From the NCBI GenBank assembly GCA_025358085.1, contig JANYKT010000026.1:1-43453 (forward strand): a stretch of DNA of 43,453 nucleotides, written 5' to 3'. Position 1 is the stretch's first letter, and the number at the start of each line of letters is the position of its first letter. The notes beneath the pieces were generated by a model, which had not been told where the DNA came from, searched no databases, and saw only the letters and a program-made list of their open reading frames with translations. A program made the translations under genes and the position numbers. Of the stretch, positions 1 through 43,453 are shown piece after piece. The stretch is from Deltaproteobacteria bacterium. GTDB taxonomy: Bacteria > Myxococcota > Myxococcia > Myxococcales > 40CM-4-68-19.

Positions 1-882
<882 letters not shown>

Positions 883-916
883 CGGCGCCGGTCTGCGAGG
901 AAAGAGTTCCTGGCCC

Positions 917-950
917 TGGCTGCGCTGCGCAACCTAAGGCGCGGCAGCCA
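917..950 (+). terminator. Stem-loop after recA, possible terminator
   Basis: TGGCTGC (917-923) pairs perfectly with GCAGCCA (944-950), with an inner GCGC/GCGC pairing. It lies 35 bases after the recA stop. No T-run follows, so it may be a Rho-assisted terminator, a 3'-end stabiliser or chance pairing. The rest of 883-1051 shows nothing convincing. Confidence 0.3.
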
Positions 951-1051
951 AGGCGCGGGATGAAAGCGTTTCCGGGAAGCGATGGTCACGAACGCGACAA
1001 TCGCGGGGCTCGGGCGCCCAACGCGCTAGACTGTGCGGAAGGCAAACTCAG

Positions 1052-2497
1052 GTGACCCTCCTCTACCAGACCCGCCAGACCGAACTCGCCATCGGCAGCG
1101 CTGACTGGCTGCTGGCGGTCATCGGCGCGGTCGCGGTGCAGCCTCCGCAGGCGGTTCGCAGACTCCTACCGCGGGAGCGGCGCGCCTTCCTCGAGGCGCG
1201 GGTGCACGCGAGCGGCCTGGACTACGGCACCGGATCCGTCGACCCCGCCGTGGAGCTGGACCCCATGGCAACACCGGGCGCGCGGGCCTTCGCGCATTTC
1301 GTCGCCGGATTGGTGCGGCTCTGTGCCTGCGCGGGTGCGCTCGCCGAGTCCGCTTATTTTCTGCGCAACGGGCGCGCACGAGACAGCACCAGCGCAGCGC
1401 TCGACAGCGAGCCTGTCGACGCACTCACGTCCGTGGCGCCTGACATCGCAGTCCAGGCGCGCCGCGCGCAGCTGCTGGCGGTGCTGGCCGCGGTGGGCGG
1501 AGAGGCGCGCGCGGCGGCGCAACTCTTCGCGGACCCGCTGGGAGACCCGTCGCGACAGACGCGGCTGGCCGGCCGCATCGCGCCCCGGCTCGCGCGCAGG
1601 TATCTGTCCGAGAGCGGTCCGTTTGCCGGTCTGCCCCTGCACAACGGTCTCTGCGCCATTGAGGTGCGGACCTGCGTCACTCTGGCCCTCGCCTCGTTCG
1701 GCCACGGGCGCATCTCGCCAGCGGCGGCCGCAGTTGCCGAGCGCACCGCGAGAAGCTGGCGTGCGCTCCTGGTCGAGCTGCTCGCGGGACTTGCGCGCGT
1801 GCAGACGAACGGCAAGGTCTCGCTCAAGGGCCTCGATCAAGTCCTGCGCTCCCAACGGCTGCCACCCCGGGAGGCGCGGCTGCTGCGCCGCTCGCTCCTG
1901 CATCCGCGCGAGCTCGAAGCGCTGGCCCCGGCGCTGCACAGCGAGGCGCTGCGCAAGTTTGCGCTCACGCAGGTGCTGCTCGGCGCACTGGTGGACCGGC
2001 GCTTTGAAGCCGGCGAGGTGGCTTTCGTCGAGCGACTCGCCGCCGCCACCTCGGTGTCCGCGGGCGACCTTGCCTTGCTCGAGGTTGCGGTGGACGATTT
2101 CTATCGTCGCAACAAGGATGCGCTCGCGGCGCTGCAGCTCGCGGCTATGCCCGAAGGGTTGCCGCACGCCCTCACCACCCGGCTCGAGGCAGCGGTGCGC
2201 GACAACCTCGACCGTATCCTCCAGGAGATCCGCGAGACCGGCGAACTCGCCGAACTGCTGGCGAAGGCCGGCGTCGGCGGGTCCTTGTCGGTGACCGACA
2301 AGGCCAAGGTGCGCGAGCAGCTCATCGATCTGGCCAAGACAATCCCGGCGCTGGCCATCTTTGCCGCGCCGGGCGGCATGCTGCTCCTGCCCATCCTGCT
2401 GAAGCTGTTGCCGTTCAACCTGCTGCCGAGCAGCTTCGTCGACCCGCCGCTGCAACCGCCGGCGCTGCCCGAGCCGCGCCGGCGTGCCGGATCCTGA
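1052..2497 (+). CDS. TerB-like/LETM1-like domain protein
   Basis: 481 residues from a GTG start. The middle (about 298-350) reads like a TerB-type helical domain: a run of hydrophobic helices with a D-R-R-F-E-A-G-E-V segment, followed by F-V-E-R-L-A and a second acidic helix. The C-terminal part (about 395-465) matches the LETM1 pattern: an L-L-x-K-A-G-V region, then K-x-K-V-R-E-Q-L, then I-P-A-L-A-I-F-x-x-P-G-G, a hydrophobic stretch of repeated LLPILLKLLP type, and L-L-P-S-S-F. The first 290 residues are alanine- and arginine-rich and unrecognised. LETM1 proteins are inner-mitochondrial membrane proteins linked to cation exchange and ribosome binding; bacterial LETM1-related proteins, some combined with TerB-like domains, are poorly characterised. 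The hydrophobic C-terminal stretch suggests membrane contact. Domain calls are by eye; molecular function unknown. Confidence 0.75.
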   Translation: MTLLYQTRQTELAIGSADWLLAVIGAVAVQPPQAVRRLLPRERRAFLEARVHASGLDYGTGSVDPAVELDPMATPGARAFAHFVAGLVRLCACAGALAESAYFLRNGRARDSTSAALDSEPVDALTSVAPDIAVQARRAQLLAVLAAVGGEARAAAQLFADPLGDPSRQTRLAGRIAPRLARRYLSESGPFAGLPLHNGLCAIEVRTCVTLALASFGHGRISPAAAAVAERTARSWRALLVELLAGLARVQTNGKVSLKGLDQVLRSQRLPPREARLLRRSLLHPRELEALAPALHSEALRKFALTQVLLGALVDRRFEAGEVAFVERLAAATSVSAGDLALLEVAVDDFYRRNKDALAALQLAAMPEGLPHALTTRLEAAVRDNLDRILQEIRETGELAELLAKAGVGGSLSVTDKAKVREQLIDLAKTIPALAIFAAPGGMLLLPILLKLLPFNLLPSSFVDPPLQPPALPEPRRRAGS

Positions 2498-2521
2498 ACA
2501 GCGCTCTGAACGCTTCCGCGA

Positions 2522-2540
2522 CGACGAGCCGGACTCGTCG
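2522..2540. other. Short perfect hairpin after the LETM1-like gene
   Basis: CGACGAG and CTCGTCG form a 7-bp stem around a CCGGA loop, 25 bases after the stop at 2497. No T-run follows on either strand, so a terminator role is only a possibility. Confidence 0.25.
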
Positions 2541-2608
2541 CACGATCGCCAACAGATCGCCCTGGTTGAGGCTTCCCCGGCCTCGCGGTGCCTCCTAGCA
2601 TTTCCCGC

Positions 2609-2872
2609 ATGAGCTACCGAATCGAGGTCGACCCCGAGGCTGGCCAAGTCCTGCGCACGTTGCGTGCGCACGTCGTCCAGCGCCTGGGGCACCTTCTGGC
2701 CGAGCTAGCCGAGCTGATTTCGGCGGGTCAGCCGGCGCCTGCGCGCCTCGAAGACGGCACTGTCGCCCTGCTCGAAGCGGACGATTACGTCCTCTTCTAC
2801 GAGGTCAATCCCCTTGAGCAGACCCTCAACGTCCGCTCGATCCAGCTGCGCGCTCTCGGCGCGCCTGCCTAG
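2609..2872 (+). CDS. RelE/ParE-like small protein (orphan)
   Basis: 87 residues from ATG 2609; an in-frame GTG at 2588 is possible, but the ATG removes an unrelated N-terminal tail. The pattern fits the RelE/ParE toxin fold: an N-terminal strand (YRIEVD), two amphipathic helices, then a C-terminal sheet with DDYVLFYEVNP and a hydrophobic V-R-S-I-Q strand, where RelE proteins have R-x-x-Y-x-V-D. The usual Arg/Lys/Tyr catalytic residues near the C-terminus are not obvious. No antitoxin-sized gene overlaps or abuts it: upstream is the LETM1-like gene and downstream is an oppositely oriented small gene. It may be a domesticated member with no toxin activity. Fold call moderate, function unknown. 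Confidence 0.6.
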   Translation: MSYRIEVDPEAGQVLRTLRAHVVQRLGHLLAELAELISAGQPAPARLEDGTVALLEADDYVLFYEVNPLEQTLNVRSIQLRALGAPA

Positions 2873-2903
2873 TCCAACTTAACCTTGCCAGGTCGCGAGG
2901 CGG

Positions 2904-3104
2904 CTACTCGTCTTCGAGCTTGGGCTGCGGCCCGGGAATGATGCCGGCGATGTCGGGATCGATGTCGTCCTTGCCGTCACCCTTCAGGTCCGCGCGCTCA
3001 CCCTTCTCTTTCTTGCGCAGCACGCGCTTCTCTTCCTTCTCCTTGGCCCTCTCCTGCCGCGCGAGCTCTTTCTGCCGCTTCGATGCTCCCGGATTCATCG
3101 CCAT
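2904..3104 (-). CDS. Small lysine/glutamate-rich protein
   Basis: 66 residues, starting MAMNPGASKRQKELARQERA. Residues 8-45 are almost entirely K, R, E and Q, predicted as one long charged helix; the tail is acidic with a conserved-looking DIDPDIAGIIPGPQP. A strong ribosome site (AGGAG) lies about 6 bases before ATG 3104, which supports real translation. I recall similar small charged proteins annotated as hypothetical in myxobacterial genomes, but cannot confirm this here. The composition would suit binding to nucleic acid or ribosomes. It is convergent with the RelE-like gene, with 31 bases between the stops. Confidence 0.7.
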   Translation of the reverse strand: MAMNPGASKRQKELARQERAKEKEEKRVLRKKEKGERADLKGDGKDDIDPDIAGIIPGPQPKLEDE

Positions 3105-3166
3105 GGTTTCTCCTGCCCTCGAGGCTGAGCTTCCAACGCCGCTGTGAAAACGGCTTCAAGACACGA

Positions 3167-3197
3167 AAGGCCCGGTCTCGAAGAGAGACCGGGCCTT
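3167..3197 (-). terminator. Intrinsic terminator of the cold-shock gene
   Basis: A perfect 13-bp inverted repeat (AAGGCCCGGTCTC / GAGACCGGGCCTT) encloses a 5-base loop, 19 bases past the cold-shock stop on the minus strand. A T-enriched stretch (TTTCGTGTCTTG) follows. This is the clearest terminator in the window and separates the cold-shock gene from the lysine-rich gene downstream. Confidence 0.85.
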
Positions 3198-3216
3198 GAT
3201 CGGCGCAAAACGCCGC

Positions 3217-3423
3217 TTATGAAACCTTGCGGACATTCTGGGCCTGGAGGCCCTTGGGACCCTTCACCACTTCGAACTCAACCTTCTCGCCCTCGGCGAG
3301 GCTACGGAAGCCCTCTGACTTGATCGCGGTGTGGTGGCAGAATACGTCTTCGCCCCCGCCGTCTTGGGTAATGAAGCCGAAGCCCTTGGTGTCATTGAAC
3401 CACTTCACGGTTCCAGTAGCCAT
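3217..3423 (-). CDS. Cold-shock domain protein, CspA family
   Basis: 68-residue single cold-shock domain, an RNA/ssDNA chaperone that melts structure in transcripts. RNP1 is K-G-F-G-F-I (about residues 15-20) and RNP2 is V-F-C-H-H-T-A-I, with Cys where most family members have Val. It ends in the usual A-Q-N-V-R-K-V-S. The frame stays open upstream to 3591, but ATG 3423 gives the standard family N-terminus ([10 protein letters not shown]) and has AAGGA about 10 bases before it. It is monocistronic between its own promoter and terminator, with a 5' leader of roughly 70 bases, the kind of leader often used for temperature-dependent control in this family. Confidence 0.95.
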
Positions 3424-3501
3424 CTGATGCGAATCCTTCTCGAACGGGGACGGATGGAAGTGCCGCCGCCGACGCCCGGCAAAGCCTCTGGCGCGCCGGC
3501 T

Positions 3502-3530
3502 TAAGTACGAGCGAGCGGCAGGAAAGTCAA
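3502..3530 (-). promoter_or_regulatory. Sigma70-type promoter for the cold-shock gene
   Basis: On the minus strand TTGACT (3525-3530) and TACTTA (3502-3507) are separated by exactly 17 bases, in the intergenic space before the cold-shock start. The implied transcript start is near 3495. Confidence 0.6.
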
Positions 3531-3594
3531 GCCGCCCGGGACCCGCTGTCAGAGGGAGATCGCCGCGCTGCCGAAAGACCGCATCCCCCAAAAT

Positions 3595-6500
3595 TCAAGT
3601 GCCGGTGCCGGGCATATCGCCGAGCGCGCGGATGAGCACCTCGCGCGGCTTGGCGCCATCGGCGGGACCGACGATGCCGTCTTTTTCCATTCGCTCGATC
3701 ATCCTCGCGGCTCGGTTGTACCCGACCCGCAGCTTGCGCTGCAGCAGCGAAATGGAGATGAAGCGCATGTCCGCGAGCGAGGCGATGGCCTGGTCATACA
3801 GCTCGTCCGGGCCCTGCTCGTCCTGGGGGGATCCGCCCTCGGAGTCCTCGGCGCGCGGCTTGAGGATGTTCGGGTCATAGATCGGCGAGCCCTGCAACTT
3901 CCAGTGCTCGACCACTGCGTGGATCTCCTTTTCGTCCACATACGGCCCGTGCACGCGCGTCAGGGCCGAGGTGCCCGGCGGCAGGATGAGCATGTCGCCC
4001 ATGCCGAGCAGGTTCTCCGCGCCCGGCGTGTTGATGATGGTCGCCGAGTCGTGCCGCGAGGCCACCTGGAACGAGATACGCGCCGGGAAGTTGGCTTTGA
4101 TCACCCCGGTGACCACATCGGTGGACGGCCTCTGCGTGGCGACCATCAGGTGGATGCCCGCCGCGCGCGCCATCTGCGCGAGCCGCGCGATGTACGTCTC
4201 CACCTCGCGCGAGGCGACCATCATCAAGTCCGCCAGTTCGTCGATGATGATGACGATGTACGGCAGCTTCTTGAGCGGCTCGACCGCCAGCGCTTCCTGC
4301 TTGCCCGGCAGATCGATCGGCTGCCCCTGAGCCTGCAGCTCCTTGTGCAGCCACTCGGCGCCGGTTTCCTCGCCCGCGATTTTGCGCTCGTTCGCTCGCA
4401 GCAGCCGCACGGCAGGATTGTCGGTCTCGAGCCGCGCGACCTCGCCCGACGCCGCCGCTGCCTGCAGCTCGTGCGTGTCCAGCGACACGTCGGTCAGGTC
4501 CACCACCCGTTTCGGCTTGGGTAGCTCCTTCGCCGACTTGCGGCCGAGCCCGCCGTCCTTCTCGACCAGCTTGTTGAACGAGGCGATGTTGCGCACGCCG
4601 CAGTCGGCCAGCAGCTGGTAGCGGCGCTCCATCTCCTCGACTCCCCAGCGCAGCGCCATGGCCGCCTTTTTGGAGTCGGTCACCACCGGCAACAGGAGAT
4701 GCGGAATGCCCTCGTAGACCGAGAGCTCGAGCATCTTCGGGTCGACCATCAGGAAGCGCACCTCCTCCGGGGACGCACGCAGGAGCAGCGAGACGATCAT
4801 CGAGTTGACCGCCACCGACTTGCCCGAGCCCGTGGTGCCGGCGATCAGCATGTGCGGCATCTTTGCCAGGTCGGCGACGTACGGCATGCCCTCGATGTCC
4901 TTGCCGAGGCACATGGCGAGCTTCGACGGGGACTTCTGGAACGCGTCCTGCTCGACCAGCTCGCGCAGAACCACCGACTGGCGCACCTTGTTGGGCACCT
5001 CGATCCCCACCACCCCCTTGCCGGGAATCGGCGCGACGATGCGTACGCGCATGGCCTCCATCGCCATGGCGAGGTCGTCCTGCAGCGAGGCGATGCGCGA
5101 GACCTTCACGCCCGCGGCCGGGAGGAACTCGAACATCGTTACCACCGGGCCGGGGCGGATCTGCGTCACCTGGCCCTCGATTCCAAACGACGCGAGCTTG
5201 TTGCGCAGCTTCTCGGCGGTCTGCGTGAGCGCGTCGCGATCGAGCGGCGCCACCGCCGCGATCTCGCCGGTGAGGATGCTGACCGGCGGAAGCGTGAAAT
5301 GCTTGAGGCCCCGGGTCATGGTGAACCCTGAGCTGGCCTCGGCGGGGCGCGGCTCGGGCAGCTTGAGCGCCTCCTGCACCGGCGCAGCGCGGGGAGGCGC
5401 CTTGGGCTCGATGATCATCGGCGGCGGCGGGCGCGCGGACCCTGCGGGCAGCGCCTCCGCGGAGGTGCTGGCGCTGCTGCTGGCGGCCCCGGCTGCGCCG
5501 GCCATTTTCTCCATGGACTGCGCGGAAATGGCCGGGTCCTGGGACACCGCGGTGTCCGGCGCTGCTGCGGAAGCGAGGCTCGTGGCGGTGAGCGCAGCGC
5601 TCCTTGCCGCACTCGACGAAAGCGCACGCACCGCTTTCGCACTCGACATGGTCGCGGCGGTGACGGCCAGACTCGCGCCGGCCGCGGCCTGGTCCGGCGG
5701 CAGAACCGCGATCGCGGCAACGGCAGGCGCGGCCTGCTTTTGCGCCGGCGGCGCGAGCTGAGAAGCGAGCGGCGCCGTCAGCTGAGGTAGAAGCGCGACT
5801 GACAAAGGCTCGGTGCCGGACGCGGGGTCCTTCTTCTTGCGCCGCGACTCGGCGACGGCCAGCGCAATGGGCTCGCGCGGGTCCTCGGGCGGCTCGTCCG
5901 CCGCCGCCAGCAAGAGTGCTTGCGCCTTCTTCGAGAGCTTCTCTCTCTTGAGCGCGGGCTCATCCTGATCGACAATCGGCGGGACGCGCCCGTCCTCGCG
6001 AACCTCGTCCTCACCGTCGTCCTGAGCCTCGGGCAAGTCGTTCGCCGCGGTGGCGCGCGCGAAGGCCGCGGCGGCCCCCTTGAGCGCGAGCGCTCCTCCA
6101 GCGACGCCGAGCCGCCCCGCCGCGGCCGCTGCGCGCAGTGCCCAAAGATCGGTCGCGACCGCGAGGGTGGCCAGCGCGACCGCGCAAAGGAGCACCGCGG
6201 CGCCGGCGGTCGACAAAGCGTCCCGGGCGGCCGACGCCAGTAGCGCGCCCAATTCTCCGCCCGCGGGATGACCCTGCAGCCGCCCGTGCACGAGCAGATC
6301 GATCAGCGCCATGGCCGCCGCGGAGAAGAGGATCCATGAGGTCGCGCGACCGAACGAAAGCCGCGGCCGCCCGGCCAGAAGCGCGCAGGAGAGCGCGAGC
6401 ACGAAGATCGCGGCGGCGTACGCGCCCACGCCCGCCGCCTCCAAAAGGATCCGTGCGAGCGAGTGGCCCACCGGTCCGGCCCAGTTCTGGCCCAGGCCCC

Positions 6501-6654
6501 GCGGTCGATAGCTCCCGAGCCCGAGCAGCGCCACCACCGCCGCGGCCCCCAGCAGGATCCCGACGACAGGCCGCCGCCACTTGGCTGCGGTCGCCGAACG
6601 TTGCTCCCGGCCGGACGACTTCGCTGCTTTCGAAACCTTGGCCTTGCGACCCAT
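3595..6654 (-). CDS. ftsK: DNA translocase FtsK
   Basis: 1019 residues from ATG 6654. FtsK pumps double-stranded DNA at the division septum to finish chromosome segregation and dimer resolution. In order: a basic N-terminus, four or so membrane helices within residues about 25-190, a long Ala/Pro-rich linker (about 190-500), the motor with Walker A (GTTGSGKS, near 605) and Walker B (IVIIIDELADLMM, near 795), and a C-terminal gamma winged helix (about 945-1010, with ISISLLQRKLRVGYNRAARM) that reads polar KOPS sites. About 90 residues sit between the N-K-L-V-E-K segment and Walker B, where most relatives have a short loop. The reading frame continues upstream opposite the zinc-ribbon gene, but ATG 6654 gives the expected basic cytoplasmic start. 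A promoter lies just upstream. Confidence 0.96.
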   Translation of the reverse strand: MGRKAKVSKAAKSSGREQRSATAAKWRRPVVGILLGAAAVVALLGLGSYRPRGLGQNWAGPVGHSLARILLEAAGVGAYAAAIFVLALSCALLAGRPRLSFGRATSWILFSAAAMALIDLLVHGRLQGHPAGGELGALLASAARDALSTAGAAVLLCAVALATLAVATDLWALRAAAAAGRLGVAGGALALKGAAAAFARATAANDLPEAQDDGEDEVREDGRVPPIVDQDEPALKREKLSKKAQALLLAAADEPPEDPREPIALAVAESRRKKKDPASGTEPLSVALLPQLTAPLASQLAPPAQKQAAPAVAAIAVLPPDQAAAGASLAVTAATMSSAKAVRALSSSAARSAALTATSLASAAAPDTAVSQDPAISAQSMEKMAGAAGAASSSASTSAEALPAGSARPPPPMIIEPKAPPRAAPVQEALKLPEPRPAEASSGFTMTRGLKHFTLPPVSILTGEIAAVAPLDRDALTQTAEKLRNKLASFGIEGQVTQIRPGPVVTMFEFLPAAGVKVSRIASLQDDLAMAMEAMRVRIVAPIPGKGVVGIEVPNKVRQSVVLRELVEQDAFQKSPSKLAMCLGKDIEGMPYVADLAKMPHMLIAGTTGSGKSVAVNSMIVSLLLRASPEEVRFLMVDPKMLELSVYEGIPHLLLPVVTDSKKAAMALRWGVEEMERRYQLLADCGVRNIASFNKLVEKDGGLGRKSAKELPKPKRVVDLTDVSLDTHELQAAAASGEVARLETDNPAVRLLRANERKIAGEETGAEWLHKELQAQGQPIDLPGKQEALAVEPLKKLPYIVIIIDELADLMMVASREVETYIARLAQMARAAGIHLMVATQRPSTDVVTGVIKANFPARISFQVASRHDSATIINTPGAENLLGMGDMLILPPGTSALTRVHGPYVDEKEIHAVVEHWKLQGSPIYDPNILKPRAEDSEGGSPQDEQGPDELYDQAIASLADMRFISISLLQRKLRVGYNRAARMIERMEKDGIVGPADGAKPREVLIRALGDMPGTGT

Positions 6655-6703
6655 CTTGAGCGCCTCCACCGGATGCCTGAACCTGCCGCTTGCGGAACCG
6701 CCG

Positions 6704-6731
6704 ACTTTAGGAGCGGTCCGCGTTCCGTCAA
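6704..6731 (-). promoter_or_regulatory. Putative ftsK promoter
   Basis: Minus-strand TTGACG (6726-6731) and TAAAGT (6704-6709), spaced by 16 bases, sit 50 bases before the ftsK start. It is divergent from the zinc-ribbon gene promoter, whose -35 begins 35 bases away. Confidence 0.45.
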
Positions 6732-6766
6732 CTTTCCGGCCGCCTGGAAAACGCGCGCGAGTCGGC

Positions 6767-6795
6767 TTTACACTGGAGTTGGTAGCGCCTATCGT
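6767..6795 (+). promoter_or_regulatory. Putative promoter for the zinc-ribbon/TPR gene
   Basis: TTTACA (6767-6772), a 17-base spacer and TATCGT (6790-6795), 45 bases before the start at 6841. Found by eye against the sigma70 consensus. Confidence 0.45.
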
Positions 6796-6840
6796 GCGTC
6801 GCTTTTCGAGACTCGAAGTCAAGTCGAGGGGACCACCCGC

Positions 6841-8739
6841 ATGGAAGTTCGCTGCGACAAGTGTCAGGCCCGCTATCGGGTCGCCGACGAGAAGATTGGC
6901 CCGCAGGGCCTGACCATGAAGTGCGGGAAGTGCCAGAACCAGTTCCGCGTGTCGCGCGAAGCAGCCGCGCCGGCGGCGACAATTGCCGACCAGTCGCCGG
7001 TGCCGCCGAGGCCCGCGATGCCGCCCAGGCTCGCGCCGGCGCCCGCTCCGGCGAAGCCGCCGGCTGCTGCCGTGCCGAAGCGCCCCGAGCCAGAGAGCAA
7101 CGCCACCATGGTGTTCGGCCAGTCGCCGATTGCTCCAGCGAAGCCGGTCGCTGCGAAACCGCCGCCCGCCTCTTCCGCCTCGAGCCCCCCTGCGAAAGTT
7201 CCCGCCGGCGGGCCGGTCAAGCCGCCAGTCGCGCGGCCAGCTACGCCCGCGGTGAACCCCGCGGACGAGGGCGCCGGCCGAACGATGATGTTCCAGACCG
7301 GCAACGTGAAGGCGCCGCCCCCGGCGGTCAAGCGACCGCCCGGGTTGACCTTGACCCCGGCCGCCGCGCCCGAGAGCAACGCGACCCTGATGTTCGGTCA
7401 GTCGAAAGTGGCGAAGCCGGCTGCGCCGATGGCCAGGGCGGCCCCGGTGAAGCCGCCGGGCGCGCAGCCGGCCGAGAACGAGAGCGGCGCCACCATGGTG
7501 TTTGGCCAATCGCCGATTGCTCCGGCTGCGCCCAGGCCGTCGTCGCCGAAGCCTCCGCAGCTGAAGCCCGCCGTCCCCGGGGATTCGGCCGGCGCAACCG
7601 TGATGTTCGGATCGGGGACCGACCTTCCCACCCGGCAGTCCGCGCCGGTCGCAAAAGCCGCACCACCACGGGTCGAACAGGCCCCGCCATTCGAGCCGGA
7701 AGCGAGCGCAATCACCGCGGCCGATCCGCAGTCGGAAGCGCTGACAGAGAGCCGCCCGAGCGTGGACGCTGCCCTCGACGAAGTTGCCGGGGGCGAGGAC
7801 GGCGAAGGCCAGAGCCGCTCCGCTTCCTACGACGCGCCCGAAGGACAGGGCGGCGTACAGGTGGACGGCCTGGACGCGGGAGAAGATTCTCCCCCGGAGG
7901 AGGGCGCCGAGGGCACCTTCGACAAGGCTCCGCCCCGCGGGCTTCTCATCGGCATCGCTGCCGGCGCGGCCGCGCTGGTCCTCATCCTGATCGCGTCGGT
8001 GGTCTGGAAGAAGATGGCCCACCACGCGCCGCCCCCGGCCGCGCTGGAAGCGCTCGCGGCCTCGCAGACCGCGGCCAGCAAGGATTCTCTCGCCTCGCTC
8101 GCGGACGCCGAAGCCAAGGCTAAAGACGCAATCGAACAGGCCGGCGGCAAGTCGCACTTCTCGCGAGGTCCCGCGCAGCTCGCCCAGGTGGACGTGCAGT
8201 GGGCCGACGCGCTCAACGACCAAGCGACGCTGCTGTCGACCAGGAACGCCAGCGAAACGGACGAGGCGAAGAAGTCCGCGGCCGAGACGAAGATCGCCGA
8301 GCTGCAGTCGCAGGCGAAGGGCAAGCTGAAGGTAGCCTTCGACACGCTCACCGTGGCGATCAGGGCCGAAGCGAAGTCGCCCGACCTCGAGCTGGCGCTG
8401 GCCGAGTACTACCGCGCGCAGGGCTCGGTCTCGAACATGAACAAGGAACTCAGGAAGGCGCAGGCGCTCAAGGCCGACGAAGCGCACGTTTCGCTGGTGC
8501 AGGGCGAGGCGCTGTTGCAGGAAGACGACGGTGGCGAGAAGGCGGTGCCCAAGCTGAAAGCCGCCCTGGCCGCGGCTCCGCAGAGCGCGCGCATCCACTT
8601 CCGCCTGGCCCAGGCCGACGTCTCGATGAAGAACAACGACGACGCGCTCAAGGAGTTGAAGCAGGTGCTGCAGCTCTCTCCGCAGCACGAGCGCGCGAAG
8701 CTCTTGATGGAACAAATCGCGACGACTCCCGCGCAGTAG
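6841..8739 (+). CDS. MJ0042 zinc-ribbon, TM and TPR protein with TxMFG repeats
   Basis: 632 residues. The frame is open well upstream, but ATG 6841 begins a textbook MJ0042 zinc ribbon (Cys 5, 8, 28, 31). Then comes a Pro/Ala-rich disordered region in which T-(M/L/V)-(V/M)-F-G/Q recurs five times (near residues 90, 148, 182, 218, 253); three are preceded by E-S-N-A or E-S-G-A and three are followed by a Q-S segment. After an acidic stretch there is one membrane helix (about 367-388), followed by K-K, and a C-terminal TPR-like helical region (about 510-630). The N-terminal basic pattern suggests zinc ribbon in the cytoplasm and TPR outside it. Comparable zinc-ribbon front ends occur in myxobacterial motility and signalling proteins such as AgmX/GltJ, but the rest does not match that protein. 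Role unknown. Confidence 0.85.
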
Positions 8740-8753
8740 TCAGCAAGGACACC

Positions 8754-9083
8754 ATGGCCACCGACAAGAAGCCCAGCACGCTCGAGGAAGAGTACTTCGC
8801 CCGCGAGGACGCCGAGCGGCTGCGCAAGCTGCACGCCGACGAGCAATCCTCCCTGCGGCAGGGCCAGAAAGACGCGCTGCGCAGTCTTCACGCCGGCCGC
8901 TGCTCGGGTTGCGGCGCGCAGCTGGTGCCCGAGCAGGTGAGCGGCATCGTCATCCAGCATTGTCCTGCCTGCGGTGGCGCGTTCCTCGACAAGCGCGCCT
9001 GGGACACGCTGCACGCGCATGCCGATTCCCAGACCGTGATGGGCGCGGTGCTCAACTGGTTCAAAGCCGGAAGCAAGCCGTAA
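8754..9083 (+). CDS. TFIIB-type zinc-ribbon small protein
   Basis: 109 residues from ATG 8754, 14 bases after the zinc-ribbon/TPR gene. The N-terminal half is a charged helix ([16 protein letters not shown]). The C-terminal half has C-S-G-C-G followed about 20 residues later by [10 protein letters not shown], the zf-TFIIB (COG3809-like) pattern, including the typical aromatic/Asp after the second cysteine pair. These proteins are common, small and mostly uncharacterised. It lies in the same orientation between a second zinc-ribbon gene and gatC, so it probably shares a transcript. Confidence 0.82.
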
Positions 9084-9099
9084 GAGAGCGCCCCGGGCC

Positions 9100-9387
9100 A
9101 TGGCCATCGACCGCGCCCAGGTGCGCCATGTGGCACGCCTGGCTCGCCTCCGCCTGTCGGCCGCGGAGGAGGAACTCTATGCGGCGCAGCTCGGCGCGGT
9201 GCTGGGCTATCTCGAGCGGCTGGCCGCGGTGGACGTCAGCTCTGTCGAGCCGCTCAGCTTCGCCGGCGACGAAGGCAGCAGCTTGCGCGAGGACGTGGCC
9301 CGGTCGGGCCTGTCGCGCGAACAGGCCCTGGCCGCGGCGCCGCAGCACGACGCCCAGGCCTTCGTGGTGCCGAGGATCATCGAATGA
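9100..9387 (+). CDS. gatC: Glu/Asp-tRNA amidotransferase subunit C
   Basis: 95 residues, the usual length. GatC wraps around GatA and stabilises the GatCAB heterotrimer, which converts Glu-tRNA(Gln) and/or Asp-tRNA(Asn) into the correctly amidated forms. Family features seen: V-x-x-V-A-R-L-A-R-L near the start, an L-x-Y-L-E-R-L helix, L-R-E-D near residue 68, and the ending F-V-V-P-R-I-I-E. It opens the gatC-gatA-gatB run. Presence of the trimer implies indirect charging of Gln and/or Asn tRNA in this organism. Confidence 0.96.
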
Positions 9388-9442
9388 TTGCGCTCGGCTC
9401 GATCAACCCATCGCGGATCGGGACTTTCGCGGAGCTCTCCGT

Positions 9443-10891
9443 ATGGTGAGTGGGCTCGGCGAGGTTGCGGCTGGGCTGAGCAAAGGCGCGCTGCAGCCGA
9501 GCGAGCTCCTCGAGGCTTGCCTCACGCGCATCGCCGCGCTCGACGACAAGCTGCACGCATTCCTGCGGCTCACCGAGAGGACCGCGCGCGCGGCGGCCAA
9601 GGCAGCCGACCTGCGGCGCGCGGCCAGGCAGCCGCTCAGCGCCATCGACGGCGTGCCGATCGCGCTCAAGGATAACTTCTGCATGGAGGGCGTCGAGACC
9701 ACCTGCGGCTCGCGCATCCTGCAGGGCTACGTGCCGCCCTATGACGCCACCGCGGTCGCGCGGCTCGAGGCGGCCGGCGCGGTCATCGTCGGCAAGCTCA
9801 ACATGGACGAGTTCGCGATGGGCTCCTCGACGGAGAACAGCGCCTTCGGCCCGACGCGCAACCCCTGGGACTTGAGCCGCACGCCGGGCGGGAGCTCGGG
9901 CGGCTCGGCGGCGGCGGTCGCGGCGGGCCTCGTGCCGGGAGCGCTCGGAACCGACACGGGCGGATCGATCAGGCAGCCCGCCTCGCTCTGCGGCTGCGTG
10001 GGCCTGAAGCCGACCTACGGCCGCGTCTCGCGCTACGGCGTGATCGCGTTCGCCTCGTCTCTCGATCAGGTTGGCCCGCTCGCACCGGACGTGCAGGGCG
10101 TCGCGCTCCTCCTGCAGTCCATCGCGGGCCAGGACGAGCGCGACCAGACCTCGTCGGCGCGGCCGGTCCCGTCGTATGGAGAGCTGCTCGAGAAGTCCGT
10201 GCGCGGGCTCACCATCGGCGTGCCGAAAGAGCTGTTCGCCGAAGGCCTCGATGGGCAGGTGGAACGCGCCGTGCGCGCGGCGATGGCGCGGCTTGAAGAG
10301 GACGGTTGCACGCTCAAGCCCATCTCGCTGCCGAACGCGCCGCACGCCATCGCCGCGTACTATCTGGTCGCGACCGCCGAGGCGTCGTCGAATCTGGCCC
10401 GCTACGACGGCGTGCGCTTCGGGCACCGCGCGCAGGCGGATTCGCTGCTGGAAATGTACCAGGCAACCCGCGCGGAAGGCTTCGGCGCCGAGGTCAAGCG
10501 CCGGATCATGCTGGGCACCTACGCGCTCTCGGCAGGCTATTACGACGCCTATTACCTGCGCGCGCAAAAGGTACGGACCCTGATCCGGCGCGACTTCGAG
10601 CAGGCCTTCGCGGCGGGCGTCGATGCGGTGGTCAGCCCCACCTGCCCCACCACGGCCTTCCGGCTGGGGGAGAAGTCGGGCGAGCCGTTGGCGATGTATC
10701 TGAGCGATGTCTACACGGTGCCCGCAAACCTGGCCGGACTGCCCGGCATCTCGGTGCCCTGCGGTTTCGATCAGGGAGGATTGCCGATCGGTGTGCAGCT
10801 CGTCGGCCGGCCCTTCGATGAGGGGACGCTGCTGCGACTCGCGCGCGCGGCCGAGCGAGGCCGCGAACAGCGCACGCCCGAGGGCTTCTAG
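9443..10891 (+). CDS. gatA: Glu/Asp-tRNA amidotransferase subunit A
   Basis: 482 residues from ATG 9443 (GGAG about 8 bases before); family length is about 485. GatA is the amidase-signature subunit that frees ammonia from glutamine. The Ser-cisSer-Lys site is visible: Lys in A-L-K-D-N-F (residue 76), the glycine/serine-rich [11 protein letters not shown] and [13 protein letters not shown]. The family stretch G[12 protein letters not shown] and the C-terminal [10 protein letters not shown] are present. It is followed directly by gatB: the stop ends at 10891 and the next ATG is at 10892. Confidence 0.97.
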
Positions 10892-12280
10892 ATGTTGCAG
10901 CCGGTGATCGGACTCGAGGTCCATGCGCAGCTGTTGACGCGGACGAAGATCTTCTGCGGCTGCTCGACCGCCTTCGGCGCGCCACCGAACACGCAGGTGT
11001 GCCCGGTATGCCTGGGCCTGCCGGGTGCATTGCCTGCGCTCAACCGCGCCGTCGTTGAGCTGGCGGTCAGGGCCGGTAAAGCGTTCGCTTGCCGCATCGC
11101 CGGGCGATCAGTCTGGTCGCGGAAAAACTACTTCTATCCGGACTTACCGAAAGGTTATCAAATTACCCAGTTTGACTTGCCCATTTGCGCCGGCGGCGCG
11201 GTGGACGTTCCTGGCCTGCGCAAGGTGCAGCTGACCCGCATCCACCTCGAGGAAGACGCCGGCAAGAGCGTCCATGCCGAGGGTGGCAGCGAGGTGGACC
11301 TGAACCGCTCGGGCGTGCCGCTGATCGAGATCGTCGGCGAGCCCGTGCTTCGTTCGTCCGAGGAGGCGAGCGAATACCTCAAGGCGCTGCGGCTCGCGCT
11401 CGTCTATCTGGGTGTCAATGACGGCAACCTGGAAGAGGGCTCGTTCCGCTGCGACGCGAACGTCAGCGTGCACGAGCCATCTGCAAAGCTGGGCACGCGC
11501 GTCGAGCTGAAGAACATCAACTCCTTCCGCTTCGTGCGGCAGGCCATCGACTACGAGATCGCCCGGCAGGTCGCGGCGCTGGGGCGGGGCGAGCGCATCA
11601 TCCAGGAGACGCGGCTCTACGATCACGAGAAGAACGAGACGCGCGCGATGCGCTCGAAGGAGGAGGCGAATGACTATCGCTACTTCCCGGAGCCGGATTT
11701 GCCGCCGCTCGTCGTCTCGCCCGCGTGGATCGACGCGGTCCAGGTTCCGCGCCTGCCCAATGAGATCACGGCCGGGCTGCTGGCCGCGGGTGTCGCGCCG
11801 GCGGACGCTCGCACCATCGTCGGTGACCCGAGGCTTGCGGCGCTGCATGCGCGGCTGGGCGACCCCAGGCGGGCGGCTCACTTCATCGTTGGCGAGCTTT
11901 CGCGCGCGCTGAACGACCGCGAGGTCAACCTGGACGCGCTTGCCTTCGAACCCGCCCAGGTGGCCGAGGCGTGGGCGCTGCAGGACGCGGGCACCATCTC
12001 CTCGACGGGGTTGAAGGAGGTCCTGGCAGAACTGATCCGCACCGGGAAGCCACCGGCGCAGACGGTGCTCGAGCGCGGCCTTGCGCAGGTCCAGGACCTT
12101 GCCGCGCTCGATGCGGTGGTGGACGCGGTCCTCGCGCGCTATCCGTCGGAGGCCGGAAAATACCAGGCAGGCAAGAAGACTTTGCTCGGCTTCCTGGTCG
12201 GCGCGGCGATGAAAGAGCTGAAGGGCAAGGGCAACCCGAGTGCGCTCAACGCGCTCTTCCGCGCCAGGCTCGGCGGGTAG
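10892..12280 (+). CDS. gatB: Glu/Asp-tRNA amidotransferase subunit B
   Basis: 462 residues. GatB phosphorylates and holds the mischarged tRNA and takes ammonia from GatA. Seen: the start G-L-E-V-H-A-Q-L, the zinc Cys pairs (C-G-C-S and C-P-V-C-L-G-L-P-G), Y-F-Y-P-D-L-P-K-G-Y-Q-I-T-Q, R-C-D-A-N-V-S-V, E-L-K-N-I-N-S-F, R-Y-F-P-E-P-D-L-P-P, and the C-terminal YqeY-like tail that binds the tRNA elbow. The ATG abuts the gatA stop, so translation is probably coupled. Codons in 11117-11188 are unusually AT-rich for this genome. Confidence 0.97.
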   Translation: MLQPVIGLEVHAQLLTRTKIFCGCSTAFGAPPNTQVCPVCLGLPGALPALNRAVVELAVRAGKAFACRIAGRSVWSRKNYFYPDLPKGYQITQFDLPICAGGAVDVPGLRKVQLTRIHLEEDAGKSVHAEGGSEVDLNRSGVPLIEIVGEPVLRSSEEASEYLKALRLALVYLGVNDGNLEEGSFRCDANVSVHEPSAKLGTRVELKNINSFRFVRQAIDYEIARQVAALGRGERIIQETRLYDHEKNETRAMRSKEEANDYRYFPEPDLPPLVVSPAWIDAVQVPRLPNEITAGLLAAGVAPADARTIVGDPRLAALHARLGDPRRAAHFIVGELSRALNDREVNLDALAFEPAQVAEAWALQDAGTISSTGLKEVLAELIRTGKPPAQTVLERGLAQVQDLAALDAVVDAVLARYPSEAGKYQAGKKTLLGFLVGAAMKELKGKGNPSALNALFRARLGG

Positions 12281-12361
12281 GCTCAGAGCCAGACTTGTGG
12301 CAGGGCGCCGCTCGGTCGTTCTGCGGGAGTGTCGGGGCTCTCTGGTCGGTTGCACAGGCCT

Positions 12362-14095
12362 ATGCGCCTGCTTGCTCTTGTGCCTCTGCTCTTGCTCGCC
12401 TGCAGGACAGCCGAGCCGGCGAGCAGAGGCCCCTCCGCATTTCTCCTCACCGGTTCGGATGGCTCGAGCGCCTACTTGCAAAGCCTGCGCGCGGAGCACT
12501 CGGCGCTCGAACACAGCCAGCGCGTTCAGGGTTGGTATCAGGCGACGCTAGGCGAGCCGCAAGCCTCTCCGCTCGCGGGTCTGGGCCACGACCGGCTCTT
12601 CCAGAAGAGCGCTCTCGACGCGGTGACCGCGGGGCTGGCGGTCGCTTCGCGCCCCCCGAACGACGCGATGGCGCTGCGCTTCCTCCGCCGCGCGCTCACT
12701 TCTGACATCGTCACGCTCGCCACCTTCCCGCTTGATTCCGAGTACGCGCAGGTCGAGACCCGGGCGACGGTGCTGCTCCCCTGGCTGCCGTCCGCTCTGG
12801 CCTATCGCGACTTGCCCAAAGCCGTTGCGCTCGAGGAGGACCCGGTGCGTCGGCAGCTGCTCTTCGCTGCCGGCGTGGGGGTGGTCGAGCAGCAGCTGAA
12901 TCCCATCCTCGAGCGGCGCGAGGCCCTGGCGCAGGAAGCCGCGCACCAGACCGGCTTCGCCGACTACGTGGCGCTCTCCGAAGACCTGCGCACCGTGCGG
13001 CTGGGGGACCTGCTCGTCGAAGGCGCGCGCTACGTGCAAGCGACCTCGGCGACCTTCGCGCTGCTGCTCGACCGGGTCGCGCGCGAGGAGCTGGCCATCC
13101 CGCGCACGCAGCTGCACCTCGCGGACCTTTCGCGCCTCTTTCTATCGCCCACGCTTGCGCGCTCCTTCGAGCCGTCGCTCGAGCTGCCAGCGCTGCGCTC
13201 TTTCCTCGGCGGCATCGGCCTCGACCTGCGCACAGCCGCGGGCACCGAGGTCTCGATCGACGACAGCCCGCGGCCGGAGAAGCAGTCGCGCGCCTTCGTG
13301 AATCCGGTCGACGCGCCCTCCGATGTGCGGCTGTCGGTGAAGCTGTCGGGCGGTCTCGACAGCTACTGGACGCTCTTCCACGAAGCCGGCCACGCCGTGC
13401 ACTTCGCCAACGCGACCATTGAGCCGCGGGAGCTGGTGACGCTTGGCCACGACGCGCCCAGCGAGGCGTTTGGCGAATTCTTTCGCGAGGCCTTCGCCGA
13501 CCCGCATTGGCTCTTGCGCTACCGGGTTTTCCTGGTCTCCCAAGGCAGGCCCGCGCCATCGAACGCGGACCTTGCCGGGGTGCTGCGGCGGACCGCGCTG
13601 GTCGAGATGCTCTACCTGCGCCGCTATGCGTTCGCCAAGATCGCCTACGAGCTGCGCCTGCACGGCCGACCCGAGAGCGAGATCGCGCCCGCGCTCGCCG
13701 CGCTGCCTCCCCGCGCTGCCTTGGGGGCGCGCGATCTGCGCGAGCTGTACCGCGCGCTCTTCTCCGTGGCGTACGGCTTCGAGCTCACCGATCTGGAGTC
13801 GCAGCGCTACCGCGTGGACGTGGACGACACCTTCTACGCAGCCGACTACGCGCGCGCCTTCGCACTGGCGGGGATGATGCACGAAGGGATCCGGCGGCGC
13901 TTCGGCGACGACTGGTATGGGAACGCCCAGGTGGGCTCGTTCCTCAAGCGCGAGCTGTTCGCGCCCGGCGAATCGCTGAGCGCTGAAGAGGTGGCGCAGC
14001 GGCTGGGCTTTGCACCGCGGGTGGACTTCGAGCTGGCCGCCCGGCGCGCCGAGCGGCTCGTCGAGGAAGCGGACGCGCTCGAGAAGGCGCAGTAA
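12362..14095 (+). CDS. Lipoprotein zinc metallopeptidase, M3-like
   Basis: 577 residues from ATG 12362. A GTG at 12329 would add 11 residues, but the ATG gives a clean lipoprotein signal (LLLLAC, lipidated Cys 14). The zinc site is H-E-A-G-H-A-V-H near residue 340, with a likely third ligand about 25 residues on in S-E-A-F-G-E-F-F. This is the gluzincin arrangement, and the whole resembles M3 oligopeptidases (which use HEFGH) more than any other family I can name. The rest is helical, as in M3. Probably anchored in the envelope, degrading peptides. Subfamily and substrate uncertain. Confidence 0.8.
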   Translation: MRLLALVPLLLLACRTAEPASRGPSAFLLTGSDGSSAYLQSLRAEHSALEHSQRVQGWYQATLGEPQASPLAGLGHDRLFQKSALDAVTAGLAVASRPPNDAMALRFLRRALTSDIVTLATFPLDSEYAQVETRATVLLPWLPSALAYRDLPKAVALEEDPVRRQLLFAAGVGVVEQQLNPILERREALAQEAAHQTGFADYVALSEDLRTVRLGDLLVEGARYVQATSATFALLLDRVAREELAIPRTQLHLADLSRLFLSPTLARSFEPSLELPALRSFLGGIGLDLRTAAGTEVSIDDSPRPEKQSRAFVNPVDAPSDVRLSVKLSGGLDSYWTLFHEAGHAVHFANATIEPRELVTLGHDAPSEAFGEFFREAFADPHWLLRYRVFLVSQGRPAPSNADLAGVLRRTALVEMLYLRRYAFAKIAYELRLHGRPESEIAPALAALPPRAALGARDLRELYRALFSVAYGFELTDLESQRYRVDVDDTFYAADYARAFALAGMMHEGIRRRFGDDWYGNAQVGSFLKRELFAPGESLSAEEVAQRLGFAPRVDFELAARRAERLVEEADALEKAQ

Positions 14096-14104
14096 CATCG
14101 GGCC

Positions 14105-14461
14105 GTGACCGCGATCGCCTTTGCTTCCCTCTTGCTCGTCGCCCTCGTGCTCTGCGGGGCGGTAGCGTTTTCGAACCAGCGCCTTCGGCCGCGGCTCAAA
14201 TGGCTCCTCTTGGGATCGCTCTTGCTGGTGTGGCTCTCTCTCGGCTTCGCCATCGCGCAGATCGTCGCGCGGACGTCCAGCACCATGGTCACGCCCGGCG
14301 GCGCGCGGCAGCCACACCTGATGGAGTCTGCGGCGGGCGAGGGGCTGACCTTGCTTGCCTCGCTCGGCGGACCGGCGGTGCTGGCGACCATCCTGGCCGC
14401 GCTGGCGCTGAAGATTTCGCGCCGCAGGCCGCCGGGCGCGTCTTCCGACCGCACCCCCTGA
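14105..14461 (+). CDS. Small three-helix membrane protein
   Basis: 118 residues from GTG 14105, 9 bases after the peptidase gene. Three hydrophobic segments: residues about 3-23, 32-57 and 78-103, with a hydrophilic loop (RTSSTMVTPGGARQPHLMES) between the second and third. Arg/Lys residues flank the first two segments (N-Q-R-L-R-P-R-L-K) and the C-terminal tail is basic. I do not recognise the family. Its tight spacing suggests co-transcription with the peptidase. Confidence 0.6.
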   Translation: MTAIAFASLLLVALVLCGAVAFSNQRLRPRLKWLLLGSLLLVWLSLGFAIAQIVARTSSTMVTPGGARQPHLMESAAGEGLTLLASLGGPAVLATILAALALKISRRRPPGASSDRTP

Positions 14462-14462
14462 A

Positions 14463-14507
14463 AGCCCAAAGCCCGCCCACTGCTGCGTGCAGCAGCGCAC
14501 TTTGGCT
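14463..14507 (+). other. Two-level stem-loop between the membrane protein gene and mtnA
   Basis: Outer arms AGCCCAAAG (14463-14471) and CTTTGGCT (14500-14507) pair with one bulged C. Inside, CTGCTGC and GCAGCAG (14480-14495) form a second perfect stem with a tight loop. It starts at the stop of the preceding gene and ends 23 bases before the mtnA ATG. No T-run follows. It could be an attenuator or a Rho-dependent end; it does not match the SAM riboswitch consensus I know. Confidence 0.35.
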
Positions 14508-14530
14508 GAGCTGTGATAGCCAAAGCGCCA

Positions 14531-15514
14531 ATGAGCTTCCGCACCCTGGAATTCCGCGATGGCGCGCTCACGCTGCTCGACCAGCGCAAGCTGCCTTCCG
14601 CCGTCGAGTACATCACGGTGACGAGCGCCCGGGAGACAGCCCAGGCCATCAAGGACATGGTGGTGCGCGGGGCTCCGGCCATCGGCTGCACGGCTGCCTA
14701 CGGACTGGCCCTGGCGGCGCTGCACGGGGAAGATCTGGCCGAGGCAGCGGACCTGTTGCGCCGCGCCCGTCCGACCGCGGTGAACCTGGCCTGGGCGCTG
14801 GAGCGCGTCGGGCGTGCGCGCGGCGCCGAGGCAATGCTGGCCGAAGCACGCGCCATCGAAGAGGAGGATCTCGCCTCGTGCAAGAGCATCGGACGCTTCG
14901 GCGCGGCGCTGGTGCCCGACGGCGCGGGCATCCTCACCCACTGCAACGCGGGAGGCCTCGCGACCGCTGGGTACGGCACCGCGCTGGGTGTCATTCGCGC
15001 CGCACTGGAGAGCGGGAAGAAGTGCACGGTCTTTGCCGACGAGACGCGCCCCTGGCTGCAGGGCGCGCGGCTCACCGCCTGGGAGCTCTTGCAGGACGGG
15101 ATCCCGGTGACGCTGCTGCCTGACGTCGCGGCGGCCTCGCTGCTCGCGTCGGGACGCATCGGCTGCGTGGTGGTCGGCGCCGACCGCATCGCCCGGAATG
15201 GGGACACCGCGAACAAGATCGGCACCTATCCGCTGGCTCTCGCCGCGCACGCAGCCTCGGTGCCGTTCTTCGTCGCGGCTCCCACCAGCACCATCGATTT
15301 GGGCACGCTGACAGGCAAGGACATCCCGATCGAACAGCGCGGCGCCGAGGAGGTCACGCATCTGGGCAAGAGCCGCGTGGCCGCGGAAGGCGTGCAGGTC
15401 TTCAACCCTGCCTTCGACGTCACTCCCGCGCGCTATCTCGCCGCCATCATCACCGAGCGAGGCATTGCCCGCGCGCCGTACGCACCGGGGCTCGCCGCGC
15501 TCTGCCATCACTGA
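14531..15514 (+). CDS. mtnA: Methylthioribose-1-phosphate isomerase
   Basis: 327 residues from ATG 14531 (an in-frame GTG at 14513 is less likely; M-S-F-R-T-L-E-F fits the family start). It converts 5-methylthioribose-1-phosphate to the ribulose form in methionine salvage. Signatures: V-V-R-G-A-P-A-I-G, the catalytic Cys in T-H-C-N-A-G-G-L-A-T (near residue 138), the catalytic Asp in V-V-G-A-D-R-I (near 219) followed by N-G-D-T-A-N-K-I-G-T, and a C-terminal F-N-P-A-F-D-V-T-P. No other salvage gene (mtnK, mtnB, mtnC) lies in the window. Eukaryotic eIF2B-like relatives lack this exact Cys motif, which supports the enzyme call. Confidence 0.96.
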   Translation: MSFRTLEFRDGALTLLDQRKLPSAVEYITVTSARETAQAIKDMVVRGAPAIGCTAAYGLALAALHGEDLAEAADLLRRARPTAVNLAWALERVGRARGAEAMLAEARAIEEEDLASCKSIGRFGAALVPDGAGILTHCNAGGLATAGYGTALGVIRAALESGKKCTVFADETRPWLQGARLTAWELLQDGIPVTLLPDVAAASLLASGRIGCVVVGADRIARNGDTANKIGTYPLALAAHAASVPFFVAAPTSTIDLGTLTGKDIPIEQRGAEEVTHLGKSRVAAEGVQVFNPAFDVTPARYLAAIITERGIARAPYAPGLAALCHH

Positions 15515-15527
15515 TGGAACGCTTCGC

Positions 15528-15923
15528 ATGCGCGCTTTCCTGCTGCTGTCCGTCGTGGTCTCGCTCCTCGCTTGCAAGAAGCAAGTTGTCGGGACCGTTG
15601 CTCGTTACCCAGACTCCCTCCTCCGGCCGACCAGCGAGCCCGTCTCGACCCCCGAGGCGACGCTCATCCACACCATCCTGCGCGCGCCGGACCGGACCGG
15701 TGCGGTGATGGGCTTCTACAAGGCCGAGCTGGAAAAGCGTGGAGCGCACCAAATCCCCGACGGCTTCGTCGATGACAACCTCCAGCACCAGGGCGGCTGG
15801 GGCGCCGAGGGGACAGCAACGGTCAGGGACCCTTCGAAACCAGCGGTTTCGCTGACCGTCGCCGAGTCCGGGAACGCCAGCACGGACATTGACATCTGGG
15901 AGAGCATTCCCAAGGCGCCCTGA
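15528..15923 (+). CDS. Small hypothetical lipoprotein
   Basis: 131 residues from ATG 15528. The signal peptide ends in V-S-L-L-A-C (Cys 16), followed by K-K. The mature part has Y-P-D-S-L-L near the start, an M-G-F-Y-K-A-E-L-E-K-R segment of the kind found in small secreted proteins that compare two states of a variable, and an acidic C-terminus. No family recognised. It lies 13 bases after mtnA, probably on the same transcript, and is followed by the rplU promoter. Confidence 0.65.
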   Translation: MRAFLLLSVVVSLLACKKQVVGTVARYPDSLLRPTSEPVSTPEATLIHTILRAPDRTGAVMGFYKAELEKRGAHQIPDGFVDDNLQHQGGWGAEGTATVRDPSKPAVSLTVAESGNASTDIDIWESIPKAP

Positions 15924-15961
15924 ACTTCAGATTCCCAAGCGGCACTGGACGGAACCGCTTC

Positions 15962-15991
15962 TTGACAGGGTCGGACCACCCGCGCTAGATC
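15962..15991 (+). promoter_or_regulatory. Sigma70-type promoter for rplU-rpmA-obg
   Basis: TTGACA (15962-15967) is a perfect -35. CTAGAT (15985-15990, spacer 17) or TAGATC (15986-15991, spacer 18) serves as -10. About 90 bases of leader separate it from rplU. Just upstream, AAGCGG (15937-15942) and CCGCTT (15955-15960) could pair to end transcription of the lipoprotein gene. Confidence 0.6.
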
Positions 15992-16085
15992 GCCCCCTCT
16001 TTCCGCGCCCGGCGGCGGGATCTCCCTGCGTTCCGGGCTTTTTCAGGCAGCACCAGGCAAGCGGAAAACTTCAAGGAGCACTCCG

Positions 16086-16391
16086 ATGTACGCAGTCGTC
16101 AAGACGGGCGGCAAGCAGTATCGAGTGAAGGAAGGCGACCTCCTCAAGGTCGAAAAGCTGGTTCTCGACGTCGGGGCGAAGCTCGACCTCGAAGTCCTGC
16201 TGGTCGGCGAAGGCGCCACGGTCCAGGTCGGCACGCCGCTGCTCGAGGGCGCCAAGGTCCAGGCCGAAATCGTCTCGCACGGCAAGCACCGCAAGCTCTG
16301 GCACTTCCGCACCCAGGAAGAAGGCTGGGACCGCATCCGCGGCCATCGCCAGCCCTACACCGAGCTGAAGATCACCGGCATTCAGGCTTAG
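16086..16391 (+). CDS. rplU: 50S ribosomal protein L21
   Basis: 101 residues, standard length. Opens [18 protein letters not shown], the L21 signature; the C-terminal half carries K-H-R-K-L and the R[12 protein letters not shown] ending that contacts 23S rRNA. An AAGGAG ribosome site lies 8-10 bases before the ATG. First gene of the conserved rplU-rpmA-obg order. Confidence 0.98.
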
Positions 16392-16410
16392 GCTTCCAAG
16401 GACAATCGAA

Positions 16411-16713
16411 ATGGCACACAAAAAAGGGCAGGGCTCTTCCCGCAACGGCCGCGACTCACCCGGGCAGCACCGCGGCATCAAGATCTACGGCGGACAGGCT
16501 GTGATTCCGGGCAACATCCTGGTGCGGCAGTGCGGCACCAAGGTGCATCCCGGCCGCGGCGTCATGATGGGCCGCGACTTCACCCTCTTCGCCGTGGTCG
16601 AGGGCAACGTGCGGTACCAGAAGCGCGCGGGGGACCGCGTGTTCGTGCATGTGGAAGCCGCGAGCATCGCAGCCGGCAGCGCCGTCGCGCCCAAGCCGGC
16701 AGCGCAGGCTTAG
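16411..16713 (+). CDS. rpmA: 50S ribosomal protein L27
   Basis: 100 residues. Starts [16 protein letters not shown], whose N-terminal tail reaches the peptidyl-transferase centre; there is no Firmicutes-type cleaved leader. [11 protein letters not shown] and R-D-F-T-L-F-A follow. The C-terminus has an Ala/Pro-rich tail ([14 protein letters not shown]) longer than usual. It sits 19 bases after rplU. Confidence 0.97.
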
Positions 16714-16746
16714 GTCTTCGGAAGTTTTTGCTTCTTTTGTTCCTGT

Positions 16747-16781
16747 GATCCCGGTCCCGGCTTTTGCCGCGGATCGGGATC
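16747..16781 (+). other. Strong stem-loop between rpmA and obg
   Basis: GATCCCG (16747-16753) pairs with CGGGATC (16775-16781); inside, a G-U pair, TCC/GGA and CGGC/GCCG continue the stem with a single bulged C, closed by a TTTT loop. It lies 33 bases after the rpmA stop and 19 bases before the obg ATG. A T-rich stretch precedes it, but none follows, so it looks more like a processing or attenuation element than a classic terminator. Confidence 0.5.
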
Positions 16782-16791
16782 GGCTATTTGA

Positions 16792-18971
<2,180 letters not shown>

Positions 18972-18987
18972 CCGGAGTCCAATCGAT

Positions 18988-19611
18988 ATGCTCGCCTTGC
19001 TCCTGACCCTCGTCGCGACAGCGAATCAAGCGGACGGCACCGCCCTGGCCAAGCGCATCCAGGCCTTCTACGCGCACACCAGGGATTTCAGCTCGGCCTT
19101 CGCGCAGCACTACAGCTACGCGGCGATGGGCAAGGTCGAAGACTCGACCGGCACCGTGCGCATCAAGAAGCCGGGCCTGGTGCGCTGGGACTACGCGAAG
19201 CCCGAGGTCCGCTCGCTTTATCTGCAGGGAAAGACGCTGTGGATCTGGAAGCCCGAGGACAAGGAAGCGGTGGTGAACCGCAACTTCGGGGGCGAGCAGC
19301 TCTCGTCGGCTTTCACCTTTCTCTGGGGCAAGGGCGATCTCTTGAAGGAGTTCGTGCCGAAAGCGGTCGCGCGGCCGCCGGACCTGCCGGAGGGTGATGG
19401 GCTGGAGCTCAGGCCGAAGAAGCCGGTGACGGGCGTGGTCAAGCTGCTCTTCATCGTCGGCAAGACTGGCCAGGTGCTGGCGAGCGTGGTGACCAATCCG
19501 CAGGGCGACGTGAACCAGATCGTCTTCAGCGGAACGACGATTGACCAGGGGCTCGACGAGGCGCTGTTCCACTTCGAGCCGCCCAAAGGAGCCTACGTTC
19601 AGGAACTCTAA
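18988..19611 (+). CDS. lolA: Outer-membrane lipoprotein carrier LolA
   Basis: 207 residues with a short signal peptide (MLALLLTLVATA). LolA ferries lipoproteins from the inner-membrane LolCDE complex across the periplasm. Family features: an N-terminal F-x-A-x-F-A-Q helix/strand, G-T-V-R-I-K-K-P-G-L-V-R-W-D-Y (the conserved F/L-R-W core), L-W-I-W-K-P and a C-terminal half-barrel. LolB is not seen nearby. The number of lipoproteins in this window (nine by lipobox) fits the need for such a carrier. It follows the methyltransferase by 16 bases. Confidence 0.9.
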   Translation: MLALLLTLVATANQADGTALAKRIQAFYAHTRDFSSAFAQHYSYAAMGKVEDSTGTVRIKKPGLVRWDYAKPEVRSLYLQGKTLWIWKPEDKEAVVNRNFGGEQLSSAFTFLWGKGDLLKEFVPKAVARPPDLPEGDGLELRPKKPVTGVVKLLFIVGKTGQVLASVVTNPQGDVNQIVFSGTTIDQGLDEALFHFEPPKGAYVQEL

Positions 19612-19641
19612 AGTTCGACGGCTTAAGGTATACGAGGCGCC

Positions 19642-21723
19642 ATGCGAGCCCTCCGCGTCGTCGCCGTAGCGCTGGTCCTGTCGTGCACGCCGAAGCGCAC
19701 CGTGGTCGTGGATGGCCGGACGGTCGCTTACGAGGACGGAGCGCTGCAGAAGTTCACCCGGGCGAAGAGCCTCTTCACCGCCGGCCAGTTTGAAACCGCC
19801 GCGTCCGCCTACGCCGACTTTCTCGAGGAGTTCGCCGACAGCGACCTGACCGAGGAGGCGCGGTTCCGGCGCGCGCAGGCCCTCGTCAAGGCGGGACAGC
19901 CGCAGCAGGCGCAGTCGGCATTGCAGGACCTCCTCGAGCACCACCCGGGCAGCCCGTTCAAGCGACAGGCCGCTGCCGAGCTGGCGCGGCTGCAAGGGCG
20001 GCCGGTGGAAGGTGAGACCGGGACGGCAGCCGGTGTCGAGCCGGGCGGAAATGGGTCGCAGACGTCAGCCGCCTACGAGCCGCCGGGAGACGGAGGCGCA
20101 GGGCTGCGCGCGGCGGCGAAGGCGGTCGAGAGCGCGTCCGAAGGCGCTGACCGGGAGGCCCGGCTGCAGGAGTACGGCGTGGTGCTCGAGTCGGCTCTGG
20201 CGGGCGAGGTGGTGAAGCTGGTCGCCGAGCTGGACAAGAGGTCCGCGGCGTGGGCTCCGGCGGCGCTCAAGCTTGCGCGCATCCAGCTGCACACGGGCGA
20301 CCGCGCGCATGCGAGCGAACTGGCGGCGGACATCCTCGCCAACTCGAGCGGCGCCGAGCTGAACGGGGCCCGCGAGGTGCAGAGATCGATCAACGCGGCG
20401 GCGCAGGTGAAGCCGCTGCTGATTGGGATTGCGTTGCCGCTCTCCGGCGAACCGGTCATGAAAGGGTTCTCCGACCAGGTGCTCAATGCGGTCGCGCTGG
20501 TGCTGGACCTGCAGGGCCGCGGCGCGGTGCAGGTGGAGGTGAAGGACACCAGGGGCGAGCCGGACGCCGCGGCGGAGGCGGTCGAGGAGCTCGCCCGCGA
20601 CGGCGCCATCGCCATCCTGGGACCGATCGGATTCGCCGAAGGCCCGGCGGCGGCCGCGCGCGCGCAGCAGCTCGGCGTGCCGATGATCTCGCTCTCGCGC
20701 GCCGAGGGCATCACCGCGATGGGCAGCTATGTCTTTCGCGACATGCCGACCTCGAGCGCCCAGGCGAAAGCGCTCGCTGACTACGCCTCGAAGAAGCTGG
20801 GCGCGAAGACCTTCGGCATCCTCCAGCCCGACTCGAGCTACGGCGACGAGCTGGCCAAGGATTTCTGGGACGCGCTGGACGCGAACGGCTCCGAGGTGCG
20901 CGCCTTCGAGCACTACCCGGTGCGGACCACGACCTTCAAGCCTTTCATCCAGCGGATGGTGGGGCGCACCGCCTTCGACCTCTCGGCGCGCCGCGAATTT
21001 CTCGCCGACGCGGAGAAGATCGCTTCCGACATCAAGGACCCGTACCGGCGGCGAAAGGCGATGGCGCAGCTCAAGAGCCAGCAGGCGCCCATCGTCGACT
21101 TCGACGCGCTCTTCATCCCTGACGGCGCGCGCACCATCCGGCTGATCGCGCCCGCGGTCGCCGCCGAGGACGTCATCACCTCAGGCTGCGACACCAAGGA
21201 GATCGAGGTCATCAAGAAGACGACCAGGAACGATGCCCTTCGCACCGTGCAGCTGCTCGGAACCTCGCTGTGGGATTCGAGCGACCTGGTCGATGAGCGT
21301 GCCGGAGCCGCGCGCTACGTGCAGTGCAGCATCTTCGTCGATGTCTTCTTCCCGCAGTCAGACAGGCCTGCCACCCGCAAGTTCGTCGAGCAGTTCGATT
21401 CGACCTACCACCGCGTGCCCGGCTTCCTGGAAGCGCACGCGCACGACGCCGCAGGCATCTTGCGCCGGGCCATCGAAGAGAAGCATCCAGGCTCGCGCGA
21501 ACAGATGCGCGATGTGCTCGCCTCGATGACGAAGGCGTACGAAGGCGCGGCAGGCGACACCACTTTCGACAAGGATCGCGAGGCGAAGAAGGCCTTCTTC
21601 TGGCTCTGGATCAACCGCGGCAACATCCAGGAGTTCGACCCCGAGGGGAACCCGCCGGTTCCCCCGACAGCAGCGCCGACCGCCGCGGCGCCCGGCCCGA
21701 CCGACGCCAAGCCCGCTCACTAG
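19642..21723 (+). CDS. LpoA-like lipoprotein: TPR plus periplasmic-binding fold
   Basis: 693 residues with a lipobox L-V-L-S-C (Cys 15). Residues about 30-125 are TPR/outer-membrane-assembly type helices; from about 256 a Peripla_BP_6-like module begins (G-I-A-L-P-L-S-G-E-P-V-M-K-G) and runs to about 650. This order matches LpoA-type penicillin-binding-protein activators and related ABC-type binding lipoproteins. A Pro/Ala/Thr tail follows. The domain order is clear; whether it activates a PBP1-type synthase here is inferred. No transporter permease genes are adjacent, which favours the activator-like role over solute uptake. Confidence 0.78.
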   Translation: MRALRVVAVALVLSCTPKRTVVVDGRTVAYEDGALQKFTRAKSLFTAGQFETAASAYADFLEEFADSDLTEEARFRRAQALVKAGQPQQAQSALQDLLEHHPGSPFKRQAAAELARLQGRPVEGETGTAAGVEPGGNGSQTSAAYEPPGDGGAGLRAAAKAVESASEGADREARLQEYGVVLESALAGEVVKLVAELDKRSAAWAPAALKLARIQLHTGDRAHASELAADILANSSGAELNGAREVQRSINAAAQVKPLLIGIALPLSGEPVMKGFSDQVLNAVALVLDLQGRGAVQVEVKDTRGEPDAAAEAVEELARDGAIAILGPIGFAEGPAAAARAQQLGVPMISLSRAEGITAMGSYVFRDMPTSSAQAKALADYASKKLGAKTFGILQPDSSYGDELAKDFWDALDANGSEVRAFEHYPVRTTTFKPFIQRMVGRTAFDLSARREFLADAEKIASDIKDPYRRRKAMAQLKSQQAPIVDFDALFIPDGARTIRLIAPAVAAEDVITSGCDTKEIEVIKKTTRNDALRTVQLLGTSLWDSSDLVDERAGAARYVQCSIFVDVFFPQSDRPATRKFVEQFDSTYHRVPGFLEAHAHDAAGILRRAIEEKHPGSREQMRDVLASMTKAYEGAAGDTTFDKDREAKKAFFWLWINRGNIQEFDPEGNPPVPPTAAPTAAAPGPTDAKPAH

Positions 21724-21779
21724 AGGGTCTGTCTGGTACCGCACAAGCCGCAAAGCCGCGCCTGCACTACACTGCAAGC

Positions 21780-22994
21780 GTGGCCGCAAAGCAGCTGATG
21801 GTCTTCCCTTTCACCGTCCCTCTCGATCCGCGCGGCCTCATGCGCGACGCGGCGCAGGGGGTCTACGCGCGCTCGCTGGCGCGGACGCTGGCCGAGCGGC
21901 TGTCGCTCTCGCCGCAGATGTCGGCGGTGGCGGCGACGCTGACCGCGAACGGCCCTATCGAGGGTCTCGAGCAGACGCGCGAAGAGGAAGAGGAGCACGG
22001 CTGGGTGGTCGCGTCGCAGCCGTGGACGGTGGACGAGGCGTGCCACATCGGGCTGCCCGAAGGCATGGAGTTTGTGCTCCACGGAGCCGCAGAGCTGACC
22101 GACCGCATCCGCCTGCGCATCCTGCTGGTCGATCAGCCGCGGCGCATCCTGGCGCTCGACCATGTGGTGCTGCGCCCGCGCGCCGAGCTGTTCGCGGCGC
22201 TGGAGGAGGCCGCCGGGGTGGTCGCGCAGGCGCTGGGCGAAGAGCTGCCGCGGATCAAGTGGCCAACCTCCGACGTCGAGGCTTACCTCGCGTACCTGCG
22301 CGGGCGCGACCTGTCGGCCTCGCACGAGTCGGGCGTACGCGTGCCCGATCCATCGAAGAGTTTCGATGCGTACCTCGAGGCAGCGCGGCGCGACCTTTCT
22401 TTTCTCGACGCGCAGGACCGGCTGCTGGCGCTGGCGCTCGACTTCGCGCTGGGTGGCCAAGGGCCGGTTGCGTCGGCGCGCGCGGGCTGCGAGCGGTTGT
22501 TGCAACTCGACCCCGCGGCCTTCAAGGCGCACGCGACGCTGGCCGAAATGGACCTGGCTGCCGGCAACGCGGCGAGCGCCGAGGCGCGGCTGCACCGGGT
22601 GCTGAAGCTGCGGCCCGACTGGGGTCCGGCCTATGAGCGAATGGGCACCGCGCTCTTGCGCCAGGAGCGCTACGGCGAAGCGCTGTCTTTCTTCGATAGG
22701 GCGACCAGGGAGCGGCGGGACGACACCGACGCGCTGGTGGGGCTGGGTTCTTCGCTCGCCGAGCTGGACCGCCTCGAGGAAGCGATCGCCGCGTGGCGCA
22801 AGGCGCTGAAGCTGGGCGCGCAGACGCCGCACCTGCACGAGAATCTGGCCGCCGCCCTGCTGCGATTAGGCCGGCGGAGCGAAGCGCGCGAGCACCGGCG
22901 GGTGGCGCGGCAGCTCGCAGGCAAGCCCGGCTTCGGGCTGGATATCTTTGCCGATGCGTGGCACTGGCTGACGGGCAATGGCCCGCGAAGGTGA
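21780..22994 (+). CDS. TPR protein with TolB-N/FlgO-like front
   Basis: 404 residues from GTG 21780 (an ATG at 21798 gives M-V-F-P-F; both are possible). Residues 1-170 begin K-Q-L-M-V-F-P-F-T and have alternating strands and helices like the adenylate-cyclase/TolB N-terminal or CsgG-type domain, including V-L-H-G-A-A-E-L. Residues about 245-390 contain three or four TPR units (A-A-F-K-A-H-A-T-L-A-E, W-G-P-A-Y-E-R-M-G-T-A-L-L, T-D-A-L-V-G-L-G-S-S-L-A-E). No signal peptide, so cytoplasmic or peripheral. It overlaps the M50 gene by 17 bases. Function unknown. Confidence 0.65.
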   Translation: MAAKQLMVFPFTVPLDPRGLMRDAAQGVYARSLARTLAERLSLSPQMSAVAATLTANGPIEGLEQTREEEEEHGWVVASQPWTVDEACHIGLPEGMEFVLHGAAELTDRIRLRILLVDQPRRILALDHVVLRPRAELFAALEEAAGVVAQALGEELPRIKWPTSDVEAYLAYLRGRDLSASHESGVRVPDPSKSFDAYLEAARRDLSFLDAQDRLLALALDFALGGQGPVASARAGCERLLQLDPAAFKAHATLAEMDLAAGNAASAEARLHRVLKLRPDWGPAYERMGTALLRQERYGEALSFFDRATRERRDDTDALVGLGSSLAELDRLEEAIAAWRKALKLGAQTPHLHENLAAALLRLGRRSEAREHRRVARQLAGKPGFGLDIFADAWHWLTGNGPRR

Positions 22995-23952
22995 AGAAGT
23001 CTTGAAGGGCCCGCAGCCGGGAACGCTCGGCGGCCTGCGGCCTCCGCTGCTCAACGTCGCGCTGTTTGTCCTCACGTTTGCCTCGGCCTTCATCGCCGGC
23101 TCGGTGCTGAACGACACCCAGCTGCCCGAGCCGACCCGCGCCGAGATGGTCCGGCACGGCCTCGGCTTCTCGGCCGCGCTGGTCGCCATTTTGCTCGCGC
23201 ACGAGATGGGGCATTTTGTTCTGTCGAAGATCCACGGCGTGGACGCGAGCTGGCCCTACTTCATCCCGGCGCCCCTGCTCTCGCTCATCGGCACCTTCGG
23301 CGCGGTCATCCGGTTGCGCAGCCTGCCGCGCACGCGCGCGGCGCTGATCGACATCGGCGCGGCCGGGCCCATCGCGGGCTTCCTGATGGCCATTCCCATC
23401 CTGATCGTCGGGCTGCGGCTATCGACCGTGGTGCCGCTCGAGGCGCAGGCGCAGCGCTGGTCGCTGTTCGAGACGTTCATGAGCTGGCTCGAGCGGGGCC
23501 ACTTCTTGCCGATGAAGGACGCCTTCGATCTCGGTTCGCCGCTGGGAATGACCTTGCTCCAGCGTCTGGTGGTAGGTCCGCTCGGGCCCGGGCAGGCGCT
23601 GGCGCTGCACCCCATCGCGGTGGCGGGCTGGTTTGGCTTGCTGCTGACCGCGCTGAACCTCCTGCCGCTCGGACAGCTGGACGGCGGGCACTGCCTGTAC
23701 GCGGCCTCGCCCCGGCTGCACCGGACGCTCGGACCGCCACTCGCCGCATTGCTGGTGGGCCTGGGCATCTTCACCGCCTTCTCCGGGTGGCTGCTCTGGG
23801 GTCTGTTGATGGGTCTGTGGATGAACTTCCATCCGGAGATCGCGGCCCCCGAGGAGCGGCTCGACGCAAAGCGCAAGGCGGTGCTCGCGTTCGCGTTGCT
23901 GATGTTCGCCGTTTCCTTCTGGCCCGTGCCTCTAGCGGCGCTGGCGGGGTAG
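22978..23952 (+). CDS. M50-family membrane zinc protease
   Basis: 324 residues with seven or so hydrophobic segments. Zinc site H-E-M-G-H (near residue 75) on a transmembrane helix and the distal L-G-Q-L-D-G-G-H (near 233), the hallmarks of site-2 proteases; spacing and the long region between resemble the EGY/RseP-distant branch with no PDZ domain visible. Such enzymes cut transmembrane anchors of regulators or process membrane proteins. The start overlaps the TPR gene, suggesting coupled expression. Substrate unknown. The terminal hydrophobic segment ends at G-stop before the helicase gene. Confidence 0.85.
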   Translation: MAREGEEVLKGPQPGTLGGLRPPLLNVALFVLTFASAFIAGSVLNDTQLPEPTRAEMVRHGLGFSAALVAILLAHEMGHFVLSKIHGVDASWPYFIPAPLLSLIGTFGAVIRLRSLPRTRAALIDIGAAGPIAGFLMAIPILIVGLRLSTVVPLEAQAQRWSLFETFMSWLERGHFLPMKDAFDLGSPLGMTLLQRLVVGPLGPGQALALHPIAVAGWFGLLLTALNLLPLGQLDGGHCLYAASPRLHRTLGPPLAALLVGLGIFTAFSGWLLWGLLMGLWMNFHPEIAAPEERLDAKRKAVLAFALLMFAVSFWPVPLAALAG

Positions 23953-23961
23953 AAGCAGCGC

Positions 23962-25995
23962 GTGGGCTTTCTGGCCGATGTGTTCGCGCCCGGCGGTGGG
24001 CTCTCAAAGACGCTGCCCATCTACGAGCCGCGCGCGTCGCAGCTGCAGATGGCCGAGGCGGTGGAGAAGGCGCTGAAGCACGGCCGCGCGCTGGTCATCG
24101 AGGCGGGGACCGGCACTGGCAAGACGCTCGCGTACCTGCTGCCGGCGGCGCGCAGCGGGCTGAAGGTGGTGGTCTCGACCGCGACCAAGACGCTGCAGGA
24201 GCAGCTGCTCGAGAAGGACGTGCCGCTGCTCAAGAAGCTGGGCGTGGATGCGACCTTCGCGTTCCTGAAGGGGCGGCAGAATTATCTTTGCCTGCTTCGC
24301 TACGACCAGTTCGAGCGCAACCCGACCTTCGCGGTGCGCGAGGAGGAAGGCCTGTATCGCGAGATCGCTGCCTGGGCCGCGATCACCGAGACCGGCGACA
24401 AGGCGGAGCTCGAGACGCTGCCCGACAACTACGCGGCCTGGCGCGACCTGACCTCGACGGCGGACAGCTGCACCGGCCAGAAGTGCGAGTTCTACGATCG
24501 CTGCTTCGTCTTCAAGATGCGGAGGCGCGCGGGCGAGGCCGACGTGGTGGTGGTGAACCATCACCTGTTCTTCGCTGACCTGGCGCTGCGCAGCTCGAGC
24601 GCGGGAGACACCGGGGCGGCGGTGCTGCCGAAGTACGACGCGGTGGTGTTCGACGAGGCCCACGCGGTCGAAGAGGTGGCGACGGAGCACTTCGGGGCAC
24701 AGCTGTCGAGCTGGCGCGTGGGCGAGCTGGGGCGCGACGCAATCAAGGCGCTGCAGCAGCGGCCGCTGTTGGTAGGGGCGCGGGACCTGGCCGCGCGGCT
24801 GCTGCGGGAGGGCGGCGATTTCTTTGAGGCGGTGGCGGCGCTGCGGCCTCCTGAGCGTGGGCGAAAAGCTTCGGACCTTAACCTTCAAGGTCCTAAGCAA
24901 TTTGCCCCCTCAGGTAAAAATGCTAAGGCCCTTGACCTTCAACCCCTTAAGGATTCCGGCGACGGCCGCTGGGCGATCGCGCCCGGCGCGCTCGCCCCCG
25001 CCGAGACTGAACGCCAGGAGCTCATCGAGCTCGTCCGCGCGCTCGGCGCCTCGGTCGGAAGCAACGACGATCCGGACCTGGACCTGCTCGAGCGCCGCTG
25101 CCTCTCGCTCGGCGCCGACCTCGCCCTCTTCGGCTCGCGGGCCCACGACGGACTGGTCCAGTGGGCCGAGCTGCGGTCGGGACACCTGGTCCTCCACGCC
25201 TCGCCGCTCGAGATCGGCTCCCTGCTGCAGGACCGCCTCTACGACCGCATCGGCCCGGTGGTCTTCACCAGCGCAACCCTCGCCATCGCCGGCGGCCTCG
25301 ACTACTTCCAGCGGCGCGTCGGGCTCGCCGACGAGAGCGGCCCGCTCTTCCCCACCGACTCGGCCGTTCTCGAGTCCCCCTTCGATTACGAGAAGAACGC
25401 GGCCCTCTACCTGCCGCGCGAGATGCCCGACCCGGTGGACCCGGAGTTCCCCGCCGCGGTCGCGAGCGAGCTGCGCAAGCTGTTGCCCATCACGGGCGGC
25501 CGCGCCTTTGCGCTCTTCACCAGCCTGCGCAACATGCGCGCCGTGCACGCGCTCCTGGTCAGGGAGCTGCCCTATCAGGTCCTGCTCCAGGGAGAGGCGC
25601 CCAAAGCCACCCTGCTCAAGCGCTTTCGCGAGCAGCCGTCCGTCCTCTTTGCCTCGCAAAGCTTTTGGGAAGGCGTCGATGTCCAGGGCGACGCACTCAG
25701 CCTGGTGGTGATCGACAAGCTGCCCTTCGCCTCGCCGAGCGATCCGCTGGTGGCGGCGCGCATCGAGCAGCAGGGCGAGGGCGCGTTTTACGGGTACCAG
25801 GTCCCGCAGGCGGCGCTGGCGCTCAAGCAAGGCTTCGGCCGCCTCATCCGCAGCGCGCAGGACCGCGGCGTGGTGGCGCTGCTCGACCGCCGCGTCACGG
25901 GCAAGTCCTATGGGCGCGTTTTCGTGCAGAGCCTGCCGCGCTGCCGGGTCCTGCGGACTCCCGAGGACGTGGCCACTTTCTGGGGTCGCCGCTAA
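23962..25995 (+). CDS. DinG/YoaA-type XPD-like DNA helicase
   Basis: 677 residues from GTG 23962. 5'-3' superfamily 2 helicase. Walker A (E-A-G-T-G-T-G-K-T, near 46-55), four Cys that could hold a 4Fe-4S cluster (C110, C170, C175, C181), DEAH box (F-D-E-A-H-A-V, near 231), motif IV/VI region with S-Q-S-F-W-E-G-V-D-V-Q-G and Q-G-F-G-R-L-I-R. All motifs look intact. A stretch of about 30 residues near 304-332 is encoded by AT-rich, palindrome-containing DNA unlike the rest of the gene (see findings). It follows the M50 gene by 9 bases. Confidence 0.92.
   Translation: MGFLADVFAPGGGLSKTLPIYEPRASQLQMAEAVEKALKHGRALVIEAGTGTGKTLAYLLPAARSGLKVVVSTATKTLQEQLLEKDVPLLKKLGVDATFAFLKGRQNYLCLLRYDQFERNPTFAVREEEGLYREIAAWAAITETGDKAELETLPDNYAAWRDLTSTADSCTGQKCEFYDRCFVFKMRRRAGEADVVVVNHHLFFADLALRSSSAGDTGAAVLPKYDAVVFDEAHAVEEVATEHFGAQLSSWRVGELGRDAIKALQQRPLLVGARDLAARLLREGGDFFEAVAALRPPERGRKASDLNLQGPKQFAPSGKNAKALDLQPLKDSGDGRWAIAPGALAPAETERQELIELVRALGASVGSNDDPDLDLLERRCLSLGADLALFGSRAHDGLVQWAELRSGHLVLHASPLEIGSLLQDRLYDRIGPVVFTSATLAIAGGLDYFQRRVGLADESGPLFPTDSAVLESPFDYEKNAALYLPREMPDPVDPEFPAAVASELRKLLPITGGRAFALFTSLRNMRAVHALLVRELPYQVLLQGEAPKATLLKRFREQPSVLFASQSFWEGVDVQGDALSLVVIDKLPFASPSDPLVAARIEQQGEGAFYGYQVPQAALALKQGFGRLIRSAQDRGVVALLDRRVTGKSYGRVFVQSLPRCRVLRTPEDVATFWGRR
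24871..24957 (+). repeat. AT-richer palindromic in-frame segment inside the helicase gene
   Basis: Codons here (CTT, CAA, GGT, TTT, TCA, AAA, AAT, GCT) are unlike the GC-ending codons on either side. GGACCTT (24873-24879) pairs with AAGGTCC (24887-24893); TAAGG and CCTTA pair further on; ACCTTCAA occurs twice (24882-24889 and about 24935-24942), each followed by a similar C/T-rich stretch ending in TAAG. The segment is read through in frame. Confidence 0.6.
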
Positions 25996-26044
25996 ACGAC
26001 TTGAGCTCGCCTCCCTGCTGTGCGGGCGCCCTGCAGCGCGGCCG

Positions 26045-26236
26045 ATGACCGGCAAAATGGAAATGCAAGGTAGAGTGCTGCGGTGGGCGGTCGAGATCGG
26101 GACGGTCACGGCGCTCAAGGATCTCTTCGGCACGTACTGGCGGGTGGTGCGCCAGCGGACGGCGCGAGGGCCCCCGTGGCCATCGCGACCGCAAGGTGAA
26201 TTCGAGTGCAATTCAATACGGCCCAGCGCGAGCTGA
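26045..26236 (+). CDS. Candidate small ORF before the MglA-like gene
   Basis: 63 residues if read from ATG 26045; ATGs at 26057 and 26063 and GTG 26075 are also in frame. Third codon positions from about 26078 to 26160 are nearly all G or C, which is what real genes in this window show. It encodes a hydrophobic/amphipathic segment (V-L-R-W-A-V-E-I-G-T-V-T-A-L-K-D-L-F-G) and ends in a Pro/Arg-rich tail that overlaps the GTPase start by 31 bases. No family recognised. Translation would run through the start region of the GTPase gene, giving possible coupling. It fills the 210-base gap after the helicase gene. Confidence 0.35.
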   Translation: MTGKMEMQGRVLRWAVEIGTVTALKDLFGTYWRVVRQRTARGPPWPSRPQGEFECNSIRPSAS

Positions 26237-26910
26237 CCCTCAAAATCGTCTACTACGGCCCCGGCCTTTCGGGGAAGACGACCAACCTGCGCGCGCTCTA
26301 CCAGCGTATCCAGCCGCAGCTGCGCGGCCATCTCATGACGCTGGACACGGCCGACGACCGCACCCTCTTTTTCGACACGCTCCCGCTCGTTTTTCGCGCT
26401 GGCAACCTGAAGGTCAAGCTCAAGCTCTTCACCGTGCCCGGACAGGTGATGCACAACTCCACCCGGCGGATCGTTTTGCAGGGCGCCGATGCCATCGCCT
26501 TCATCGCTGACTCGCAGCCCAGCAAGCGGCAGGAGAATTACAAGTACTGGATGAACATGGTGGAGAACCTCAAGATGAACGGGCTCTCCATCGACAGCTT
26601 GCCGAGCGTCGTCCAGTGGAACAAGAAAGACCTGGGCGACGCGTCGACGGCCGAGGCCATCGCCAAGATGCGCAAGGAGGGCAAGCAGCCGGTCTTCGAG
26701 GCGGTCGCGGTGCGCGGCGAAGGGGTGGTCGAGACTTTCCTCTCGCTGGTCTCCCTGACCTTCGAGCAGATCGACCGCGTCTACCTGCTGGGAGACAAGC
26801 TCGGTTTGGACCGGCAAAACTTCGTCGAGGAGGTTAGAAGGTGCCTCGTCGATCCACCGCCAGTCGAGCCGAGCGCCCCGCCCGTCCCTCTCACCCCTGC
26901 CGGAGCCTAA
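26206..26910 (+). CDS. MglA-like Ras-type small GTPase
   Basis: 234 residues from GTG 26206 (AAGGTG ribosome site just upstream). Ras-like P-loop G-P-G-L-S-G-K-T-T-N-L (18-28), a D-R-T-L-F-F-D switch segment, T-V-P-G-Q-V in place of the usual D-x-x-G, and N-K-K-D-L for guanine recognition: all as in MglA, the myxobacterial polarity GTPase, whose P-loop reads G-P-G-L-C-G-K-T-T-N-L. It is longer than M. xanthus MglA (about 195 residues) and has a Pro/Ala-rich tail. No MglB gene lies next to it. It is 7 bases before a sensor kinase gene, so the two probably form a signalling unit. Whether it controls polarity or something else is inference. Confidence 0.88.
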   Translation: MQFNTAQRELTLKIVYYGPGLSGKTTNLRALYQRIQPQLRGHLMTLDTADDRTLFFDTLPLVFRAGNLKVKLKLFTVPGQVMHNSTRRIVLQGADAIAFIADSQPSKRQENYKYWMNMVENLKMNGLSIDSLPSVVQWNKKDLGDASTAEAIAKMRKEGKQPVFEAVAVRGEGVVETFLSLVSLTFEQIDRVYLLGDKLGLDRQNFVEEVRRCLVDPPPVEPSAPPVPLTPAGA

Positions 26911-26917
26911 CGTCACC

Positions 26918-28354
26918 GTGGCTGAAAGTATCCTCTCAAAACGGCTCGTTCTAGGAGAGCTGCTCGACCTGCCGAGCTTCACCGAGGTCTGCAAGACCTT
27001 CGTGGATCTCTATCGCATCGGCCTCAAGGTCTTCGACGTACAGGGGACCAAGCTCGTCGACATGAAGGTCGCGTCCGGCGACTTCTGCGCCTACATGTTC
27101 TCGGGCCCGAACGGCCGCCGCCTCTGCACCGAGACCGTGACGCACATCAAGGTTCGCTCACTCGAGACCAGCGCGCAGGGCAGTCCCCAGATCGCCATGC
27201 GCAACTGTTTCAGCGGCTTGCGCTATCTGATGATGCCCATCCTCTATGAGGGCGACATACTCGGGCGCATCATCTTCGGCCCCTTCATGCCCGCCGAGCT
27301 GGACGACCTGGGGCTGGACCTGCAGGCGCTCAATGGCGAGTTCGACCTGGTCAGGGCGCGCGACCTGCTGGAGCGCATTCGCCGCGCGCCGGAGAGCACT
27401 GTGCGCCGCGTGCTGGAGCACTTCGCCAAAATCGTCGACGTCCTCGTCTTCAATTCGCACAAGTCGATGATCAGCTCGGCGCTGCACATCGAGAGCGTCA
27501 CCGAGAGCTACCGCGAGGTGCAGGACAAGAATAAAAGGTTGACCGAAGCGCTGGAGCGGCTCCAGGAGCTGTCGCGCCTCAAGTCGAACTTTCTCGCCAC
27601 CGTCTCGCACGAGCTGCGGACGCCGCTCACCTCGGTGATCGGGTACAGCGAGATGCTGCTGGCCGGCCTCGCGGGCGACCTCAACGACGAGCAGAAGGAC
27701 TACCTCAAGACCATCCTCGAGAAGGGCGAGTCGCTGCTGCGGCTGATCAGCTCCATCCTCGATTTGTCGCGCATCGAAGCGCGCGGCGTGCAGCTGTCGC
27801 GCAAGCCAGCGAACGTCGAGGAAATCGTCCAGATGGCGATGGAGTCGGTGCTGCCGCAGGCCTTCAAAAAGAACCTCCAGCTGACCGCGGAGATCTCGCC
27901 CGCGGTGCAGAAGGCCATCGTCGATGGCGACAAGGTCCGACAGTGCGTGGTGAACCTGCTCTCCAATTCGGTGAAGTTCACCCCGGCCGGCGGCCAGATC
28001 TCCGTTCGCGCGGGGCCGGCCGACCTCAGCCCGGATAGCGCTGGCCCCTTCGGGAGCGCCGGATACTTCCAGATCTCGGTGTCTGACGACGGCATCGGGA
28101 TCCCGCTCGATCTGCAGACAAAAGTTTTCGAGACTTTCTTCCAGGCGGACTCGAGCGCTTCGCGCGAGTACGGCGGCGCCGGCCTGGGCTTGTCCATCGT
28201 GAAAAGCTACGTCGAGGCGCACGGCGGTGAGGTCTCGCTCACCAGCGTGCCCGGTCGCGGCTCGACGTTTACGCTGGTGCTGCCGATCGAGCCGCCTTCG
28301 ATGGGCATGGAGATGGCGAGCCTGCCCCCCGGCGCCGCGACGCAGCTGAGTTGA
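26918..28354 (+). CDS. PocR-like sensor histidine kinase
   Basis: 478 residues from GTG 26918. Residues about 10-165 match the PocR ligand-binding pattern: D-F-C-A-Y-M-F-S-G-P-N-G-R-R-L-C-T, then C-F-S-G-L-R-Y-L-M-M-P-I and L-G-R-I-I-F-G-P-F. A coiled linker leads to HisKA with the phosphorylated His in V-S-H-E-L-R-T-P-L (H231), and HATPase_c with N-L-L-S-N-S-V-K-F, D-D-G-I-G-I-P and G-G-A-G-L-G-L-S-I-V. No membrane helix, so a soluble sensor. No response regulator gene is adjacent. The stop overlaps the thiL start. PocR domains sense small metabolites in other proteins; the ligand here is unknown. Confidence 0.9.
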   Translation: MAESILSKRLVLGELLDLPSFTEVCKTFVDLYRIGLKVFDVQGTKLVDMKVASGDFCAYMFSGPNGRRLCTETVTHIKVRSLETSAQGSPQIAMRNCFSGLRYLMMPILYEGDILGRIIFGPFMPAELDDLGLDLQALNGEFDLVRARDLLERIRRAPESTVRRVLEHFAKIVDVLVFNSHKSMISSALHIESVTESYREVQDKNKRLTEALERLQELSRLKSNFLATVSHELRTPLTSVIGYSEMLLAGLAGDLNDEQKDYLKTILEKGESLLRLISSILDLSRIEARGVQLSRKPANVEEIVQMAMESVLPQAFKKNLQLTAEISPAVQKAIVDGDKVRQCVVNLLSNSVKFTPAGGQISVRAGPADLSPDSAGPFGSAGYFQISVSDDGIGIPLDLQTKVFETFFQADSSASREYGGAGLGLSIVKSYVEAHGGEVSLTSVPGRGSTFTLVLPIEPPSMGMEMASLPPGAATQLS

Positions 28355-29322
28355 GCGAGAGCTCGCTGATCGAGGCGTTCCTGCGGCCCTTCGACCGGGA
28401 CCGTGCCAGCGTGCGAGTCGGGCCCGGGAGTGACTGCGCGGCCGTGAGCCCCTCGAGAGGGCAGCAGCTGGTGGCGACCACCGACGCAGTGATCGAAAGC
28501 GTTCACTTCGATCGGCGCTGGTTCACGCCGGAAGACGTCGGGCACAAGGCGCTGGCGGTGAACCTGAGCGACCTCGCGGCGGCGGGCGCGCGGCCCCGCT
28601 GGTTTCTCTGCGCGCTGGGCGTGCCCCGCGAGCCGCGAGCGGTCTTCTACGCAGCGCGGATGGCACGCGGGATGGCGGCGCTGGCTCGCGCGCACGACTG
28701 CGCGATCATCGGCGGCAATGTGGCGGCGGCTACAGAGTGGTCGGTCACCATCACGGCGCTGGGCGAGGCTCGAAGGCCCTTGACCCGCGCCGGTGGCCAA
28801 CCTGGAGACGCACTGGTGCTCGCGGGCCGGCTCGGAGACGCGGCCGCGGCCTTCCGCTACCTGAGCGCGCGCGCGGCCCAAGTTACGCGCGCGGCCCAAG
28901 TTGGGCGCCCGGTCCCACGAGCCGCGCTGCTAGCTCAGTTGCGGCCCGACCCGCTGGTCGAGGCCGGCCTCATCGCCGCGAGCCTCGCAAGCGCTGCCAT
29001 CGACTTGAGCGACGGCCTGCTGCGAGACCTTGGCCACCTCTGCGCGCAGAGCGACTGCGGGGCCGTGGTCGAGTGCACGACGCTGCCCATCGGCACCCTC
29101 GCCGCGCGCGAGCCCGACGCGCTCGAGCTTGCGCTGGCCGGGGGCGAGGACTACGCGCTCCTCTTCGCCGTGCGGCCGCGGCGCCTGCAAGCACTCCTCC
29201 GCTCCATCCACGGCGCCGTGCAAATCGGCCGGCTCACGCCTCCCGGCGAAGGTCTATCGCTCACCGAGCGCGGCGCTCCCCGGCGTCTGCCGGCGCGCCG
29301 CGGCTTCGATCACCTCGGCTAA
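28351..29322 (+). CDS. thiL: Thiamine-monophosphate kinase
   Basis: 323 residues from TTG 28351, whose TTGA overlaps the kinase gene stop. ThiL makes thiamine diphosphate from the monophosphate. Signatures: G-P-G-S-D-C-A-A, T-D-A-V-I-E-S-V-H-F (Mg/ATP site), K-A-L-A-V-N-L-S-D-L-A-A-A-G-A, a G-G-N-V segment and D-L-S-D-G-L-L-R-D-L. An 18-base tandem duplication (28868-28903) adds R-A-A-Q-V in duplicate in a linker. Its coupling to a signalling pair is unusual for a biosynthetic gene. Confidence 0.95.
   Translation: MSESSLIEAFLRPFDRDRASVRVGPGSDCAAVSPSRGQQLVATTDAVIESVHFDRRWFTPEDVGHKALAVNLSDLAAAGARPRWFLCALGVPREPRAVFYAARMARGMAALARAHDCAIIGGNVAAATEWSVTITALGEARRPLTRAGGQPGDALVLAGRLGDAAAAFRYLSARAAQVTRAAQVGRPVPRAALLAQLRPDPLVEAGLIAASLASAAIDLSDGLLRDLGHLCAQSDCGAVVECTTLPIGTLAAREPDALELALAGGEDYALLFAVRPRRLQALLRSIHGAVQIGRLTPPGEGLSLTERGAPRRLPARRGFDHLG
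28868..28903 (+). repeat. 18-bp tandem duplication in thiL
   Basis: Two copies of an 18-base unit (CGCGCGCGGCCCAAGTT plus A or G) lie head to tail at 28868-28885 and 28886-28903. In frame, they add six residues, so the reading frame is intact. Confidence 0.85.
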
Positions 29323-29374
29323 AAATCGATTTCGCCCCGTGGGCCGCTCGCTCGCGAGCCGAAACCGGCGCCGC

Positions 29375-29403
29375 TTGACGTAGCCTTTGCCGGCTCCTAT
29401 TGA
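29375..29403 (+). promoter_or_regulatory. Putative mfd promoter
   Basis: TTGACG (29375-29380), 17 bases, TATTGA (29398-29403), in the 165-base gap after thiL and 84 bases before the mfd start. Good fit by eye to sigma70. Confidence 0.55.
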
Positions 29404-29487
29404 ACCGCGTCCACCTTAGCTTTCGCGCGGGGTCCCTCACGGGGCCTTCGTGCGCGAACCTGTTTGCGCAAGGCGATTCTGTCCGCA

Positions 29488-32400
29488 ATGAAGCCTTCTG
29501 AGATCCAGCCGCTTCCCGAGAAAGGCAGCGCCACCGCTCTCGCGGAGCTGCTCGCCACCACGCCCACCGAAGCGCGCAAGGTCCGGGTGAGCGGACTCTT
29601 CGGCGCCGCCCGTGGCTACGCGCTCGCCCAGCTGAGTCGCCGCACGCGCCGGACGCTCGTCTGCATTGAACCGACCGAAGACGCGGCCGAAGCGCTCGAG
29701 CGCGACCTGCGCTTCTTCTTCGCTGCCGAGCCACCGGTCGGAGCCTCAAAAGCAAAGGCCCTGGACCGCCGTGGCCCAGACGCAATCGTCCGCCTGCCTG
29801 CGGACGAGGTGCTGCCCTATGAGGGCCTCACCCCGGACCGCATGGTCGCGCAGCAGCGCCTCGCGGGCCTCTTCCACCTTCACCTCGGCGACGCGCTCAG
29901 CGTCGTCATTCTCAGCGTCCGCGCGCTCGCGCGCCGCGTCCTGCCTCGCGCGGCGCTCGACGCCCGCAGCTTCCAGCTCTCGGTCGAGATGGAGCAGGAC
30001 CGCGACGAGCTGGCGGCCAAGCTCACCGCCGCTGGGTACGCACGGGTCCCGCTGGTCGAGGACCCGGGAACCTTCGCGGTTCGCGGCGGCGTCTTCGATG
30101 TCTGGTCGCCGCTCGACGCAGCGCCCGCCCGGCTCGAATTCTTCGGCGACCTGATCGAGAAGATCCGCGCTTTCGACCCGCAGACCCAGCGCACCGTGCG
30201 CGAACTGGAGCTGGTCTCGCTGTGTCCCGCGCGCGAGATCGTGCTCGACGAGCAGGGCCGCAAAGCGGCGGTCGCCACCGTGCGCGCCGCGGCCGACGCG
30301 GTCGAGACGCCGTCCCGCCAGCTGCGCGAGCTGATCGACGAGCTGCAGACCAAATCGCAAGACGACGAACTCTTCGCTGCCGGCCTCGCCGCGCTCCTGC
30401 CGGGGTTCTATCCCGGTGGCCTGTCGCCGATCACCGAATACCTGCCGAAGAACGCGATCTGGGTCCTCGATGATCCGCTCGAGCTGGAGCGGCAATGGAG
30501 CGAGCTCTGGAGCGCGCTCGAGGATTCTTTTGCCGACTCGCGGCGCAAGGGCGCGCTGGCGCTACCGCCCGACCAGCACTTTCTTCATGAGCGCGACGTG
30601 CGGCCCACGCTCGACCGCGCCAGCGTGCTGGAGCTCTCGGGTATTCAAATGCTCGACCTTTCGCGCGGCTCGACCGAAATCGACTTTCCGCTGCAGCCAA
30701 CAAAGGATCTCCGCGCCGAAATTCAAACCCATCACGGAGAAGATGGCGCGCTGCAGCCGCTCGTCCGGCGACTGGGGTCGCACCGCGAGCGCGGCACCGC
30801 CGCAGTGATTGCCTGCCACAGCTCCGCGCAGGCCGAGCGCACCAAGCGGCTCCTGCTCGACCGCAACTTGATGGCTCTCATCATTGAAGCCCTGCCCGAG
30901 GAGCCGTCGACTCTCTATAAACCCTCCACCCACGCTTTCCTGGTCGTCGGCGAGATCAGTGCCGGTTTCGTCGATCTTCATAATCGCTTCGCGCTGTATA
31001 GCGATGAAGATATTTTCGGTCCCCGCGCGCGCGCCCGCAAGACACCGAAGCGGCCCAAGACATTCGGCCAGGACGCGGCCGATTTCAAGGATTTGAAAGA
31101 GGGCGATCTCATCGTCCACATCGACCACGGAATCGCGCGCTATGACGGCCTGACCCGGCTGGCGGTCCGTGGCTTCGCGGCCGACTTCATCCTTCTGCAA
31201 TTCGCCGGCAAGGATAAGCTCTATCTGCCGGTCGGGCGGCTGCGGCAGATCCAGAAGTATGTCGGCGGCGATCCGGAGAAGGCGAAGCTCGATTCATTGA
31301 AGAGCCAGACCTTCCTGAAGCGGAAGGAGCGCGTCAAGCAGGAGCTGCTCAAGATGGCGGCCGAGCTGCTGGACATCCACGCCGCGCGCGCCGCCCACGA
31401 GGGCTTTGCTTTTGCCGCGCCCGACGCGATGTATCGGACTTTCGAGGCCGACTTCGAATTCGAGGAGACGCCCGAACAGGCCAGGGCAATTGAAGATGTT
31501 TTGAAAGACATGCAATCAAAGCAGCCAATGGACCGGCTGGTCTGCGGCGATGTCGGCTATGGAAAGACCGAGGTCGCATTAAGAGCCATCTTCAAAGCAG
31601 TGGAGGACAAGAAGCAGGTGGCGGTGCTGGTCCCCACGACCATCCTCGCCTCGCAGCATTACCGGACCTTTTCAAAACGCCTGAAGGATTATCCGGTCAT
31701 CGTCGAGATGGTCTCCCGCTTTCGCGATCCCAAAGACGTGCGCGAGGTGCTGAGGAAAACGCGCGAGGGCAAGGTGGACGTGCTGATCGGCACGCACCGG
31801 CTCCTGAGCGCCGATGTTGGATTCAAGGACCTGGGCCTGGTGGTGGTGGACGAGGAGCAGCGCTTTGGCGTGAAGCACAAGGAGCAATTAAAAAAGCTGC
31901 GCAAGCTGGTGGACGTCTTGACTCTGACCGCCACGCCGATACCACGCACCCTGCATATGTCGATGATGGGCATTCGCGACCTGAGCATCATCGGCACTCC
32001 GCCGGTTGACCGCAGGGCCATTCGTACCTTCGTCTCCAAGTTCGACGGCGGCACCATCAAGGAAGCGATCGAGCGGGAGCTGGCGCGGGGCGGGCAGGTG
32101 TTCTTCCTGCACAACCGCATTCAATCGATCGGCGGCGTCCACGAGTACCTCAGGAAGCTGGTGCCGCAGGCGAAGATCGCGGTGGCGCACGGGCAGATGG
32201 GCGAGCACAAACTCGAAAAGGTAATGACCGAGTTCATCGAGAAGCGCATCGACGTGCTGCTCTGCACCGCCATCATCGAGAGCGGGCTCGATATCCCCAG
32301 CGCCAATACCATCCTGATCAACCGCGCCGATACCTTTGGATTGAGCCAGCTGTATCAAATCCGCGGCCGCGTCGGACGGTCGCGCGAGCGCGCCTATGCT

Positions 32401-33111
32401 TATCTATTGGTGCCGGCGCGGCGGCCGATGACCCGCGACGCGCAGAAGCGATTGCAGGTGCTGCAGCAGTTCACCGAGCTGGGAGCCGGATTCCAGATCG
32501 CTTCTCACGACCTCGAGCTCAGGGGCGCGGGCAATCTATTGGGGGCTCACCAGAGCGGACAGATCGAATCGGTCGGATTCGATCTCTATACGCAGATGCT
32601 GCAAGAGGCAGTGGCCGAGCTGAAGGGCGAAAAACCGCGCACCGACTTCGAGCCGGATGTCGAGTTGCCGGTGCCTGCTTATATCCCGGAGGATTACGTC
32701 CCCGAGGTCCAGCAGCGCCTGGTGTTCTACAAGAAGCTCGCTTCGGCCACGACTGAAGAGGAGCTGTATGACGTCAAGGGCGAGCTGCGCGATCAATGCG
32801 GGGAGTCGCCGCCCGAGGTCGATGCGCTGGTCGAGGTGATGAGTCTGAAGAATGAGCTGCGCGGGCTGCGCATGCGCGGACTCAAGACCGGGCCGGGGCG
32901 GCTGGTTGTTTCGCTCGGGCCGGACGCCCTGCTGGATCCGGTCAAACTCGCCATCTTCGTCGCCAAGGGAAAAGGCCGCTATCGACTGACGCCAGGAATG
33001 GAGCTGGTCGCCGAGATGACCGGCTCTTCGGGCGTGCTCTCGGCGGAGCAGGCTCTGGGCGGCGCTCGTTCGCTGCTGCAGGAACTCCGCCGTTGCGCGA
33101 TCCCTGAATGA
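29488..33111 (+). CDS. mfd: Transcription-repair coupling factor Mfd
   Basis: 1207 residues from ATG 29488 (TTG 29464 adds 8 and is less likely). Mfd removes RNA polymerase stalled at lesions and recruits UvrA. In order: UvrB-like N-terminal modules (G-L-F-G-A-A-R-G-Y; Y-E-G-L-T-P-D), the RNA-polymerase-interacting domain (G-D-L-I-V-H-I-D-H-G-I-A-R-Y, near 540-600), RecG-like translocase with G-D-V-G-Y-G-K-T-E (near 687), D-E-E-Q-R-F-G (near 788), T-A-T-P-I-P-R-T-L and Q-I-R-G-R-V-G-R-S, and the C-terminal TRCF domain (from about 1040). From about 30640 on, codons are more AT-ending (for example TTA and AGA at 31579-31584) than in the N-terminal third. Confidence 0.97.
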   Translation: MKPSEIQPLPEKGSATALAELLATTPTEARKVRVSGLFGAARGYALAQLSRRTRRTLVCIEPTEDAAEALERDLRFFFAAEPPVGASKAKALDRRGPDAIVRLPADEVLPYEGLTPDRMVAQQRLAGLFHLHLGDALSVVILSVRALARRVLPRAALDARSFQLSVEMEQDRDELAAKLTAAGYARVPLVEDPGTFAVRGGVFDVWSPLDAAPARLEFFGDLIEKIRAFDPQTQRTVRELELVSLCPAREIVLDEQGRKAAVATVRAAADAVETPSRQLRELIDELQTKSQDDELFAAGLAALLPGFYPGGLSPITEYLPKNAIWVLDDPLELERQWSELWSALEDSFADSRRKGALALPPDQHFLHERDVRPTLDRASVLELSGIQMLDLSRGSTEIDFPLQPTKDLRAEIQTHHGEDGALQPLVRRLGSHRERGTAAVIACHSSAQAERTKRLLLDRNLMALIIEALPEEPSTLYKPSTHAFLVVGEISAGFVDLHNRFALYSDEDIFGPRARARKTPKRPKTFGQDAADFKDLKEGDLIVHIDHGIARYDGLTRLAVRGFAADFILLQFAGKDKLYLPVGRLRQIQKYVGGDPEKAKLDSLKSQTFLKRKERVKQELLKMAAELLDIHAARAAHEGFAFAAPDAMYRTFEADFEFEETPEQARAIEDVLKDMQSKQPMDRLVCGDVGYGKTEVALRAIFKAVEDKKQVAVLVPTTILASQHYRTFSKRLKDYPVIVEMVSRFRDPKDVREVLRKTREGKVDVLIGTHRLLSADVGFKDLGLVVVDEEQRFGVKHKEQLKKLRKLVDVLTLTATPIPRTLHMSMMGIRDLSIIGTPPVDRRAIRTFVSKFDGGTIKEAIERELARGGQVFFLHNRIQSIGGVHEYLRKLVPQAKIAVAHGQMGEHKLEKVMTEFIEKRIDVLLCTAIIESGLDIPSANTILINRADTFGLSQLYQIRGRVGRSRERAYAYLLVPARRPMTRDAQKRLQVLQQFTELGAGFQIASHDLELRGAGNLLGAHQSGQIESVGFDLYTQMLQEAVAELKGEKPRTDFEPDVELPVPAYIPEDYVPEVQQRLVFYKKLASATTEEELYDVKGELRDQCGESPPEVDALVEVMSLKNELRGLRMRGLKTGPGRLVVSLGPDALLDPVKLAIFVAKGKGRYRLTPGMELVAEMTGSSGVLSAEQALGGARSLLQELRRCAIPE

Positions 33112-33125
33112 AGAAGTAAACCTCC

Positions 33126-33172
33126 CGGTCTGCTGTTGAGTCTGGTACCCGCTTCCTCTCCTCTCCAGACCG
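33126..33172 (+). promoter_or_regulatory. Leader with competing hairpins before the first parvulin gene
   Basis: The 3' arm CCAGACCG (33165-33172) can pair with CGGTCTG (33126-33132) or with GTCTGG (33140-33145), but not with both. It ends just before the GAAGGA ribosome site (33172-33178) of the gene at 33186. Only a structural observation; the pairings are short. Confidence 0.25.
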
Positions 33173-33185
33173 AAGGACCAAAGCG

Positions 33186-34193
33186 ATGAATCCGCGCAAA
33201 TCCCTGCTCCTCTGCGTCCCCTTGCTCGCCGCCATGGCTTGCGGTTCCAAGACCACCTCGTCGTCGCCGGCCAAGACCGGCGCGGTGGTAGCGACCGTCG
33301 GTACCGAGACCATCACCGCCGACGAGTTGAAGAAGCGCCTCGAGGAGACGAGCCCCTTCCTGCGCGCGCGCTACAACACGCTCGAGCGCAAGAAGGAGTT
33401 CCTCGACAACCTGGTTCGCAACGAGCTGCTCGCGCAGGAAGCGCGCCGCCAGGGCTTTGACAAGAGCCCCGCCGTCGAAGAGCAGACGAAGCGCGCCATG
33501 ATTCAGGAGCTGATCAAGCACCAGCTCGACGAGAAGCTGACTGGCGCGGACATCGCCGAGGCCGATTTGAAAAAGTTCTACGACGCGCACCAGGACGACT
33601 TCGTCAAGCCCGAGCGCGCGCGCGTTTTCCACATCCTCCTCGCGGCAAAGGACGCCAGGGAGAAGGTGGCTGTGCACAAGCAGGCCGTGGCGTTGCTCAA
33701 GGATATCGACGCTCGCGAGAAGAAGGGCGAGGTCAATGCCTTCCAGACCGTCGCCATGAAGGAGAGCAAGGACCAGCTCTCGGCGCCGATGGGCGGCGAC
33801 CTGCGCTTTCTCTCGAAGGACGAGCTGACCAAGGCCTACAATCCGGAGCTGGCAACTGCCGCATTCGACCTGAAGAGCCCCGGCGAGAAGGCCGGCCCGA
33901 TCGACACTCCGACAGGCGTCGAGCTGGTCAAGCTGCAGGTCAAGACGGTGGCGCTCAATCGCAGCTTCGATGAATCGAAGGACTCGATTCGCGGCCGCAT
34001 GGCCCGCGAGCGCCGCAGCCGCGAGTACGACGACTGGATCAAGAAGCTGCACGAGACCACCAAGATTTCCATCAATGACGCCGAGCTGGACAAGGTCCAG
34101 GTCGACGGCTCGGCGCAGCCCCCGGCAATGAACCAGCAGCAGCAGCTCCGCCCGGTCCCGGCACCCGCTGCTGCGAAGATTGGCGAGCGGTAG
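33186..34193 (+). CDS. PrsA/SurA-like parvulin lipoprotein
   Basis: 335 residues from ATG 33186, lipobox L-A-A-M-A-C (Cys 19). SurA-N-type helical region (about 35-120, with V-A-T-V-G-T-E-T-I-T-A-D-E-L) followed by a degenerate parvulin fold with H-I-L-L-A and G-G-D-L-R-F-L-S; the C-terminus is Gln/Pro/Ala-rich. Secreted peptidyl-prolyl isomerase or chaperone. First of three similar genes. The 3' end overlaps the reading frame of the next gene only if a TTG at 34180 is used. Confidence 0.85.
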   Translation: MNPRKSLLLCVPLLAAMACGSKTTSSSPAKTGAVVATVGTETITADELKKRLEETSPFLRARYNTLERKKEFLDNLVRNELLAQEARRQGFDKSPAVEEQTKRAMIQELIKHQLDEKLTGADIAEADLKKFYDAHQDDFVKPERARVFHILLAAKDAREKVAVHKQAVALLKDIDAREKKGEVNAFQTVAMKESKDQLSAPMGGDLRFLSKDELTKAYNPELATAAFDLKSPGEKAGPIDTPTGVELVKLQVKTVALNRSFDESKDSIRGRMARERRSREYDDWIKKLHETTKISINDAELDKVQVDGSAQPPAMNQQQQLRPVPAPAAAKIGER

Positions 34194-34206
34194 TAGAACC
34201 TCGCTG

Positions 34207-35202
34207 GTGAGCCGACTGACTTGCTGTTCCGGAGGAGGCCCAGGGCTCGCGCCCGGCCTCCTCCTGTTGATTCTGGCAGGCGCGGTGCCGCTGTCTTGCC
34301 GTGAGCCGCCCGCGCCGCCGCCGAAGCCGCCGCCTGCCGCCGCGCAGGTGAATGGCTTGCCGATCCTGGTGTCGCGGTTGCAGCTCGAGCTCGACCGGGT
34401 CCGGCGCCCGTCCGACGGCGCCGCGGCCACGCCCGGGCAGCCGCAGGATCTGGTCCGGCTCGCGCACGCGGTGCTGGATACGCTGATCGAGCGCGCCATC
34501 GTCGTGCAGCGCGCCAAGGCAGCGGGGCTCACCATCAGCGAGGCCGACGTGCAGCGCTCGACCGACGCGCTCGCGGACGACGCGCGCAAGGGCGGGCAGT
34601 CATTTGGCGATCGGCTGCGATCGGACGGGCAGACATTGGAAGCCCTCACCGAGGAGATGCGCGAGCGGCTGCTGGCAGAGCGTTATGTCGCCGAGCAGAC
34701 CCGGGCCGAGCACGCCTCGCCGGCCGAGGCGCGCGCCTGGTTCGACCAGCACCGCGCGGACTTCGATACTCCGGAAGAGGTGCACGCCCAGCAGCTGGTG
34801 GTCTCCTCGGCCGACGAGGCGAAGAGCCTGCTCGACCAGCTCCGCAAGGGCGCTCTGTTCGAGGACCTGGCGCGGGCGCACTCGACTTCGCCCGACGCGC
34901 GCGGCGGCGGCGACCTGGGCTGGTTTCCGCGCGGCAAGATGCCCCGCTCGTTCGACGATGCCTGCTTTTCGGCCAGCACCGGCAAGCTGTCGGGAGTGGT
35001 CGCCTCGCCGTACGGCTTCCACGTCTTCAAGGTGCTGGGAAAGCGGGGCCCGAAGCACCGCTCCTTCGAAGAGGTTAAACTTGAAGCAGAGCGGCAGGCA
35101 ACCGCGGAAAAACGCACCCAGGCCGAGCGGCAGCTGCTCGCCCAGCTGCGTAAGTCCGCCGAAATCCGCATCGACGAATCCTCCTTCGTCCTGCTCAAGT
35201 AG
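34207..35202 (+). CDS. Parvulin (PpiC) lipoprotein
   Basis: 331 residues from GTG 34207, chosen over TTG 34180 because it is outside the upstream gene and leaves a lipoprotein signal ending V-P-L-S-C (Cys 31). SurA-N-like front, then a clear rotamase domain (about 195-290): V-H-A-Q-Q-L-V-V, A-R-A-H-S-T-S-P-D, G-G-G-D-L-G-W-F, and Y-G-F-H-V-F-K-V. Outer-membrane or periplasmic folding factor. It is 13 bases after the first parvulin gene and 18 before the third. Confidence 0.88.
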   Translation: MSRLTCCSGGGPGLAPGLLLLILAGAVPLSCREPPAPPPKPPPAAAQVNGLPILVSRLQLELDRVRRPSDGAAATPGQPQDLVRLAHAVLDTLIERAIVVQRAKAAGLTISEADVQRSTDALADDARKGGQSFGDRLRSDGQTLEALTEEMRERLLAERYVAEQTRAEHASPAEARAWFDQHRADFDTPEEVHAQQLVVSSADEAKSLLDQLRKGALFEDLARAHSTSPDARGGGDLGWFPRGKMPRSFDDACFSASTGKLSGVVASPYGFHVFKVLGKRGPKHRSFEEVKLEAERQATAEKRTQAERQLLAQLRKSAEIRIDESSFVLLK

Positions 35203-35220
35203 CGAGGTAGAACGCAACTT

Positions 35221-36174
35221 ATGAAGCGAGCCGCCCTGTTTCTGTTGGTCCTGCCGCTGTCCGCGCGCGCCGAAATCAAGGAGCGCATCGCGGCGGTGGT
35301 GAACGGACAGCCCATCGCGCTGACCGATGTCCAGGAGCGGGTCGCGCCAGAGCTCCTGCGCCTGAATGGCCGCGGGATGGTGGGTCCGGTGCTGGACCAG
35401 CAGCGCCGTGACCTGCTCAAGCACGGCCTCGATCAGCTGGTGGACGAGAAGCTCGTGGAGAGCGAGGCCGAGGTGCTGGGCATCGACGTCCCCGAGGATG
35501 AGGTGCAGAAGCTGGTTTCCGAGCTCGCCAAGCAGAACGCCATGGACTCGGCGCAGTTTCGCGAGGCGCTGACCGGGCAGGGCATCGACTTCGAGACGGT
35601 GCGAGCCTCGCTCAAGCGGCAGCAGCTGATGCTCCGGCTGCTGCAATACAAGGTGAAGCCGCGCAAGGTGAGCGACGAAGAAGTGCAGTCCGCCTACGCG
35701 GCCATGGTGGCCGAGGGAGAGGCCGAAGTGCGCGCGCGGCACCTGTTCATCGCCGCGCCCGATGGTGCGCCGCCGCAGCAGCTGGAACGGGCCAAGCTGA
35801 AAGCAGAAGAGGCGCTGCGGCGCGTGCAGGCTGGCGAGAGCTTCGCTCTGGTCGCGCGCGATCTGTCCGAAGGGCCGGGTGCAGCCGAGGGCGGCGACCT
35901 GGGCTACTTCCGGCGCGGGCAGATGCTGCAGGCAATCGATCAGGCGGCGTTCTCTCTCAAGCCCGGCGAGACTTCGCAGCTCATCCGCAATGGTGGCGAG
36001 CACGGCGGCTACCACCTCGTGCACCTCGAGGACCGGCGCAAGATTGCCGCCAAGCCGCTGGCCGAGGTGCAGGAAGAGCTCCGCAACAAGATCTCGAACG
36101 AGTCGGTCCTCAAGGAGCGCGAGCACTACCTGGCCTCGCTCCGCAAGAGCGCGCAGATCGACCTGAAAATGTGA
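35221..36174 (+). CDS. surA: SurA-like periplasmic chaperone
   Basis: 317 residues with a Sec-type signal (M-K-R-A-A-L-F-L-L-V-L-P-L-S-A-R-A). SurA-N domain (I-A-A-V-V-N-G-Q-P-I-A-L-T-D-V, from about residue 24) and one parvulin domain (R-A-R-H-L-F-I, G-G-D-L-G-Y-F-R-R-G, G-G-Y-H-L-V-H-L). E. coli SurA has two parvulin domains and is longer; this one has one. It guides outer-membrane proteins to the BAM machine. The stop overlaps the pdxA start (GTGA), the same surA-pdxA order as in E. coli, which supports the name. Confidence 0.85.
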   Translation: MKRAALFLLVLPLSARAEIKERIAAVVNGQPIALTDVQERVAPELLRLNGRGMVGPVLDQQRRDLLKHGLDQLVDEKLVESEAEVLGIDVPEDEVQKLVSELAKQNAMDSAQFREALTGQGIDFETVRASLKRQQLMLRLLQYKVKPRKVSDEEVQSAYAAMVAEGEAEVRARHLFIAAPDGAPPQQLERAKLKAEEALRRVQAGESFALVARDLSEGPGAAEGGDLGYFRRGQMLQAIDQAAFSLKPGETSQLIRNGGEHGGYHLVHLEDRRKIAAKPLAEVQEELRNKISNESVLKEREHYLASLRKSAQIDLKM

Positions 36175-37043
36175 CGGTCGCCGTCTCCATGGGCGACCCC
36201 GCGGGGATCGGTCCCGAGGTGGTGGTGGCGGCGCTGGCTACGGCGCGCGCGCCGGCCGCGGTGGTCTACGGAGAACGGGCGGTACTGGAGCGCGCGGCGG
36301 CCCTGCGCGGGGTCGCGCTGCCTTCGCGCATTGTCGAGACGGCCGGCGGCGCGCTCGGCTTCGTCAACGCGGCGGTGGCAGCGGTGCAGCGCGGCGAGGC
36401 GCGGTCGCTGTGCACCGCACCGCTGTCCAAGAAGCGCGTGGCTCTCGGCTCGCCGGGCTTCGTCGGCCACACCGAGCACCTGGCCGCAATGACCTCCGCG
36501 CGCGTGGCGATGATGCTGGCGGGACCACGGCTGCGGGTGGTGCTCGCGACCAATCACCTGGCGCTGCGCGAGGTGCCGCTGCGCCTGAACCGCGAGCAGA
36601 TCGCCTTCGTTGCCGGTCTCGCTGCGCGGGAGCTGAAGGCACGCTTTGGGATCGCGGCGCCACGCATCGCGGTGCTCGGGCTCAACCCGCATGCGGGTGA
36701 CGGCGGCATCTTCGGTGACGAGGAGGAGCGCATCATCGCGCCCGCGATTGCCGACGCGCGGGCGGCCGGCGTCGACGCTACCGGTCCGCACCCCGCGGAC
36801 GGGTATTTTCCCCAAGCGGCGCGGGGCGCATGCGACGCGGTGGTCGCGCTCTACCACGACCAGGGCCTGATTCCGGCCAAGCTGATTGACTTTCGGGAGA
36901 CGGTGAACGTGACGCTGGGCCTGCCCTGGCCGCGCACCAGTCCGGACCACGGCACGGCCGAGGACATTGCCTGGAAGGGAGTCGCCGACCCCGAGCCGAT
37001 GCTGCAGGCGTTGCTGCTCGCCGCCCGGCTCGCCGCGCAGTAA
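36171..37043 (+). CDS. pdxA: 4-hydroxythreonine-4-phosphate dehydrogenase
   Basis: 290 residues from GTG 36171. Oxidises 4-phosphohydroxythreonine in the DXP-dependent pyridoxal phosphate pathway. Seen: M-G-D-P-A-G-I-G-P-E, T-A-P-L-S-K, the metal ligands in G-H-T-E-H-L and Y-H-D-Q-G-L, L-N-P-H-A-G-D-G-G, G-P-H-P-A-D and S-P-D-H-G-T-A. Shorter than the common 320-330 residues, mainly in the early part, yet with all signature residues. Convergent with the lipoprotein gene, 24 bases between stops. Confidence 0.96.
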   Translation: MTVAVSMGDPAGIGPEVVVAALATARAPAAVVYGERAVLERAAALRGVALPSRIVETAGGALGFVNAAVAAVQRGEARSLCTAPLSKKRVALGSPGFVGHTEHLAAMTSARVAMMLAGPRLRVVLATNHLALREVPLRLNREQIAFVAGLAARELKARFGIAAPRIAVLGLNPHAGDGGIFGDEEERIIAPAIADARAAGVDATGPHPADGYFPQAARGACDAVVALYHDQGLIPAKLIDFRETVNVTLGLPWPRTSPDHGTAEDIAWKGVADPEPMLQALLLAARLAAQ

Positions 37044-37067
37044 GGCTCCGCCAGGCCGAGTTGCCGC

Positions 37068-38204
37068 CTACTTGACGAGAGCTGCCGGAACGACTGCGGC
37101 GGCCGGCGGAACACCGATCGCAGGCACGGCGCTCTGAGGCACAGCGCGCGCGGGCGACACAACGGCAGGAGCTGCGACAACGGGCGATACGACAACGAGC
37201 GCTGCCGGCGCGGGGGCTACGAGAGCGGCGGGCGCAGGCTTCGACACAGGCGAAGGTTCGGCCCCCGCATTGCCCGTCCGGTCCAGCGCCGGGCCGAGAT
37301 CCCGGTTCTCTACCGCGTTGTAGTTGCCCTTGGTGGACTGCACCGAGATGGACGCGAGCGCCCAGGCCGAGCCCGGCGGATCACCTGGCCGCAGGCCGTC
37401 GCTGTCGACCCAGGTGGTCTCGACCTTGGCCGCCTTCTTCACCAGGTCCTTGAAAGCCTGGTCGGGATCTTCGGTGTGCGAGAACTCGTCGACGGACAGC
37501 CCGGTCGAGGTCTGCACCAGGAGCTCATACGCCTGGACGTGGCTGCGCAGCGAGGTCGCGAGGTTGTCAATCGCAGTGTCGCTCGCGTTTTGCAGAGCAT
37601 CCTCCGGTCGGAAAGTGGGGCCGCTGTATCCGGCCGCGAAGACCCTGGCCAGCGAGCGCGGAAGCTGGTCCAACCACGAGGGAGCGGCGGTCTTGCTGCC
37701 CGTGGTCCACGCCGCGGTGGTGGCCTGCGTGGACACGCCCTTGCCGCGGGCCGAGTCGACGTCGATGACCGCAAGCGCCCAAACCGAGCCTGCTTCATCG
37801 CGGGAGCCGGCCTCGTCCACCCAGGTGGCCTCGATGCGCGAATTTTGCATGACCACGTCCGACGCTTCCTTGTTGACCTGGACGGTGTGGTCGCGCGCGT
37901 TTGTCTCGACGTTTTCGCCGAGGAACTCAACGTGGCTGGCGAGGCTGAGCGCGAGCTTGCCGCGCGCGTCCTCCGCAGCATTGTTGAGGGCGTCCTGCGG
38001 CCAGTAGGTCGGGCCACAGCGGCCCACCGAAAAGAGCCGCCCGCGCGCGTTCTCAGGCAGCTTGTCCACCCAGACCGGTGTCGGGGTGGCCTTGGCTAGC
38101 GGGCGGCCCCAGCGATTGATCGGCTCCGCGGGCTTGCGCGGAATGCTCCCGCACGCGGCGAGGCACACGGGTGCAACAAGTGCGAGCAGACGAAACGACA
38201 CCAT
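37068..38204 (-). CDS. Tandem-LPP20 lipoprotein
   Basis: 378 residues, lipobox C-L-A-A-C (Cys 18). Two copies of an LPP20-like domain, about 40-165 and 180-300: each has P-x-W-x-D-x-L-P, then V/A-G-x-x-G-P-T-x-x-P-x-D-A-L-x-N-A, a helix with L-A-x-S-L-x-S-H-V, an E/T-T-W-V-D, and G-S-x-W-A-L-A-x-I. A Pro/Ala/Val tail of about 70 residues follows. LPP20 occurs in the H. pylori antigen and in FlgP, a Vibrio flagellar-rotor lipoprotein. This is an internal duplication. Last gene of a minus-strand set. Confidence 0.8.
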   Translation of the reverse strand: MVSFRLLALVAPVCLAACGSIPRKPAEPINRWGRPLAKATPTPVWVDKLPENARGRLFSVGRCGPTYWPQDALNNAAEDARGKLALSLASHVEFLGENVETNARDHTVQVNKEASDVVMQNSRIEATWVDEAGSRDEAGSVWALAVIDVDSARGKGVSTQATTAAWTTGSKTAAPSWLDQLPRSLARVFAAGYSGPTFRPEDALQNASDTAIDNLATSLRSHVQAYELLVQTSTGLSVDEFSHTEDPDQAFKDLVKKAAKVETTWVDSDGLRPGDPPGSAWALASISVQSTKGNYNAVENRDLGPALDRTGNAGAEPSPVSKPAPAALVAPAPAALVVVSPVVAAPAVVSPARAVPQSAVPAIGVPPAAAVVPAALVK

Positions 38205-38225
38205 GGGGGTTCCCCTCGAAACGAC

Positions 38226-38258
38226 CGCGGGCCGGCCAATTCGATTGGCCGACCCGCG
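38226..38258 (-). terminator. Strong hairpin between two LPP20 genes
   Basis: CGCGGG (38226-38231) and CGGCCAAT (38233-38240) pair with ATTGGCCG (38244-38251) and CCCGCG (38253-38258), with one mismatch and a 3-base loop. On the minus strand it follows the 38335 gene and is followed by GTCGTTTCG, a weak T-run. Possible terminator or attenuator ahead of the tandem-LPP20 gene, whose start is 22 bases beyond. Confidence 0.5.
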
Positions 38259-38293
38259 AACAACTGTACCAGTGCTGGATGCCCTTAAGCTAT

Positions 38294-38337
38294 GGAGCCG
38301 CTACGGAGCCGCTACGGAGCCGCCATGGAGCCAGTTA
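38294..38337. repeat. Four 11-bp tandem units after an LPP20 gene
   Basis: GGAGCCGCTAC occurs twice without change (38294-38304, 38305-38315), then GGAGCCGCCAT and GGAGCCAGTTA. The last unit covers the stop codon of the minus-strand gene at 38335. The 11-base period is close to one helical turn. Confidence 0.75.
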
Positions 38338-38925
38338 CGGGGCCGGCTGCCCGGCGGCGTTGTGCTTGGCTTCTTCGGACGAGAGCTCGTCGAAGGCCTT
38401 GTCAGCGTTGGCGCGCACGGCGTCGCGAACCTTGGCGTTCAGCTCCTTCATCTTGTCGAGACCGTTCTTGAACTGCTCCATGTCGAGCTGGGCCAGCGCG
38501 TACTCGGTGCCGTCGTTGTCGACCCAGTGGTCGACGATGGGCGCGCCCGAGAGCTCCATCTGCGAGTACGTCTTCAAGGCCTGCGAGACGTGCTGCTCTT
38601 CGCTGGAGGCGCTCATGTCGCCGGCCGTGGTGGACGCCATGTAGTCCTTGTTGAGGACCGAGACATAGGTGTCCAGTGTCTTGGCGATTTCCGCGCGCGC
38701 GCGGGAATCAGAGGTCGAGCGGCTCATGGCCCGGTTGCGAATGCCGCTCGCGATGCCGACGCCGTAGAAGACCTTGCCCTTCTCGCCACCGAAGGCGCCC
38801 GAGCCGCGGTTGACCCAGTCAGGGCCGTTCGCGTGCAGGATCTGGTTTGACATCTGGGGCTTGCTGTCGCCGCCGCAGGCAACCATCGCCAGCGTCGCAA
38901 TCGCCATTCCGAGAATCTTCTTCAC
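38335..38925 (-). CDS. LPP20-family lipoprotein
   Basis: 196 residues. An earlier GTG at 38931 lies directly on the GGAGG ribosome site (38932-38936); GTG 38925 stands 6 bases from it and gives M-K-K-I-L-G, so I choose it. Lipobox M-V-A-C (Cys 17). One LPP20-type domain (about 30-165): P-D-W-V-N-R, F-Y-G-V-G-I-A-S-G-I, a long helix with A-R-A-E-I-A-K, and D-H-W-V-D-N-D-G-T-E-Y-A-L-A-Q-L. Single-domain relative of the neighbouring genes. Confidence 0.85.
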   Translation of the reverse strand: MKKILGMAIATLAMVACGGDSKPQMSNQILHANGPDWVNRGSGAFGGEKGKVFYGVGIASGIRNRAMSRSTSDSRARAEIAKTLDTYVSVLNKDYMASTTAGDMSASSEEQHVSQALKTYSQMELSGAPIVDHWVDNDGTEYALAQLDMEQFKNGLDKMKELNAKVRDAVRANADKAFDELSSEEAKHNAAGQPAP

Positions 38926-38981
38926 TTGCACCCTCCGTTGCCGCGGCGGTTTAGGCCGTCGCGAGATTGATTTATTTGCAG

Positions 38982-40082
38982 CTAGAGACCGGTATTTTCC
39001 TTCGCTACCAGCGCTGCCGCAAGTTCGTTGCCTGCATTGATTCCCGCTTCGCTCGCTGCTGCCTGCTGCGCTGCCTCGGGAGTGCGCCCGACTCCCTTGG
39101 CCTGCTTCTGCGAGGACGCGACCACCGCGCCGCTCCGGGCATCCATAGCCCGGACGTCCAGCGAGGCATTCGCGGCCACTTGTGAGAACACCCTACCACC
39201 TGGCGTTGCGATTGCTTTGACGACGATCACCCAGGGCATCCCGTCGCTCTTGGCCTGCGCCATCGCCGCCGCTTCGTCCGTCGATGCCGCGGCGCTCGCG
39301 CTGAAGCCCTTGGCCGAGAGAGCCTGCATCACGGAGCCTGCGACCCAGTCGGGCGCAATCACGACCGCGCGGCGCGCCCGGCTCTGGACCTGCGCCGCCG
39401 CGTCCTCCGCCACCTGGCGCAGCCGGCCCGAGGTGGAATAGTCCTTGTCGCCGGTGGCGATGTTGGCCGCGAGCGGCTTCATCTGCGCAACGACATCGCG
39501 ATAGCGAACCAGCGCGGCGAGCAAGTTGCCCTGCTTCTCCTGCGCCTGCGCCTCGCGGAGCCGCGCCAGCGCCGAGGAAGCGGTCTGTTTGGCCTCGTCG
39601 TCCTGCCGCGCCCGCTCCCGGGCGATCTCGACCTTGGGCAGCTTCAGCAGCACCCAGACGTCGTAGCGGTCGATGGTGCCCGAGCCCGACTCGCGCGAGA
39701 TCTTTTCGTAGTAGACGTCAGCGAGCTCGGCCGAGCGGATCACGGCCTGCGCGCGGCTGCGGATCTTGTCCGAGGCCTTGTTCTCGGACTCCTCGGTAGA
39801 CATGACGTCGTTGTGCTCGGCGCTGATCTCCACGCCGATGTATTGCGCCGCCTGGTCGCGCGCGGCGGCCATGGCGGAATCCTTGCCCTCGTCGAGCGAG
39901 GCGGATCCTTCCTTGGCGCCGGTGAAGTAGAGCGCATCCGCGTCCTTGGGCGCACGCGCCATCCAGGCGGGCGCCTTCGGCGAGCTGCTGGTCTTCACCG
40001 CCGCGAGCTTCTCCGGTCCGCACGCCGCCGCACCAAGGGCCAGCGTGGCGGCGGCGAGGAGCGCCGAGCGGCTACTTGCCAC
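38982..40082 (-). CDS. LPP20/FlgT-like lipoprotein
   Basis: 366 residues from GTG 40082, which overlaps the end of the CsgG-type gene by 11 bases; upstream frame does not give a signal peptide, this start does (L-G-A-A-A-C, Cys 21). N-terminal part (about 35-155) is LPP20-like: P-A-W-M-A-R-A-P, L-Y-F-T-G-A-K-E-G and D-V-W-V-L-L-K-L-P. A charged coiled region (about 160-215) and a C-terminal domain (about 240-360) with V-I-V-V-K-A-I-A and V-R-A-M-D-A-R-S-G-A-V follow; the latter is of the type seen in FlgT and CsgG-associated proteins. Envelope-located, role unknown. Confidence 0.78.
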   Translation of the reverse strand: MASSRSALLAAATLALGAAACGPEKLAAVKTSSSPKAPAWMARAPKDADALYFTGAKEGSASLDEGKDSAMAAARDQAAQYIGVEISAEHNDVMSTEESENKASDKIRSRAQAVIRSAELADVYYEKISRESGSGTIDRYDVWVLLKLPKVEIARERARQDDEAKQTASSALARLREAQAQEKQGNLLAALVRYRDVVAQMKPLAANIATGDKDYSTSGRLRQVAEDAAAQVQSRARRAVVIAPDWVAGSVMQALSAKGFSASAAASTDEAAAMAQAKSDGMPWVIVVKAIATPGGRVFSQVAANASLDVRAMDARSGAVVASSQKQAKGVGRTPEAAQQAAASEAGINAGNELAAALVAKENTGL

Positions 40083-41064
40083 CGGCGGCCTCGGTCGACG
40101 AAGTCTGCTCGGCCAGCCTTTTCGCGTCGTCCTGCAGGCGCTTGATGTTGTCCAACTCGCCCAGCATGTCGCGGTCATTCGACATGGTGTAGGCCTTGTT
40201 GATCATATCATTCGCCTTGGCGTAGTCGCCCGCGTACTCGTACGAGAGGCCCAGGTTCCAGTAGCCCTTGGCGATCTGCGCCGGCTTGAGCTTGAGGTTC
40301 TTCTCCGAGTCGGCGACGGTCTGGTTGAAGCTGTCTTGCGCTTTCTTCCAGTCGCCCCGCTCCGCCCAGCCGATGCCGCCTTCGAGCTGCGGCATGTCCC
40401 CGTCCTTCTGGAAGCTCGCGGTCATGTATTCCTGGTGCGGCACGATGGCCTTCATGAAACGGGCCAGGACCGCCTCACGCGCCTGCTTCTCCAGCGACGC
40501 GCGATCGATGGGCGACGGCATCTTGTTGTAGCCGCGGTTGGTGTCGTCGCGGCGCTCCTCATAGGTCTTCGCGATCACCAGCCGGCCCGTCGAGACATCC
40601 ACTACTTTGAAGGTCGCGCGCTCGATCAGTTCGCCGTGCAGTTTGTGGATGGTGGTGACGTTGCCCTTGTCGTCCTTGGCGCTGTCCTGCGAATTTTCCT
40701 CGCGGTAGGTCTCGCTGGCGTCGCCGAAGATCATGGCTCCGGCGGTGACCACCCTGCCAAGCTTGGCGGCCTTGGCCGGGTCGGCCAGGTCCGTGGAAGA
40801 GAGCTGCAGCTCAGACAGGACCTTGTCCATATGCGTTCGGTCAACGACGCTGAAGCGCTGTGAGGCGACCAGCGACTCCTCCAGGCCAGCCGACAGCGGA
40901 CCGTTCGCGTTGCCGGTCATCCCGCCGATGGCAACGCTGGCGTAGGGCGCCATGTTGATCTCGGCGGGCTTCATGACCGGCACCCGGACCTGAACGGTGC
41001 CGCAGGCGCACAAAGCGGGGAGCGCGCAGACAATCGCGCAGACATGCAAAGAGAGATTTTTCAT
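40072..41064 (-). CDS. CsgG/LpoB-type lipoprotein with TPR tail
   Basis: 330 residues, lipobox A-L-C-A-C (Cys 21). CsgG-type core: Y-A-S-V-A-I-G-G-M, L-S-A-G-L-E-E-S-L, R-F-S-V-V-D-R-T-H-M-D-K-V-L-S-E-L-Q-L, and A-G-A-M-I-F-G-D-A. This is the fold shared by CsgG, FlgO and LpoB. The last 90 residues have two TPR-like helices pairs (A-K-G-Y-W-N-L-G-L-S-Y-E-Y-A-G-D-Y-A-K-A). No curli genes are near. First gene of the minus-strand set, divergent from another CsgG-type gene. Confidence 0.85.
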   Translation of the reverse strand: MKNLSLHVCAIVCALPALCACGTVQVRVPVMKPAEINMAPYASVAIGGMTGNANGPLSAGLEESLVASQRFSVVDRTHMDKVLSELQLSSTDLADPAKAAKLGRVVTAGAMIFGDASETYREENSQDSAKDDKGNVTTIHKLHGELIERATFKVVDVSTGRLVIAKTYEERRDDTNRGYNKMPSPIDRASLEKQAREAVLARFMKAIVPHQEYMTASFQKDGDMPQLEGGIGWAERGDWKKAQDSFNQTVADSEKNLKLKPAQIAKGYWNLGLSYEYAGDYAKANDMINKAYTMSNDRDMLGELDNIKRLQDDAKRLAEQTSSTEAAGGK

Positions 41065-41209
41065 GAGCGATATCCCCGCAAAGACGGTCGAGTGAGGGTA
41101 CGATCGCTAACACCCTGAATAAGCAAGGGTCAATGTCCAAGTGCCCGTGGCCGCTTGCGGCCGCCTGTCTGTCACGGTAGCAGGAAGCACCGTCCGTTCA
41201 CGAGGTTCC
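41065..41209. promoter_or_regulatory. Divergent intergenic region between two CsgG-type genes
   Basis: ACCCT (41112-41116) and AGGGT (41126-41130) form a short inverted repeat. On the minus strand TTGACC (41128-41133) would be a -35 for the lipoprotein operon, but the -10 at the right distance (TTAGCG) is poor. No clear plus-strand promoter was found. Confidence 0.25.
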
Positions 41210-42280
41210 ATGCGCATTCTTTCTCTAGCCCTTGCCTCCTCACTCGCTGCCAGTGCCGCGCAGCCCGACCCGCAGCACACCGTGGCCATCGGCGCGATCG
41301 ACGCTCGCGGCGGGGCAACGGCCGAGGACGCGGCCGCGCTGAATGATGCGCTCACCTCCCAAATTGTAAATGACGGCCGGCTGCGTCTGGTCGAGCGGCA
41401 GCAGATGGCGAGGGTCATGAAGGAGCAGGCGCTCTCGCAGACGGGCGCGATGACCGACGAGGTGCAGGTCAAGCTCGCGCAGCTGGTCGGCGCGCGGTGG
41501 ATCGCGGTGGGCGCTGTGCAGGGCAGGGGCAAGGGCCTGACTCTTTCGCTGCGCGCCATTGACTCCTCCACCGCGCAGGTAGTCTCGGCCGAGACGTTGA
41601 AGATCGGCAGCGCGGACCAGCTGGACGCCGGCGCGCGCCAGCTCGCCCGCAAGTTGGAAGACAAGTTGGTCGGCTCCGCGGGCGGTCCGGCCTCGGGTGC
41701 AGCCTCGGCCTCGGCGGACGTGGTCGGCGACTTCGATATCGGGCAGGTGAAAGACGCCGCACGGGACCTCGCGCGGTCGCTCTCCGTGCGCTTCCCAAAG
41801 ATCTCCGGCAAGCTCGTCGACACCCTGCCCGACGGCACCGCCACCTGCTCGTTCGACAAGTCGCAGCCGTTTGCGGGTCAATTCTTCGAAGTCAGCGGCC
41901 ACGACGAGGTGACCGAGAGCGAGAAGAAGAAGGGCTTCTTCGTGCTGCGCAACATTTCGGCGACCGGCTGCGGCGGGAAGCTGAAGCGTGACGGACCCGG
42001 CGAGATCTCAGCGGGCGACGCGCTGGCTTCGATGCCGATCAAGATCTCTTTCGCGCTGCTCGAGGCGGGCGAAGGTGCGCAGCCTGAGTTGGCGAAGCTG
42101 CTCTCGGAGGGGACCCGCAGCGCGCTCAAGACCACGCCGCAGTTCAGCCTCACCGAGCAGGGCCAGCTCACCGCGCAGGGCCGCGTGTCGGGCCCGCGCG
42201 GTCACCGCGTGGTCGAACTGCAAGTCGTCGACAAGAGCGGCAACGTGGTGCAGCAGCTCGAGCTGTCCGGCTCGTACTGA
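41210..42280 (+). CDS. CsgG/FlgO-type secreted protein
   Basis: 356 residues from ATG 41210 with a signal peptide (M-R-I-L-S-L-A-L-A-S-S-L-A-A-S-A) and no lipobox Cys. CsgG-type region (about 20-165): T-V-A-I-G-A-I, L-N-D-A-L-T-S-Q-I, R-L-V-E-R-Q-Q-M-A-R-V-M-K-E-Q, and W-I-A-V-G-A-V-Q-G. The second half is unassigned, with C-S-F-D-K-S-Q-P-F, F-F-V-L-R and a C-terminal strand V-E-L-Q-V-V-D-K-S-G-N-V. Faces away from the lipoprotein set; convergent with ychF, 18 bases between stops. Confidence 0.78.
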   Translation: MRILSLALASSLAASAAQPDPQHTVAIGAIDARGGATAEDAAALNDALTSQIVNDGRLRLVERQQMARVMKEQALSQTGAMTDEVQVKLAQLVGARWIAVGAVQGRGKGLTLSLRAIDSSTAQVVSAETLKIGSADQLDAGARQLARKLEDKLVGSAGGPASGAASASADVVGDFDIGQVKDAARDLARSLSVRFPKISGKLVDTLPDGTATCSFDKSQPFAGQFFEVSGHDEVTESEKKKGFFVLRNISATGCGGKLKRDGPGEISAGDALASMPIKISFALLEAGEGAQPELAKLLSEGTRSALKTTPQFSLTEQGQLTAQGRVSGPRGHRVVELQVVDKSGNVVQQLELSGSY

Positions 42281-42298
42281 GCCTTTGAGCAATCGTCG

Positions 42299-43408
42299 CT
42301 AGACGTTGAACATGAAGTTCATCACGTCGCCGTCCTGCACCACGTACTCCTTGCCCTCGACGCGCAGCGCTCCCTTGGACTTGGCCGCCGCCTCGCTGCC
42401 GAACTTGAGCAGCTCGTCCCAGCGGATCACCTCTGCCTTGATGAAGCCGCGCTCGAAGTCGGTGTGGATCACCCCGGCCGCCTGGGGCGCGCGCGCTCCC
42501 TTGCGCACGACCCAGGCCCGGCATTCGTCTTCACCGGCAGTGAAATAGCTCTGCAGCCCGAGCAGCTCGAAGCCCTTGCGCACCAGCTTGTTGAGGCCCG
42601 GCTCGGTCAAGCCGACCGTCTCGAGAAATTCTTTCCGATCGCCCACCGGGAGTTGCTGGATCTCGGCTTCCACCTTCGAGCAGATGGCGACCCACTGCGC
42701 GCCCTCGCCGGCGGCCAGTGCGGCGACCTTCGCCACCAGCGGATCGCTGTCGATGCTGCCCAGTTGCGACTCGTCGATGTTGGCGACGTAGAGCACGGGC
42801 TTCGAAGTGAGCAGGAACAGCTCGCGCGCGCGCGGCTTCTCTTCCTCCGAGAGCACGACGCTGCGAGCGGGCCGGCCGGCGTCGAGCGCGATCTTGAGCT
42901 TGTCGTAGACGGCGACGTCCGCCTTGGCCTCATCGCCCGGCTTTCCCGGCTGCTTGGTCTCCTTGATGCGGCGGTCGCGCTTCTTGTCGAGCGTCTCGAG
43001 GTCCTTGAGCGCCAGCTCGGTGTCGACCACTTCCTTATCCCGCAGCGGATCGACGCTGCCATCGACGTGGACGACGTCGCCGTCCTGGAAGCAGCGCAGC
43101 ACGTGCGCCACCGCATCGACCTCGCGGATGTTGCCGAGGAACTGGTTGCCCAGGCCTTCGCCTTTGGACGCGCCCTTGACGAGGCCCGCGATGTCGACGA
43201 ATTCCAGCGCCGAGTAGGTGGTCTTCTTCGGCTTGTAGAGCGCCGCGAGCTTGCCCAGCCGTTCGTCCGGCACCGGCACGATGCCGACGTTCGGGTCCTT
43301 GGTGGCGAAAGGATAATTCGCGGCCAGGACGCTCGCGCCCGACAGCGCGTTGAACAGCGTGCTCTTGCCCACGTTGGGAAGTCCGACGATGCCGATAGCG
43401 AGGCCCAT
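42299..43408 (-). CDS. ychF: Obg-family ATPase YchF
   Basis: 369 residues from ATG 43408. YchF binds ATP in preference to GTP and acts on ribosomes and stress responses. G1 [10 protein letters not shown]3 [23 protein letters not shown] where Obg proteins have N-K-x-D (the change behind ATP preference), and the C-terminal TGS-like domain with [11 protein letters not shown] and [11 protein letters not shown]. Length is as expected. The window ends 45 bases upstream of the start. Confidence 0.97.
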
Positions 43409-43453
43409 AAGGGCGCGGGATCTACACCATCTGGGCCGCGCGCGCTGCGGTCT

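Follow-up and report, generated by a model that had tools for sequence, protein, structure and literature searches.

Lipoproteins of the LPP20 and LpoB types are usually encountered through flagellar rings, Helicobacter pylori antigens, or Escherichia coli PBP1b. Five neighboring genes at positions 37068 to 42280 of JANYKT010000026.1, from a soil-type myxobacterium, encode outer-envelope proteins with domains of these types. Functions are known for several relatives: CsgG is the curli export pore; FlgO, FlgP (an LPP20 protein), and FlgT make up the outer rings of the Vibrio flagellum; and LpoB activates PBP1b through a dock on that synthase, UB2H. Because the genes are present with or without flagella, we consider upkeep of the cell envelope the most likely role of the five proteins, ahead of flagellar ring building or curli export.

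All five open reading frames, here named A to E and together called the island, are real genes. They are conserved and under purifying selection (pN/pS 0.23-0.55 against two relatives), and no Rfam elements were found in the window, the whole 43,453-nt stretch analyzed. Genes D, C, B, and A follow one another in that order on the minus strand, each with a lipobox, and are probably transcribed as one operon. The first gene of this presumed operon, D (40072..41064, minus), encodes a CsgG/LpoB-fold domain with C-terminal TPR. It is followed by C (38982..40082, minus), in which an LPP20-like (SHS2) N-domain is joined by a helical linker to a PelC/FlgT-M-like C-domain, by the single-LPP20 gene B (38335..38931, minus), and by A (37068..38204, minus), a tandem LPP20 lipoprotein with a Pro/Ala-rich tail. 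Gene E (41210..42280, plus) is divergent and encodes an LpoB/CsgG-N-fold domain plus an unassigned C-half behind an ordinary Sec signal peptide that lacks a lipobox. The set of four minus-strand genes and one divergent gene, each encoding a secreted or lipidated protein, is as originally predicted, with two starts corrected: from the sequence, C begins at GTG 40082 instead of the ORF start at 40178, its start codon overlapping the stop codon of D, and the signal peptide of E begins at ATG 41210. The intergenic region between D and E (41065..41209) is the presumed promoter site for both genes; a promoter scan found no sigma-70-like match within it.

Profile searches place D and E together. D exceeds the Pfam cut-offs for CsgG (PF03783, 33.7 bits, cut-off 20.8) and LpoB (PF13036, 22.8 bits, cut-off 22.3) and also matches TPR, while E exceeds the cut-off for CsgG (PF03783, 31.1 bits) with about half of the domain covered. 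The two match one another profile to profile (6.3e-8), and among PDB sequences E matches E. coli LpoB (E 0.0018). Although the fold of E. coli LpoB is common to E and the N-domain of D, both proteins fall far short of the 110.6-bit cut-off of the LpoB equivalog TIGR02722 (25.3 bits for D and 24.0 for E). The structure model of D (pLDDT 83) has a fold matching CsgG, GNA1162, and LpoB. The original prediction had also called E FlgO-type, but E reaches 13.9 bits against the FlgO profile PF17680, whose cut-off is 22.6. For the most part its domain reading is borne out (CsgG/LpoB with TPR for D, CsgG for E, LPP20 for B, tandem LPP20 for A, LPP20-like plus a PelC/FlgT-like domain for C).

Gene B belongs to the LPP20 family by its lipobox and its Pfam score (PF02169, 26.6 bits, cut-off 25.9). 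It is the best conserved of the five genes, at ~80-88% identity in the family alignment, and among PDB sequences it is closest to H. pylori Lpp20 (5ok8, E 0.0024). The first repeat of A scores 18.4 bits against the same profile, under the cut-off; B and A match by profile (5.7e-9), both A repeats fall in one clade of the tree, and the N-half of C aligns with B (hhalign E 1.7e-4). On this evidence three genes do carry four LPP20-type domains, as predicted, yet only B passes the Pfam threshold. Local duplication, which had been proposed as their source, explains a part: B and A types separated before spreading through the phylum according to the tree, so that their split is ancient, and the only recent, lineage-specific doubling is the one inside A. 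The second half of A from locus L062 was left out as an assembly-gap artefact (a run of X and unrelated sequence).

For C, Pfam gave no match and a PDB sequence search gave chance matches only. Its structure model (pLDDT 84) resembles FlgT/PelC, giving domain-level support to the FlgT-like character first ascribed to it. The match to FlgT (3w1e) has a Foldseek E of 7.3e-5 and probability 1.0, yet a whole-length TM-score of 0.27, and the C-domain matches PelC at 3.1e-4 (TM by target ~0.6).

The island is present in 11/12 genomes of this Myxococcota family, with one contig stopping inside A; the twelfth genome, G010, has D and B only. The order E<-D>C>B>A is kept across the family and across genera, flanked by pdxA and surA-type genes at one end and by ychF at the other, with mfd also among the flanking genes. 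A sister-family genome carries D>C>B>A without E. In G165 only D and C were seen, and D-like paralogues stand alone elsewhere.

Strong-scoring B orthologues occur more widely, in ~43/195 genomes of the phylum. In distant orders we find the arrangement B-[A]-protease-[E]-LpoB-450-aa lipoprotein-[long LPP20], often directly after rpoA-rplQ, with a trypsin-like protease, a canonical LpoB, and a lipoprotein of ~450 aa. By profile, these clusters (L118-L131) carry homologues of island B, A, and E, and their B and A also group with island B and A in the tree. E, B, and A come together again in distant families (L131, L132, L136), while relatives inside the same order have LPP20-LpoB-450aa-long LPP20. 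For the low-GC loci (L118, L126-L129, L137), genes were read as stop-to-stop ORFs with HMMs. A guess from gene sizes that the neighbors of distant B genes were flagellar FlgB/C/H/I was rejected; these genes encode S13, S11, S4, RpoA, and L17. Among the 25 genomes having both a B-profile LPP20 match and canonical LpoB, 18 have the two within 6 kb. The LPP20 orthologue is a member of a conserved multi-lipoprotein cluster. The original idea of a separate outer-envelope protein set is supported: the set is independent of flagella and curli in this genome, and its neighborhood is conserved beyond it. The island differs from the L118-L131 clusters in its genomic site (pdxA/surA, ychF) and in lacking the protease, LpoB, and the 450-aa protein. 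Within the 12-genome family, canonical LpoB and the ~450-aa lipoprotein turn up only on one short G004 MAG contig, and one sister-family genome holds both the island and the LpoB-450aa pair.

Could the island be a flagellar accessory module supplying outer-ring parts like FlgO, FlgP, and FlgT? The fold resemblance of C to FlgT would fit, FlgI is present in two of the 12 family genomes (G008 and G009), and across the phylum FlgI is commoner in strong-B genomes (18/43 vs 31/152, Fisher p 0.009), a weak association uncorrected for kinship. However, FlgI is missing from the island's own genome and nine others of the family, and the island, or its D+B core, is present in all ten. E falls short of the FlgO profile, the neighbors identified in distant B clusters encode ribosomal proteins, RNA polymerase, protease, and LpoB, with no flagellar component among them, and H. 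pylori lacking Lpp20 (HP1456) still has an intact flagellar motor (PMC11756786). Occurrence without flagella largely refutes this module, which we regard as very unlikely. The least probable reading is a CsgG-type protein-export pore with accessory lipoproteins. Foldseek ranks CsgG first for the D model (3.3e-6), and D and E share its Pfam domain, but GNA1162, LpoB, LptE, and FlgT fit the D fold nearly as well. Compared with what we take to be the CsgG sequence, the first hairpin of D has a CsgG-like length and overlaps with CsgG in best alternating-face hydrophobicity. That measure fails to separate the two, but charge and the second hairpin do: the first hairpin is 33-45% charged vs 17% in CsgG, and the second has 21-28 residues vs 36, is 32-57% charged, and has no hydrophobic face. 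D thus lacks the second membrane hairpin of CsgG. In the same comparison no membrane hairpins were found in E, so neither protein shows the two amphipathic transmembrane beta-hairpins of a CsgG pore. CsgE and CsgF were found in 0/12 family genomes, and D, unlike CsgG, has an added TPR. A pore is thus unsupported.

An improbable but more serious alternative is a non-flagellar outer-membrane ring or collar of FlgP/FlgT-like and CsgG-fold lipoproteins, set for example around a type IV pilus, gliding machinery, or an exopolysaccharide exporter. PelC is a dodecameric ring lipoprotein, and C resembles FlgT domain by domain and PelC in its C-domain. The LPP20/SHS2 fold is that of FlgP (PMC12222027). 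It links the island to the Vibrio FlgO/FlgP/FlgT and Campylobacter FlgP/FlgQ systems. Against a ring stand the low whole-length agreement of C with FlgT and the flanks of the island, which include no pilus, gliding, or Pel gene; in addition, no counterpart of the published ring-forming beta-hairpin insert of FlgP is visible in the C model. It is also rather doubtful that these are functionally separate lipoproteins held together by operon inertia. Such a history would suit the D+B pair left in G010, the D+C pair seen in G165, and the lone D-like paralogues, but gene order is constant across genera and E, B, and A occur together again in distant families.

The closest parallels lie in Campylobacter jejuni (Cj0089-Cj0090-Cj0091) and H. 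pylori (HP0018/HP1454-HP1457), which likewise have operons for small LPP20- and LpoB-type envelope lipoproteins. In H. pylori, Lpp20, the best PDB match of B, is HP1456 and the LpoB homologue is HP1457; the Campylobacter operon includes a ~450-aa TPR lipoprotein. The Campylobacter genes form a transcribed lipoprotein operon whose LpoB homologue, Cj0091, is mainly at the outer membrane (PMC3100323). H. pylori without HP0018, the homologue of Cj0089, has an altered cell shape and hypervesiculates, and MltD and AmiA were recovered by pull-down (PMC11394524). Judged by its size, lipobox, and place beside LpoB, the Myxococcota 450-aa lipoprotein may belong to the Cj0089/HP0018 family. The island differs in having C and D in place of canonical LpoB and the ~450-aa lipoprotein, a tandem LPP20 in A, and a divergent E. 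No paper pairing CsgG with LPP20, or FlgO/FlgP with LpoB, came up in literature searches.

With moderate confidence, we therefore favor the view that the island is a lineage-specific variant of an LPP20-LpoB lipoprotein cluster, probably encoding a complex for envelope or peptidoglycan maintenance. D, C, B, and A would be co-made, exported, and attached by lipid anchors, probably to the inner leaflet of the outer membrane, with E as a soluble periplasmic partner. Co-assembly of two domain types, LPP20 (SHS2) in A, B, and C and LpoB/CsgG-fold in D, E, and C, may give a periplasmic complex attached to the outer membrane, in which D would occupy the place of canonical LpoB in related clusters and leave its TPR arm free to bind partners. 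Secreting nothing, it would act as a regulator or a brace of the envelope, its most likely route being peptidoglycan synthases or hydrolases. The LpoB route itself is weakened, as UB2H was undetected in the island's own genome outside Mfd; a diverged UB2H could escape the search, and class A synthases are present. UB2H matches were rejected as support for PBP1b, since most lie in ~1200-aa, Mfd-sized frames. More speculatively, the canonical pair of LpoB and ~450-aa lipoprotein may in this family have given way to D and the FlgT-like C, yielding a rewired regulator of the envelope that works without the UB2H dock; the sister-family genome with both sets puts strict replacement in doubt.

The LPP20-LpoB cluster is widespread but little-studied, and the island is the version of this myxobacterial lineage. 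LPP20 and LpoB-type proteins form a conserved cluster in bacteria that mostly lack FlgI, and across the phylum B-type LPP20 travels with LpoB. Whether LPP20 proteins have an envelope role apart from flagella thereby becomes directly testable, with the partners named.

All five genes of the predicted island are present as open reading frames. With refined coordinates, the minus strand holds D at 40072-41064, C at 38982-40082 (its GTG start lies within the stop region of D), B at 38335-38931 and A at 37068-38204; the divergent E occupies 41210-42280 on the plus strand. A, B, C and D carry lipoboxes and E an ordinary signal peptide. D and C overlap, B and C are 50 bp apart, and A and B 130 bp; such short gaps from A to D would fit an operon. 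Against two relatives, pN/pS was 0.23-0.33 for B and 0.39-0.55 for A, C, D and E.

The neighborhood is kept beyond its own genome. We found the arrangement E<-D>C>B>A in 11 of the 12 family genomes (in one, G004, the contig end falls inside A), and D and B alone in the twelfth, G010. Where the flanks are visible, pdxA/surA/mfd lie beyond A and ychF beyond E. A sister-family genome (G036) keeps D>C>B>A but lacks E, and both D and C are found again in one genome further away (G165). The named relatives are metagenome-assembled genomes (MAGs) throughout, 'Deltaproteobacteria/Myxococcales'. In the window, three consecutive genes lie between mfd and pdxA (33186-36174), the third being SurA/PpiC by Pfam; the copies that relatives have of the first two are similar to it, and by sequence the three appear to be a periplasmic-chaperone triplet kept in the family.

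We identify the island as a lineage-specific form of the LPP20-LpoB lipoprotein cluster, an identity that is well supported. B is the most widespread member, found in 49 of 195 Myxococcota genomes (E 1e-5), 43 of which form a strong-B class by our own reading; D occurs in 19/195 (E 1e-12) and C in 18/195 (E 1e-5). In several genomes of distant orders, B follows rpoA-rplQ, and at locus L131 the full rpsM-rpsK-rpsD-rpoA-rplQ run. In distant orders B is followed first by an A-type LPP20 (in some), next by a trypsin-like protease, then in some by a CsgG-fold protein of the E type, and then by a canonical LpoB (scoring 125 bits in L131) and a protein of ~460 aa without a Pfam family; a ~550-aa LPP20 protein comes last in some cases. 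Same-order relatives have LPP20, LpoB, the 450-aa protein and a long LPP20, or just the LpoB-450-aa pair. Of the 25 genomes that have both canonical LpoB and an LPP20 matching the B profile, 18 have the two within 6 kb of each other; in the remaining seven they are mostly on separate contigs. Canonical LpoB and the 450-aa protein are absent from the 12 family genomes save for one pair on a 6.5-kb contig of the G004 MAG (C541, L166), which may be contamination or a real remnant. In many distant Myxococcota clusters (L118-L131) the protease gene separates LPP20 from LpoB.

Pfam bore out the predicted CsgG (D, E), LPP20 (B), TPR (D) and LpoB (D) domains; the first repeat of A fell below the LPP20 cut-off and C matched no family. 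The sole meaningful PDB sequence match was H. pylori Lpp20 for B (E 0.0024) and E. coli LpoB for E (E 0.0018). The model of D (pLDDT 83) matched CsgG, GNA1162, LpoB, HpaA and LptE about equally well, so its predicted fold is a common lipoprotein fold that alone would not point to function. The model of C (pLDDT 84) begins with a sheet-and-helix domain like that of LPP20 and continues through a helical stretch to a predicted PelC-like C-domain (TM by target about 0.6). It matches FlgT over its whole length with probability 1.0 and TM 0.27, a value so low that the likeness is at domain level, with no single rigid common fold. The SHS2 fold is common to FlgP, Lpp20 and FlgT, and in it an extra beta-hairpin correlates with ring formation (PMC12222027); in contrast, the C model appears to have a disordered loop and helix at that place, and B aligns with C as far as this loop.

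Among 47 LPP20 domains placed in a tree whose bootstrap is not fully settled, B of the family groups with B of distant orders (98/93), separate from A-type domains, and the two A repeats group together (97/98) with single-domain A-types outside. The doubling of A is therefore lineage-specific, and B and A separated as paralogues long ago; the local duplication originally proposed holds for the A tandem and not for the B/A split. The placement of C is unsure, given that bootstrap and its very long branch. B has a second LPP20 paralogue, diverged to about 33% identity, at G000:C180:8701-9195 (L052), on G003:C58 (L164) and in other family genomes. In G000, G002 and G007 a stop codon falls within its match; neither LpoB nor a 450-aa gene adjoins it at the two loci checked (L052, L164). 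Second D-like genes (about 40% identity) occur in G009, G006, G008 and G002 (L044, L048, L049 and L050), with no clear B or A seen next to them.

The original prediction had noted the absence of flagellar and curli partner genes from the window, and FlgI is indeed missing from the island's own genome and nine other family genomes, as CsgE and CsgF are from all 12. A flagellar reading draws on a weak association among the 195 genomes, FlgI occurring in 18/43 strong-B genomes against 31/152 others (p 0.009, uncorrected for kinship); we do not dismiss it, but it cannot account for the island in genomes without FlgI. Were D or E a CsgG-type pore, hairpins like those of CsgG would be expected. The first hairpin of D is CsgG-like in length, and face hydrophobicity fails to separate it from what we take to be the CsgG sequence, but its charge is about twice that of CsgG, the second is both short and rich in charge, and E lacks hairpins altogether. 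Several transglycosylase-domain genes occur in every family genome. UB2H searches match Mfd-sized frames in many genomes because mfd holds a UB2H-like stretch (29980-30108 in the window); profile search found no UB2H outside Mfd in the island's own genome, so the E. coli mechanism of PBP1b activation is not simply transferable.

Related lipoprotein systems are known in Campylobacter and Helicobacter. Cj0089-91 form a co-transcribed lipoprotein operon, with Cj0091 chiefly at the outer membrane (PMC3100323). HP1457, homologous to LpoB and Cj0091, lies next to an HP0018 homologue in many enterohepatic Helicobacter; loss of HP0018, whose candidate partners are MltD and AmiA, causes hypervesiculation and less helical cells (PMC11394524). 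Assays show Lpp20 (HP1456) interacting with FapH and FlgP, yet its deletion leaves motor and motility unaltered (PMC11756786). The ~450-aa lipoprotein adjoining LpoB in other Myxococcota (alignment A6: L118, L120, L122, L127, L131, L156, L161-L163, L167), one copy of which matched no Pfam family, may by size and position belong to the Cj0089/HP0018 family. The product of the island would most likely be an outer-membrane-anchored complex for envelope or peptidoglycan maintenance, a reading to which we give about an even chance.
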